DNA of 48,245 nucleotides from Nocardiopsis potens DSM 45234 (GTDB lineage: Bacteria > Actinomycetota > Actinomycetes > Streptosporangiales > Streptosporangiaceae): positions 1 through 48,245 of the forward strand of contig NZ_ANBB01000070.1 in assembly GCF_000341105.1 (NCBI RefSeq), in the 5' to 3' direction. The translations under genes were made by a program, and so were the position numbers. Below the pieces are notes generated by a model. It had not been told where the DNA came from and searched no databases. It saw nothing but the letters and a program-made list of their open reading frames with translations. Shown piece after piece: positions 1 to 48,245 of this stretch. The number at the start of each line of letters is the position of its first letter. Position 1 is the first letter of the stretch.

Positions 1-105
1 GAGGGAAAGAGCAACAGCCCTGGGCTCAACAAGGTGGGCGCGGGGCCGGGGACCTTGGGGAGAGAGCGGTGGCCCTGGGCTCGGCAGGGTGGGGGCGGGG
101 CCGGG
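1..105. repeat. Imperfect direct repeat, 55-bp period, at window edge
   Basis: The segment CCCTGGGCTC followed by a G-rich stretch ending in GCGGGGCCGGG occurs at about 18-50 and again at about 73-105, offset by 55 bp. The array may continue left of the window. It lies just past the stop codon of the DUF4349 gene, so it is 3' flanking DNA. No coding role is seen. Confidence 0.5.
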
Positions 106-1281
106 TCAGTGCCGGTCCGGGCCGGACGGAGCGTCCCCTTCGGGGCCCGCGGCCTGATCTGCGGCCTGCTCCGCCCCCCGGGCCTCTTCGGCGGGGGTCT
201 CGGCGGGCTCGGGCGCGGCGCTCTCGCTCTCGCCGCCGTCCTCGCCCCCGCTTCCGGCCGGGCCGCGGGACGCGGCCGCCCGGCGGCGCCGGAGGAGCAG
301 GCCGGTCAGCGGGACCGCGGGGCGGATCCCGCGGCGGTGCCGCCACCAGGCGACCGGGGCGAGCAGCACGGCGGCCACCGCGGCGAACGGCAGCAGCCAG
401 CCCAGCGCCACCGAGAGCGCCTGGGCCAGGCCGACCAGCGCGCGCCAGCCGTAGGCCAGCCCGCCGGTGAAGCCGAGCGAGTCGCCGGGCTCCTCGGCGA
501 CCCGGCTCTCCGGGACGGACAGGGACAGCTCGATCGTGCTGTAGGAGGTCCGGTTCTCCAGCGACGCCCGCCGGGCCTGGAGCGCCTCCAGGTCGGCCTG
601 GCGGGTGGAGATCTCCCCCTCGACGGCGAGCACCTCGTCCACGCCCTCCGCGTCCTCCAGCAGGTCGCGCAGTCGGTCCAGGGAGGCCTCCGCCGACTCC
701 ACCCGGCTCTCCACGTCGGCGACCTCCTCGGTGACGTCGAGGACCTCCTGCTCCAGGCTGAGGCGGGTGCCCAGCCCGGCCAGCTCCTCCAGTGCCTTCT
801 CGTAGCGCTTCTCGGGGACCCGCAGCACGAGGGTGCCGGACGGCGCCCCGCCGTCCTGCATGCTCTCCCGCTCCACGTAGCCGTCCCGGTCGGCGATCAG
901 CTCCTTGGCCTCCTCGGCGGCGTCCGCGACGTCCTCGGTCTCCACGGACAGCGCCGCGGTGTGCACCTGCTCCCGCGGGGCCGCGTCGACGTCGGTCCCG
1001 GTGCCTCCGGTGTCCCCGGAGCCCTGCTCGGCGCCGCCCTCCGCGCCCTCCTCCCGAGGGGCGTCCGCGGGGGCCTCCGCGGCCCGGCCGCCGGCCCCGC
1101 CGCCTTCGGGGGCGGTGTCCAGCGAGGCCTGATCGGCGCCCCCGCCGCATCCGGCGAGCAGCAGCAGGGCCAGCACGGCGGCCGGTGCGGCGGCGGCGCG
1201 CACCGCGTTCCGCGGGGCGGCAGGGGAGACGGCGGGGAAGACGGCGGGGTAGACGGCGGTCCGGTTGCCCTCAGCGCTCAT
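106..1281 (-). CDS. DUF4349 domain lipoprotein
   Basis: The 391-residue protein starts with a basic N-region, a hydrophobic stretch and a lipobox (LLAGC, Cys45), so it is a predicted lipoprotein. An acidic, Gly/Ala-rich linker (about 50-100) follows. The DUF4349 core (about 105-320) contains a long coiled-coil section (SLEQEVLDVTEEVADVESRV and on). A membrane segment near 275-310 precedes a basic Pro/Ala-rich cytoplasmic tail. This layout (exported domain, coiled coil, C-terminal membrane anchor) is typical of DUF4349 proteins, whose function is unknown. The gene is divergent from hemG with 155 bp between starts. ATG 1281 is the only Met before the signal region. The family call is by pattern. 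Confidence 0.8.
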   Translation of the reverse strand: MSAEGNRTAVYPAVFPAVSPAAPRNAVRAAAAPAAVLALLLLAGCGGGADQASLDTAPEGGGAGGRAAEAPADAPREEGAEGGAEQGSGDTGGTGTDVDAAPREQVHTAALSVETEDVADAAEEAKELIADRDGYVERESMQDGGAPSGTLVLRVPEKRYEKALEELAGLGTRLSLEQEVLDVTEEVADVESRVESAEASLDRLRDLLEDAEGVDEVLAVEGEISTRQADLEALQARRASLENRTSYSTIELSLSVPESRVAEEPGDSLGFTGGLAYGWRALVGLAQALSVALGWLLPFAAVAAVLLAPVAWWRHRRGIRPAVPLTGLLLRRRRAAASRGPAGSGGEDGGESESAAPEPAETPAEEARGAEQAADQAAGPEGDAPSGPDRH

Positions 1282-1436
1282 GCCGGCTTGGACGTGGCCG
1301 GGATCACCCCCGGTTGCCGGAGCGGGGTCACATGTCGGTCACGCCGCCCGGAACCGGCCGGGACGTGCGGGAACGTGAGGAACGAGATGCCCGGGTCGGG
1401 CGCGGCCCCGCCGGAGCATCTGGAAAGCTGGCGGAT

Positions 1437-2897
1437 ATGCAGAGCACACCCCATGTCGCGGTCGTCGGCGCCGGCCTGTCCGGGCTCACCGCGGCCTACC
1501 GGCTCGCCGAGCGGGGGGCGGCCGTCACCGTGCTGGAGGCCGGCCCGGACCTCGGCGGCAAGCTGCACGTCTCCGAGGTCGCCGGGGTGCCGGTGGACGC
1601 CGGCGCCGAATCGGTGCTGGCCCGCCGCCCCGAGGCGCTCCGGCTCTTCTCCGAGCTCGGCCTGGACGACCGGGTCGTGCACCCCGCGCCGGGGCCGGCC
1701 CGGATCTACAGCCGGGGCCGGCTGCGCCCGCTGCCCGAGGGCCACGTCATGGGGGTCCCCGGCGACCCGGTCGCGCTGGCCCGCAGCGGCGTGCTGTCCT
1801 GGGCGGGCACCCTGCGCGCCGCCCTCGACCTGGTCTGGCCGCGCACCCCGGTCCGCGGCGACGTCCCGGTCGCCCGCTACATCGGGGTGCGGATGGGCGC
1901 CGAGGTGGTGGACCGGCTGGTCGAGCCGATGCTCGGCGGGGTGTACGCCGGCCGCACCGAGCGCCTCTCGCTGGACGAGGCGATGCCGCAGATCGCCCCG
2001 ATCGCGCGCGGCGAGCGCTCGCTGATGCGCGGAGTGCGCGCGCTCAAGCGGCGCCAGGCCGCGGCCGCGGGGTCCGGCCCGCCCGCCCCCGTCTTCGCCA
2101 CCCTCCGCGGCGGCCTGGGCGTGCTGATCGACGCGCTGGCCGAGCGGAGCGGGGCCGAGGTGCGCACGCTCAGCCCGGTCACCGCCCTGGCCCCGGAGGA
2201 CGGCGGCGGGTGGGCGCTGGAGGTCACCGCGCCCGGCGCGGCCGAGCCCGAGCGGCTGCAGGCCGACGCCGTGGTGCTGGCCTGCCCGGCCCCCGCCGCC
2301 GCGCGGCTGCTGCGCCCGGTGGCCGGGCCCGCCGCCGGCGAACTGGACGGCATCGGCTACGCCGGGATGGCCATCGTCACGCTGGCCTTCCGCGCCGGGG
2401 ACCTGCCGGTCCGCCCGGAGGGCAGCGGCTTCCTGGTCTCCCCCCGGGAGGGGCTGACCATCAAGGCCGCCACCTTCAGCAGCGTGAAGTGGCCCTGGCT
2501 CGCCGAGGAGCTGCGCGCCGCGCACCCCGGCGAGGAACGGGTGGTGGTGCGCTGCTCCATCGGCCGGGCCGGGGAGGAGCGGGCGCTGCGCCGCTCCGAC
2601 GAGGAGCTGGCCGCCGCGGCCCTCGCCGACCTGGCGACGGTGTGCGGCGGACCGGTCGGCGCCCCGCTGGAGAGGCGGGTCACCCGCTGGGAGGCCGGCC
2701 TCCCGCAGTACGACACCGGGCACGGGGCGCGCGTCGCCCGCGCCCGGAAGGCCCTGGCGGCCCACCCGTCGCTGGCGCTGTGCGGCGCCGCCTACGACGG
2801 CGTGGGGATCCCGGCGTGCATCGCCGGGGCGACCCGGGCGGTGGAAGGGCTCGCGGTGGAGCCGGCGGCCGGCGGCCGCCCGGGCACCGCGCGATGA
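1437..2897 (+). CDS. hemG: Coproporphyrinogen/protoporphyrinogen oxidase (HemG/HemY type)
   Basis: This is an FAD-dependent oxidase that removes six electrons from the porphyrinogen ring in heme synthesis. The 486-residue protein opens with a dinucleotide-binding fold (VAVVGAGLSGLTAAYRLAER, acidic end of strand 2 in VLEAG). It ends with a second FAD contact region near GAAYDGVGIPACIAGA. In Actinobacteria this protein usually acts as the coproporphyrinogen oxidase (CgoX) of the coproporphyrin-dependent route. That fits hemQ, the last step of the route, directly downstream. The reading frame is open far upstream, but ATG 1437 was chosen because the FAD fold starts there and the length then matches the family. 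The ferrochelatase of the pathway is not in the window. Confidence 0.9.
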   Translation: MQSTPHVAVVGAGLSGLTAAYRLAERGAAVTVLEAGPDLGGKLHVSEVAGVPVDAGAESVLARRPEALRLFSELGLDDRVVHPAPGPARIYSRGRLRPLPEGHVMGVPGDPVALARSGVLSWAGTLRAALDLVWPRTPVRGDVPVARYIGVRMGAEVVDRLVEPMLGGVYAGRTERLSLDEAMPQIAPIARGERSLMRGVRALKRRQAAAAGSGPPAPVFATLRGGLGVLIDALAERSGAEVRTLSPVTALAPEDGGGWALEVTAPGAAEPERLQADAVVLACPAPAAARLLRPVAGPAAGELDGIGYAGMAIVTLAFRAGDLPVRPEGSGFLVSPREGLTIKAATFSSVKWPWLAEELRAAHPGEERVVVRCSIGRAGEERALRRSDEELAAAALADLATVCGGPVGAPLERRVTRWEAGLPQYDTGHGARVARARKALAAHPSLALCGAAYDGVGIPACIAGATRAVEGLAVEPAAGGRPGTAR

Positions 2898-2905
2898 CCC
2901 CCGCG

Positions 2906-2931
2906 CCGCGCGGCCGGAGGCGGCCGCGCGG
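2906..2931 (+). terminator. Hairpin between hemG and hemQ
   Basis: A perfect 11-bp stem (2906-2916 with 2921-2931) with a GAGG loop lies 8 nt after the hemG stop and 58 nt before hemQ. No T-run follows. It could be a weak terminator or a processing/stability element within a hemG-hemQ transcript. Confidence 0.4.
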
Positions 2932-2988
2932 GCACGGTGAGCAGGACGCGCCGCGACGAGGCGGCGCGAGGACGACAAGGAGCCGAAC

Positions 2989-3708
2989 GTGAGCACCGGT
3001 AGCAGCACAGAGCAGGCCGCGCGGCAGAGCGACCCCGAGGACCTGAACAAGCTCATCCGCTACACCATGTGGTCGGTCTTCAAGGCCGGGGACCTGTCCG
3101 GGCTGGACCGGGCCGCCGCCGGGACCGAGCTGGCGGCGCTGATCGAGGACGCCGAGAAGAAGGGCGTCACCACCCGGGGCAGCTACGACGTGCAGGGCTT
3201 CCGGGCCGACGCGGACCTGATGTTCTGGTGGGTCGCCGAGACCTCCGAGCAGCTCCAGGAGGTCTACGCGGCGTTCCGCCGGACCGCCCTGGGCCGGCTC
3301 TGCGAGCCGGTCTGGTCGGTCATGGCCCTGCACCGCCCGGCCGAGTTCAACCGCGGCCACGTGCCGGCCTTCCTGGCCGGCGAGGAGCCGCGGGACCACG
3401 TCTGCGTCTACCCCTTCGTCCGCTCCTACGAGTGGTACCTGCTCCCGGACGAGGAGCGGCGCGCGATGCTGGCCGAGCACGGCCGGATGGCCGCCCCCTA
3501 CCCCGACGTGCGGGCCAACACCGTCTCCACCTTCGCGCTCAGCGACTACGAGTGGATGCTCGCCTTCGAGGCCGACGAGCTGCACCGCATCGTCGACCTC
3601 ATGCGCCACCTGCGCGCCGCCGAGGCGCGCCGGCACACCCGGCTGGAGGTGCCGTTCTACACCGGCCGCCGGAAGAGCGCGGCCGAGCTGGTCGAAGCGC
3701 TGGCCTGA
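2989..3708 (+). CDS. hemQ: Coproheme decarboxylase HemQ (ChdC)
   Basis: This enzyme of the chlorite-dismutase superfamily converts coproheme to heme b with peroxide, the last step of the coproporphyrin-dependent pathway. The protein has 239 residues. Aligned by eye to the Corynebacterium diphtheriae enzyme as I recall it, Tyr141 (in YPFVRS) is the catalytic radical Tyr, His164 (in AEHG) the proximal heme ligand and His124 (in NRGH) the distal His. The three spacings match that enzyme. The start is GTG 2989, supported by AAGGAG 6 nt upstream. It follows hemG on the same strand, so the two are probably co-transcribed, although a GC hairpin separates them. A strong terminator follows the gene. 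Confidence 0.93.
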
Positions 3709-3718
3709 CCGCCCCCGA

Positions 3719-3763
3719 CGCGAAGGGGCGCCCGCGGACCCGATCCGCGGGCGCCCCTTCGCG
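3719..3763. terminator. Strong bidirectional terminator between hemQ and pssA
   Basis: A perfect 20-bp stem (3719-3738 with 3744-3763) with a 5-nt loop (CCCGA) lies between the convergent stops of hemQ (3708) and pssA (3784). It is well placed to end transcription from both sides. Confidence 0.85.
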
Positions 3764-3783
3764 CATTCCGGCCCTGCCCGGGC

Positions 3784-4620
3784 TCAGCCCTCCCGGGGGG
3801 CGGGCAGCTGCTCCTCGGAGCCGCCGCGGCCGCCCTGCCGGCGCGTGGCGAACACGTAGAACGGGATCGCCAGGATCAGCACCAGCACCAGGCTCGACCC
3901 GGAGTACAGCAGGGTGTCGCCGGCCGGGGCGTTCATCGCCCAGGCGGCCAGGCAGCCCACGCTGCCCAGGATCCAGGCCAGCACGGCGAAGGCGATCCGG
4001 CCGCGCGGCTTGGGGTAGACGATCCGGCTCACCATCAGCCAGGCCACGAAGAACACCGCGGCGGTGCCGAGCAGCACCGGCGGGTTCAGCAGCACGATGG
4101 TGATCACCGCCATCGCGCCGAACGGGCTGGGCAGCCCGGTGAACGACGTGGTCCCGGGCGTCTCGCAGGAGAACCGGGCCAGCCGCACCACGACCGCGAG
4201 CAGCACCGCGGCGGCCGCGGCGATCGGCAGCGGGCCGCCGTCGGCGGCGAAGGTGCCCCAGGCGACCACGAAGAACGCCGGGGCGAAGCCGAAGCTGATC
4301 ACGTCGGCCAGGTTGTCCAGCTCGGCGCCCATCCCGCTGCCGCCCAGCTTGCGGGCGACCCGGCCGTCGAACAGGTCGCAGGCGGCGGCCGCGAGCAGCA
4401 GCACCACCGCGGTCGCGACCGCGCCCCGGTCCAGCGGGCCCGGGGTGCCCGCGGAGACCTGCGCCGCCTGGGCCGAGGCCAGCTGCCAGACCGCCATGAA
4501 CCCGCACAGGGCGTTGCCCAGCGTCAGGTAGTCGGCGACGGCCAGGCGGACGCGGGGGGCGTCCTGGTCCTCCGCCGCCGGCGCGGCCCCGGAGAGGGCG
4601 GCCGCGCTAGTCGCGGTCAA
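3784..4620 (-). CDS. pssA: CDP-diacylglycerol-serine O-phosphatidyltransferase
   Basis: This integral membrane enzyme makes phosphatidylserine from CDP-diacylglycerol and L-serine. It carries the CDP-alcohol phosphotransferase signature, FDGRVAR followed by GAELDNLAD, on a helix before several hydrophobic segments. The length is 278 residues. The frame has no ATG or GTG between the psd stop and the conserved region. TTG 4620 was chosen because GGAG lies 9 nt upstream inside psd. This start gives a 14-nt overlap with psd and suggests translational coupling. The downstream decarboxylase of the pathway is encoded first, as is common in Actinobacteria. An alternative start further inside psd cannot be excluded. 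Confidence 0.88.
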   Translation of the reverse strand: MTATSAAALSGAAPAAEDQDAPRVRLAVADYLTLGNALCGFMAVWQLASAQAAQVSAGTPGPLDRGAVATAVVLLLAAAACDLFDGRVARKLGGSGMGAELDNLADVISFGFAPAFFVVAWGTFAADGGPLPIAAAAAVLLAVVVRLARFSCETPGTTSFTGLPSPFGAMAVITIVLLNPPVLLGTAAVFFVAWLMVSRIVYPKPRGRIAFAVLAWILGSVGCLAAWAMNAPAGDTLLYSGSSLVLVLILAIPFYVFATRRQGGRGGSEEQLPAPREG

Positions 4621-5266
4621 GGCGAGTTTCTCCGGCTCGGACCTTCTGCCCGACCTCCACCGCCGGGGCGATACCGGGCGGGAGGTAGACATCGACGCGG
4701 GACCCGAAGCGGATGAGGCCGATCCTCTGTCCCTTCTCCGCCTTCTGCCCCTCAGCGAGATACGGGACGATACGCCGGACCATCGCGCCGGCGATTTGGA
4801 CGACCGTGATCTCACCGATCTCGGTTTCGAAGGTCCAGATGACGCGTTCATTACGCTCGCTGTCCTTGTCGAATGCGGGGCGGAAGCCTCCGGAGCGGTG
4901 CTCGCGCCGGACGACGGTCCCCGCCGTAGGGGCACGGTTGACGTGCACGTTCAGGGGGTTCATGAAGACGGCGATCCGGGTCCGGCCGTCCGCCTGGGTG
5001 TCGATGCTCTGCACCACCCCGTCGGCGGAGGAGACCACCCTGCCGTCCGCGGGGACCCGCTCGGGGTCGCGGAAGAACCAGGCCATCCCGGCCGCCAGGC
5101 CGACGGTGGGGACGGCGATCGCCTTGCCGGCCCGGGATCGGCGTGCGGCCAGGAGCGCGGCGCCGGCGGCCGCGCACGCGGGCACCAGCCAGGGCGCGGA
5201 GCCCTTGGCCATGCGCACGCCGAGGAGGGGGGCGCTCGATCGAGCGGGATGGGAGTGGTCGGTCAT
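4607..5266 (-). CDS. psd: Phosphatidylserine decarboxylase proenzyme
   Basis: It decarboxylates phosphatidylserine to phosphatidylethanolamine using a pyruvoyl group made by self-cleavage. The 219-residue protein has one or two membrane segments near the N-terminus (about 23-60). Its processing site is FGSR (in IRFGSRVDVYLPPG), the short-form equivalent of LGST; cleavage at Gly-Ser yields the alpha subunit with the pyruvoyl N-terminus. ATG 5266 (MTDHSHP) was preferred over a longer frame because conservation begins there. No good Shine-Dalgarno sequence is visible. The gene overlaps pssA by 14 nt, so the two phosphatidylethanolamine steps form one operon. Confidence 0.9.
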   Translation of the reverse strand: MTDHSHPARSSAPLLGVRMAKGSAPWLVPACAAAGAALLAARRSRAGKAIAVPTVGLAAGMAWFFRDPERVPADGRVVSSADGVVQSIDTQADGRTRIAVFMNPLNVHVNRAPTAGTVVRREHRSGGFRPAFDKDSERNERVIWTFETEIGEITVVQIAGAMVRRIVPYLAEGQKAEKGQRIGLIRFGSRVDVYLPPGIAPAVEVGQKVRAGETRLDRD

Positions 5267-5350
5267 GTGGTGCTTTCGTCGTGGAGCCTGGCGTCCGCTC
5301 CCGGGGAGCAAGGGGGCGGGCACATGCGTGGGCCCGTCGCTGGACGGGAG

Positions 5351-5384
5351 GGCGGCCGGAGGCGGACCCGCACGGCCGGCCGCC
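5351..5384 (-). terminator. Possible terminator after msrB
   Basis: A 9-bp perfect GC stem (5351-5359 with 5376-5384) with a 16-nt loop lies 20 nt beyond the msrB stop and upstream of psd. It could separate msrB from the psd-pssA operon. No T-run is seen. Confidence 0.35.
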
Positions 5385-5404
5385 GGAACCCATGAAGGAG
5401 GATG

Positions 5405-5839
5405 CTATTGCACTGAGTCGTCCGTCTCCAGCGTGAGAGCCACCGAGTTGATGCAGTAACGGTCATCGGTGGGGGTGTCGTAGCCCTCACCGTGGAACAC
5501 GTGGCCGAGGTGGGAATCGCATCGTGCGCAGCGCACCTCCGTACGTATGATGCCAAGCGAGCCGTCCTCGTGCAGTGTCACGGCGGCGCTGTCCGAAGGA
5601 TCATAGAAACTCGGCCAGCCGCAGTGCGACTCGAACTTCTCGGTGGAGCGGAACAGCTCGGCGCCGCAGGCCCGGCAGCGGTAGACGCCGGCGGTGCGGG
5701 TGGACACGTACTCGCCGGTCCAGGCGCGCTCGGTGGCGCCCTGGCGCAGTACCGCGTACGCCTCCGGGCCGAGCTCGGCCAGCCACTCCTCCTCGGTCCT
5801 GCCTGCGGCCCCGGTGACCGGCCGCGATGAATCGTCCAT
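5405..5839 (-). CDS. msrB: Peptide-methionine (R)-S-oxide reductase MsrB
   Basis: It reduces the R-epimer of methionine sulfoxide in proteins using thioredoxin. The 144-residue protein has the zinc site Cys55/Cys58 (CRAC) and Cys104/Cys107 (CARC), the SHCGWPSF motif with Cys73, the GHVFHGEG signature and the catalytic Cys129 in RYCINS. All key residues are intact. ATG 5839 (MDDSSRP) was chosen over upstream Met codons because the family N-terminus starts soon after. The gene is transcribed alone, divergent from a small membrane protein. Confidence 0.95.
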   Translation of the reverse strand: MDDSSRPVTGAAGRTEEEWLAELGPEAYAVLRQGATERAWTGEYVSTRTAGVYRCRACGAELFRSTEKFESHCGWPSFYDPSDSAAVTLHEDGSLGIIRTEVRCARCDSHLGHVFHGEGYDTPTDDRYCINSVALTLETDDSVQ

Positions 5840-6020
5840 GGTGACGACGCTACCCGTTCGCATCCGTCCGTGCTCGCCGGGTAGGGGCGGGACTTGTCCG
5901 AGAACGGCCGCTCTTTCCCTGGTTTCAGCCGCTCCGGCCATGTTCGCACCGGATCGCCCAGGGTAGGGAGAAAAGAGGGTCTCACCGGGCACGGTTTCGA
6001 CCAGGCGGGAGCGTTCGGCC

Positions 6021-6449
6021 ATGCTCGTCTCGCGGCAAAGAGGGGTCTACCAGGAGCACGGCGGGGTCTACCGGGGAGGGGCCGCCCGGCCATGGGCGGC
6101 GGGGGCGGCCGCCGCGCGGACGCTGAGGACGCGGAGCGGCGAGGTCGCGGGCGAGCTCAGGATGGCCGGGGCGCTGGCCGCGGCGCACGCAGGGGCGGCG
6201 CTCTACCGCATCCGCCCGGTCCGGTGGAGCGACCGCGCGCTGGCGGCGGGGCTCTGCGCGACCGGGGTGCTGGGGCTGGCCGCCGCGGGGCTGATCGGGG
6301 CCGCGCTGGCGCACTGGGCCGATTCCGACCCCGGCGACCTGCTGCCCGCCGCGGCGGGCGCGGTCATCATCGGCCTGCTCCTGATGGTCCTGGTATTCCT
6401 GGTCTTCGCGGAGCGGGACCGGGACACCCGGTCCGGCCCGGAGCGCTGA
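6021..6449 (+). CDS. Small membrane protein of unknown function
   Basis: The 142-residue protein is Ala/Arg-rich at the N-terminus and has two clear membrane segments (about 75-97 and 108-128) joined by a short acidic loop (HWADSDPGD), then a charged tail. No family is recognised. The start is uncertain. ATG 6021 has GGGAG 9 nt upstream, while an internal ATG at 6162 (MAGALAAAH) would remove the low-complexity N-terminus and leave the membrane core. It is divergent from msrB and convergent with the GntR gene, with a perfect palindrome between the two stops. Confidence 0.5.
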   Translation: MLVSRQRGVYQEHGGVYRGGAARPWAAGAAAARTLRTRSGEVAGELRMAGALAAAHAGAALYRIRPVRWSDRALAAGLCATGVLGLAAAGLIGAALAHWADSDPGDLLPAAAGAVIIGLLLMVLVFLVFAERDRDTRSGPER

Positions 6450-6674
6450 GCGGGGCCGCGCCGGACGGGCGCGTCCGGCGCCCGCGGGCCGGGGCCGTCC
6501 TCCCCGGCCCGCGCGCGGCTCCCCGCCCCGCGGGGCGGCGGACCCGTGGAGCTCTCTGGAGAGGCTCCCCTCCGCCCATCACGTCACGGAAGCGCGGCGG
6601 AGTCAATCTCCCGGCCGGTGAGGACCGGGTTGCGGCGGGGGCAGGCGTCCCGGGCCGCCGAGCGCCTCCCTCCG

Positions 6675-6738
6675 CGATGATCTTGACGTTGCGGGGGTAT
6701 CAGAGCGCTCTGATACCCCCGCAACGTCAAGATCATCG
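6675..6738. terminator. Perfect 64-nt palindrome between convergent genes
   Basis: Bases 6675-6706 are the exact reverse complement of 6707-6738, with no spacer and no mismatch over 32 bp. It lies between the converging small membrane protein gene and the GntR gene (stop 6759), so termination of both transcripts is a likely role. Its outer 14 nt (CGATGATCTTGACG) recur at 20608-20621, and the outer 11-mer recurs inverted at 22390-22400. It may therefore belong to a dispersed palindromic repeat family. Confidence 0.85.
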
Positions 6739-6758
6739 GGGGCCACCCGGTGGCGGGT

Positions 6759-7517
6759 TCAGGCCTCGAAGTCGTACTGCAGCACGTAGGCCGAGCCGTC
6801 CAGGGTCATCTCGTTGAGCTCGACCGGGGCGTGCTCCGAGGTCAGCGCGGTGCGCAGCACGTCCAGCACCGGGGTGCCGGCGGTCAGCCGCAGCGCCTTC
6901 GCCTCGGCCGGGGTGGGCATCCGCACCCGGATCTCCTCGGTGAAGTGCGCCGGCGCGCGGCCCAGCTCGGCCAGGCGCGCGTAGATCCCCCCGGGGCCGG
7001 TGTCCACCCGGGTGATCGCGGTCTCCCGGACCAGGTCGAGCGGGAGGTAGGAGGAGGCCAGCTGGAGCGGCCGCCCGTCCAGCCGGTACCGGCGCCGGCG
7101 GCGGAGCACCACCGTCCCCTCGGCGACCTCCAGCGCCCGCGCCACGTGCGCCTCGGCGGCGACCTCGTCGACCCGCACGTCGTCGATCTCGAACGAGCGC
7201 TCGGCGGCGTCGGCCTGCCAGATCGCCCGCCCGGAGCCCCACAGCTCTCTGGACAGTCTGCGCGGGCCGTGTCTGCGCAGCGGCCGGAAGGCGCGCACGT
7301 ACACGCCCGAGCCGCGGATGGGGACCAGGATCCCCTCGTTGATCAGGACCGAGAGCGCCTGGCGGGCGGTGGCGCGGGCGACCCCGTACCGCTTCATCAG
7401 GTCGTTCTCGCCGGGGACCCGATCGCCGTCGGAGAGCCGCCCGGAGGAGATGGCGGCCCGCAGCTCCTCGGCGATCTCGCGGTATACCGGAGGGGACTCG
7501 TTATCGGACGTCGGCAC
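6759..7517 (-). CDS. GntR/HutC-family transcriptional regulator
   Basis: The N-terminal winged helix (about 10-75, VYREIAEELRAAISSGRLSD, RATARQALSVL) binds DNA. The C-terminal UTRA domain (about 90-245) senses a small molecule. The 252-residue length matches the HutC subfamily. Start choice: ATG 7526 has GAGAGG directly against it, whereas GTG 7517 has the same GAGAGG 9 nt upstream, so GTG is preferred; the two differ by three residues. The target is not evident. The gene stands alone between a palindromic terminator and a divergently placed region, so autoregulation or a remote target is possible. Confidence 0.85.
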   Translation of the reverse strand: MPTSDNESPPVYREIAEELRAAISSGRLSDGDRVPGENDLMKRYGVARATARQALSVLINEGILVPIRGSGVYVRAFRPLRRHGPRRLSRELWGSGRAIWQADAAERSFEIDDVRVDEVAAEAHVARALEVAEGTVVLRRRRRYRLDGRPLQLASSYLPLDLVRETAITRVDTGPGGIYARLAELGRAPAHFTEEIRVRMPTPAEAKALRLTAGTPVLDVLRTALTSEHAPVELNEMTLDGSAYVLQYDFEA

Positions 7518-7596
7518 GGTTGTCATCCTCTCGCCCGGACTGCGTGGCGCCGCGGATCGCGGTGGGGGTCGGCTGGGGGTCGGCCATGGTCTTCAT
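7501..7596 (-). CDS. Possible 31-codon ORF overlapping the GntR start
   Basis: A short frame starts at ATG 7596 with GGAG-like sequence upstream and stops at TAA 7501-7503. It overlaps the GntR start region in another frame. The peptide (MKTMADPQPTPTAIRG and on) matches no family I know. Translation through it would pass the GntR start, so it could be an upstream coupling ORF, or simply chance in GC-rich DNA. Confidence 0.2.
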   Translation of the reverse strand: MKTMADPQPTPTAIRGATQSGREDDNRADVR

Positions 7597-7736
7597 ACCC
7601 TCGCTCCCCCCGGTACTCCGCGCCCGGAGGGATTCGGCGGGGCTCATCGAGACGACCCCACACAGCCGATATCTCCACCCGTGCCGGGGTTCATGCGTGA
7701 TCGGCGGACAGCCGAAACCGGCCACCCCGGCGGGAA

Positions 7737-7757
7737 CCCCGCGGGACCCCCGCGGGG
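7737..7757 (-). terminator. Short GC hairpin after the RibD-like gene
   Basis: A perfect 9-bp stem (7737-7745 with 7749-7757) with a 3-nt loop lies 30 nt past the stop of the reductase gene on the reverse strand. It is a probable terminator for the glgX-reductase unit, without a T-run. Confidence 0.5.
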
Positions 7758-7787
7758 CGGCCGGTCCGTTCTGCACGAGGGGGCGCC

Positions 7788-8537
7788 TCAGGCCCGGGTG
7801 TAGCGGGCGAAGAGCGCCCCCTCGGACTCCAGCAGGTGCTCCAGCCGGAGCGGGGCGGTGTGCGAGGGCGCGTCGCCGGCCACGATCCGGGAGGCGGCCG
7901 GGCCCAGCAGGTGCGGGCTGGTGGTCAGGCAGAGCTCGTCCAGCAGCCCCGCCGAGGCGAACTCCGCGAGCAGGTGCGGGCCGCCCTCGGTGAGCACCCG
8001 GTTCAGCCCGCGCGCGGCCAGCGCCTGCAGCACCGCCACCGGGCTGACCGACTCCGCGCCGGCGATGATCACCTCGGCGCCGGCCCGCTTCGCCGCGCGG
8101 AGCCGGTCCGGCGGCGCGGAGTCGGTGGTGAACACGATGGTGGGGGCGTCCTCCGGGGCGGAGCCCAGCAGGTCGGGGTGGAGGTCCAGGGTGCGCGTCA
8201 CCACCGCCACCGACGGGGTCGCCGGCCGCCCCTCGCGCAGCCCGGCCCAGACCTCGCGGGGCCGCACCGGGCGGTAGCCCTCGATCCGGGCGGTGGCGGC
8301 GCCGGCCAGCACCACGTCGGACAGCCCGCGCAGCACCCCCATGACGGCGCGGTCCGCGGCGGAGCTGAGCTCGGCGGTGCGCCCGGAGGGCCCCCACGCC
8401 CCGCCGTCGGCGCTGGACACCATGTTGCAGCGGAGCCAGGGCCGGTCGAGTCCGGCGGGGTAGGCGTAGCGGGCGGCGAGGTCGACCTCGGCGCCGGGGT
8501 CGGGCAGCAGGGCGCGGAAGCGCGGGACGGAATCCAT
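7788..8537 (-). CDS. Pyrimidine reductase family protein (RibD C-terminal domain)
   Basis: The 249-residue protein has the dihydrofolate-reductase-like fold of the RibD C-terminal reductase, which uses NADPH to reduce a ribosylated pyrimidine in riboflavin synthesis. Visible motifs are NMVSSADGG (substrate end), a nucleotide-binding stretch around PTIVFTT and the LTEGGPHLL signature. It lacks the N-terminal deaminase domain, as usual in this actinobacterial family. No riboflavin genes are nearby. It starts 10 bp after the glgX stop on the same strand and is probably co-transcribed, so its substrate is uncertain. Confidence 0.85.
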   Translation of the reverse strand: MDSVPRFRALLPDPGAEVDLAARYAYPAGLDRPWLRCNMVSSADGGAWGPSGRTAELSSAADRAVMGVLRGLSDVVLAGAATARIEGYRPVRPREVWAGLREGRPATPSVAVVTRTLDLHPDLLGSAPEDAPTIVFTTDSAPPDRLRAAKRAGAEVIIAGAESVSPVAVLQALAARGLNRVLTEGGPHLLAEFASAGLLDELCLTTSPHLLGPAASRIVAGDAPSHTAPLRLEHLLESEGALFARYTRA

Positions 8538-8547
8538 GGCTGCGAGG

Positions 8548-10671
<2,124 letters not shown>

Positions 10672-10815
10672 GGGTCGCCGTCTCCGCTCCGGGGTCGCTG
10701 CCTCGCCGGTGGGACGGCGGTGCCGCCCGTGGCCCTGCCACCGGTATTGTGCCCGCTTCCGCACCGGATTCCGCGGAACCGGTGCGCGGCGGGGGCGGAT
10801 TCCCCTCCCGCCGGG

Positions 10816-10844
10816 GGTACAAAACCAAACCGAGTGGATATACC
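10816..10844 (+). promoter_or_regulatory. Candidate promoter of the methyltransferase gene
   Basis: GGTACA (10816-10821) and TATACC (10839-10844) are 17 nt apart in an unusually A-rich patch of this intergenic region. Transcription would start about 40 nt before the ATG at 10890. The match to a housekeeping promoter is partial. The glgX promoter should lie in the same divergent region. Confidence 0.3.
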
Positions 10845-10889
10845 GGACCGAAACGACCCTGTGGTCGGCAGAGCCGAGGGAGGACCGGT

Positions 10890-11546
10890 ATGGCGCCGTC
10901 GGAGACCGGAGGGCCCGCCCGGCCCACACGCAGGCAGCTGGCCTCGGCCCGCTGCTACGACCGCCTGATGCGCAGGGCCGACCCGTACTGGGAGGGGCCG
11001 GTCCGCCGCCGGCTGCTCGGCGGGCTCACCGGCCGGGTGCTCGACCTCGGCGCCGGAACCGGGAAGTCCCTGCCCGACCTGGCCGGCGCCGGGCACGTCA
11101 CCGCGGTCGAACCCGCCCCGGGGCGCCGCGCCCTGCTCGCCGAGCGGGCCCGGCGGGCCCCGGTCCCGGTGGAGGTGGCCGACGCCGACGCCGAGCGGCT
11201 GCCCTACCCGGACGCCTCCTTCGACGCGGTCTGCTGCGTCCTGATGCTCTGCTCGGTGGGCGACCAGGCCCGGGCGCTCGCCGAGATCCGCCGGGTCCTG
11301 GCGCCCGGCGGCACCCTCGCCTTCATCGAGCACGTCCGGGAGGAGGAACCCGGGGCGCGCGCCCTGCTGCAGCGCGCGGTGGCCCCGCCGCAGCGCGCCC
11401 TGCTCGGCTGCGACCTGCGCCGCCGCACCGAGGAGGCGATCGGCGCGGCGGGCTTCGCCTTCGAGGAGATCGAACGGCACCGCCCGTTCGGCCCGCTGGT
11501 CCCGTCCCAGCCCATCATCACCGGCCGCGCATCGGCCCCCCGCTGA
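10890..11546 (+). CDS. Class I SAM-dependent methyltransferase
   Basis: The 218-residue protein has motif I VLDLGAGTGKSLPDL (S-adenosylmethionine binding), an acidic motif II (TAVEPAPG), motif III region VADADAERLPYPDASFDAVC and the post-motif LRRVLAPGG-like IRRVLAPGGTLAFIEH. This pattern is that of the UbiE/methyltransferase-11 group acting on small molecules or lipids. The substrate is unknown. ATG 10890 has GGGAGGA 5 nt upstream. It is a single gene convergent with the AidB-like dehydrogenase. Confidence 0.85.
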   Translation: MAPSETGGPARPTRRQLASARCYDRLMRRADPYWEGPVRRRLLGGLTGRVLDLGAGTGKSLPDLAGAGHVTAVEPAPGRRALLAERARRAPVPVEVADADAERLPYPDASFDAVCCVLMLCSVGDQARALAEIRRVLAPGGTLAFIEHVREEEPGARALLQRAVAPPQRALLGCDLRRRTEEAIGAAGFAFEEIERHRPFGPLVPSQPIITGRASAPR

Positions 11547-11625
11547 CACCGCCGGGGAGCCCCTGGCCGGGACCCGGGAGAGGACCCGGCCCCGCCTCGC
11601 CCGGCCCGCCGGCGCCGCTGAGAGG

Positions 11626-11655
11626 CCGGCCGGGCCGCCGGCGCGGCCCGGCCGG
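11626..11655. terminator. Bidirectional terminator hairpin
   Basis: A perfect 12-bp stem (11626-11637 with 11644-11655) with a 6-nt loop lies between the convergent methyltransferase (stop 11546) and AidB-like (stop 11712) genes. Confidence 0.65.
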
Positions 11656-11711
11656 TCATCGCCGGCCGGGCGCCGGGCCTTCCCGTCGGCGCCGGCGGGG
11701 AGTCCCCGGGG

Positions 11712-13343
11712 TCACCCGCGCGGGCGGGCCCGGTCCAGGATCGCCTCGGTGTCGGTGCCGCGCGGCAGGGTGCCGAACACGTCGCCGCGCCCCTCGCCCA
11801 GCCGGGAGGCGGCGAACGCCTCGGCCACCGGCGCCGGGGCGGACCGCAGCAGCAGCGACGCCTGCAGACTCACCGCCAGCAGCCGGACCAGCTCCCGGGC
11901 GCGGAACTCGGCGTCGGAGAGGTCGGACAGCTCGGCGCCGATCCGCTTCAGCGCCGCGTCCAGGTGCGGGTCGGCCCCCTCGGCCAGGCGGATCTCGGCC
12001 AGGAGCGCCTCCGTGCTCTCCGGGCTCCTGGCCATCGCGCGCAGCACGTCCAGCGCGGCGACGTTGCCCGAGCCCTCCCAGATGGAGTTGAGCGGCGACT
12101 CGCGGAACAGCCGGGGCATCCCGGACTCCTCCACGTAGCCGTTGCCGCCCAGGCACTCCAGCGCCTCGGCGGCGTGCGCCGGGGCCCGCTTGGTCACCCA
12201 GAACTTGCCGACCGCCACCGCCAGCCGGCGGAACGCGGCCTCGCCGGCGTCGCCGCGCACGCTCCGGTCGGCGGCGCCGGCCAGCCGGGTCATCAGCGTG
12301 GTCGCCGCCTCCGACTCCAGCGCCAGGTCGGCCAGGACGTTGCGCATCAGCGGCTGGTCGATCAGCGCCTTGCCGAAGGCCCGGCGCTCGCTCGCGTGGT
12401 GCACCGCCTGCAGCAGCCCGGCCCGCATCCCGGCGGCCGACCCGATCACGCAGTCCAGCCGGGTGCCGTTGACCATCTCGATGATGGTGCGCACCCCCTT
12501 GCCGGGCTCGCCCACCCGCCAGGCGAACGCCTCCTCGTACTCGATCTCGGACGAGGCGTTGGACCGGTTGCCCAGCTTGTCCTTGAGCCGCTGCAGCCGC
12601 AGCCGGTTGCGCGAGCCGTCGTCCAGCACCCGCGGCACCAGGAAGCAGGTCAGCCCCTCCGACGCCTGGGCCAGGGTGAGGAACAGGTCGCCCATCGGCG
12701 CCGAGGTGAACCACTTGTGCCCGGTCAGCCGGTAGGTGCCGTCGGCGGCGGGCACCGCCCGGGTGGTGTTGGCCCGCACATCGGAGCCGCCCTGCTTCTC
12801 GGTCATCGACATCCCGGCCAGCAGCCCCTGCTTGGTGCCGGGGGCGCGCAGGCCGAAGTCGTAGCTGCGCGCGGTGAGCAGCGGCTCGAACCGGGCGGAC
12901 AGCTCGGGGGAGTGCCGCAGCGCCGGGACGGCGGCGTAGGTCATCGAGACCGGGCAGCCGTGCCCGCCCTCCACCTGCGACCAGACGAAGAACTTCGCGG
13001 CCCGCGCCACGTGCGCGCCGGGCCGCTCGTCGGCCCACGGTGCGGCGTGCAGCCCGTGGCCGACGGCGGTGTCCATCAGCACGTGCCAGGCCGGGTGGAA
13101 GTCCACCTCGTCGATCCGGTTGCCGTACCGGTCGTGCGTGCGCAGCTCGGGCTCGTTGGCGTTGGCCTGCTCGCCCCAGGCCCGCGCCCGCGCCGTCCCG
13201 GCGAGCCGCCCCAGCTCGTGCAGCTCTCCGGCGGCCCAGCCGGCCCCCTCCCGCTCCAGCCCCGCGGTGAGCGCGTCGTCCGCCGCGACGTCGTAGTCCT
13301 CCAGCGGGCTCGCCTGGTTGAACACTTCATGGGTGGCGGGCAT
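11712..13343 (-). CDS. AidB-like acyl-CoA dehydrogenase
   Basis: The 543-residue flavoprotein is of the AidB branch of the acyl-CoA dehydrogenases, which in Escherichia coli is part of the adaptive response to alkylation damage and binds DNA. Recognisable blocks are MSMTEKQGGSDVRANTT (FAD and substrate region), GHKWFTSAPMGD, an IGSAAGMRAGLLQAVHHASERRAFGK-type helix region and CLGGNGYVEESGMPRLFRESPLNSIWEGSGN. The length fits AidB (about 540) rather than the usual 380-residue dehydrogenases. ATG 13343 has a GGAAGGGA sequence upstream. The adjacent Uma2-type gene may be co-transcribed but has no obvious functional tie. Whether this protein has enzymatic or protective activity cannot be told from sequence. 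Confidence 0.88.
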   Translation of the reverse strand: MPATHEVFNQASPLEDYDVAADDALTAGLEREGAGWAAGELHELGRLAGTARARAWGEQANANEPELRTHDRYGNRIDEVDFHPAWHVLMDTAVGHGLHAAPWADERPGAHVARAAKFFVWSQVEGGHGCPVSMTYAAVPALRHSPELSARFEPLLTARSYDFGLRAPGTKQGLLAGMSMTEKQGGSDVRANTTRAVPAADGTYRLTGHKWFTSAPMGDLFLTLAQASEGLTCFLVPRVLDDGSRNRLRLQRLKDKLGNRSNASSEIEYEEAFAWRVGEPGKGVRTIIEMVNGTRLDCVIGSAAGMRAGLLQAVHHASERRAFGKALIDQPLMRNVLADLALESEAATTLMTRLAGAADRSVRGDAGEAAFRRLAVAVGKFWVTKRAPAHAAEALECLGGNGYVEESGMPRLFRESPLNSIWEGSGNVAALDVLRAMARSPESTEALLAEIRLAEGADPHLDAALKRIGAELSDLSDAEFRARELVRLLAVSLQASLLLRSAPAPVAEAFAASRLGEGRGDVFGTLPRGTDTEAILDRARPRG

Positions 13344-13450
13344 GGGGGCGCCGTCCCTTCCGAATCCCGTTCGGTACCGATCGGCGCCAGCCTATCCCGC
13401 CGCCCCCGGCCGCACCGATACGGGGAGCGCCCCGGGCCCGGCGGAACCGC

Positions 13451-14062
13451 TCAGCCCCCGTACCGGGGCAGCCCCTCGGTCTCGATCTCGACGTCCTTCA
13501 ACGGGGCGGGCAGCACCACGGTGTCGCCGAACTTCATCCGACTGATCGCCTGGTATGCACCCTCGCGAGGGTTCGAGTGGAGAACGATCGAACCGTCCCG
13601 GGGGTCGACCAGAAGGAAAAGGGGGATCTCCATCCCCGCGTAGACCTGAGGCTTCAGCTTGATGTCCGTTTCGGCATTACTTCGGGAGACCACTTCCATC
13701 ACGAAACAGAACGCCTCGGGGTGGATGAGCCAGTGGTCCTCCGCCGCCTCGACGGGCATCACCGCGAGATCAGGAGTCACGTAATCCGCGTTCTGCCCGT
13801 GTTCGCCGATGGAGACGACCTGATAGCACTCCAGATCATCTGGAAGTCGGGTGACGAGCTGACGGTGGACTCGACTGACCACAGTGCCGTGCAGCGCGGA
13901 AGGGGTAGGGGACACGACGATGCTTCCTCCGAGGATCTCCACCCGATAACCGTCGGGGAGCATCTCGGCCGTCTTCTCGGCGACCGTGCGCAGCGAAGGC
14001 TCTTCCGTGCGATTGGAAAAGGCCTCGACTGATTCGAGCCGCTCGGCTGCTGCCACGGACAT
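13451..14062 (-). CDS. Uma2-family PD-(D/E)XK endonuclease
   Basis: The 203-residue protein has the Uma2 (DUF820) fold of restriction-type nucleases: a VEILGGSIVVSPTPS strand-turn, an Asp in YVTPDLAV, a Glu in FVMEVVS and a Lys-containing KLKPQVYA stretch that together form the usual metal site. The family is common and often multicopy in Actinobacteria; its biological role is unsettled. ATG 14062 was chosen over an in-frame ATG 30 nt upstream because AAGGAGG precedes it at good distance. Base composition is visibly less GC-rich than in neighbours, which may reflect acquisition by transfer. Confidence 0.85.
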   Translation of the reverse strand: MSVAAAERLESVEAFSNRTEEPSLRTVAEKTAEMLPDGYRVEILGGSIVVSPTPSALHGTVVSRVHRQLVTRLPDDLECYQVVSIGEHGQNADYVTPDLAVMPVEAAEDHWLIHPEAFCFVMEVVSRSNAETDIKLKPQVYAGMEIPLFLLVDPRDGSIVLHSNPREGAYQAISRMKFGDTVVLPAPLKDVEIETEGLPRYGG

Positions 14063-14202
14063 GGGTTCTGCTCCTCCTTGAGACTCCGCCATCGTAGGGA
14101 ACAGCCCCTCTCCATGTCCGGGAAATCACCAGGATTCCAGGACTCAGCGTAGTCACCGGAGGGGCCGGTCTCCAGCCTCGCCGCCGTGCCGCCTGGACCG
14201 GT

Positions 14203-14236
14203 GCGGCCGCCGCCCCGGGGTGGGGGCGGCGGCCGC
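14203..14236 (-). terminator. Terminator of the sulfur operon
   Basis: A perfect 14-bp GC stem (14203-14216 with 14223-14236) with a 6-nt loop lies 12 nt beyond the cbiX stop on the reverse strand. It closes the sir-cysH-cbiX unit and separates it from the Uma2 gene. Confidence 0.7.
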
Positions 14237-14247
14237 GTGGTCGGTGG

Positions 14248-15036
14248 TCAGCGGGCGGGGAGGCGGGGGAAGGACGGTTCGGTGCGCAGGGCCTCGGTGT
14301 AGCGGTGCAGGGCCAGGGCGGCCGTCTCCGGGAGGTCGCCGAGCGGTTCGGAGACCGCGGCGGCGCCCTCGGACAGGGCCTGGTCGCGGACCCGGTCGGA
14401 GAAGAGGCCGGGGGCGAGCAGGTAGGTGGCGACGGCGACCCGCGGGGCGCCGCCGGCGCGCAGCCGGGCGACGGCCTGCGCCGGGGCGGGCGAGGCCATC
14501 GAGGCGAACGCCGGGACCACCGAGCGCCACGGGCCGCGGGCGGCCAGCCGCTCGGCGGCCCGGGCCACCACCGCGTTGGCCGCCGGGTCGCTGGAGCCGG
14601 CCGAGGCCAGCACCAGCGAGGTGTCCGGGGACGCCCGCACCCCCGTCTCGTGCAGCCGCCGCTCCACCGCGTCCAGCAGCCACGGGTGCGGGCCCAGCGT
14701 GGACGCGTAGCGGATGCGCAGCCACGGGACGGCCGCGCTCACCCGCTCCAGCAGCCGGGGCAGGTCCACCCGGCTGTGGTAGGCGGCGGTGAGCAGCGCG
14801 GGCAGTACCACCGCCTCGCCCGCCCCGTCCGCGGCCAGGCGGGTCAGTGCCGCCTCCGCGCCGGGCTCGGCGTGGTCCAGGTAGGCGGTGCGGACGTCCA
14901 GGTCCGGGCGGAGCGCCCGGACCCGCTCGAAGATCCGCTCGACCGCCTCGGAGGAGCGCGGGTCGGCGCTGCCGTGCGCCACCGCGAGCAGCGGCGCCGG
15001 CCGGTGCGCGGAGCGCGTCGGGTCGCCGGCGCTCAC
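14248..15036 (-). CDS. Sirohydrochlorin chelatase (CbiX/SirB type)
   Basis: It inserts a metal, here most likely Fe2+, into sirohydrochlorin to make siroheme, the cofactor of the sulfite reductase encoded in the same operon. The 262-residue protein is two tandem chelatase-like halves. The first has LLAVAHGSADPR (metal-binding His) and LPALLTAAYHSRVDLPRLL; the second has LVLASAGSSDP, in which the equivalent His is replaced, and VATYLLAPGLFSDRV. GTG 15036 overlaps the cysH stop (GTGA), so the two are coupled. A cobalt role (cobalamin) is less likely given this context. Confidence 0.88.
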   Translation of the reverse strand: MSAGDPTRSAHRPAPLLAVAHGSADPRSSEAVERIFERVRALRPDLDVRTAYLDHAEPGAEAALTRLAADGAGEAVVLPALLTAAYHSRVDLPRLLERVSAAVPWLRIRYASTLGPHPWLLDAVERRLHETGVRASPDTSLVLASAGSSDPAANAVVARAAERLAARGPWRSVVPAFASMASPAPAQAVARLRAGGAPRVAVATYLLAPGLFSDRVRDQALSEGAAAVSEPLGDLPETAALALHRYTEALRTEPSFPRLPAR

Positions 15037-15764
15037 AGGTGGATCCCGCACTCGGTCTTGCCCAGCCCCGCCCAGCGGCCGCTGCGCGGGTCGGCGCCCG
15101 GCTCGACGCGGCTGGTGCAGGGGGCGCAGCCGATCGAGGGGTAGCCGTCGTACTGGAGCGGGTTGACGATGACGCCGTTCTCCGCCATGTAGGCGTCCAC
15201 GTCCTCCTGGGTCCAGCCGGCGATCGGGTTGACCTTGACCATCCGCCGGCGCCGGTCCCACTGGACGGTGCCGATGCCGCGCCGGGTCGACGCGTCGTCC
15301 CGGCGCAGCCCGCTGAGCCAGGCGTCGTAGGGCTCCAGCGCCTCCTTCAGCGGCTCCACCTTGCGCAGGTGGCAGCAGATGGACGGGTTCCGGCCGTGCA
15401 GCCGCGGCCCCAGGTCGCGGTCCTGCTCGGCCACGGTGCGCCGGGGCTCCACGTTGATCAGGTTGATCGGGTACATCGCCGCGACCGCGTCGCGGGTGCC
15501 GATGGTCTCGGCGAAGTGGTAGCCGGTGTCCAGGAAGATCACGTCGATGCCCGGCACGGTCCTGGAGACCAGGTCGACCATGAGGGCGTCGGCCATCGAG
15601 GAGGTCATGCAGAGCCGGTCGCCGAAGGTCTCCGCGGCCCAGGCGATGACCTCCCGGGCCGGGGCCCCCTCCAGTTCGCGGGCGGCGCGCTCGGCCAGGG
15701 CGCGCCGCTCCTCGTCCTCGGCGGCGGTCCGCCCGCCGTCGGTGCGGGTGTCGGTGGCGTTCAT
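15033..15764 (-). CDS. cysH: Adenylyl-sulfate (APS/PAPS) reductase
   Basis: It reduces activated sulfate to sulfite with thioredoxin. The 243-residue protein has the PP-loop-like N-terminus (LCMTSSMADALMVDLV), Cys130-Cys131 (ICCHLRK) and Cys213/Cys216 (GCAPC). These four cysteines bind a 4Fe-4S cluster, which marks enzymes using APS rather than PAPS. The catalytic Cys239 is in the C-terminal ECGIHL. The gene overlaps the upstream zinc-ribbon gene by 4 nt and cbiX by 4 nt, a tightly coupled operon. The ATP sulfurylase genes (cysD/cysN) often found here are absent from the window. Confidence 0.93.
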   Translation of the reverse strand: MNATDTRTDGGRTAAEDEERRALAERAARELEGAPAREVIAWAAETFGDRLCMTSSMADALMVDLVSRTVPGIDVIFLDTGYHFAETIGTRDAVAAMYPINLINVEPRRTVAEQDRDLGPRLHGRNPSICCHLRKVEPLKEALEPYDAWLSGLRRDDASTRRGIGTVQWDRRRRMVKVNPIAGWTQEDVDAYMAENGVIVNPLQYDGYPSIGCAPCTSRVEPGADPRSGRWAGLGKTECGIHL

Positions 15765-15967
15765 CGGTTCCCATCCGTCCCGGTCGGGCCCGCGCCGCCG
15801 CCGGCGACGGCGGCGCTGCGCAGCCCGACGAACTTGACCCGGAAGACGCGGGCGCAGGAGTGGCAGGCCCAGGCGTAGCCCGCGCCCTTCTCCGCGTCCC
15901 CCTCGTGCGGCACGAGGTCCTCGTCGCCGCAGTACGGGCAGTAGTGGGGCGCTGCCCTCTCGCTCAT
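15761..15967 (-). CDS. Small zinc-ribbon protein in the sulfur operon
   Basis: The 68-residue protein has two CxxC pairs (CPYCG at 10-14, CHSC at about 35-38), a probable zinc ribbon, and a Gly-rich tail. It lies between sir and cysH and overlaps the cysH start by 4 nt (ATGA), with 28 bp to the sir stop. Small CxxC proteins at this place are common in actinobacterial sulfite-reductase operons; no biochemical role is established that I know. A part in iron-sulfur or metal delivery to SirA/CysH is a guess. Confidence 0.75.
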   Translation of the reverse strand: MSERAAPHYCPYCGDEDLVPHEGDAEKGAGYAWACHSCARVFRVKFVGLRSAAVAGGGAGPTGTDGNR

Positions 15968-15995
15968 CGGCGGTCCCCTTCCCGTTCCGGTGCGC

Positions 15996-17672
15996 TCACT
16001 TCAGGTCCGCGTCGTCGGCGCGGGCGGCCCACACCGCGAAGGGCTCGCCCTCCTCCCGCTTCTCCAGGAAGCGGCGGAGCACCCGCTCGATGTAGTCGGG
16101 GAGCTCGTCGGCGGTGGTCTTCAGGCCGCGCACCTTGCGGCCGAACGCGGCGTTGAGGCCCATGGCGCCGCCCAGGTGCACCTGGTAGCCCTCGACCTGG
16201 CGCCCGTCGCCGTCGGTGACCAGCTGGCCCTTGAGGCCGATGTCGGCGACCTGGATCCGGGCGCAGGAGTTGGGGCAGCCGTTGATGTTGACGCTGACCG
16301 GCTCGGGGAAGTCGGGCAGCCGCTTCTCCAGCTCGTCGATGAGCGAGGCGCCGCGCGCCTTGGTCTCCACGATGGCCAGCTTGCAGAACTCGATGCCGGT
16401 GCAGGCCATGGTCTGGCGGCGGAACACGCTCGGCCGGACCTGCAGGTCCTCGGCCTCCAGCGCGGCCGTGATGCCCTCGGTCCGGGACTCCTCGACGTCC
16501 AGCACGACCAGCTTCTGGTCGGCGGTGGTGCGGATCCGGTCCGAGCCGTGCGCCTCGGCGATGTCGGCGATCCGGGCCAGCTTGGTGCCGGAGACCCGGC
16601 CCACCCGGGGGGCGAAGCCGACGTAGTACCGGCCGTCGCGCTGCCGGTGCACGCCGACGTGGTCGCGGCGGACCCCGGGGTCGAGCACCGGCTCCGGGCC
16701 GTCGGGCAGCCGGTAGCCGAGGTACTCCTGCTCCAGCACCTCGCGGAACCGCTCCGCGCCCCAGTCCTTGATCAGGAACTTGATCCGGGCGCGGTGCCGC
16801 AGCCGCCGGTAGCCGTAGTCGCGGAAGATCGCGCACACCCCGGCCCACACCTCGGAGACCCGCTCCGGGGCGATGAAGGCCCCCAGCCGCTGGGCGAACA
16901 TCGGGTTGGTGGAGAGGCCGCCGCCGACGTACAGGTCGTAGCCGGGGGCGCCGTCCGGGCCGACCACCCCGGCGAAGGCGACGTCGTTGATCTCGTGGTT
17001 GACGCAGTGCACCGAGCAGCCGGAGACCGAGGTCTTGAACTTGCGCGGCAGGTTGGAGAAGAGCGGGCTGCCGATGTGCTCGTCGTAGATCCGCCGGATC
17101 TGCGGGGAGGCGTCGATGACCTCGTCCTCGGCGATCCCGGCGAGCGGGCAGCCGAGGATGACCCGCGGGGTGTCGCCGCAGGCCTCGGTGGTGGACAGGC
17201 CCACCGCCTCCAGCTTCTCCCAGATGGCCGGGACGTCCTCGATCCGGACCCAGTGCAGCTGCACGTTCTGCCGGTCGGTGATGTCGGCGGTGTCGCGGCC
17301 GTAGGCGGTGGAGATCTCCGCGATGGCGCGCAGCTGGGCGACGGTGAGCTGGCCGCCGTCGATGCGGATCCGCAGCATGAAGTAGCGGTCGTCGAGCTCC
17401 TCGGGCTCCAGCACCGCGGTCTTGCCGCCGTCGATGCCCGGGGCGCGCTGGGTGTACAGCCCGAACCAGCGGAACCGGCCCCGCAGGTCGGCGGGGTCGA
17501 TCGAGTCGAAGCCGGCCTTGGAGTAGATGTCGATGATGCGCTGCCGGACGTTGAGCCCGTCGTCGTTCTTCTTGTTCTCCTCGTTCTTGTTGAGCGGCTC
17601 CCGGTAGCCGAGGGCCCACTGGCCCTCGCCCCGGCGCGGGCGGGGGCGGGACGTCGTCGTGGAAGGAGGCAT
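15996..17672 (-). CDS. sir: Ferredoxin-dependent sulfite reductase (nitrite/sulfite reductase family)
   Basis: It reduces sulfite to sulfide with six electrons from ferredoxin, using siroheme and a 4Fe-4S cluster. The 558-residue protein has the two-fold ferrodoxin-like repeat of the family. Cluster ligands are Cys424-x5-Cys430 (ACTGIEFC) and Cys466-x3-Cys470 (GCPNSC). Tyr73 and Cys165 match in spacing the Tyr-Cys crosslink of Mycobacterium tuberculosis NirA/SirA, which points to sulfite rather than nitrite reduction. ATG 17672 has GGAGG 10 nt upstream. It is the first gene of the operon and is preceded by a conserved leader peptide. Confidence 0.92.
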   Translation of the reverse strand: MPPSTTTSRPRPRRGEGQWALGYREPLNKNEENKKNDDGLNVRQRIIDIYSKAGFDSIDPADLRGRFRWFGLYTQRAPGIDGGKTAVLEPEELDDRYFMLRIRIDGGQLTVAQLRAIAEISTAYGRDTADITDRQNVQLHWVRIEDVPAIWEKLEAVGLSTTEACGDTPRVILGCPLAGIAEDEVIDASPQIRRIYDEHIGSPLFSNLPRKFKTSVSGCSVHCVNHEINDVAFAGVVGPDGAPGYDLYVGGGLSTNPMFAQRLGAFIAPERVSEVWAGVCAIFRDYGYRRLRHRARIKFLIKDWGAERFREVLEQEYLGYRLPDGPEPVLDPGVRRDHVGVHRQRDGRYYVGFAPRVGRVSGTKLARIADIAEAHGSDRIRTTADQKLVVLDVEESRTEGITAALEAEDLQVRPSVFRRQTMACTGIEFCKLAIVETKARGASLIDELEKRLPDFPEPVSVNINGCPNSCARIQVADIGLKGQLVTDGDGRQVEGYQVHLGGAMGLNAAFGRKVRGLKTTADELPDYIERVLRRFLEKREEGEPFAVWAARADDADLK

Positions 17673-17883
17673 TGCTGGGGATCCTCCGTGCGGATCGCGG
17701 GGCCGGGAGGCGGCCGCCGCGCACCACGTTCCGGCTCCGCCGCCCGGCACGCCGTCGTGATCCGGGCAGGGGGCTGTTCGGCCGGTTCGGGGTGGGTGAC
17801 GTCGGCGCCGCCCGGGCCCCAGTGAGAACTGGGCGGGATCATCGGGCGCGGGGTCTGCGGTAACCCGGCGCGCTGCGGCGGAG

Positions 17884-17952
17884 TCAGCCGACGTGGCGAC
17901 AGATGGCGCTGCTGACCCGGAGCAGGTCCACGTGCCGGCGCACGTAGAGCAT
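17884..17952 (-). CDS. Putative leader peptide of the sulfur operon
   Basis: The 22-residue peptide MLYVRRHVDLLRVSSAICRH plus VG has the pattern RRHVDLxRVSSAICR, which is recurrent in actinobacterial short ORFs upstream of sulfur metabolism genes. The Cys near the C-terminus suggests ribosome stalling on low cysteinyl-tRNA as a sensor, an inference. An alternative start at ATG 17973 or 17970 gives 28-29 residues. No clear Shine-Dalgarno sequence is seen at any of them. The stop lies 211 nt before sir, leaving room for an attenuator. A 6-bp stem with a GAGA loop (17818-17833) is the most obvious local hairpin. Confidence 0.75.
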   Translation of the reverse strand: MLYVRRHVDLLRVSSAICRHVG

Positions 17953-18087
17953 GGGGTCGATCGCAGCCATCATGCTGAAGACGATCGCACGGAGGGCGAC
18001 CGGCTGTCCAGGCCCGGCCGGCGGGCGGGGGCAGTGAAGCGGGTCACGTCGGCCGCTCATCCGGTTCCGGGCAGGTCACGTTCGGCT

Positions 18088-19650
18088 ATGCGGAGCGACA
18101 CGAAAAGGCGTCACCGGTCGGGCGGGAGCGGTGCGCACGGCGGGCCGCCCGTAACGTTGGTGGACGTGAGGGGCTTCGTGGACAGATGGCGCACCGCCGC
18201 CGAGGGGTGGATCCGCCGCAATCCGGCCCCGGGCCGCCCGGTGCTGCTGGTCGCGCGGACCGCCCGGTCGGTGGCCCGGACCCGCATCGTCGGGCTGGCC
18301 GCCGAGTCCGCCTTCTTCTCGCTGCTCTCCCTGCCCGCCCTGCTGCTCGGTCTGATCGGCACGCTCGGCCACTTCAGCGGGGTGTTCGGCGAGCAGACCG
18401 TGCAGCGGATCCGCGCCCGGATCCTGGAGCTGTCCGCCGACGCGCTCACCCAGCACACGGTGGACACCCTGGTCGCCCCGCTGGTCGACGACTTCCTCCG
18501 CGGCGCCCAGGGCGGCGTGCTCTCGCTGACCTTCCTGGTCTCGCTCTGGTCGGGCTCGCGGGCGCTGAACGTGTTCATCGAGGCCGTCACCATCGCCTAC
18601 GGCCTGGACGGGCTGCGCGGCTACATCCGCCAGCGCCTCCTGGCCCTCCTGTCCTACCTGGGCGCCCTGGTCTTCGCGCTGGCCGTGCTGCCGCTGATGG
18701 TGGTCGGCCCGGACATGGTGCACCGGCTCCTCCCGGCGACGGTGGGCCGGCTCGGCGCCGCCTACTGGCCTGCGGTCGCCGGGATGACGGTCCTGGCCGT
18801 GGCCGCGCTGTACCTGGTGGCCGTGCCGGCGCGGGTCGCGGTCTGGCGGCACCTGCCCGGCGCGGTGCTGGCCACCGCGATCCTGCTGCTCGGATCGGTG
18901 GTGCTGCGGATCTACTTCGGCGCCTCCTTCGGCCAGGTCACCATCTACGGGTCGCTGGCGGCGCCGATCGCGGTGGTGGCCTGGCTGTGGGTGATGGCGC
19001 TGGCGGTGCTCATCGGGTCGGCGCTCAACGCCGAGATCGACCTGATGTGGCCCACCCAGCGCACCGCGGAGGCCCGGGCCGAGCTCGCGGCGCGCCGCTT
19101 CGACCGGGCCACCCGCCAGGTCGAGCGGCACGAGCAGGCCCTCCAGGTCGCCCAGGAGCGCGGAGGCGAGGACGGCGGCTCCGAGCCGGGCGGCCCCACC
19201 GCGGTCGGCCGGCTGCTGCGCAGGTTCGGCGAGAACGGTGGCCGCGAGGACCGGGGCCCGGACGCGGCGGACGGCGGCGGCCGCGCGCCCGGCGCGGCGG
19301 AGGCGCCGGACCCGGAGCCGACCGGAGGGCCGTCCGCGGAGTCCTCCTCCCCCGGGGAGGACGGGGCGGCGGAGGGCGCCCGCACCGCAGGGGAGGCCGA
19401 CGCGCCCGCGGACCGGCCGGAGAACCGGCCGGCCGGCGAGGACGCCCCGCCGGCAGGGGGCGAGGAGCCGCCCGGACCGCCCCCAGGAGGCCCCGGCGGG
19501 GAGCGGGCGGAGGAGCCGGGCCCCGCCCGGGGGCAGGGCGGCGGCCCCGCGGCCGAGGAATCGGCCCCGGAGCAGAGTGGCCGCCCCGGGGCGGAGGCGC
19601 GCGGGCGGGACCGGTCCGCGCCCGGCGGGACCGGGCCCCCGCAGAACTGA
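18088..19650 (+). CDS. YihY/BrkB-family membrane protein with long disordered tail
   Basis: The membrane core (about 30-330 of 520 residues) has six hydrophobic segments and the family blocks ESAFFSLLSLPALLLGLIG, SLWSGSRALNVFIEAV and a GxxxG-rich last pair (YGSLAAPIAVVAWLWVMALAVLIGSALNAEID). YihY (UPF0761) proteins have no settled function; they are not RNase BN as once named. The C-terminal 190 residues are a low-complexity Pro/Gly/Glu/Ala tail with predicted disorder, not usual in the family. The start is uncertain: ATG 18088 is used here, while GTG 18160 or 18166 lie closer to the conserved region. The gene is divergent from the sulfur leader peptide. Confidence 0.8.
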   Translation: MRSDTKRRHRSGGSGAHGGPPVTLVDVRGFVDRWRTAAEGWIRRNPAPGRPVLLVARTARSVARTRIVGLAAESAFFSLLSLPALLLGLIGTLGHFSGVFGEQTVQRIRARILELSADALTQHTVDTLVAPLVDDFLRGAQGGVLSLTFLVSLWSGSRALNVFIEAVTIAYGLDGLRGYIRQRLLALLSYLGALVFALAVLPLMVVGPDMVHRLLPATVGRLGAAYWPAVAGMTVLAVAALYLVAVPARVAVWRHLPGAVLATAILLLGSVVLRIYFGASFGQVTIYGSLAAPIAVVAWLWVMALAVLIGSALNAEIDLMWPTQRTAEARAELAARRFDRATRQVERHEQALQVAQERGGEDGGSEPGGPTAVGRLLRRFGENGGREDRGPDAADGGGRAPGAAEAPDPEPTGGPSAESSSPGEDGAAEGARTAGEADAPADRPENRPAGEDAPPAGGEEPPGPPPGGPGGERAEEPGPARGQGGGPAAEESAPEQSGRPGAEARGRDRSAPGGTGPPQN

Positions 19651-19756
19651 CGCCGCCCCGCCTTCCGGCATCCTGGAACCGAGGGGAGCGCACGCCCTTC
19701 CGCGCCCGCCCCGGCGGGCCCGTCCGGGCACGGCGCGGACCCCGCGCACGGCCACG

Positions 19757-19822
19757 GGTCCTCTCCGAGCACGACACCAGTCCTTCCGGACACGATCACG
19801 AGTCCTTCGGGACACGACGAAA
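19757..19822 (+). repeat. Three 22-bp direct repeats upstream of the HNH gene
   Basis: Units at 19757-19778, 19779-19800 and 19801-19822 share the pattern GGTCCTY-CGRRCACGA; units 2 and 3 contain AGTCCTTCSGGACACGA. Each has a small GTCC-N4-GGAC inverted repeat. The array ends 20 nt before the HNH start codon, in the probable 5' leader or promoter. Confidence 0.6.
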
Positions 19823-19842
19823 AGGCAGGTCGAAGCAGAGCC

Positions 19843-20589
19843 ATGTCCCGTTCTCCCCGGCGCCCCTCCGCACGCGGCCCCCGCGACCGCCGCAGGACCG
19901 GCGCCTACATCACCATCGTCGCGGCCCTCGCGATCGTCGCCTTCGTGGTACTGGTGATCGACCACGGCCTGACCGGGGCGCTGCGGGTGCTCACCGGGCA
20001 GGACCCGGAGGGCGGCCAGGGCACCGCCGGCCCCGGCACCTCCGCCGACGCCGAGCAGGCGGAGCGGCTGCTGGCCGAGGTGCCGGTCGAGGACCCGCGC
20101 CCGCGCGGCGACTACGAGCGGGACGAGTTCGGCTCCTCCTGGGTGGACACCGACGGCAACGGCTGCTCCACCCGGAACGACATCCTCTCCCGCGACCTGG
20201 ACCGGGTGCGGGCCGCCGACGACTGCAAGGTCACCGAGGGCGTGCTGGACGACCCCTACACCGGGGAGCGGCTGGAGTTCACCTCCGAGGACCCGCAGGC
20301 GGTGCAGATCGACCACGTGGTGCCGCTCTCGCTGGCCTGGCGGATGGGCGCCTCGGAGTGGGACCGCGACACCCGGGTCGAGTTCGCCAACGACCCGGAC
20401 AACCTGCTGGCCTCGGACGGCCCGGCGAACATGTCCAAGGGCGACGCCGGGCCGGGGGAGTGGCAGCCCTACGAGGGCTTCCGGTGCGAGTACGCGGTGG
20501 CTTACGTCGAGGTGGTGCACCGCTACGGGCTGGCGGTCTCCGCCGAGGACCGGGAGGGCCTCGACGCCATGCTCGCCACCTGCTCCTGA
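19843..20589 (+). CDS. Membrane-anchored HNH nuclease (DUF1524/GmrSD C-terminal type)
   Basis: The 248-residue protein has a basic N-terminus, one hydrophobic segment (about 21-43, ITIVAALAIVAFVVLVIDHG) and no clear cleavage site, so it is secreted or membrane-anchored. The catalytic part (about 90-248) has DEFGSSWVDTDGNGCSTRND, QIDHVVPLSLAW (the HNH His) and FANDPDNLLASDGPANMSKGD, the pattern of actinobacterial extracellular DUF1524 nucleases. They are presumed to degrade DNA outside the cell for nutrition or competition; no immunity gene is seen next to it. ATG 19843 follows an AAGGCAGG sequence. Confidence 0.85.
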   Translation: MSRSPRRPSARGPRDRRRTGAYITIVAALAIVAFVVLVIDHGLTGALRVLTGQDPEGGQGTAGPGTSADAEQAERLLAEVPVEDPRPRGDYERDEFGSSWVDTDGNGCSTRNDILSRDLDRVRAADDCKVTEGVLDDPYTGERLEFTSEDPQAVQIDHVVPLSLAWRMGASEWDRDTRVEFANDPDNLLASDGPANMSKGDAGPGEWQPYEGFRCEYAVAYVEVVHRYGLAVSAEDREGLDAMLATCS

Positions 20590-20621
20590 CCTCCCTCCGC
20601 CCCTCCCCGATGATCTTGACG

Positions 20622-21318
20622 CTGGGGTGAAGGTTCAAACCGGCGGCGACGGCACCGGTGGGGGCGGGGGGCGGGTGGTCGCCCGGGTGCAGCGCCTCAC
20701 GGGGTCGGGGTTAAAGCCGGTGGCGAGGGCGGGAGGGGGTGCCTGCCGGTCGGTCGGGTGCGGCGTCTCGCGGAGCGAAGGTCAAGGCGGGCGGCGACGG
20801 CGGCAGTAGGCACCGGCCGACCGGTCGGGTGCGGCGTCTCGCGGAGCGAAGGTCAAGGCGGGCGGCGACGGCGGCAGTAGGCACCGGCCGACCGGTCGGG
20901 TGCGGCGTCTCGCGGGGCGAAGGTCAAGCGGGCGGCGACGGCGCCGGTGGGGGCGGGGGCGGGTGGTCGCCCGGGTGCGGCGCCCCACGGGGTCGGGCTT
21001 AAAGCCGGCGGCGAGGGCGGGAGGGCGTGCCTGCCGGTCGGTCGGGTGCGGCGTCTCGCGGAGCGAAGGTCAAGGCGGGCGGCGACGGCGGCAGTGGGCA
21101 CCGGCCGGGCGGTCTGGCGCGGCGCCCCGCAGAGCGGGGGCCCAAGCAGGCGGCGAGGGCGGGAGGGCGTGCCTGCCGGTCGGTCGGGTGCGGCGTCTCG
21201 CGGAGCGAAGGTCAAGGCGGGCGGCGACGGCGGCAGTGGGCACCGGCCGGTCGGTCTGGCGCGGCGCCCCGCAGAGCGGGGGTCCAAGCAGGCGGCGAGG
21301 GCGGGAGGGGCAGAGCGG
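20622..21318 (+). repeat. Left array: about ten 71-bp tandem units
   Basis: Unit starts (CGGGTGCRGCG or CTGGCGCGGCG) lie at 20684, 20755, 20826, 20897, 20972, 21043, 21114, 21185 and 21256, all 71 bp apart except one unit of 75. A partial unit precedes them. Units 20755 and 20826 are identical. A conserved core is GAAGGTCAAGG followed by CGGGCGGCGACGGCGG. There are two alternating subtypes in the right half of the array (CGGGTG and CTGGCG starts). Confidence 0.85.
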
Positions 21319-21460
21319 CCGCGTTCACCGGCCCGGCCCGCGCGTGCTCCCGGCGAGGGGAGGCGGCGCCCCGGCGGCGCGGGCCGACCCGCGCCGCTCG
21401 AGTCCGCCAGGGGGCCTTATCCCTGTATGCCCGGTTTGCGGCGAGGAACAGGCGAGTGTG

Positions 21461-21770
21461 GGAGCGCCCTGCGCACCGCGAGAGCACCCCGATTACATCT
21501 ACCAGCGAGTAGTAAGCCTCGAAGCCCCCGCCACCCCCTCTCCGGTTACTCAGAGTGGCCAAGGTGGGGCCTCTCGGCAGGGCAAAAGCGGCATCTCGCC
21601 CCCGCACTGCCCCTGCCCGGGTTCCGGCCCCCTGCATCTCGGTCTTGCGGGCGGCTCGAACCCTCCATCACCGGCCCGGCCGGGGCGATTCGGGCCCTCA
21701 GAGGGCCGATCCGGACCGGGATGCGCGCCCGGGAATCACCGGGGTGCTCTCGCGGTGCACAGGGCGCCCC
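21461..21770. repeat. Central 30-bp inverted repeat
   Basis: Bases 21461-21490 and 21741-21770 are inverted copies with 28 of 30 matches (core GGGGTGCTCTCGCGGTGC in the right arm), separated by 250 bp. The intervening DNA is less GC-biased than the arrays and shows no convincing gene. Confidence 0.7.
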
Positions 21771-21869
21771 TCCCCGCCATCACCGTGGGTATTTACCCAG
21801 GTCAAAGAGGGGCAGTGGTTTCCGGAGCGGCTGGCCCCGGCGCCCGGGCGACGCGGGCACGGCGACCCC

Positions 21870-22298
21870 GCCCCCTGCCCCCGCCCCGACCGCCCCACCC
21901 GCTCTGCCGCACCCGACCGACCGGCCGGTTCCCCTGCCTGCCGTCGCTGCCCGCTTGAACCTTCGCTTCGCGGGGCGCCGCGCCGGACCGACTGGCCGGT
22001 CCCCACCGCTGCCGTCGCTGCCCGCTTGAACCCCGACCCCGTGAGGCGCCGCGCCCGGGTGAGGCGCTCGGCCCCGCCCCTACCTTCGCCGTCGCCGCCC
22101 GTCTTGGCCTTCGCTCCGTGGGGCGCCGCACCCGACCGACCGGCCGGTTCCCCTGTCTGCCGTCGCTGCCCGCTTTAACCCTGGCCCCGTGGGGTCCGAC
22201 ACTCGGGCGACTGCCTCCGCCCCGCCCCCGCCGCTGCCGTCGCTGCCCGCTTGAACCTTCGCCCCGTGGGGCGCCGCGCCGGACCGACCGGCCGTTCC
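21870..22298 (-). repeat. Right array: about six inverted 71-bp units
   Basis: The reverse complement of the left-array unit recurs here, anchored on GCCGC at 21906, 21977, 22048, 22125 and 22273, and a diverged copy near 22194. The first two steps are exactly 71 bp, later ones 69-79. The recurring core is CTGCCGTCGCTGCCCGCTTG. Divergence rises to the right. Confidence 0.75.
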
Positions 22299-22400
22299 CC
22301 TCCCTTTCCCTTTCCCTCCCCCTCGCCCCTGGTGCGGTGTTGCAGCGGACACGGAAAGAGAACCGCCCTCGCCGACAGGGCCGCCGCGCCAAGATCATCG

Positions 22401-22854
22401 CTTCTCCGCCAGGTCGCGGTTCGGCCGCCGAACGGTTGCGATTCGGGTGCGCCGGTGGCCGGAACCGGTCAGCCGCGCACGGTGATCCGGTGGAGCCGGA
22501 GCGGCCCCGCGAGCGTCCTTTCCGTGGCGGGAGGCGGCGCAATGCCCGGGTGATCCGCCGGTGGGCGATGCGTCGCAGCTGGTGAGCGGGGGTGGAGAGG
22601 TGGCAGGGGCATGCGGGGGAGGAGGCCGGGAACGGGGTGCCGGCGGGCCGAGGAGGCGGCCCTCCCGGGCGCCGGGCGCCCGAAACCGTCCCCGGGCCGG
22701 GTCAGTATGCTCGTCGAGGCCACCGACGCCCCCCACCGGCTTCCCCGGCCCTACCCCGCTCAGGCGGTCCCGTGCCGACGACCGCCGCATCGACGCACCC
22801 ATTCCTTCGCCGGAACCGGTATCCGACGACTCGACGAACAGGTTCAGCACCACG
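22401..22854. other. Intergenic region before the 22932 gene
   Basis: No supported gene. A TATGCT hexamer near 22707-22712 could be a -10 element for the forward genes, with no convincing -35. Open frames here are GC-driven and lack family features. Confidence 0.3.
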
Positions 22855-22935
22855 ATGAGCGCAGCGTTTCCCCCGCGGGGCGGACGGCCTGTGACCGGTC
22901 CGCGCATCCGGCCGACCCGGGTCGGTGCGGCATGA
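22855..22935 (+). CDS. Possible 26-residue upstream ORF overlapping the next gene
   Basis: ATG 22855 opens a 26-codon frame whose TGA (22933-22935) overlaps the ATG of the next gene (ATGA). The downstream gene has no recognisable ribosome binding site, so coupling to this frame could explain its translation. The peptide is basic (RGGRPVTGPRIRPTRVGAA at its end) with no known family. Its own Shine-Dalgarno is weak. Confidence 0.3.
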   Translation: MSAAFPPRGGRPVTGPRIRPTRVGAA

Positions 22936-24362
22936 ACGCCGGCACCGGCCCCGAAGCGCAGCACCACGCGGTCATCGTCGTCATCGCCCCGGACGAGCGC
23001 AGCGCCGAGGTCACCATCGAGGGCCGCACCCGGGTCGTGCACGGCGAGAGCCCCCGGCAGACCCGGAGCGGGGCCCTGGACGCCGCCGCCTCCTACGCCG
23101 CCCACCTCGGCCGGCCCGTCCTGGTCAACGCGCGCGACGCCAACGGCTCCTGGCAGCTCTCGGTCTCCCCGACCGGGGTGGTGCAGACCGTCGGCGGCAA
23201 CGACGCCGAACTGGGCGCGAGCCGCGAGAAGAAGTCCGCCTCCGGCAAGGGCCGCAAGATCCTGATCGGTACCGCCTCGGCGGTCCTGGTGCTGGGCGTG
23301 CTCGGCGGCGCCGGCTACTTCGCGCTGGGCCTGCTGCCCGACGGCGGGACGAGCGGAGCCTCCAGCGACGCGGAGACGCCGATCCCCTTCGACGCCCTGC
23401 CCGTCCCGCCGGGCTTCGCCGCGGAGGCCGCCTGGTCCCACCCGATGGCCCCCGGCCTCGACCCCACGGTGGCGCCGGACGGCGGCAGCGCGGCGTTCGT
23501 CTCGGAGGGCGAGGAGCTCACCCTGATCGGCCCGGACGGCGCCGTGCGGTGGGCGGAGAAGCTCCCGGTCCCCGCGGACGAGGTGCAGAACGGCCCCTAC
23601 TTCGTGGTGGACGGGGACGGCTACGGCGTCGCGCTGCTCGGCAAGGGGCGGATGTGGCGCTGGTCCGCCGAGGGCGGCGAGCCGGTCGAGACGGAGGTGC
23701 CCGAGGGCGGCCGCGTCTCCTTCGCCGGCGGCGCCCCGCTGGTGGAGGGCGGCGACGGCGACGCCTTCGTCACCGCCTCCGGCGGCGGCCTGGAGCAGAT
23801 CGAGGTCCCCGACTCCGGCTACGGCGCCATGCTCTACGACGGCGAGCAGGTGCTCAGCGCGGTGCTGAGCGGCCCGTGGCAGTGGGCGCGGCCGGACGGC
23901 GGCGGAGTGAAGGAGGTCGAACCGGACGAGCCGAAGGGCGGGGACGAGATCGACCGGCTGCTCACCGCCCGCGCCGAGCACGTCGTGCTGCTGTGGACCG
24001 CGAAGCGCGGCGACGACGCGATCGTCGCCGTGCACGACTCCCGCGACGGCTCCGTCGTCGCGCATGCCTCCGTCGACCCGGACGAGCTGTCCGAAGCGCA
24101 CTGGGAGCAGGGCGGTGACGTCGCCGCCTACGGCCCGGTCGTGTTCGACCTGGCCGCCGGTGAGGCCACCGTGACCGGCCTCGTGCCGGAGAGCGCCTCG
24201 GACGGCCGGGTCTTCGGTGAGATCGACGGCGGCGCGGTCGCCGTCGACGGTACGGGAGAGGCGACCGAGATCGACCCGGACACGGCCCGTCCCTGGGGTC
24301 TGCTGGACGGCAGGGCGGTCGTCGCCGCCGGAGAAACCCTCTACGGCCTCTCCCCGGAATAG
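22932..24362 (+). CDS. Single-pass membrane protein with large extracytoplasmic domain
   Basis: I do not recognise a named family. The 476-residue protein has a cytoplasmic N-domain (about 10-90, with repeated beta-strand-like segments AVIVVIAPDERSAEVTIEG), a basic linker, one membrane helix (about 109-135) and a C-terminal region (about 150-476) rich in short strands with recurring GDG/DGG turns and aromatic residues, suggestive of a beta-propeller. The arrangement resembles membrane-bound sensor or secretion-accessory proteins. It is followed after 27 nt by an LPXTG protein gene and is probably co-transcribed with it. ATG 22932 is the only reasonable start and overlaps a small upstream frame by 4 nt. 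Confidence 0.75.
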   Translation: MNAGTGPEAQHHAVIVVIAPDERSAEVTIEGRTRVVHGESPRQTRSGALDAAASYAAHLGRPVLVNARDANGSWQLSVSPTGVVQTVGGNDAELGASREKKSASGKGRKILIGTASAVLVLGVLGGAGYFALGLLPDGGTSGASSDAETPIPFDALPVPPGFAAEAAWSHPMAPGLDPTVAPDGGSAAFVSEGEELTLIGPDGAVRWAEKLPVPADEVQNGPYFVVDGDGYGVALLGKGRMWRWSAEGGEPVETEVPEGGRVSFAGGAPLVEGGDGDAFVTASGGGLEQIEVPDSGYGAMLYDGEQVLSAVLSGPWQWARPDGGGVKEVEPDEPKGGDEIDRLLTARAEHVVLLWTAKRGDDAIVAVHDSRDGSVVAHASVDPDELSEAHWEQGGDVAAYGPVVFDLAAGEATVTGLVPESASDGRVFGEIDGGAVAVDGTGEATEIDPDTARPWGLLDGRAVVAAGETLYGLSPE

Positions 24363-24389
24363 ATCCCCCTCACAGACGAAAGGAGCAGG

Positions 24390-25160
24390 ATGTCGCACGC
24401 ACGACGCGCGTTCGGCGTCGCGGCCGCGGGCCTGCTGGCGGCCGGCTTCTCTGCGGCGCCGGCCCTGGCCGACGCCGACGAGCAGCCGGTCGAGCCGGTC
24501 GAGGCGCCGGTCGAGCCTGCCGAGGGTTCCCCCGAGGGCACCCTCATCACGCTCGAGGTCGGCAACCCGCTGGACCCGATCCTCGACCCGATCCTCCCCG
24601 ACCCGCCGGACCCGGACCCGACGGACCCCCCGCTGCCGCCGGACCCGGGCCCCACGGACCCGCCGGAGCCCCCGGACCCGGACCCCACGGATCCGCCGGA
24701 CCCGCCGGACCCGGACCCGACCGACCCGCCGGACCCGGACCCGACGGACCCCCCGCTGCCGCCGGACCCGGGCCCCACGGATCCGCCGGACCCGCCGGAC
24801 CCGGACCCCACGGATCCGCCGGACCCGCCGGACCCGGACCCGACCGACCCGCCGGACCCGGACCCCACGGACCCGCCGGACCCGGGCGACCCGGGCAACC
24901 CGCCGGACCCGGGTGAGCCGACCCCGCCGCCGGCCGACGAGCGTCCCGGCGACGGCTCGGACGGCGGCTCCGGCGACGAGGGCTCGGCTTCGACCGGCAC
25001 CTCCGCCTCCAGCGGCTCCTCGGACGACGAGGGCCCGACGGAGCTGCCGAAGACGGGCGCGAGCGACCTGGACGGCTTCGTCCTGGGCGGCGTGCTCGCC
25101 ACCGGCCTCGGCGCGCTGACGATCTACGCCAGCCGCCGCAAGGCCGCCCCGCTGGCCTGA
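24390..25160 (+). CDS. Proline-rich LPXTG cell-wall-anchored protein
   Basis: The 256-residue protein has a signal peptide (cleavage likely after ALA near residue 28), a short Val/Glu/Pro stretch, and a repetitive central region (about 65-185) built from DPTDPPDPPDPDP-like units. A Gly/Ser/Asp-rich linker, LPKTG at 219-223, a hydrophobic segment and a basic tail (ASRRKAAPLA) follow. This is a complete sortase sorting signal, so the protein is covalently attached to peptidoglycan. The Pro-Asp repeats probably form an extended wall-spanning stalk; no adhesive head domain is visible. AAAGGAGCAGG directly precedes ATG 24390. No sortase gene is in the window. Confidence 0.88.
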   Translation: MSHARRAFGVAAAGLLAAGFSAAPALADADEQPVEPVEAPVEPAEGSPEGTLITLEVGNPLDPILDPILPDPPDPDPTDPPLPPDPGPTDPPEPPDPDPTDPPDPPDPDPTDPPDPDPTDPPLPPDPGPTDPPDPPDPDPTDPPDPPDPDPTDPPDPDPTDPPDPGDPGNPPDPGEPTPPPADERPGDGSDGGSGDEGSASTGTSASSGSSDDEGPTELPKTGASDLDGFVLGGVLATGLGALTIYASRRKAAPLA

Positions 25161-25187
25161 GGTCCGTAAGGACCCCCGCGCCGAGCA

Positions 25188-25224
25188 GAGGCCCCGGCCG
25201 CTCCCCGCGAGCGGCCGGGGCCTC
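25188..25224. terminator. Terminator after the LPXTG gene
   Basis: A perfect 15-bp stem (25188-25202 with 25210-25224) with a 7-nt loop lies 27 nt past the stop codon of the LPXTG gene and before the converging MFS gene. Confidence 0.75.
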
Positions 25225-25357
25225 CCGCCGTTCCGGGGCGCGGCGGGGGCGGGGAGCCCTCGCACCGCTCGCGCCGCTCACCGCCGAGGCCGGGCCTCCT
25301 CGGGGCGGAGCCGGGGCGCGCGGCCCGGAGGGCGCCGGCCCCGGCGGGGGCGGGCGG

Positions 25358-26605
25358 TCAGCGGGGTGCCGGGCGCGGGCGCACCGCGCCGGCCAGGGCG
25401 GCCGCGAGCAGCCCGGCGGCGGCCACCGTCCACAGCGCCGCGCCCAGCGAGGCGGCGTCCGCGATCGCGCCGATCATCGGCGGGAAGGCCAGGAACCCGA
25501 CCCGGCCCAGCCAGCCGACGACGGCCACACCGTCCCCGCTGCGCACCCCGGGGACGGCGCCCGCGGCGGCCAGGGTGAGCGGGAACAGCGTCGCCACCCC
25601 CAGGCCCAGCAGGCCGAACCCGGCGATCCCCGCGGCCTGGGAGGGCACCAGCACGGCCACCGCCACCCCCGCCGCGGAGACCAGCGCGCCGGCGCGCACC
25701 ACCGCCGCCGCGCCGAACCGGTCGGTGAGCCGGTCGCCGGTCAGCCGCCCCACCGTCATCATCGCCTGGCAGGCCACGAACGGCATGCCCGCCAGGAACG
25801 CCGCCGCGCCCAGCTCGGTGCGCATGTACACCGCGCCCCAGGAGGCGGCGGAGTCCTCGATCGCGCCGGCCGCCATGAGCAGCAGGCTGAGCGCGAGCAG
25901 CAGCGGCGCGGCCCCGCGCAGCGCCCCGGCGGCGCTCCGCAGCCGGCCGGCCGCCCCGGCGGGCCGCCCCTCCGGGGCCTCCCCGGGTGCCTCCGGCTCC
26001 GCCCCGCCGCCCTCCTCCGGCAGCAGGTTCCGGCCGGCCCAGGCCAGGGCGGCGAGCAGTACCAGCGACGCCGCCGCCAGGTGCACCGGGAGCGGCAGGC
26101 CGGTCCCGGCCGCCGCCGACCCGGCCAGGCCGCCGCAGACCGCGGCCACGCTCCACACCGCGTGGAAGGTGTTGATGATGGTCCGCCCGTACCGCTGCTG
26201 CACCCGCAGGCCGTGGGTGTTCATCGCCGCGTCCATCCAGGCGTCGCCGCACCCGATCGCGAACAGCGCCAGGGCCAGCGCCCACCAGCCGGGGGCGAAC
26301 GCGACCAGCGGCAGCACCAGGGCGACGAGCACCCCCGCCGCCACCGAGGCCCGGCCGCTGCCCCAGCGGGCGATGAGCGGCCCGGCGAGCATCCCGGTGA
26401 GCAGCGCGCCGAACGGCAGCGCCGCGATCGCGGCGCCCAGCTCCGTGTTGGACAGGCCGAGCCCGCTCTTGAGCGCGGGCAGCCACGGCACCACGTTGGT
26501 GTAGGCGAACCCGTTGACCGCGAACAGCACCGCGACCGCGGCGCGCGCCCGCACCGCCGTCCGGTCCGGGGGAGTGGTCCGCTGCAGCCGTCGCTCCGAT
26601 GCCAT
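25358..26605 (-). CDS. MFS transporter
   Basis: The 415-residue protein has 12 hydrophobic segments, a central cytoplasmic loop rich in Glu/Pro/Ala (about 190-215), and MFS features such as ARWGSGRASVAAG after TM2 and GDRLTDRFGAAAVVRAG in the second half. It resembles the sugar/fucose-permease-like or drug-efflux MFS proteins of Actinobacteria; the substrate cannot be read from sequence. ATG 26605 (MASERRLQ) was chosen because GGAGG lies just upstream, although the spacing of about 4-5 nt is short; an upstream in-frame ATG exists. A long inverted repeat sits 29 bp upstream of the start. Confidence 0.85.
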   Translation of the reverse strand: MASERRLQRTTPPDRTAVRARAAVAVLFAVNGFAYTNVVPWLPALKSGLGLSNTELGAAIAALPFGALLTGMLAGPLIARWGSGRASVAAGVLVALVLPLVAFAPGWWALALALFAIGCGDAWMDAAMNTHGLRVQQRYGRTIINTFHAVWSVAAVCGGLAGSAAAGTGLPLPVHLAAASLVLLAALAWAGRNLLPEEGGGAEPEAPGEAPEGRPAGAAGRLRSAAGALRGAAPLLLALSLLLMAAGAIEDSAASWGAVYMRTELGAAAFLAGMPFVACQAMMTVGRLTGDRLTDRFGAAAVVRAGALVSAAGVAVAVLVPSQAAGIAGFGLLGLGVATLFPLTLAAAGAVPGVRSGDGVAVVGWLGRVGFLAFPPMIGAIADAASLGAALWTVAAAGLLAAALAGAVRPRPAPR

Positions 26606-26633
26606 CGGGCCTCCGTGTTCTCTCGGATCCCGG

Positions 26634-26687
26634 CCCTGGTCGGGCACGGGCTGTCACTCCGACGTCACTTCCCGTGCCCGACCGGGG
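26634..26687. promoter_or_regulatory. Long inverted repeat between MFS and GNAT genes
   Basis: Bases 26634-26650 pair with 26671-26687 (17 bp, one G-T wobble) around a 20-nt loop that carries two GTCACT copies. It lies in the divergent region, 29 bp from the MFS start. It may be an operator for the MFS gene or a leader hairpin in its mRNA. Confidence 0.45.
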
Positions 26688-26721
26688 TTGCGCCCGGAGG
26701 GGCGGGCGATCTACATATGAT
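26688..26721 (+). promoter_or_regulatory. Candidate promoter of the GNAT gene
   Basis: TTGCGC (26688-26693) is 18 nt from TACATA (26712-26717); an overlapping TATGAT (26716-26721) is an even better -10 but lacks a spaced -35. This is the only AT-rich spot in the region. It implies a 5' leader of about 200 nt before ATG 26931. Confidence 0.35.
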
Positions 26722-26930
26722 CTTCCGGCCCGCGCCGCCGAGCGGAGCGGCGGCCGGTGCGTCCCTGTCCGTTCCGACCCCTCCCGTCCGACCGCGCGGA
26801 GGCCCCGGCCGCCCCCGGCGGCCTTGCGCCGACGCTACCTGCCGAGCCCACCGGGCGACCCGCCGGACCCCCGCCGGGATCAACCGATCCCCGGCGGACG
26901 ACGACCCCTCGACGACCGGAGCCCCGACAG

Positions 26931-27500
26931 ATGATCGAGCTGAGCGCGCTGCGTGAGAAACCGACCCTGACGGGCGATCGGGTGCGGCTGGTACCGCTCT
27001 CCGAAGAGCACGCCGACGACTTCTACGCTTCCGCCAACGACGAGGAGATCCGCAGGCTGACCGGGACGCACCGGGTCTTCGGCTACGAGGAGGTCCGGGA
27101 GTGGTGCGCCGGCCGGGCCGCGCGGCCGGACCGGCTGGACCTGGCGATCCTGTCCCGCCCCGACGACAGGTTCGTGGGCGAGCTCGCGCTGCTCGACGTC
27201 GACCCGGAGAACGAGAGCGCGGCCTACCGGATCGCCCTGTCCGCCCTGGAGTTCACCGGGCAGGGCATCGGCAAGGAGGCCACCCGGCTGCTGCTGCGCT
27301 ACGCCTTCGAAGAGGTCGGCCTGCACCGGGTCTGGCTGGAGGTCTACTCCTTCAACATGCGCGCCATCGCGGTCTACCGCTCCTGCGGCTTCGCGGTGGA
27401 GGGGCGGCTGCGCGACGCCCTGCTCTGGGAGGGGCGCAGGCACGACGCCCTGGTGATGGGCGTCCTGGCGCGGGACTTCCGCAAGGCCGACGGGGGCTGA
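26931..27500 (+). CDS. GNAT-family N-acetyltransferase (RimJ/RimL type)
   Basis: The 189-residue protein has the acetyl-CoA-binding fold of the RimJ/RimL group: RVRLVPLSEEHADDFY at the start, the Q/RxxGxG/A-like loop FTGQGIGKEATRLLLRYAFEEVGLHRVWLEV and NMRAIAVYRSCGFAVEGRLRDAL near the end. Such proteins acetylate protein N-termini or small amines; the substrate here is unknown. ATG 26931 has GGAG 9 nt upstream. It stands alone and is divergent from the MFS gene. Confidence 0.88.
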   Translation: MIELSALREKPTLTGDRVRLVPLSEEHADDFYASANDEEIRRLTGTHRVFGYEEVREWCAGRAARPDRLDLAILSRPDDRFVGELALLDVDPENESAAYRIALSALEFTGQGIGKEATRLLLRYAFEEVGLHRVWLEVYSFNMRAIAVYRSCGFAVEGRLRDALLWEGRRHDALVMGVLARDFRKADGG

Positions 27501-27647
27501 GCGGAACCGGTCGCGCCGATTCCCCGCCCCGCCGATGTTGCGCGGAGCCGCGCAGCGGGTATCCCGTTGGCACTTTCTCAACCGCACACGCGAGGGGGAG
27601 CGGCGCCCGGCCCGCCGGTTCGGCGGCGGGGCGGACGCCGGGACGCC

Positions 27648-28952
27648 ATGAGCCCAGTACCCGTATCGCTGCCGTTCGCCGACCGCGCCGAGGCCGGGCG
27701 CGGGCTGGCCGAGCGGGTCCGCCCGTTCGCCGTCACCGACCCGGTCGTGCTGGCCCTGCCGCGCGGCGGGGTCCCGGTCGGCGCGGAGCTCGCCCGCCGC
27801 CTCGGCGTCCCGCTCGACGTCCTCCTGGTCCGCAAGATCGGCATGCCCGGGCACCCCGAGTACGGGGTCGGCGCGATCGCCGAGGACGGCCACGCCTGCC
27901 TGGACCACGCGGCGCTGGCCCGGCACCACCTCTCCCCGGAGGCCCTGGCCCCGGTGATCGAGGACGAGCGCGAGGAGCTCCGCCGCCGGCTCCGGGTCTA
28001 CCGGGGCGGCCGGTCCGGCCCGGTGCTGACCGGCCGGGACGTCATCGTGGTGGACGACGGCGCGGCCACCGGCGGCACCGCGCGGGCGGCGCTGCGGATG
28101 GTGCGCCGGCGCCGCCCGGCGCGGCTGGTGCTGGCCGTCCCGGTGGCCTCCCCGTCGGCGCTGCAGGCGCTGCGGGCCGAGGCGGACGAGACGGTGGTGC
28201 TCAGCGCCCCGGAGAACTTCCAGGCGGTCGGCGAGTGGTACCGGCACTTCGACCAGCTCACCGACGCCGAGGTGACCGCCCTGCTGGCGGAGGCGGTGAC
28301 CCCGGGGGAGGCGGACACCGGGTGGACGGTGCACATCGAGTCCGGCGGGGTCCGGCTCGACGGCGACCTGGTCGCCCCGGAGGACCCGGAGAAGGTGCGC
28401 GGCGCCGCGGTGCTCGGCCTGGGGCACGAGCGGCACGCCGCCCAGCAGCGGGCGGTGGCCGCGGCGATGCGCGACGCGGGGTTCGCCACCCTGCTGCTGG
28501 ACCTGGTCACCCCGCAGGAGTGGGAGGAGTCCCAGGGCGCGCCGGAGATCGGCCCCGGGGAGCTGGGGGCCCGGCTCGCCGAGGGGGTGCGCTGGCTGCG
28601 GAGCTCCACCGACCTGGCCGGCCCCCGGGTGGCGCTGTTCGGGGCGGGGGCCGCGGCCCCGGCCGCGCTGGCCGCCGCGGCCGCGATCCCGGCGGACGTC
28701 GGGGCGGTGGCGGTGCTGGGCGGCCGGATCGACATGGCCGAGGAGTACCTGCCCGGGGTGCGGGCGCCGACCCTGGTGCTGGTGCCCGGGGAGGACTCCT
28801 TCATCCGTGAGCTGACCGAGTGGGCCGTGGGCCGGATGCCGGTCCCCGCGGAGCTGCGCGTGGTCCCCGGGGCGGAGGGGCTGCTGCCCGGCGGGGAGGA
28901 GGGCCGCGCCGTGGGCGGGGCCGTCGCCGAGTGGTTCGCCCGGTACCTGTGA
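27648..28952 (+). CDS. Phosphoribosyltransferase fused to an inactive-looking alpha/beta hydrolase domain
   Basis: The 434-residue protein has two parts. The N-terminal type I phosphoribosyltransferase domain (about 1-215) shows the PRPP loop VIVVDDGAATGGTARAAL and an upstream LALPRGGVPVGAELARRL. The C-terminal part (about 225-434) is a dienelactone-hydrolase-like fold (GAAVLGLGHERHAAQQRAVA, FATLLLDLVTPQE). The hydrolase nucleophile elbow, usually GASTGA, reads GAGAAA here, and the usual catalytic His position (PGATH) reads PGAEG, so hydrolase activity is doubtful. ATG 27648 (MSPVPVSLPF) fits the family; there is no strong ribosome binding site. The fusion is known in bacteria; its substrate is not established. 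A strong terminator follows. Confidence 0.85.
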   Translation: MSPVPVSLPFADRAEAGRGLAERVRPFAVTDPVVLALPRGGVPVGAELARRLGVPLDVLLVRKIGMPGHPEYGVGAIAEDGHACLDHAALARHHLSPEALAPVIEDEREELRRRLRVYRGGRSGPVLTGRDVIVVDDGAATGGTARAALRMVRRRRPARLVLAVPVASPSALQALRAEADETVVLSAPENFQAVGEWYRHFDQLTDAEVTALLAEAVTPGEADTGWTVHIESGGVRLDGDLVAPEDPEKVRGAAVLGLGHERHAAQQRAVAAAMRDAGFATLLLDLVTPQEWEESQGAPEIGPGELGARLAEGVRWLRSSTDLAGPRVALFGAGAAAPAALAAAAAIPADVGAVAVLGGRIDMAEEYLPGVRAPTLVLVPGEDSFIRELTEWAVGRMPVPAELRVVPGAEGLLPGGEEGRAVGGAVAEWFARYL

Positions 28953-28981
28953 GGAGGCCGGCCCGCGGCCGGTACGGACAA

Positions 28982-29021
28982 CCCGAGGCGCCCTCGACGT
29001 ACAACGTCGGGGCGCCTCGGG
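28982..29021. terminator. Terminator between the phosphoribosyltransferase and WhiB genes
   Basis: An 18-bp stem with one bulged T (28982-29000 with 29004-29021) and a 3-nt loop lies between the two convergent genes. Confidence 0.8.
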
Positions 29022-29105
29022 TAACGCGGGTCATTCCGTTGTGTGCGGCCGGGACCACCAGGGAGCAGCTCGGCTTCCTCGGGGAGGGGCGGGCGGCCGG
29101 GGCGA

Positions 29106-29408
29106 TCAGGCCGCGGCGTTGGCGCGGCGCATCCGGCGCCGGCGCTCGGACGCGCGCTCGTCCTCGTTCAGGCCGCCCCAGGTGCCGTATTTCTCGGGAC
29201 GCGAGATCGCGTAGTCGAGACATTCGGTGCGCACCGGGCACTGGGCGCAGATCTCCTTGGCCTTGCGCTCGCGGATCTCCCGCTCCGGCTGGCGCTCGCC
29301 GTCCGGACCGAAGAAGAGCACGAGGTCCTCGCCCCGGCAGCCGGCGGCATCCTGCCACCCCCAGCTCGGGCGGGGGCGCAGCGCGGCCTGCCGACGTACC
29401 TGAGACAT
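29106..29408 (-). CDS. WhiB-family iron-sulfur transcriptional regulator
   Basis: The 100-residue protein has the four cluster cysteines Cys24, Cys54, Cys57 and Cys63 (CxxCxxxxxC), the GTWGG turn at 75-79 and a basic C-terminus (ERRRRMRRANAAA) for DNA contact. WhiB proteins bind a 4Fe-4S cluster and work with the housekeeping sigma factor in development and redox or stress control. By eye the segment CRGEDLVLFFGPDGER is closest to the WhiD/WhiB3 branch, but the subclass is not certain. ATG 29408 has GAGGTGG 8 nt upstream. A 17-bp palindrome lies 32 nt upstream of the start. Confidence 0.93.
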   Translation of the reverse strand: MSQVRRQAALRPRPSWGWQDAAGCRGEDLVLFFGPDGERQPEREIRERKAKEICAQCPVRTECLDYAISRPEKYGTWGGLNEDERASERRRRMRRANAAA

Positions 29409-29439
29409 GGTTGAACCACCTCTGTCGAATCGCTAGTAA

Positions 29440-29456
29440 GCTGTGCTCAGCACAGC
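29440..29456. promoter_or_regulatory. 17-bp palindrome upstream of whiB-like gene
   Basis: GCTGTGCT-C-AGCACAGC is a perfect 8-1-8 palindrome centred about 40 nt upstream of the start codon. A TTGCTG hexamer overlaps its far edge and TAGCGA lies 17 nt downstream, so it probably overlaps the promoter and could be an operator. Confidence 0.45.
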
Positions 29457-29971
29457 AAGGGTCAGACGAAAAACTTGCGGTCAAGGTCGTGCGGCGCGAG
29501 CGACCCCGCATGCCTGGAACGGCATGCCCTGATTCTGTGTTCCCTGTGTGGTGGAGACCACGAAAGGCGCAGATCCGCCGATTCTCGGCGAGGCGCTCAC
29601 GCGAGCGGCCGGGGAGGTCTTGGCGCTCTCCCTGCGAGCCGGTACGTAATCATGCCATCCCCTTTCCCGTTCGTGCACGGGGGCCGGGGAAATTCATCGC
29701 GGAACCGTTACCGAAGGACCGGGGTGGTCGCGGCCGGGGCCGCGGCCCGCTCCGGATCGGCTCCGGAACGCGAGATCCGGCCTGGCGAGCCGGATGTGGA
29801 ACATCGTATGGGGAATTTCGGTCCCTGCCTAGGGGTGACCCCTGATGTACGGGTCACATTCCGGTCTAGACCAGGTGGGGCCGGCACCGCGCCCCCGGCC
29901 GGCCCGCGCCGCCGGCCCGACCCGGACTTCCAGGTCCGGGCCGGCCCTCTCGGGGAGGCCCCGGCCGCGGG
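29457..29971. other. Intergenic region, no gene supported
   Basis: About 515 bp between the whiB-like upstream palindrome and the stop of the metallo-hydrolase gene. It is less GC-rich than its surroundings in the first 200 bp and holds no frame with family features. A distal whiB promoter may lie here. Confidence 0.4.
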
Positions 29972-30619
29972 CTAGAGGCCGCGGCCCTCGCCGGGGGCGA
30001 GGCGGGTGTAGCGGACGTCCGGGACCAGCAGGCCGAACATCCGGGCCAGCACGCCCAGGCCGTCCGCGCTGAGCAGACCGTCGTGGATCGCCACCGCCTC
30101 CCGCGGCGCCGCCGCGCGCAGGTAGTCGACCACCTCGGACAGCTTGGACCAGGGGGCGTGCACCGGGACCAGCAGGGTGGCGACCGGGTCCTCCGGAACG
30201 GTGAGCGCGTCGCCCGGGTGGAAGAGCGCGCCGCCGGGCGCCTCGATCCGGAAGCCGACATTGGTGATGACCGGAATGTCGGGATGAATCACCGCATGTC
30301 GCTCGCCGTACACGTGCACGTCCAGGCCGGCCATGGCGGTGGTGTCGCCGTGCGCGACCTCGTGCACCCGCAGGCCGGGCTCGGCCTCGCGGAGCCGGGC
30401 CGCGATGCCGGCGTGGGTGAAGACCTCCAGGTCCGGCCGGGCCCGCCGGGCCGCGCGGATCCGGTCCAGGTCGAAGTGGTCGGGGTGCTCGTGGGTGATC
30501 GCGATGGCGTCCGCGCCGACCGCGGCGTCCGGTTCGCTGAACCCGCCCGGGTCGATGACCAGGGTGCCGCCGCCGTGCTCCAGCCGCACGCACGAGTGGC
30601 CCCGCTTCTCCAACCGCAT
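29972..30619 (-). CDS. MBL-fold metallo-hydrolase (UlaG-like)
   Basis: The 215-residue protein starts with a typical MBL strand set (MRLEKRGHSCVRLEHGGGTL, IDPGG) and has the metal motif HEHPDHFD (His43, His45, Asp47, His48). A further metal His lies in GERHAVIH, and FHPGDAL supplies the bridging Asp. It belongs to the compact UlaG/YtkL-like group that hydrolyses phosphoester or lactone bonds; the substrate is unknown. ATG 30619 was chosen over a longer frame because GGGGGAGG precedes it by 6 nt and the fold begins at once. Confidence 0.9.
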   Translation of the reverse strand: MRLEKRGHSCVRLEHGGGTLVIDPGGFSEPDAAVGADAIAITHEHPDHFDLDRIRAARRARPDLEVFTHAGIAARLREAEPGLRVHEVAHGDTTAMAGLDVHVYGERHAVIHPDIPVITNVGFRIEAPGGALFHPGDALTVPEDPVATLLVPVHAPWSKLSEVVDYLRAAAPREAVAIHDGLLSADGLGVLARMFGLLVPDVRYTRLAPGEGRGL

Positions 30620-30730
30620 GTGTCGCCTCCCCCTGCCGGCGGGGCGCGCCGTCCGGGCACCGCGCCTTTCCGCCGGACCGTTCTCCGCCCCGACCCTACC
30701 GCCCGCCCCGCCTGGGGATCCGGCACCGCT

Positions 30731-30821
30731 CCGTGCTTTCGGAGGGCGCTTCCCCGTGCTTTCGGAAGACGCCGCTCCGCGCTTTCGGAAGGCACCGCCC
30801 GTGCTCGCGGAGGTCGCCTTC
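30731..30821. repeat. Four 23-bp tandem repeats
   Basis: Units start at 30731, 30754, 30777 and 30799 and share CCGTGCTTTCGGAAGGCGCC with substitutions (periods 23, 23 and 22). They lie in the divergent intergenic region between the metallo-hydrolase (start 30619) and yccF (start 31051). The rest of this 431-bp region shows no gene. Confidence 0.7.
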
Positions 30822-31050
30822 CGCGGTTCCCCGCGCGGCCGCGGGGGAGAGTCCCTGATGAATCCGGGAGCATCGGAGGGGCGGACGGGGAGGGGGGCCG
30901 TCCGGTGGCCCCTAGGGGAAGCGGATCGGGGGCCGGCCAGGGGAGCGGCGAGGGAACGCCCCCGCCGCATCCGGCGTCGTACGGTTCGACGCGGTCGGGC
31001 GGAGGGCCGCCGCGCACTTCGGAAGACATTGAGAGAGTAGGAACGGGAAC

Positions 31051-31458
31051 ATGGCGCTGCTGAGGTTCGTCCTCAATGTGATCTGGCTGGTGGTGGCCGG
31101 CTTCTGGCTGGCCGTCGGCTATGTCGTGGCCGGCCTGATCTGCTGCGTGCTGATCGTGACCATCCCCTTCGGGGTGGCTTCCTTCCGGATGGCGAACTAC
31201 GCTCTGTGGCCGTTCGGACGGACGATCGCCAAGCAGCCCGGTGCGGGAGCGCCCAGCACGATCGGGAACGTCATCTGGCTCATCGTGGCCGGCTGGTGGC
31301 TGGCGCTCGGCCACATCGCCACCGCGATCGGCCTGGCGGTGACCATCATCGGCATCCCGATGGCGTGGGCCTCGCTGAAGATGATCCCGGTCGCGCTGGC
31401 GCCGTTCGGCAATGAGATCGTGGCCAGCGACCGGGCGCGGGACCCCTGGAAGTTCTGA
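31051..31458 (+). CDS. YccF domain membrane protein
   Basis: The 135-residue protein contains two copies of the YccF repeat: NVIWLVVAGFWLAVGYVVAG with TIPFGVASFRMANYALWPFGR, and NVIWLIVAGWWLALGHIATA with IGIPMAWASLKMIPVALAPFG. Each has two membrane segments. The function of the family is not established; members are inner-membrane proteins. ATG 31051 follows GGAACGGGAAC. It is followed after 60 nt by the AI-2E family gene and may share its transcript. Confidence 0.9.
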   Translation: MALLRFVLNVIWLVVAGFWLAVGYVVAGLICCVLIVTIPFGVASFRMANYALWPFGRTIAKQPGAGAPSTIGNVIWLIVAGWWLALGHIATAIGLAVTIIGIPMAWASLKMIPVALAPFGNEIVASDRARDPWKF

Positions 31459-31518
31459 CCCGGTGCCCGGTTCCGCCGGGCGCCCGGACCGGAGGCAGAT
31501 GAGCAGCGAAGGGACGAT

Positions 31519-32838
31519 GTGCGGATGAGATGGCCGGGCGATTGGGCGTTCTTCCGGAGGCGCCGGGCGGCGATCGGCGGTGCGGACGGGCCGACCGAGC
31601 CCGCGGTGGCCGAGCCGCCGAAGCCGGAGCCCCCCGAGGAGGACGACCTGCTCCGGCGGATCAGCGAGGCCGCCTGGCGGATGCTGATCATCGGCGTCGT
31701 CGTCGCCCTGCTGCTGTGGGGCCTGGCCTACCTCAGCGTGATCAGCGTCCCGGTCATCCTCGCGGTGTTCCTCACCGCGCTGCTCATGCCGCCGACCAAC
31801 CGGCTGCGCCGCAAGGGCCTGGGGCGCGGCCTGTCCACCACCATCACCTGTGTGGGCTCGCTCATCCTGCTCGGCGGGGTGGTGACGCTGATCGTGCAGC
31901 CGGCGGTCTCCGGGTTCAGCGGCCTGGTGGACAGCGTCGACCAGGCGCTGGACAGCATCACCGACATCGCGACCGCCCTCGGCCTCCAGCCGGAGCTGGT
32001 CAACCAGATCGTGGGCGCCGCCGACCAGGAGCTCACCGAGCTGCTCGCGGACAACCGGGAGCAGCTGATGACCGGGGTGTGGACCGCGGGCACCGCGGTG
32101 CTGGAGGTCCTGCTCGGCCTGGTGCTGATCCTCGTCCTCACGGTGTACTTCGTGCACTCCGGGGACAAGCTGGTGGAGTGGCTGCGCGGGCTGGTCCCGG
32201 CCGCCTCGCGCCGCCCGCTTCAGGCCGCCGGCGACCTGGCCTACGGGGTGATGGGCCGCTACGTGCGGGGCGTGGCCACGGTCGGCTTCATCGACGCGGT
32301 GGGCATCGGCATCCCGCTGTTCTTCATCATCGACCCCGGGCTGGCCGTGCCGCTGATCGTGCTGACCTTCATCGGCGCCTTCCTGCCGATCGTCGGCGCG
32401 TTCGCCACCGGCCTGCTGGCCGCGGTGGTCGCCTTCGTCTCCGAGGGCCCGCTGGCCATGCTGCTGGTCATCGCCGCGGTGCTCATCGTGCAGCAGCTGG
32501 AGAGCCACGTCTTCGCGCCGCGCGTCTACGGCCGGGCACTGGACCTGCCCGCCGCGGTGGTGCTGGTCGCGATCAGCGCCGGCGGCATCATCGGCGGCAT
32601 CGCCGGCATGTTCCTCGCCACTCCGGTGGCCGCGGTGCTCGCCGCGCTCCTGCGTGACCGCCCGTTCTCCCGGGAGGAGCCGGCCGGGGAGGAGCCCGAG
32701 GCCGCGGCGGGTGCCGGGGAAGCATCGGCGGCCCCCGCGCGTTCCAAGGGCGGCGGGAACGGGTCGGCGGCCGCCGAGCGCCCCGCCGCCGAAACCGGTC
32801 CGGGGCCGCGGGCCGCGGAGAAAACAGGGGTCGAGTGA
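31519..32838 (+). CDS. AI-2E family transporter (UPF0118)
   Basis: The 439-residue protein has a charged N-terminus, eight or so hydrophobic segments and the family blocks RRKGLGRGLSTTITC, the extracytoplasmic loop (about 130-185) and GAFLPIVGAFATGLLAAVVAF with QQLESHVFAPRVYGRALDLPAAVVL near the C-terminus. Family members export autoinducer-2 or act as Na+/H+ or other antiporters; the cargo here is unknown. The tail after residue 380 is disordered and Ala/Gly/Glu-rich. GTG 31519 has GAAGGG 5 nt upstream; ATG 31525 two codons later is an equal alternative. Confidence 0.9.
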   Translation: MRMRWPGDWAFFRRRRAAIGGADGPTEPAVAEPPKPEPPEEDDLLRRISEAAWRMLIIGVVVALLLWGLAYLSVISVPVILAVFLTALLMPPTNRLRRKGLGRGLSTTITCVGSLILLGGVVTLIVQPAVSGFSGLVDSVDQALDSITDIATALGLQPELVNQIVGAADQELTELLADNREQLMTGVWTAGTAVLEVLLGLVLILVLTVYFVHSGDKLVEWLRGLVPAASRRPLQAAGDLAYGVMGRYVRGVATVGFIDAVGIGIPLFFIIDPGLAVPLIVLTFIGAFLPIVGAFATGLLAAVVAFVSEGPLAMLLVIAAVLIVQQLESHVFAPRVYGRALDLPAAVVLVAISAGGIIGGIAGMFLATPVAAVLAALLRDRPFSREEPAGEEPEAAAGAGEASAAPARSKGGGNGSAAAERPAAETGPGPRAAEKTGVE

Positions 32839-32996
32839 GAGGGCCATCGGATACCCTTTCCGGGTGCACCTGATCCCCGGATGACGGCCTCGCCCGCCCC
32901 TGCCCCCGACCCCTGCCGAGGGGCCGGGCCGGTTCGCGAGCGCTGCCCGGCGCGGCCCCCCGCACACGCCTTCCACCGCAGAAAGATGCCTGCCCC

Positions 32997-34595
<1,599 letters not shown>

Positions 34596-34596
34596 C

Positions 34597-34629
34597 CCGG
34601 ACGGGGCCCGGACGGGGCCCGGACGGGGC
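34597..34629 (+). repeat. Three copies of an 11-bp repeat after the ABC-F gene
   Basis: CCGGACGGGGC occurs three times with an 11-bp period directly after the ABC-F stop codon (34593-34595). The remaining 230 bp to the HTH gene hold TTGACT at about 34674-34679, a possible -35 element with a weak -10, and no gene. Confidence 0.55.
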
Positions 34630-34859
34630 GGTGCCGGCGCGCGGCCGGTTCCCGCCCCGTCGGCGCGTCTCCGTTGACTCGGCCGGGTAAAACGGGTCAA
34701 GTTTTGTGCTGTCCGCAACAGGTGAACCGGTCCCGGTACGACCCGCTCCAGGTGCCGGAGGGTAGCCAGTGACGATCTCATGGCTGATCATGGGCTTTCG
34801 ATACCGCCCCGATCCGGGCGGTCCCGTGCAGGCGGCACTGAACCCACCAGGAGGAAGTC

Positions 34860-35066
34860 GTGGCCGAGACGCTGAGAAAGGGCACCAGAGTGACGGGAAC
34901 CGAGCGTTCCGAGCTGGCTACGGAACTCAAGAGGCGCTATGACGGCGGCGAGAGCATCCGCTCGCTGGCCGCGGCCACCGGCCGCTCCTACGGTTTCGTG
35001 CACCGGCTGCTCACCGAGGCCGGGGTGACCCTGCGCGGCCGCGGCGGAGCCACCCGCCGCACCTGA
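34860..35066 (+). CDS. Small helix-turn-helix protein
   Basis: The 68-residue protein is basic and holds one helix-turn-helix (LATELKRRYDGGESIRSLAAATGRSYGFVHRLLTEAG, about 19-56), followed by an Arg-rich tail. It resembles the resolvase-type HTH used by many small actinobacterial DNA-binding proteins. No target is known. GTG 34860 has AGGAGGAA 3-9 nt upstream. The order ABC-F, small HTH, enoyl-CoA hydratase recurs in Actinobacteria as far as I recall, which supports it as a real gene. Confidence 0.85.
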   Translation: MAETLRKGTRVTGTERSELATELKRRYDGGESIRSLAAATGRSYGFVHRLLTEAGVTLRGRGGATRRT

Positions 35067-35183
35067 GCCGGGGCTACCCCCCGGTAACAACGGGGTTCGG
35101 CGGCGCGGCTACGGTGTCCACCATCGGATACGACGACGGGTCGCGCCCGGGTTCCCGGGGCGGCCGCGGAACCGGAGGTGGGC

Positions 35184-36023
35184 ATGGCCGAGCAGCGGGA
35201 CGAGGCCGCGGGCGGCACGGCGGTCCTCGGCGAGGCGGAGCAGGCCGCGGCGGGGCTGCGGCTCTCGATCGACGGCGAGCTGGCCGAGATCACCATCGCC
35301 AGGCCGGAGCGGCGCAACGCGATGACCGGCCGGACCTGGACGACCCTGGCCCATGTCGGCCAGAATCTTCCGGACTCCGTCCGAATCGTCGTGCTCAAGG
35401 GGGAGGGGCCCTCCTTCTCCGCCGGGATCGATCTGGCGATGTTCTCCCCCGAGGGGGTGCCCGGCGAGCGCTCCATGATGGGCATGGTCGGCGACGACCC
35501 GCGGAGCCGCGCCGAGCTGGACGCGGCGATCGCCGACTACCAGCGGGGCTTCACCTGGCTGCACCGCCCCGACATCGTCTCCATCGCCGCGGTGCGCGGA
35601 CACGCGATCGGGGCCGGCTTCCAGCTGGCGCTCGCCTGCGACCTGCGGGTGCTCGCCGACGACGCCAAGCTGTGCATGAAGGAGCCCGCCCTGGGCCTGG
35701 TCCCCGACCTGGCCGGCACCAAGCCGCTGGTGGACGCCGTCGGTCTGTCCCGCGCCCTGGAGATCTGCCTGACCGCGCGCACCGTCGCCGCCGACGAGGC
35801 GGCCCGCCTCGGCCTGGCCGAGCTGGTGGTGCCCGGCGCGGAGCTGGACGCCGCCGTCGCCGACCTGGTCGCGGCCCTGCAGGCGGTGCCGCGGGACGCG
35901 GCCGCCGCCACCAAGGAGCTGCTCCAGGGCACCGCCGGGCGCACCCTCGACGAGCAGTGCGCCGCCGAGCGCGCCGCCCAGATCGACCGGCTCAACGCGA
36001 TGGCCGCCCTGATGCGCGGATAG
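35184..36023 (+). CDS. Enoyl-CoA hydratase/isomerase family protein
   Basis: The 279-residue crotonase-fold protein has both oxyanion-hole segments (FSAGIDLAMF and GHAIGAGFQLALACDLRV) and a Glu in KEPALGLVPD at the usual catalytic position; the second Glu of true hydratases is Asp or absent. Crotonases hydrate or isomerise acyl-CoA thioesters; the specific reaction is not readable. ATG 35184 has GGAGG 5 nt upstream; GTG 35178 two codons earlier is disfavoured because it overlaps that site. The gene follows the small HTH gene after 117 bp. Confidence 0.9.
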   Translation: MAEQRDEAAGGTAVLGEAEQAAAGLRLSIDGELAEITIARPERRNAMTGRTWTTLAHVGQNLPDSVRIVVLKGEGPSFSAGIDLAMFSPEGVPGERSMMGMVGDDPRSRAELDAAIADYQRGFTWLHRPDIVSIAAVRGHAIGAGFQLALACDLRVLADDAKLCMKEPALGLVPDLAGTKPLVDAVGLSRALEICLTARTVAADEAARLGLAELVVPGAELDAAVADLVAALQAVPRDAAAATKELLQGTAGRTLDEQCAAERAAQIDRLNAMAALMRG

Positions 36024-36412
36024 CGGGCGGGCGGCGGCGGGCGGCGGGGAGCGCCGCCCGCCGCCACCCGCGGGGCCGCCGTTCGGAAGGCCGGTGCCCT
36101 CCGGTGCCCCGGCTCCCGCGCCGCCTGGGCTCCCGCACCGCCCCGGGCACGGAGCGGCGCCGCCCCGGTGGTGCGGCCCGGCGGCACCGGACCGGGCGGG
36201 CCGCACCCGCCGCGAGGTGCGGATCACCGCTGGGAATCCGGGGCGCCGGGGGTTCCGGGGAGCAGGTCTAGTACCCTTCTGCGGGCGGCTGATCTTCGCT
36301 GCGCGCATCCGGCGCGCCGGGCCGCTCGGCGGCGGGGAGGCCGGACGGCTCCCCATGCCGCATGATCCGGCGCGTTTGTGCGATCTCTCCGCTGTGGCCC
36401 TGTGCCGCGGGG
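36024..36412. other. Intergenic region and leader of the helicase gene
   Basis: No supported gene in 389 bp. TAGTAC near 36269-36274 is a possible -10 element, which would give the helicase mRNA a leader of about 180 nt ending in the hairpin annotated next. The -35 is not clear. Confidence 0.35.
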
Positions 36413-36447
36413 CCTTCCTCGAAACGCCGCCGATTCGACGAGGAAGG
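36413..36447 (+). promoter_or_regulatory. Hairpin hiding the helicase ribosome binding site
   Basis: CCTTCCTCG (36413-36421) is the exact complement of CGAGGAAGG (36439-36447) with a 17-nt loop. The right arm contains the Shine-Dalgarno sequence (AGGAAGG) used by TTG 36458. The loop ends can also pair in a competing way (TCGAA with TTCGA). When folded, ribosome access would be blocked. Confidence 0.6.
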
Positions 36448-36457
36448 TAAACGTCAC

Positions 36458-37900
36458 TTGACGGACAATGCCGCCTGCCCTGGCTTCGGTGATCTCGGGC
36501 TGCCCGAGAAGATCGTCGAGAAGTTGGCGCACAACGGTGTGACCCGCCCGTTCCCGATCCAGGCCGCGGCCGTTCCGGACGTCCTCGCCGGGCGCGACGT
36601 GCTCGGGTGCGGCCGCACCGGGTCGGGCAAGACCCTCGCCTTCGGCCTCCCGCTGCTGGTGCGCGCCGCCGAGCGCCGCGCCGAGCCGCGCCGGCCGCGC
36701 GGCCTGGTCCTGGTGCCCACCCGCGAGCTCGCCCACCAGGTGCGCGACGCGCTCATCCCCTACGGCCGGGTGCTCGGCGCGCGGATCGGCGACGTCGTCG
36801 GCGGCAGCTCCTACACCCGCCAGATCAACGAGCTGCGCCGCGGCGTGGACGTGCTGGTCGCCACCCCGGGCCGGCTCAGCGACCTGATCGAGCAGGGCGC
36901 CTGCGAGCTGGGCGACGTGCAGGTCTCCGTCCTCGACGAGGCCGACCAGATGTGCGACATGGGGTTCATGCCGCAGGTCAGCGACCTGCTCGACCGGGTC
37001 CGCCCGGGCGGCCAGACGCTGCTGTTCTCCGCGACGCTCGACGGCGACGTGGACACCCTGGTGCGCCGGTACATGAAGGAGCCGCGCACCCACTCGGTGG
37101 ACCCGCCGGTCTCCCAGGTCGCCACCATGGAGCACCACCTGCTCAAGGTGCTGCCGCGGGACAAGAACAAGATCGTCATCGAGATCGCCGCGCGCGACGG
37201 CCGCACCATCCTGTTCGTGCGCAGCAAGTACCGGGCCGACGCGATCAGCGACCAGCTGATCGCGGCCGGCGTCCCGGCGGCCTCGCTGCACGGCGGCAAG
37301 ACGCAGAGCGTCCGCACCCGGACGCTGGCCAAGTTCCGCGAGGGGCGGATCCAGGCGCTGGTCGCCACCGACGTCGCCGCCCGCGGCATCCACGTCGACG
37401 GCATCGACCTGGTGGTCAACGTCGACCTGCCCGCGAGCCACAAGGACTACCTGCACCGCGGCGGGCGCACCGCCCGGGCGGGCGAGTCCGGCCGGGTCGT
37501 CTCGCTGGTCCAGCCCAACCAGCGCCGGATGGCCCGGCGGCTGCTCGGCGACGCCGGCGTGGAGGTCCAGCAGCACCTGGTCAACCCCGGCGACGAGCTG
37601 CTGAGCGAGGTCACCGGGGCCCGGCAGCCCTCCTGGGAGCCGTGGATCGAGCCCCCGGAGCCGGAGCGCCCGCGGCGCGGGCGCGGCGGGCCGCGCCGGG
37701 GCCGCAGCGGCGGCCGGCGGTTCGACGGCGAGCGGCGCGGCGGCCACGGCGGCGGTGAGCGGCGCGGCGGGTTCTCCGGCGAGCGCCGGGACCGCGACGA
37801 CCGCGGCGGTGAGCGGCGCTCCGGCCACGGCGGCGAGCGCCGCGGCGGCCGCAAGCCCTACCGCGGCGACCGCGAGGACACCCGCAGCTCCCGCGGCTGA
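36458..37900 (+). CDS. DEAD-box RNA helicase
   Basis: The 480-residue ATP-dependent RNA helicase has all core motifs: Q motif (GVTRPFPIQ), motif I GRTGSGKT, Ia PTRELAHQ, Ib TPGRL, II VLDEADQM, III FSAT, then in domain 2 IV region ILFVRSKY, V ATDVAARGIHVDG and VI HRGGRTARAG. The C-terminus (about 410-480) is an Arg/Gly-rich RNA-binding tail. Such helicases assist ribosome assembly and mRNA unwinding, especially in the cold. No ATG fits the conserved start. TTG 36458 has GAGGAAGG 10 nt upstream, and that site lies in a hairpin, so control of its translation is likely. Confidence 0.93.
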   Translation: MTDNAACPGFGDLGLPEKIVEKLAHNGVTRPFPIQAAAVPDVLAGRDVLGCGRTGSGKTLAFGLPLLVRAAERRAEPRRPRGLVLVPTRELAHQVRDALIPYGRVLGARIGDVVGGSSYTRQINELRRGVDVLVATPGRLSDLIEQGACELGDVQVSVLDEADQMCDMGFMPQVSDLLDRVRPGGQTLLFSATLDGDVDTLVRRYMKEPRTHSVDPPVSQVATMEHHLLKVLPRDKNKIVIEIAARDGRTILFVRSKYRADAISDQLIAAGVPAASLHGGKTQSVRTRTLAKFREGRIQALVATDVAARGIHVDGIDLVVNVDLPASHKDYLHRGGRTARAGESGRVVSLVQPNQRRMARRLLGDAGVEVQQHLVNPGDELLSEVTGARQPSWEPWIEPPEPERPRRGRGGPRRGRSGGRRFDGERRGGHGGGERRGGFSGERRDRDDRGGERRSGHGGERRGGRKPYRGDREDTRSSRG

Positions 37901-37933
37901 CGACCCCGGTCCGGGGACCCCTCCCGGCCCGAC

Positions 37934-37977
37934 CGCCCGCCGCGCACCGCTCCCCAGGGGGCGGCGCGCGGCGGGCG
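37934..37977 (+). terminator. Terminator after the helicase gene
   Basis: A 12-bp perfect GC stem (37934-37945 with 37966-37977) with a 20-nt loop begins 34 nt after the stop codon. Confidence 0.55.
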
Positions 37978-38205
37978 TCGCCGTTCCCGGCGGTCCCGCC
38001 CCCGGGAACGCGAGGGTCCGCCGCCCCGGGCGCCCGGCCGCTGCGGGGCCGGTCGGGGTGCTCCCGGCCGAAGGCCCGCGTCCCGGGCACCCGGCGGGCC
38101 CTGTTCTCCGGGGCGGGTGTCCGGCGGCCGCTCCAGGGCGGGGCCGCCCGGGTGCACCGCGGCCGACGGGGCGGTGAAGACACGGCGTGCGGCATATGTC
38201 GGTCG
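37978..38205. other. Intergenic region before the AgcS promoter
   Basis: Part of a 562-bp gap between the helicase and agcS-type genes. No gene or RNA is recognised in this part; the promoter and leader lie to the right. Confidence 0.4.
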
Positions 38206-38239
38206 GTGTCGTGACACGTCCGGACGGGGTGTTTAATGT
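38206..38239 (+). promoter_or_regulatory. Candidate promoter and operator of the AgcS gene
   Basis: GTGACA (38211-38216) and TAATGT (38234-38239) are 17 nt apart. The -35 overlaps a GTGTC-GT-GACAC palindrome (38206-38217), a possible repressor site. The predicted mRNA has a leader of about 215 nt before GTG 38463. Confidence 0.4.
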
Positions 38240-38462
38240 TCCACGGCCCACAGGCGTGTACAGCGCCGATACGGGGCCTGCGGCGTGTCGCGGAAGCGGG
38301 ACGCCGCGCGTCAGCACAAGGATGAGGCGGCGGGCGCACGGCGTTCGGTGCGGCCGGGACGGCCGCTTCCGGGATGCGCGCGCCCGGCCGCCGCACACGC
38401 CGTCCGGCCCGGCCCAAGAGGCAGAGTCCCGGCGTGCCCGCCCTGTTAAGGAGCAGCGCCGA

Positions 38463-39920
38463 GTGGAAGCGTTGAACGACGGCATCGTCGCAGTGAACGA
38501 TGCCTTCTGGGGTTACCTGCTCATCCCGTTCCTGATCCTCCTCGCTCTGTACTTCACGGTGCGCTCGGGGGTCGTGCAGGTCAGACTCGTCCCGGAGATG
38601 TTCCGGGTGCTCGGCGGCCAGCCGCCCACCGCCGCCGACGGCAAGAAGGCGATCTCCGCGTTCCAGGCCTTCGCCATCTCGGCCGCCTCCCGGGTGGGCA
38701 CCGGCAACATCGTGGGCGTCGCCACCGCCATCGCGCTCGGCGGCCCCGGCGCGGTGTTCTGGATGTGGGCGATGGCGCTGCTGGTCGGATCGGCGGCGTT
38801 CGTCGAGTCCACCCTCGCGCAGCTGTTCAAGGTGCGCGAGCGGACCGGGTTCCGCGGCGGCCCCGCCTACTACATGCAGCACGGCCTGGGCGCCCGCTGG
38901 ATGGGCCTGGTCTTCGCCGTCGTCATCACGGTGACCTTCGGCTTCATCTTCAACTCCGTGCAGACCAACAGCATCGCCGACGCGATCGCCGGCTCGGTCG
39001 AGGTCGCCGGCGCCGCCCCGGCCGCCTGGCTGAGCTGGGCGATCGGCCTCGGCCTGGTGGCGCTCACCGCCGGGGTGATCTTCGGCGGGGTGCGGCGCAT
39101 CGCGCACGTCGCCCAGCTGCTGGTACCGTTCATGGCCCTGCTCTACCTGCTGCTGGGCATCGCGGTGGTCGTGCTCAACGCCGGGGAGATCCCCCGGGTG
39201 CTCAGCGACATCGTGCAGAGCGCGTTCGGCGTCCAGGAGTTCGTGGCCGGCGGCATCGGCGCCGCGATCGTGCAGGGCATGCGCCGCGGCATGTTCTCCA
39301 ACGAGGCCGGCATGGGCTCGGCGCCCAACGCGGCCGCCACCGCCGCCGTGAGCCACCCGGTCAAGCAGGGCCTGGTGCAGACCCTGGGCGTCTACTTCGA
39401 CACCCTGCTGGTCTGCTCGATCACCGCGTTCATCGTGCTGGTCGCCGACCCCTCCTACGGCACCCGCGAGGGGGCGAGCCTCACCCAGGCCTCCCTGGAG
39501 GCCAACCTGGGCGGCTGGTCGGTGCACGCGCTGACCATCATCCTCTTCCTGCTGGCGTTCACCTCGGTGCTGGGCAACTACTACTACGGCGAGTCCAACC
39601 TCAAGTTCATGTCGGCCGCCCCGTCCGTCCTCACCGGCTACCGGGTGCTGGTGCTGGTGATGGTCTTCCTCGGCGCGGTGGCGCCGCTGGACCTGGTGTG
39701 GACCATGGCCGACGTGTTCCAGGGCGTGATGGCCACCATCAACCTGATCGCGCTGGTGCCGCTGGCCGGGATCGCGTTCCTGCTGCTCAAGGACTACACC
39801 GCGCAGCGCCGCCAGGGCCTGGACCCGGTGTTCACCCGGGACCGGCTGCCCGGCGTCGCCGGCGTGCAGGTCTGGGAGGGCGAAGGGGAGCGCCCGGCCG
39901 GGAAGACCGGCGCGGAGTAG
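38463..39920 (+). CDS. Alanine/glycine:cation symporter AgcS family
   Basis: The 485-residue membrane carrier imports alanine or glycine with Na+ or H+. It shows the family signature region ISAFQAFAISAASRVGTGNIVGVATAIALGGPGAVFWMW, GGPAYYMQHGLG, RRGMFSNEAGMGSAPNAAA and FTSVLGNYYYGESN, with about 11 membrane segments and a short charged tail. GTG 38463 was chosen because AAGGAG lies 9 nt upstream and the hydrophobic core begins soon after; a long open frame upstream is not conserved-looking. It is transcribed alone between two terminators. Confidence 0.92.
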   Translation: MEALNDGIVAVNDAFWGYLLIPFLILLALYFTVRSGVVQVRLVPEMFRVLGGQPPTAADGKKAISAFQAFAISAASRVGTGNIVGVATAIALGGPGAVFWMWAMALLVGSAAFVESTLAQLFKVRERTGFRGGPAYYMQHGLGARWMGLVFAVVITVTFGFIFNSVQTNSIADAIAGSVEVAGAAPAAWLSWAIGLGLVALTAGVIFGGVRRIAHVAQLLVPFMALLYLLLGIAVVVLNAGEIPRVLSDIVQSAFGVQEFVAGGIGAAIVQGMRRGMFSNEAGMGSAPNAAATAAVSHPVKQGLVQTLGVYFDTLLVCSITAFIVLVADPSYGTREGASLTQASLEANLGGWSVHALTIILFLLAFTSVLGNYYYGESNLKFMSAAPSVLTGYRVLVLVMVFLGAVAPLDLVWTMADVFQGVMATINLIALVPLAGIAFLLLKDYTAQRRQGLDPVFTRDRLPGVAGVQVWEGEGERPAGKTGAE

Positions 39921-39927
39921 GCCCCCG

Positions 39928-39950
39928 CGACGCCCGGACGCCGGGCGTCG
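39928..39950 (+). terminator. Terminator after the AgcS gene
   Basis: A perfect 10-bp stem (39928-39937 with 39941-39950) with a 3-nt loop starts 8 nt past the stop codon. It lies just upstream of the permease promoter. Confidence 0.6.
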
Positions 39951-39959
39951 GCACGCGCA

Positions 39960-39981
39960 CGAAAACCGTTTTCGGTAGCAT
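39960..39981 (+). promoter_or_regulatory. Zur/Fur-like operator and -10 of the permease operon
   Basis: CGAAAAC-C-GTTTTCG (39960-39974) is a perfect 7-1-7 palindrome with the core of actinobacterial Zur boxes (TGAAAA-N3-TTTTCA type). TAGCAT (39976-39981) follows at once and is a likely -10, so a bound repressor would cover the promoter. The two outermost bases differ from the usual T and A. Confidence 0.5.
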
Positions 39982-39986
39982 TCGCC

Positions 39987-40012
39987 GGGACGGCCGCAGC
40001 GGCGGCCGTCCC
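39987..40012 (+). terminator. Hairpin in the permease leader
   Basis: A perfect 11-bp stem (39987-39997 with 40002-40012) with a 4-nt loop is followed by GGCCGTTTTCC. It starts at about the predicted transcription start, so it is either a second terminator for the upstream gene or a 5' hairpin/attenuator of the permease mRNA. Confidence 0.45.
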
Positions 40013-40050
40013 GGCCGTTTTCCCCGCGAACCCGATGACGGAGTGCACTC

Positions 40051-41103
40051 GTGTCCGACAGGCCCCCGGGCTCCTCCCTCGGCGACTCCCTGGTCCAGGA
40101 CTGGGCCGGCCCCGGAGAGCTCCCACCGTCCGACTGGGGGCGGCCGAAGGGCCCCCGCCGCACCGCGACGGTGTGGCTGTTCGCCCTGTTCATCACCGCC
40201 ATGGCGGCCGGCAACCTGTGGCTCTCCGACCGCTTCACCCACGAGGCCTTCCTCGCCTGGGCCACGATCTTCACCGCGATCTCGCTGCAGGCGCTGCCGT
40301 TCCTGGTGTTCGGCGTGGCGCTGTCGGCCGCGCTGACCGCGTTCGTGCCCGCCTCGTTCTACCGCAGGGTCATCCCGCGCAACCCGGTCGCCGCGGTCCC
40401 GGTGGCCGGGCTCTCCGGCATGGTGCTGCCCGGCTGCGAATGCGCCTCGGTGCCGGTGGCCGGCGGCCTGATGAAGCGCGGCATCGCCCCCGCGGCGGCG
40501 CTGACCTTCCTGCTCGCCGCACCGGCGATCAACCCGGTGGTGCTGATCGCCACCGCGGTGGCCTTCCCCGGGCAGCCAGAGGTGTGGATCGCCCGGCTGG
40601 TCGCCTCACTGGGCGCCGCCGTGGTCATCGGCTGGATCTGGGCGAGGTTCGGCAAGTCCGACTGGATCCGCCCGCCCCGCGCCCCGCACGACCCCGACGC
40701 CCCCAAGCTGCGGGTCTTCCGCGACTCGATGGTGCACGACCTTGTGCACGCGGGCGGGTTCCTGGTGGTCGGAGCCCTGGCGGCGGCCACCCTCAACGTG
40801 GCGATCCCGCGCGAGTGGATCACCGGCCTGGCCGACCTCCCGGTGGTCTCGGTGCTGGTCACCGCGGCGCTGGCGATCCTGCTGTCGATCTGCTCGGAGG
40901 CCGACGCGTTCGTCGCCGCCAGCCTCAACCCGTTCCCGCCCACCGCGCTGCTGGCGTTCATGGTGGTCGGCCCGATGGTCGACATCAAGCTCATCGCGCT
41001 GCAGGCGGGCACCTTCGGCTGGGGGTTCGTGCGCCGCTTCGTCCCGCTCACCCTGCTGGTGACCCTGCTGTCCACCTTCCTGATCGGAGCGCTGATCCTG
41101 TGA
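40051..41103 (+). CDS. Permease (DUF318/ArsP-like)
   Basis: The 350-residue membrane protein has eight or more hydrophobic segments and the DUF318 blocks GLSGMVLPGCECASVPVAGGLMKRG and LAAPAINPVVLIATAVAFPG in the first half. AILLSICSEADAFVAASL and MVVGPMVDIKLIALQAG follow in the second. The GCEC and CSEA cysteines are typical. The family includes ArsP-type exporters; for this pair with TIGR03943 the substrate is not established. A Zur-like operator in front suggests a link to zinc or another metal. GTG 40051 has GGAG 7 nt upstream. Its stop overlaps the start of the next gene (GTGA). Confidence 0.88.
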   Translation: MSDRPPGSSLGDSLVQDWAGPGELPPSDWGRPKGPRRTATVWLFALFITAMAAGNLWLSDRFTHEAFLAWATIFTAISLQALPFLVFGVALSAALTAFVPASFYRRVIPRNPVAAVPVAGLSGMVLPGCECASVPVAGGLMKRGIAPAAALTFLLAAPAINPVVLIATAVAFPGQPEVWIARLVASLGAAVVIGWIWARFGKSDWIRPPRAPHDPDAPKLRVFRDSMVHDLVHAGGFLVVGALAAATLNVAIPREWITGLADLPVVSVLVTAALAILLSICSEADAFVAASLNPFPPTALLAFMVVGPMVDIKLIALQAGTFGWGFVRRFVPLTLLVTLLSTFLIGALIL

Positions 41104-41855
41104 ACCGCATCGCGCAAGGGCTGGTCCTGGTGCTGCTGGGCGCGGCCGCGCTGGGCTCATCGGCCTTCTCCGAGCTGTACCTGAACTACGTGCAGGGGGC
41201 GTTCCGGCCGTTCCTCATCGCCGCGGGGGCGGTACTGGTCCTCTTGGGCGCGCTGGTCGTCGCCGCGGACCTGCGCGCCGCCTCCCGGGGCGAGGAGGGC
41301 GAGGAGGGGCACGACTGCCAGGGGCACGACCACCACGGCGGGCCGCGGGTGGCCTGGCTGCTGGTGCTGCCGGCGGTCGCGGTGTTCGTGGTCGCGCCGC
41401 CGGCGCTGGGCGCCTACACCGCCGCGGCGTCCGGCGCCGCGGCCGCCCCCGACTCCTCCCGGGTCGACCTCAGCGAGTACCGCGAGGACCCGTTCGCCGA
41501 GGCCGGGGACGGCCCGGTCGAGCTGCAGCTGCAGGAGTTCGTCTCCCGGGCCTGGACCGACGAGGAGCGGAGCATGTCCGGCCGGACCATCGAGCTCACC
41601 GGGTTCGTCGTACCGCACCCCGAGGGCGAGGACGAGGGCTGGTACCTGGCCCGGCTGCAGATGGCCTGCTGCGCCGCGGACGCGGTGGTCAACCGGGTGC
41701 TGATCACCGGCGAGCCGGCCCCGGAGACCGACTCCTGGTGGACCGTCCGCGGCACCTGGGACGAGCCCGAGGGCGACCTGCAGTCCGTCCGCGATCACCG
41801 GTTCACCGTCGAGGAGATGCGCGAGGTGGAGAACCCACCGGACCCCTACGAGTGA
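41100..41855 (+). CDS. TIGR03943-family putative permease subunit
   Basis: The 251-residue protein has two hydrophobic N-terminal segments (about 5-25 and 33-58), a His/Asp/Cys-rich stretch (GHDCQGHDHHGG) typical of metal-binding loops, a further membrane segment and a C-terminal extracytoplasmic domain (about 120-251). The domain has ELTGFV and RLQMACCAADAVV, the Cys pair conserved in the family. GTG 41100 overlaps the permease stop by 4 nt, so the two products probably form one complex. The 3' end overlaps the end of the IclR gene on the other strand by 10 bp. Confidence 0.88.
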   Translation: MNRIAQGLVLVLLGAAALGSSAFSELYLNYVQGAFRPFLIAAGAVLVLLGALVVAADLRAASRGEEGEEGHDCQGHDHHGGPRVAWLLVLPAVAVFVVAPPALGAYTAAASGAAAAPDSSRVDLSEYREDPFAEAGDGPVELQLQEFVSRAWTDEERSMSGRTIELTGFVVPHPEGEDEGWYLARLQMACCAADAVVNRVLITGEPAPETDSWWTVRGTWDEPEGDLQSVRDHRFTVEEMREVENPPDPYE

Positions 41856-42679
41856 CGGCCCTGCGGGGCGGGCGGGCCCTGCTGGGGCGGCGGGGGCGGC
41901 GCCCCCAGGTCGTCGGAGATCCGCGCGGCCACCGCCGCCACCTGCGGCCCCAGCTCCCGCACCCGGGCCGCCGGCAGCCGGCTGGCCAGCGACGAGACGC
42001 TGATCGCGGCGACCGGGTCCCGGTTGTGGTCGAAGACCGGGGCGGCCACGCACCGCACCTCCGGCTCGTTCTCCCGGTCGTCGATCGCGTAGCCGCGCTC
42101 GCGCACCCGGCGCAGCTCCTCGGTGAACACCTCCGGGTCGGTGACGGTGCGCGGGGTGGCCGCCGGCAGGCCCGCCGCGACCACGTCCGCCACCAGGTCG
42201 GCCGGGCTGAACGCGAGGATCGCCTTGCCGACCGCGGTGCGGTAGGCGGGCCGCCGGGAACCGATCCGCGAGGCCATCCGGACCGTGGTGGTGTTCTCCA
42301 CCTTGTCGGCGTAGACGACGTCGTGCCCGTCCAGCAGCACCAGGTGGCAGGTGTGGCCGGTGCGCCGCATCAGCCCGCGCAGGTGCTCGGAGGCGACCGA
42401 CCGCAGGTCCATCTGGTCCAGGTAGGCCTGCCACAGCGAGAGCGCCGCCGGCCCCAGCCGGAACCGGCCGGTGCGCGCGTCCCGGGTGAGCAGCCCCGCC
42501 TCCACCAGCGGGGCGGACAGCCGCAGCACCGAGCTCTTGTTCACCCCCACCCCCTCGGCGAGCTGGGTGAGGCTCGCCCCGCCGCTGTCCGCCGGCCGGG
42601 ACCGGACGTAGTCGAGGATGGCCAGCGCGCGCCGCAGCGACGCCGAGGAGTTGCGCCGCGGGGTCAGGTCGACGTTCAT
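41846..42679 (-). CDS. IclR-family transcriptional regulator
   Basis: The 277-residue protein has an N-terminal winged helix (about 15-75, LTQLAEGVGVNKSSVLRLSAPLVEAGLL) and a C-terminal effector domain (about 90-255) with the IclR signature FDHNRDPVAAISVSSL. A short Pro/Gln tail closes it. The adjacent reverse-strand sugar ABC operon is the likely target. Removing the tnpB element from between them would put this gene in the same operon with a TGATG stop-start overlap. ATG 42679 has AAGGA about 8 nt upstream. The gene ends 10 bp inside the TIGR03943 frame. Confidence 0.9.
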   Translation of the reverse strand: MNVDLTPRRNSSASLRRALAILDYVRSRPADSGGASLTQLAEGVGVNKSSVLRLSAPLVEAGLLTRDARTGRFRLGPAALSLWQAYLDQMDLRSVASEHLRGLMRRTGHTCHLVLLDGHDVVYADKVENTTTVRMASRIGSRRPAYRTAVGKAILAFSPADLVADVVAAGLPAATPRTVTDPEVFTEELRRVRERGYAIDDRENEPEVRCVAAPVFDHNRDPVAAISVSSLASRLPAARVRELGPQVAAVAARISDDLGAPPPPPQQGPPAPQGRHS

Positions 42680-42700
42680 CAGGTGGTTCCTTCGTAGACG

Positions 42701-42720
42701 CCCCGGCCTTCAGACCGAGG
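42701..42720 (+). repeat. Left-end hairpin of the IS element
   Basis: CCCCGG pairs with CCGAGG (one mismatch) around an 8-nt loop CCTTCAGA. It resembles the right-end hairpin in having a CTTCA loop segment and a mismatch in the stem, as expected for TnpA recognition hairpins. Confidence 0.5.
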
Positions 42721-42837
42721 AGGAAACGGAGCCCCTGCGGAGCAGGACAGGAGAATCCGGTTCGCCGCCATGATCGACCGGTGTTCATCCCCGACCATCC
42801 GCACTTCGTCACAAGCCGATGCAATAGCATGTGAACT

Positions 42838-44058
42838 ATGAAGGCCACGCATGTGAAGCGGGCGTTCAAGTACCGCTTCTACCCGACCGATGCGTAGGCA
42901 GCCGAGCCGTCGCGCACGTTCGGGTGCGTGCGGAAGGTCTACAATCTGGCGCTGGCCGCTCGCACAGAGGCCTGGACACGGCAGGAGCGGGTGAATTACA
43001 ACCAGACGTCGGCGATGCTGACGGCTTGGAAGAAGACCGAGGAACTCGCGTACCTCAACGACGTCTCCTCGGTCCCGCTCCAGCAGGCCCTGCGCCATCT
43101 TCAGGCGGCGTTCACCGACTTCTTCGCCAAGAGGGCCGAGTACCCGCGTTACGAGAGCCGGAAGAGATCTCGTGCGTCGGCGGAATACACGACCAGCGCG
43201 TTCCGGTTCCGTGACGGGGCGCCGACCCTGGCAAAGATGAGTGATCCGGTCGATGTCGTGTGGTCCCGTCCGCTCCCCGAGGGGGCGACGCCCACCACCG
43301 TGACGGTAAGCCGGGACGCAGCGGGGCGTTGGTTCGTGTCCCTGCTGTGCGGGGATCCGACGGTTCGAGTGCTCCCCACCAACGGCAACGCCGTGGGCGT
43401 GGACGTCGGTCTGGACCATCTGCTGACCTTGTCCACCGGGGAGAAGATCGCTGATCCCCGGCACGAGCGCCGCGACCGCACCCGGCTTGCATCGGCGCAG
43501 CGGCGTCTGGCGAAGAAGGCCAGGGGGGACGGGGCCAATCGGGCCGAGGCTCGGCGCAAGGCCGCCCGGGTCCATGCCCGGATCGCCGACCGGCGCCGGG
43601 ACCATCTGCACAAGCTGACCACTCGACTCGTTCGTGAGAACCAAACGATCGTGATCGAGGATCTGACCGTCCGGAACATGGCCAAGAACCGAAGTCTCGC
43701 CCGCGCGATCAGTGACGCGGCATGGAGTGAGTTCCGGAGCGTACTGGAGTACAAGGCCGCTTGGTACGGGCGGGACGTCGTGGTCGTGGACCGCTTTTTC
43801 CCTTCGTCCAAGCTGTGCTCTGTCCGCGGTGCCCTCACCGAGAGGATGCCGCTGAACGTCCGCACCTGGACGTGCGACTGCGGTGCGTTCCACGATCGGG
43901 ACGTGAACGTGGCGAAGAACCTTCTGGCCGTCGGGCTGGCGGCGTCGGCCTGTGGAGCCGGTGTAAGACCCCAACGGCGTAAGCCGGGCGGGCGGTCGGT
44001 GGTGAAGCAGGAAACCCCCCGGAGCGATCCGGGCCGTGCAAGCGGCGGACGGTTGTAG
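42838..44058 (+). pseudogene. tnpB: TnpB RNA-guided nuclease, interrupted by an early stop
   Basis: From ATG 42838 the frame reads MKATHVKRAFKYRFYPTDA, hits TAG at 42895-42897, then continues in the same frame for the rest of a TnpB. A CAG to TAG change explains it (family pattern YPTDAQ). GTG 42928 could restart translation without the first 30 residues. The RuvC residues remain: Asp in VGVDVGLDHLL, Glu in VIEDLTVRNM, Asp in FHDRDVNVAKN. The zinc finger is damaged: CSVRG replaces CSVCG, while CDCG persists. TnpB cleaves DNA guided by omega RNA and helps keep the element. TAGCAT at 42825-42830 sits 7 nt before the ATG, suggesting a leaderless mRNA. Confidence 0.85.
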
Positions 44059-44100
44059 GCCGTTCGGGGATCCCCCTGCTTCAGCCGGGGGAGTAGTCAA
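43970..44100 (+). ncRNA. Probable omega RNA and right end of the IS element
   Basis: The 3' end of tnpB and the RE overlap, as in known tnpB elements. TGAAGCAGG (44003-44011) can pair with CCTGCTTCA (44075-44083), and the local RE hairpin is CCCCC-T-GC-TTCA-GC-C-GGGGG (44072-44091), giving two competing folds. The guide would be the flanking DNA starting at about 44100-44104, i.e. the 3' end of the sugar permease gene. The 5' limit is a rough estimate. Confidence 0.5.
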
Positions 44101-44933
44101 CCTTTCACCGCCCCTCCCAGGCCGGAGGCCAGCCGGCGCTGGACGAACAGGAAGAACACCAGCACCGGGATGGTCATCAGCACGGACCCGGCCATGATGC
44201 CACCCCAGTCGTTCTCGTCCGGCTTGAAGAACGACAGCAGCGCGATCGGCAGGGTCTGGTTCTCCTGCGCCGAGATGATGAACGTCTTGGCGAACAGGAA
44301 GTCGTTCCAGGTCATGATGAACGAGAAGATGCTGCACGCCACCACCCCGGGCGCGACCAGCGGGAACAGCACCCGGGTGACGAAGGTCAGGCTGCCCGCC
44401 CCGTCCAGCTGGGCGGCCTCCTCCAGCTCCTTGGGCACCGCCGCGACGAAGCCGCGCAGCATCCAGATCGCCAGCGGCACCGCGAAGGCGGTGTGCACCA
44501 GCATCAGCGAGCCCAGGTGGTTCAGGCCCAGCTCCGGGACGGCCTGGCCCATGCTGCGCATCAGGAAGAACAGCGGGATGGTCAGCGCCTCCACCGGCAC
44601 CATCTGTGCGATGAGCACCAGCACCAGCAGGGTGGTGCGGAGCCGGAAGCGGTACCGGGTCAGCGCCACCGCCGCGCAGAACGCGCAGAACGTGGAGGCG
44701 GTCACCACCACCGCGGCCACCACCACGCTGTTCAGCAGGTACTGGCCGAAGCCGTCCACCAGCAGCACCCGGCGGAACGAGTCCAGGGTGGGGGTGAGCG
44801 TGAACGGCATGGGGTCCCCGGCCTCCAGCGCGGCCCGGGGCTTGAGCGCGGAGAGCACCATCCAGTACAGCGGGAACGCGACCACCAGGGCGATCAGCAG
44901 GCCGGCGGCGTCGGTACGGATACGGCGGAGCAA
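44097..44933 (-). CDS. Carbohydrate ABC transporter permease (MalG type)
   Basis: The 278-residue inner-membrane subunit has six membrane segments and the EAA loop EEAAQLDGAGSLTFVTRVLFPL that docks to the ATPase. It follows the MalF-type permease with no gap: TTG 44933 directly follows the TAG of that gene and has GGGGAGG 8 nt upstream. Its present stop codon TGA (44097-44099) appears to come from the right end of the tnpB element. Without the element the frame would end two codons later (VKGTT), so the native protein has probably lost two residues. The ATPase subunit is not in the window; a shared MsiK-like ATPase is usual in Actinobacteria. Confidence 0.92.
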   Translation of the reverse strand: MLRRIRTDAAGLLIALVVAFPLYWMVLSALKPRAALEAGDPMPFTLTPTLDSFRRVLLVDGFGQYLLNSVVVAAVVVTASTFCAFCAAVALTRYRFRLRTTLLVLVLIAQMVPVEALTIPLFFLMRSMGQAVPELGLNHLGSLMLVHTAFAVPLAIWMLRGFVAAVPKELEEAAQLDGAGSLTFVTRVLFPLVAPGVVACSIFSFIMTWNDFLFAKTFIISAQENQTLPIALLSFFKPDENDWGGIMAGSVLMTIPVLVFFLFVQRRLASGLGGAVKG

Positions 44934-45875
44934 CTACAGCACCTCCCCTTGGCGGCGCAGCGCGCGCAGGTAGCCGAGCGTGATCAGGAGCAGCAGCAGG
45001 GTGGTGATCACGCCGATGGCCGACCCCAGCCCGTACTGCCCGGACGCGAACGCCTTCTGGTAGGCGTACACGTTGAGCACCAGGTTCTGCCCGGCGATCC
45101 CGCCGCCGCCGGTCATGATGTAGATCTGGGTGAAGATCTTGAAGTCCCAGATGATGGACTGGATCGTCACGATGGTCATCGCCGGGCGCAGCATCGGCAG
45201 CATCACCGAGCGGGCGATCCGCGCGGTGGACGCGCCGTCCAGCCGGGCCGCCTCGATGACCTCCTCGGGGATCGCGCGGATCGCGGCGTACAGGGTGACC
45301 ATCACGAACGGGAACGAGCACCACAGCACCTGCGAGGCGACCAGCACGAACGCCGAGGTCTTGGTGTAGGTCCAGGAGTGCCCGGAGAACTCGGTCAGCC
45401 CCAGCCCGGCCAGGGCCTGGTTGACCGGGCCCAGCGTCGGGTCGAACAGGAAGAGCCAGACCGCGCTGCCGGTCACCGCGGGGGTGGCCCAGGCGCCCAG
45501 CGCGGCGAGGAACAGCAGGGTGCGCACCCACGGCGACAGCCGGGTGGCCAGCACCGCCAGCCCGCCGCCGAGCAGGATCGTGCCCAGGACGCAGGCCCCG
45601 GCGAACACGACCGTGTTGAGCAGCACCTCCCAGAACTGCGGGTCGGAGAGGAGCTCCCGGTAGTTGGCCAGGCCGGTGAAGCGGAGCGGCTCGGCGCCGG
45701 TGACCTGCGGCTGCCGGTAGTCGTAGAAGGAGACCAGCACCAGCTGGTAGAGCGGGTAGACCAGCATCGTGCCCAGCACCGCGAGGGCGGGCACGAGGTA
45801 CATCCAGGGTTCGAGGCGCCGGCGCCCGGAGGCGGTGCCCCCGGGGCGCCGGAGCGGAAGTGCGGGGATTCCCAT
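44934..45875 (-). CDS. Carbohydrate ABC transporter permease (MalF type)
   Basis: The 313-residue inner-membrane subunit has six membrane segments, the first at about 24-45 (WMYLVPALAVLGTMLVYPLYQLV), and the EAA loop EEVIEAARLDGASTARIARSVMLPML. It is the second gene of the operon, 10 bp after the binding-protein stop. ATG 45875 begins MGIPALPLRRPGG, a basic cytoplasmic start. It should pair with the MalG-type permease to form the channel. Confidence 0.93.
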   Translation of the reverse strand: MGIPALPLRRPGGTASGRRRLEPWMYLVPALAVLGTMLVYPLYQLVLVSFYDYRQPQVTGAEPLRFTGLANYRELLSDPQFWEVLLNTVVFAGACVLGTILLGGGLAVLATRLSPWVRTLLFLAALGAWATPAVTGSAVWLFLFDPTLGPVNQALAGLGLTEFSGHSWTYTKTSAFVLVASQVLWCSFPFVMVTLYAAIRAIPEEVIEAARLDGASTARIARSVMLPMLRPAMTIVTIQSIIWDFKIFTQIYIMTGGGGIAGQNLVLNVYAYQKAFASGQYGLGSAIGVITTLLLLLITLGYLRALRRQGEVL

Positions 45876-45885
45876 GGCGCCCGGG

Positions 45886-47274
45886 TCACTCCCCGCCGAA
45901 GGCGTCGTCGAGCGCGGTGGCGGCCTCGTCCGCGGCCTCGTCCACCGAGGCGTCGCCGGCGGCGACCTTCTGCACCATGGTCGGCAGCACGCCCTCGGCG
46001 TCGACCGCGGCCCAGGAGCCGGTCACCGGGACGAACCGGGTGCCCGCGTTCAGCGTCTCGATGAACGGCCCGGCGTCGGGGTCGGACTCGGCCAGCTCCT
46101 CCTGCACGTCGGTGAAGGTGGGCAGGTTGCCCATCGCGTCGTACATGTCGCGCTGGTACTCCTTGCCGGCCAGCAGCTTCACGAACTCCACCGCCAGGGT
46201 GCGCCGCTCGGTCCCGGCGAGCACGCCGAGGTTGTTGCCGCCGGCGAACGCGGGGGCGATGCTGCCGGGCTCGGTGCCGGGCAGCGGGATCACCGCGGTG
46301 TCCTCGGCCACCTCGCTGTCCTGCACCGCCTTGAGGTTGAAGTTGCCGCCCAGGGTCATCGCGGCGCGGCCCGCGACGTAGTTCTGCACGCTGTCGTTGC
46401 CGGTCATCTCCGAGCAGGTCTGCGGCGGGCAGTTGTCCTCGGAGAGGATCTCGCCGTAGAGCTCCAGGCCGGCCTTGGCCTCCTCGGAGTCGATGGCGGC
46501 GGTGTAGGACCCGTCGTCGCCCTGCTCGGCCACGTCGCCGCCGTGCGCCCAGACGAACGGGAGGAAGCCGTAGGTGTAGGCGCCGCCGACGGAGACGCCG
46601 AGCATGTCCGGGTCCTCCTCGCGGACCTTCCGGCCGGCCTCGACGACCTCCTCCAGGGTCTCCGGCTCCTCCAGGTCGAGCTCTTCGAAGACGTCGGTCC
46701 GGTAGTACAGGGCGCGCGCGCCCAGGAACCACGGGACGCCGTAGGAGGCCCCGTCGACCTGCGCGGTGGCGGCGACGTCCTCGGGGATGTCGGCGTGGTC
46801 CTCCCACTCGGCCAGCTCGTCGGAGATGTCGGCGAACCCGCCGGACTCCACGTAGCCGGCCAGGTCGGTGTTGCCGTACTCGGCGACGTCGGGCGCTGAG
46901 GAGGGGTCGTTGAAGGCGCCCTGGAACCGCTCGGCCCGGGTCTCCACCGGGATGTACTGGACGTCGACGGTGACGCCGTCGTGCGCGGACTCGAACTCCG
47001 CGACGGCCTCGTCGACCACCTTCTCCTTGGGCTCCTGGTCGACCTCGGAGAAGAGCCAGACGCGGAGCGTGCCCGTCATCTCGTCGGCGCCGGAGCCGGC
47101 GCCGTCGGTCTGGGCGGGGGCGCAGGCGGCCAGCACCGCGGCGAGCCCGGCGAGGGCGCAGGCGCGCAGCGGGCGGGAGGAGGAGAGGGAGGCGGGGCGG
47201 CCGGAGAAGCGGGAGCGGCGGCCCGAAGGGTCTCCGTTGAGGGCGGTGGCGGGTGACGTGCGGGAAGGCCGCAT
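45886..47274 (-). CDS. Extracellular sugar-binding lipoprotein (ABC transporter)
   Basis: The 462-residue family 1 solute-binding protein has a long basic N-region, a hydrophobic stretch and a lipobox LAAC with lipidated Cys51. The mature part starts TGTLRVWLFSEVDQEPKEKV and includes GVPWFLGARALYYRTDVFEEL, AAMTLGGNFNLKAV and FAGGNNLGVLAGTERR, typical for maltose- or oligosaccharide-binding proteins. Substrate cannot be fixed from sequence. ATG 47274 has AAGGAG 5 nt upstream. It is the first gene of the operon, with two permeases downstream and an IclR gene beyond the tnpB element. Confidence 0.93.
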   Translation of the reverse strand: MRPSRTSPATALNGDPSGRRSRFSGRPASLSSSRPLRACALAGLAAVLAACAPAQTDGAGSGADEMTGTLRVWLFSEVDQEPKEKVVDEAVAEFESAHDGVTVDVQYIPVETRAERFQGAFNDPSSAPDVAEYGNTDLAGYVESGGFADISDELAEWEDHADIPEDVAATAQVDGASYGVPWFLGARALYYRTDVFEELDLEEPETLEEVVEAGRKVREEDPDMLGVSVGGAYTYGFLPFVWAHGGDVAEQGDDGSYTAAIDSEEAKAGLELYGEILSEDNCPPQTCSEMTGNDSVQNYVAGRAAMTLGGNFNLKAVQDSEVAEDTAVIPLPGTEPGSIAPAFAGGNNLGVLAGTERRTLAVEFVKLLAGKEYQRDMYDAMGNLPTFTDVQEELAESDPDAGPFIETLNAGTRFVPVTGSWAAVDAEGVLPTMVQKVAAGDASVDEAADEAATALDDAFGGE

Positions 47275-47348
47275 CGGATCTCCTTCGCCGGTAGGGGGTG
47301 GGGGAGGAAGGCGCTGACCGGTACGGACGGGACGAGTGCGACGAATGG

Positions 47349-47354
47349 TCTATA
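47349..47354 (-). promoter_or_regulatory. Candidate -10 of the sugar operon
   Basis: TATAGA on the reverse strand lies about 75 nt before the start codon of the binding-protein gene. No good -35 is spaced correctly, so activator dependence is possible. Confidence 0.3.
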
Positions 47355-47426
47355 CCGGATCGAACCGCCTGATGGGGCTTGAATGTAAGGTCGCCGCCCG
47401 GAGCGGCTGAAGAGAGGGTGTGCAAA

Positions 47427-47443
47427 GTTGTGCATCGCACAAC
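47427..47443. promoter_or_regulatory. Palindrome upstream of the sugar operon
   Basis: GTTGTGC-ATC-GCACAAC is a perfect 7-3-7 palindrome about 75 nt upstream of the candidate -10. An extra TGTGCAAAG half-like site adjoins it on the left. It is a fair candidate for the IclR regulator site. A second inverted repeat, CATCGG-N6-CCGATG, lies at 47464-47481. Confidence 0.4.
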
Positions 47444-47517
47444 GCCCGGACCGCAATGCAGCACATCGGCGAACACCGATGCACACCGGGTGACATGCCG
47501 GGCCGACAGGAGGCAGC

Positions 47518-47551
47518 GGAAAGGGCCGCCCCGAGCGGGACGGCCCTTTCC
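47518..47551. terminator. Terminator of the SSI gene
   Basis: An 11-bp stem (47518-47528 with 47541-47551, including AAAGGGCCG and CGGCCCTTT) lies 20 nt past the SSI stop on the reverse strand. Additional inner pairs are possible. Confidence 0.65.
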
Positions 47552-47570
47552 GCGGTGCCCGGAGGGCGGT

Positions 47571-47975
47571 CTAGAAGGCGAACACCCCGGCCGTGCCGTT
47601 CCGGGCGGTGCACGGGTTGCCGAAGGTCTCGGCGTAGTCGACCGGTTCGGCGCCCCAGTGCCCCCGGGCGGAGAGCCGCACCGGCCGGTGCTCCATCGTG
47701 CACGCGCCGCCGGAGGACGGCAGTGAGGAGAAGTCCCCGCCGGCGGACTCCAGGGCCGCGCAGGCCTCGGCGGCGGACGGGTGCGAGCCGCCGGCCGGCC
47801 GGCAGGTCAGGGTGGCCGAGCGGGACGTGCCGCCCTCCCCCTCGCTCCAGGAGAGCACGAGCCGGGAGCCGGCCTGCGGGGCGCCGTCGGCCTGTGCGGG
47901 CGCGGCGCCGGCGAGACCGGCGGCCCCCGCCGCGACCAGGGCGGCGGCGACGGCCGGGGCGAGCCTCTTCAGCAT
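47571..47975 (-). CDS. Subtilisin inhibitor-like (SSI) protease inhibitor
   Basis: The 134-residue secreted protein has a signal peptide (cleavage likely after AQA near residue 29) and the SSI fold. Two disulfide pairs are expected, Cys58-Cys72 and Cys92-Cys122, with the same 30-residue spacing for the second pair as in Streptomyces SSI. The reactive-site loop is ACTMEHRPV; by alignment Met94 is P1, as in classical SSI, with Glu at P1'. The C-terminus ends GVFAF as in the family. It inhibits subtilisin-like or related secreted proteases outside the cell. ATG 47975 has GGAG 8 nt upstream. A single-gene unit. Confidence 0.93.
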   Translation of the reverse strand: MLKRLAPAVAAALVAAGAAGLAGAAPAQADGAPQAGSRLVLSWSEGEGGTSRSATLTCRPAGGSHPSAAEACAALESAGGDFSSLPSSGGACTMEHRPVRLSARGHWGAEPVDYAETFGNPCTARNGTAGVFAF

Positions 47976-48015
47976 GGGAGCTTCTCCGTTCCCGTTCGAG
48001 ATCATTGCGGACGGT

Positions 48016-48021
48016 AATCTA
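48016..48021 (-). promoter_or_regulatory. Candidate -10 of the SSI gene
   Basis: TAGATT on the reverse strand would start transcription about 35 nt before ATG 47975. No matching -35 is seen at 17 nt. Confidence 0.35.
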
Positions 48022-48198
48022 GTCGCAACTCATCGTCCTCTGGGCGGGAATCGCCGAAATCCCCGAGGCGCCCGGGATGCGGCGGGCGGGGAGCACAGTG
48101 GCGGAGTGCGGCGGCGGAGTGAGACGGCGGAGTGCGGTGGCGGTGCGGGAAGAGTAAGGCGGGCGGTGCGGGCGGCGGCAGGGGGTGGGTTCTAGTTT

Positions 48199-48210
48199 GT
48201 GTTGCAACAC
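48199..48210. promoter_or_regulatory. 12-bp palindrome near the window end
   Basis: GTGTTGCAACAC is a perfect palindrome in a locally AT-richer spot. It probably belongs to the promoter region of a gene starting beyond the window. Confidence 0.3.
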
Positions 48211-48245
48211 GGCCGGGACGAAGGGGGATGAAGGGTGCCGGGCAA

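Follow-up and report, generated by a model that had tools for sequence, protein, structure and literature searches.

A dispersed family of fold-back-like intergenic repeats in Nocardiopsis potens with copies gained or lost between species

Results

Anatomy of the element

The window, that is, the whole 48,245-nt stretch analysed here from the draft genome of Nocardiopsis potens DSM 45234 (G000), contains a large palindromic element behind a nuclease-like gene. The features discussed below are as follows.

19843..20589, + strand: upstream gene, GmrSD_C/HNH nuclease-like; its stop codon lies 18 bp before the element start
20608..22400, no strand assigned: whole element, 1793 bp end to end; the orthologous site in the congener G004 (L174) is without any of it
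20608..20624, + strand: left end, a truncated half of a 64-bp palindrome (CGATGATCTTGACGCTG), identified from the sequence
20624..21310, + strand: left array of direct ~71/77-bp units (inverted-pair search, TRF, spacings)
21405..21905, + strand: conserved core without coding signal (copy alignments)
21461..21491, + strand: core inverted-repeat arm A, 94% complementary to 21740-21770
21483..21514, + strand: conserved module 1, containing CATCTACCAGCGAGTAG at 21495-21511 (low non-consensus windows)
21715..21770, + strand: conserved module 2, terminating in inverted-repeat arm A' (low non-consensus windows)
21906..22305, - strand: right array, with the left-array units in inverted form (inverted-pair search, TRF)
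22331..22368, - strand: right subterminal segment ('G-end'), a weak match, 7 edits to a motif derived from L106
22369..22400, - strand: right end, half of the 64-bp palindrome; over 32 nt it is only 59% complementary to the left end of this copy
6675..6738, no strand assigned: free-standing 64-bp palindrome with ends as in the element (C70:6676-6737), in a convergent gene context

A first-pass annotation of this DNA had described direct units on the left facing inverted units on the right, and this layout is borne out. TRF finds a left array at 20677-21310 (period 71, 8.9 copies) and a right array at 21906-22305 (period 71, 5.5 copies), each also detected at a doubled period (142, 4.2 copies, at 20707-21309; 148 at 21940-22300). 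The two arrays pair in inverted orientation through 30 pairs in all, among them 187-nt arms (20624-20810 and 22079-22265) that are 80% complementary. The period of 71 bp in the earlier description stands and its design from a single unit does not: unit spacings across the family (n=292) cluster near 71, 77 and 148 bp, and therefore two kinds of unit alternate. The inverted repeat that it placed in the middle (28 of 30 bp) is a genuine inverted pair with longer arms, of 31 bp, and its exact 11-bp inverted pair is present at the two ends (CGATGATCTTG at 20608-20618 and CAAGATCATCG at 22390-22400). It had set aside a CRISPR array, and rightly, since the units adjoin one another, have diverged and change orientation across the centre. 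The stretch 19800-23200 has no Rfam 15 match at E<=1. The middle of the element is not a spacer; it is a conserved core of ~500 bp. The whole would then read, from left to right, as half palindrome, subterminal segment, array of direct units, conserved core, array of inverted units, subterminal segment and half palindrome.

A dispersed family in two genomes

Searching the block against its own genome and the congeners, a check that the first-pass annotation had proposed for the 71-bp unit, revealed a dispersed family. With the whole block as query, all 40 own-genome candidates that were scored, out of 814 in the first look, match (the block itself and 39 others); they are 74-83% alike over 0.8-1.6 kb, and a centre of ~590 bp is present in all 39 others. 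A 21-base core motif, allowing up to 2 mismatches, has 124 matches in the 6.9-Mb draft genome (61 on the + and 63 on the - strand, roughly one copy per 55 kb) and 13 in G004, with none in the congeners G001, G002, G003 and G005 and none for the reversed motif. An exact 27-mer occurs 68 times in the own genome. For a second core module, with as many as 3 mismatches allowed, G000 has 174 matches and G004 has 6; the surplus beyond 124 may consist of hits on the complementary arm A. Because core and arrays recur at 39 other own-genome places and the reversed-pattern controls give no matches, the pattern is not due to chance.

Seventy-five own-genome copies span 935-1844 bp (median 1379) with boundaries set by similarity, so that 124 copies of median size would occupy about 2.5% of the genome. 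Array lengths vary from copy to copy, which agrees with the earlier suggestion of an intergenic repeat family with expandable arrays; the arrays presumably grow and shrink. Many G000 contigs start or stop within elements (for example C14:201, C18:406, C27:98, C48:169, C71:201 and C98:12), and hence the copy number may be miscounted.

The family has a narrow distribution. A profile of the motif region, run across 297 genomes of the taxonomic family with 13 candidates scored per genome and strict filters, was convincing only in G000 and G004; a third genome, G148, gave one profile match (E 2.9e-5), but neither inverted arrays nor the motif at up to 3 mismatches were seen there. When 60 relatives were queried with 486 bases of the core, 20 genomes reached E<=0.001. 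Long matches were confined to G000 and G004; those in the other 18 covered short stretches of ~23-131 bases, for the most part within the G+C-rich 3' portion, and we took them for chance. No family match was found in plasmids and phages and none in viral contigs, and two patterns had no match in 84,980 species genomes, a collection from which near relatives may be absent. We recognised no published account of the family from titles and abstract openings, a scope in which a paper named for the species could have escaped.

Copies have been gained or lost between species

We used the flanks of 10 end-bearing own-genome loci to find the corresponding places in G004, and read nine of them (L147 was left out). 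For all eight resolved copies, the orthologous G004 site is without core or array on either strand; the positive controls L194 and L119 match in the same test. Five of these sites have a short gap of 0-138 bp, and those of L106, L045 and L114 have 1.0-1.6 kb of unrelated sequence instead; at the ninth locus, L113, one flank was unplaced in G004. For the window copy (L174), the two flanking sequences, 95.7% and 89.1% identical in G004, directly adjoin each other there. The element-free G004 sites examined carry no palindrome either. Inspection of the aligned sites by eye showed no target-site duplication; the bases beside the ends are diverged there.

Of 16 G004 copies that were fetched, 11 have an element or array at the corresponding own-genome place (L118, L119, L120, L121, L126, L127, L128, L129, L130, L131 and L132; L121, L126 and L132 reach contig ends of the own genome, and L127 and L132 were matched by one flank only). 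A further three, L122, L123 and L124, face own-genome sites without an element, L122 and L199 being a reciprocal pair of neighbouring gaps; L125 has no own-genome match among the matches listed, and L133 was left out of the comparison. From the shared and the empty sites together, it follows that the family predates the split of the two species and that gain or loss continued afterwards. Copies would thus come and go as wholes behind genes, with insertion the favoured reading of the element-free sites. We consider it well supported that this is a real and unusual dispersed family of fold-back-like elements with gained or lost copies. The gain or loss, like the ends common to a 64-bp palindrome, lay beyond the view of the first-pass annotation.

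In G004, the copies L122, L123 and L124 have cores that are 98-99% alike, and a related one, L128 (95.6%), lies at a shared site; the arrays of all four differ around near-identical cores. As L122, L123 and L124 occupy sites at which the own genome has no element, their likeness suggests recent copying. Near-identical cores with unlike arrays also fit core conversion, or fast array turnover after copying. Among the 75 aligned own-genome copies, cores are 75-94% alike and nearest neighbours 88% alike at the median; no pair exceeds 93.6%. The own genome thus gives no hint of recent movement, and the similarities point to an old burst. Between G000 and G004, cores are ~70% alike at the median (75 versus 10 copies).

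Ends are common to a free 64-bp palindrome

By a fuzzy search that may include chance matches, palindrome halves flank both sides in 18 of 96 copies and at least one side in 42 of 96; clear ends are absent in 54 of 96. The 18 copies with both ends measure 1139-2023 bp. The same palindrome also occurs alone, at 52 strict sites in G000 and 18 in G004, with none in G001, G002, G003 or G005. Just inside the palindrome halves of the giant copies lie subterminal segments of two kinds, C-end and G-end. The 64-bp palindromes have a C-rich left flank and a G-rich right flank, so that the mirror symmetry extends past 64 bp.

Among 35 distinct 64-bp palindromes, the two arms of a copy co-vary: their complementarity is 0.89, versus 0.79 with shuffled partners and a maximum of 0.82 in 500 shuffles. 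Co-variation of the giant-copy ends is weak, at 0.752 within versus 0.692 between copies, with a shuffle maximum of 0.760 of 2000. Homogenisation between the two arms of a copy, gauged crudely without gaps, comes to a difference of only 0.013 +- 0.006. The geometry would allow the interior to have been inserted into a pre-existing 64-bp palindrome, although, as noted, none stands at the element-free G004 sites examined. In G004, another intergenic tandem repeat of ~54 bp (L157, 2640-2870) begins within a palindrome of the family.

The core is found in both orientations

Relative to the core, and at up to 5 edits, one arrangement is represented by 13 left C-ends and 12 right G-ends and the reverse one by 6 left G-ends and 4 right C-ends; controls on the reverse strand gave none at the same threshold. 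Moreover, the core is inverted at 2 of the 9 shared sites bearing a core in both species (L127/L195 and L128/L083), although these two could be replacements. These mixed orientations suggest that recombination between the inverted arrays would probably flip the core. They also lend some weight to the first-pass idea of a recombination element, whose other half, a role in chromosome organisation, would be conjectural. L045 and L093 carry a G-end on both sides, which is not explained by simple flipping and needs another event.

Conserved modules in a non-coding core

As the first-pass annotation had stated, the block appears to be non-coding: a simple gene-calling model placed no gene inside any of 95 copies, substitutions in the core have no three-base periodicity (0.1035, 0.1079 and 0.0991), and 27 of 29 deletions relative to the core consensus are of 1 bp. 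The minus strand reads AYYSLVDVIGVL in some copies, which resembled a relic protein; with no Pfam match, no codon periodicity and deletions of 1 bp, this candidate was ruled out.

Conservation within the core is uneven. Across 39 copies picked for their similarity over the whole block, independently of the motif, the mean non-consensus rate is 10.4%, falling to 1.4% and 2.1% in the 20-bp windows 21485-21504 and 21495-21514 (module 1) and to 1.4-3.8% in those that span 21715-21764 (module 2); a third low window, 21615-21634, is at 3.8%. The longest low-variation runs, 14 bp at <=3% and 23 bp at <=6%, were attained in 0.92% and 0.26%, respectively, of 5000 column shuffles. CATCTACCAGCGAGTAG is an imperfect dyad (CTAC..GTAG), and imperfect dyads resemble many operators. 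TCTACCAGCGAGTAG is exact in 11 of 15 aligned G004 copies, a biased count in that most were found by that motif. The conserved core motif would most likely be a protein-binding DNA site.

Such conservation in old copies exceeds what a dead parasite needs, and it counts against reading the element as a mobile repeat. A host-maintained DNA element, with a core that is bound by a regulatory or DNA-organising protein, inverted arrays that hold or flip this core, and a spread that is tolerated for the usefulness of the sites, would account for the two modules, for the dyad, for the persistence of TCTACCAGCGAGTAG between species whose cores are only ~70% alike, and for the density of roughly one copy per 55 kb on both strands. 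However, the motif is absent from four of six congeners, sites are gained and lost, and no binding protein is known; there is also the third low window, and conservation may equally mark a site required for movement. We therefore hold host maintenance to be doubtful, if still worth weighing. A bolder version, in which the family is a new class of bacterial element, with a protein-bound core between inverted arrays that recombine to flip it or to convert other cores, and maintained by the host at over 100 sites as a chromosome-organising or transcription-insulating system and not as a mere parasite, we judge improbable.

Copies lie mainly downstream of genes

Of the 95 copies, 86, G004 copies included, have a gene called on both sides. 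These lie between convergent genes in 40 of 86 cases, versus 17 of 172 element-free own-genome gaps (Fisher p 9e-11), and between divergent genes in 5 of 86, versus 60 of 172 (Fisher p 1e-7), against a background of gaps of at least 80 bp that was not matched for gap length; with G004 gaps added, the background is 31/261 convergent and 88/261 divergent. The 64-bp palindromes have a similar context (convergent 13/38, divergent 3/38). Copies would survive mainly downstream of genes, being harmless there or perhaps aiding the end of transcription.

This gene context, with the co-varying arms of the 64-bp palindromes, could suggest a bidirectional transcription terminator or 3'-end stabiliser, of which the small palindrome is the working hairpin and the element a giant form. 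Against it, the large interior is left unexplained, the palindromes examined have no T-run, clear ends are missing in over half of the giants and the core is without RNA covariation; position may merely reflect where insertions are tolerated. We regard this reading as quite improbable.

A structured RNA is more improbable still. The 31-bp core arms could pair, and the consensus fold includes a covariation term, yet none of 8 predicted pairs is compensated in a 111-column alignment, the strongest statistics among the top 70 pairs stem from subfamily splits and short local flips and not from nested compensations, there is no Rfam match, and the complementary form of arm A is present in only 41 of 85 aligned copies. 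A structured RNA core was thus rejected, a family of non-coding RNA genes is very unlikely, and the long double-stranded RNA envisaged earlier would be conjectural. Finally, in a draft genome with several contigs ending within copies, an assembly artefact or collapsed repeat might be suspected, but the architecture recurs with its own flanks at many places, also in G004 (3 contigs), which makes this explanation negligible.

Search for a mobilising enzyme

We found no mobilising enzyme. REP palindromes are linked to Y1 (RAYT) transposases, and a Y1 transposase in the host is the mark of such a system. PF01797 has no match in either carrier, G000 or G004, and matches clearly in the non-carriers G003 and G005 and weakly in G001 and G002. 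RAYT/IS200-type mobilisation was therefore rejected. None of the loci fetched holds an autonomous, transposase-bearing member. Orphan ends that were fetched as possible traces of an autonomous parent proved to be free palindromes, contig-cut giants, a short deletion derivative or chance matches, the last in a gene that we take to be rpsA.

Discussion

Taken as a whole, the observations are best explained by a dispersed, non-autonomous, fold-back-like mobile repeat to which the element belongs as one copy, and we consider this reading likely. An enzyme encoded elsewhere would presumably have moved it in trans, recognising the palindromic ends common to the 64-bp element.

The nearest known counterparts are Foldback elements, described as transposons whose inverted ends are composite, being built from several domains and tandem repeats (PMC3169594). 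The Foldback elements of animals and plants and the nematode Tm1 resemble the present family in having composite inverted ends with tandem repeats, varying unit number, dispersed copies and MITE-like relatives (PMC3169594). The arrangement by which Foldback elements are recognised, inverted tandem-repeat ends around a middle segment, is found here. Unlike Foldback and Tm1 as portrayed there, our element is bacterial, no transposase-bearing member was found among the loci fetched, and no 9-bp target-site duplication was seen (PMC3169594). It also differs in its conserved non-coding core and in outer ends that are common to a separate 64-bp palindrome.

The usual size of MITEs is shorter than 1139-2023 bp. 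The element is ~1.4 kb at the median with inverted arrays, and no parent insertion sequence or target-site duplication was found among the loci fetched and the sites aligned; the 64-bp palindrome is more MITE-like than the giant form. Prokaryotic MITEs are described as non-autonomous and mobilised in trans, and the family is like them in being non-coding, with inverted ends in part of its copies, many intergenic copies and, presumably, movement in trans (PMC10969869). REP sequences are likewise dispersed extragenic palindromes, but of 20-40 bp, compared with 64 bp or ~1.4 kb here (PMC3733652).

The family bears on two wider matters. It offers, in two genomes with empty, shared and inverted sites and a 64-bp relative, a natural system for following the spread of a gene-free palindrome, in which one could ask which enzyme moves it and whether fold-back elements originated independently in bacteria. 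Long inverted repeats are generally held to be unstable in bacteria; here, kilobase-scale inverted repeats are retained by the hundred despite that presumed instability.

Two other repeats in the window deserve mention. Tandem repeats of 33 and 123 bp at 24598-24894 (TRF score 527 for the 123-bp unit) are probably a Pro/Asp-rich coding repeat. At 30722-30805, TRF reports a 23-bp tandem repeat of 3.7 copies; the G004 counterpart of this stretch (L166) holds a perfect 52-bp palindrome with the ends of the element family.
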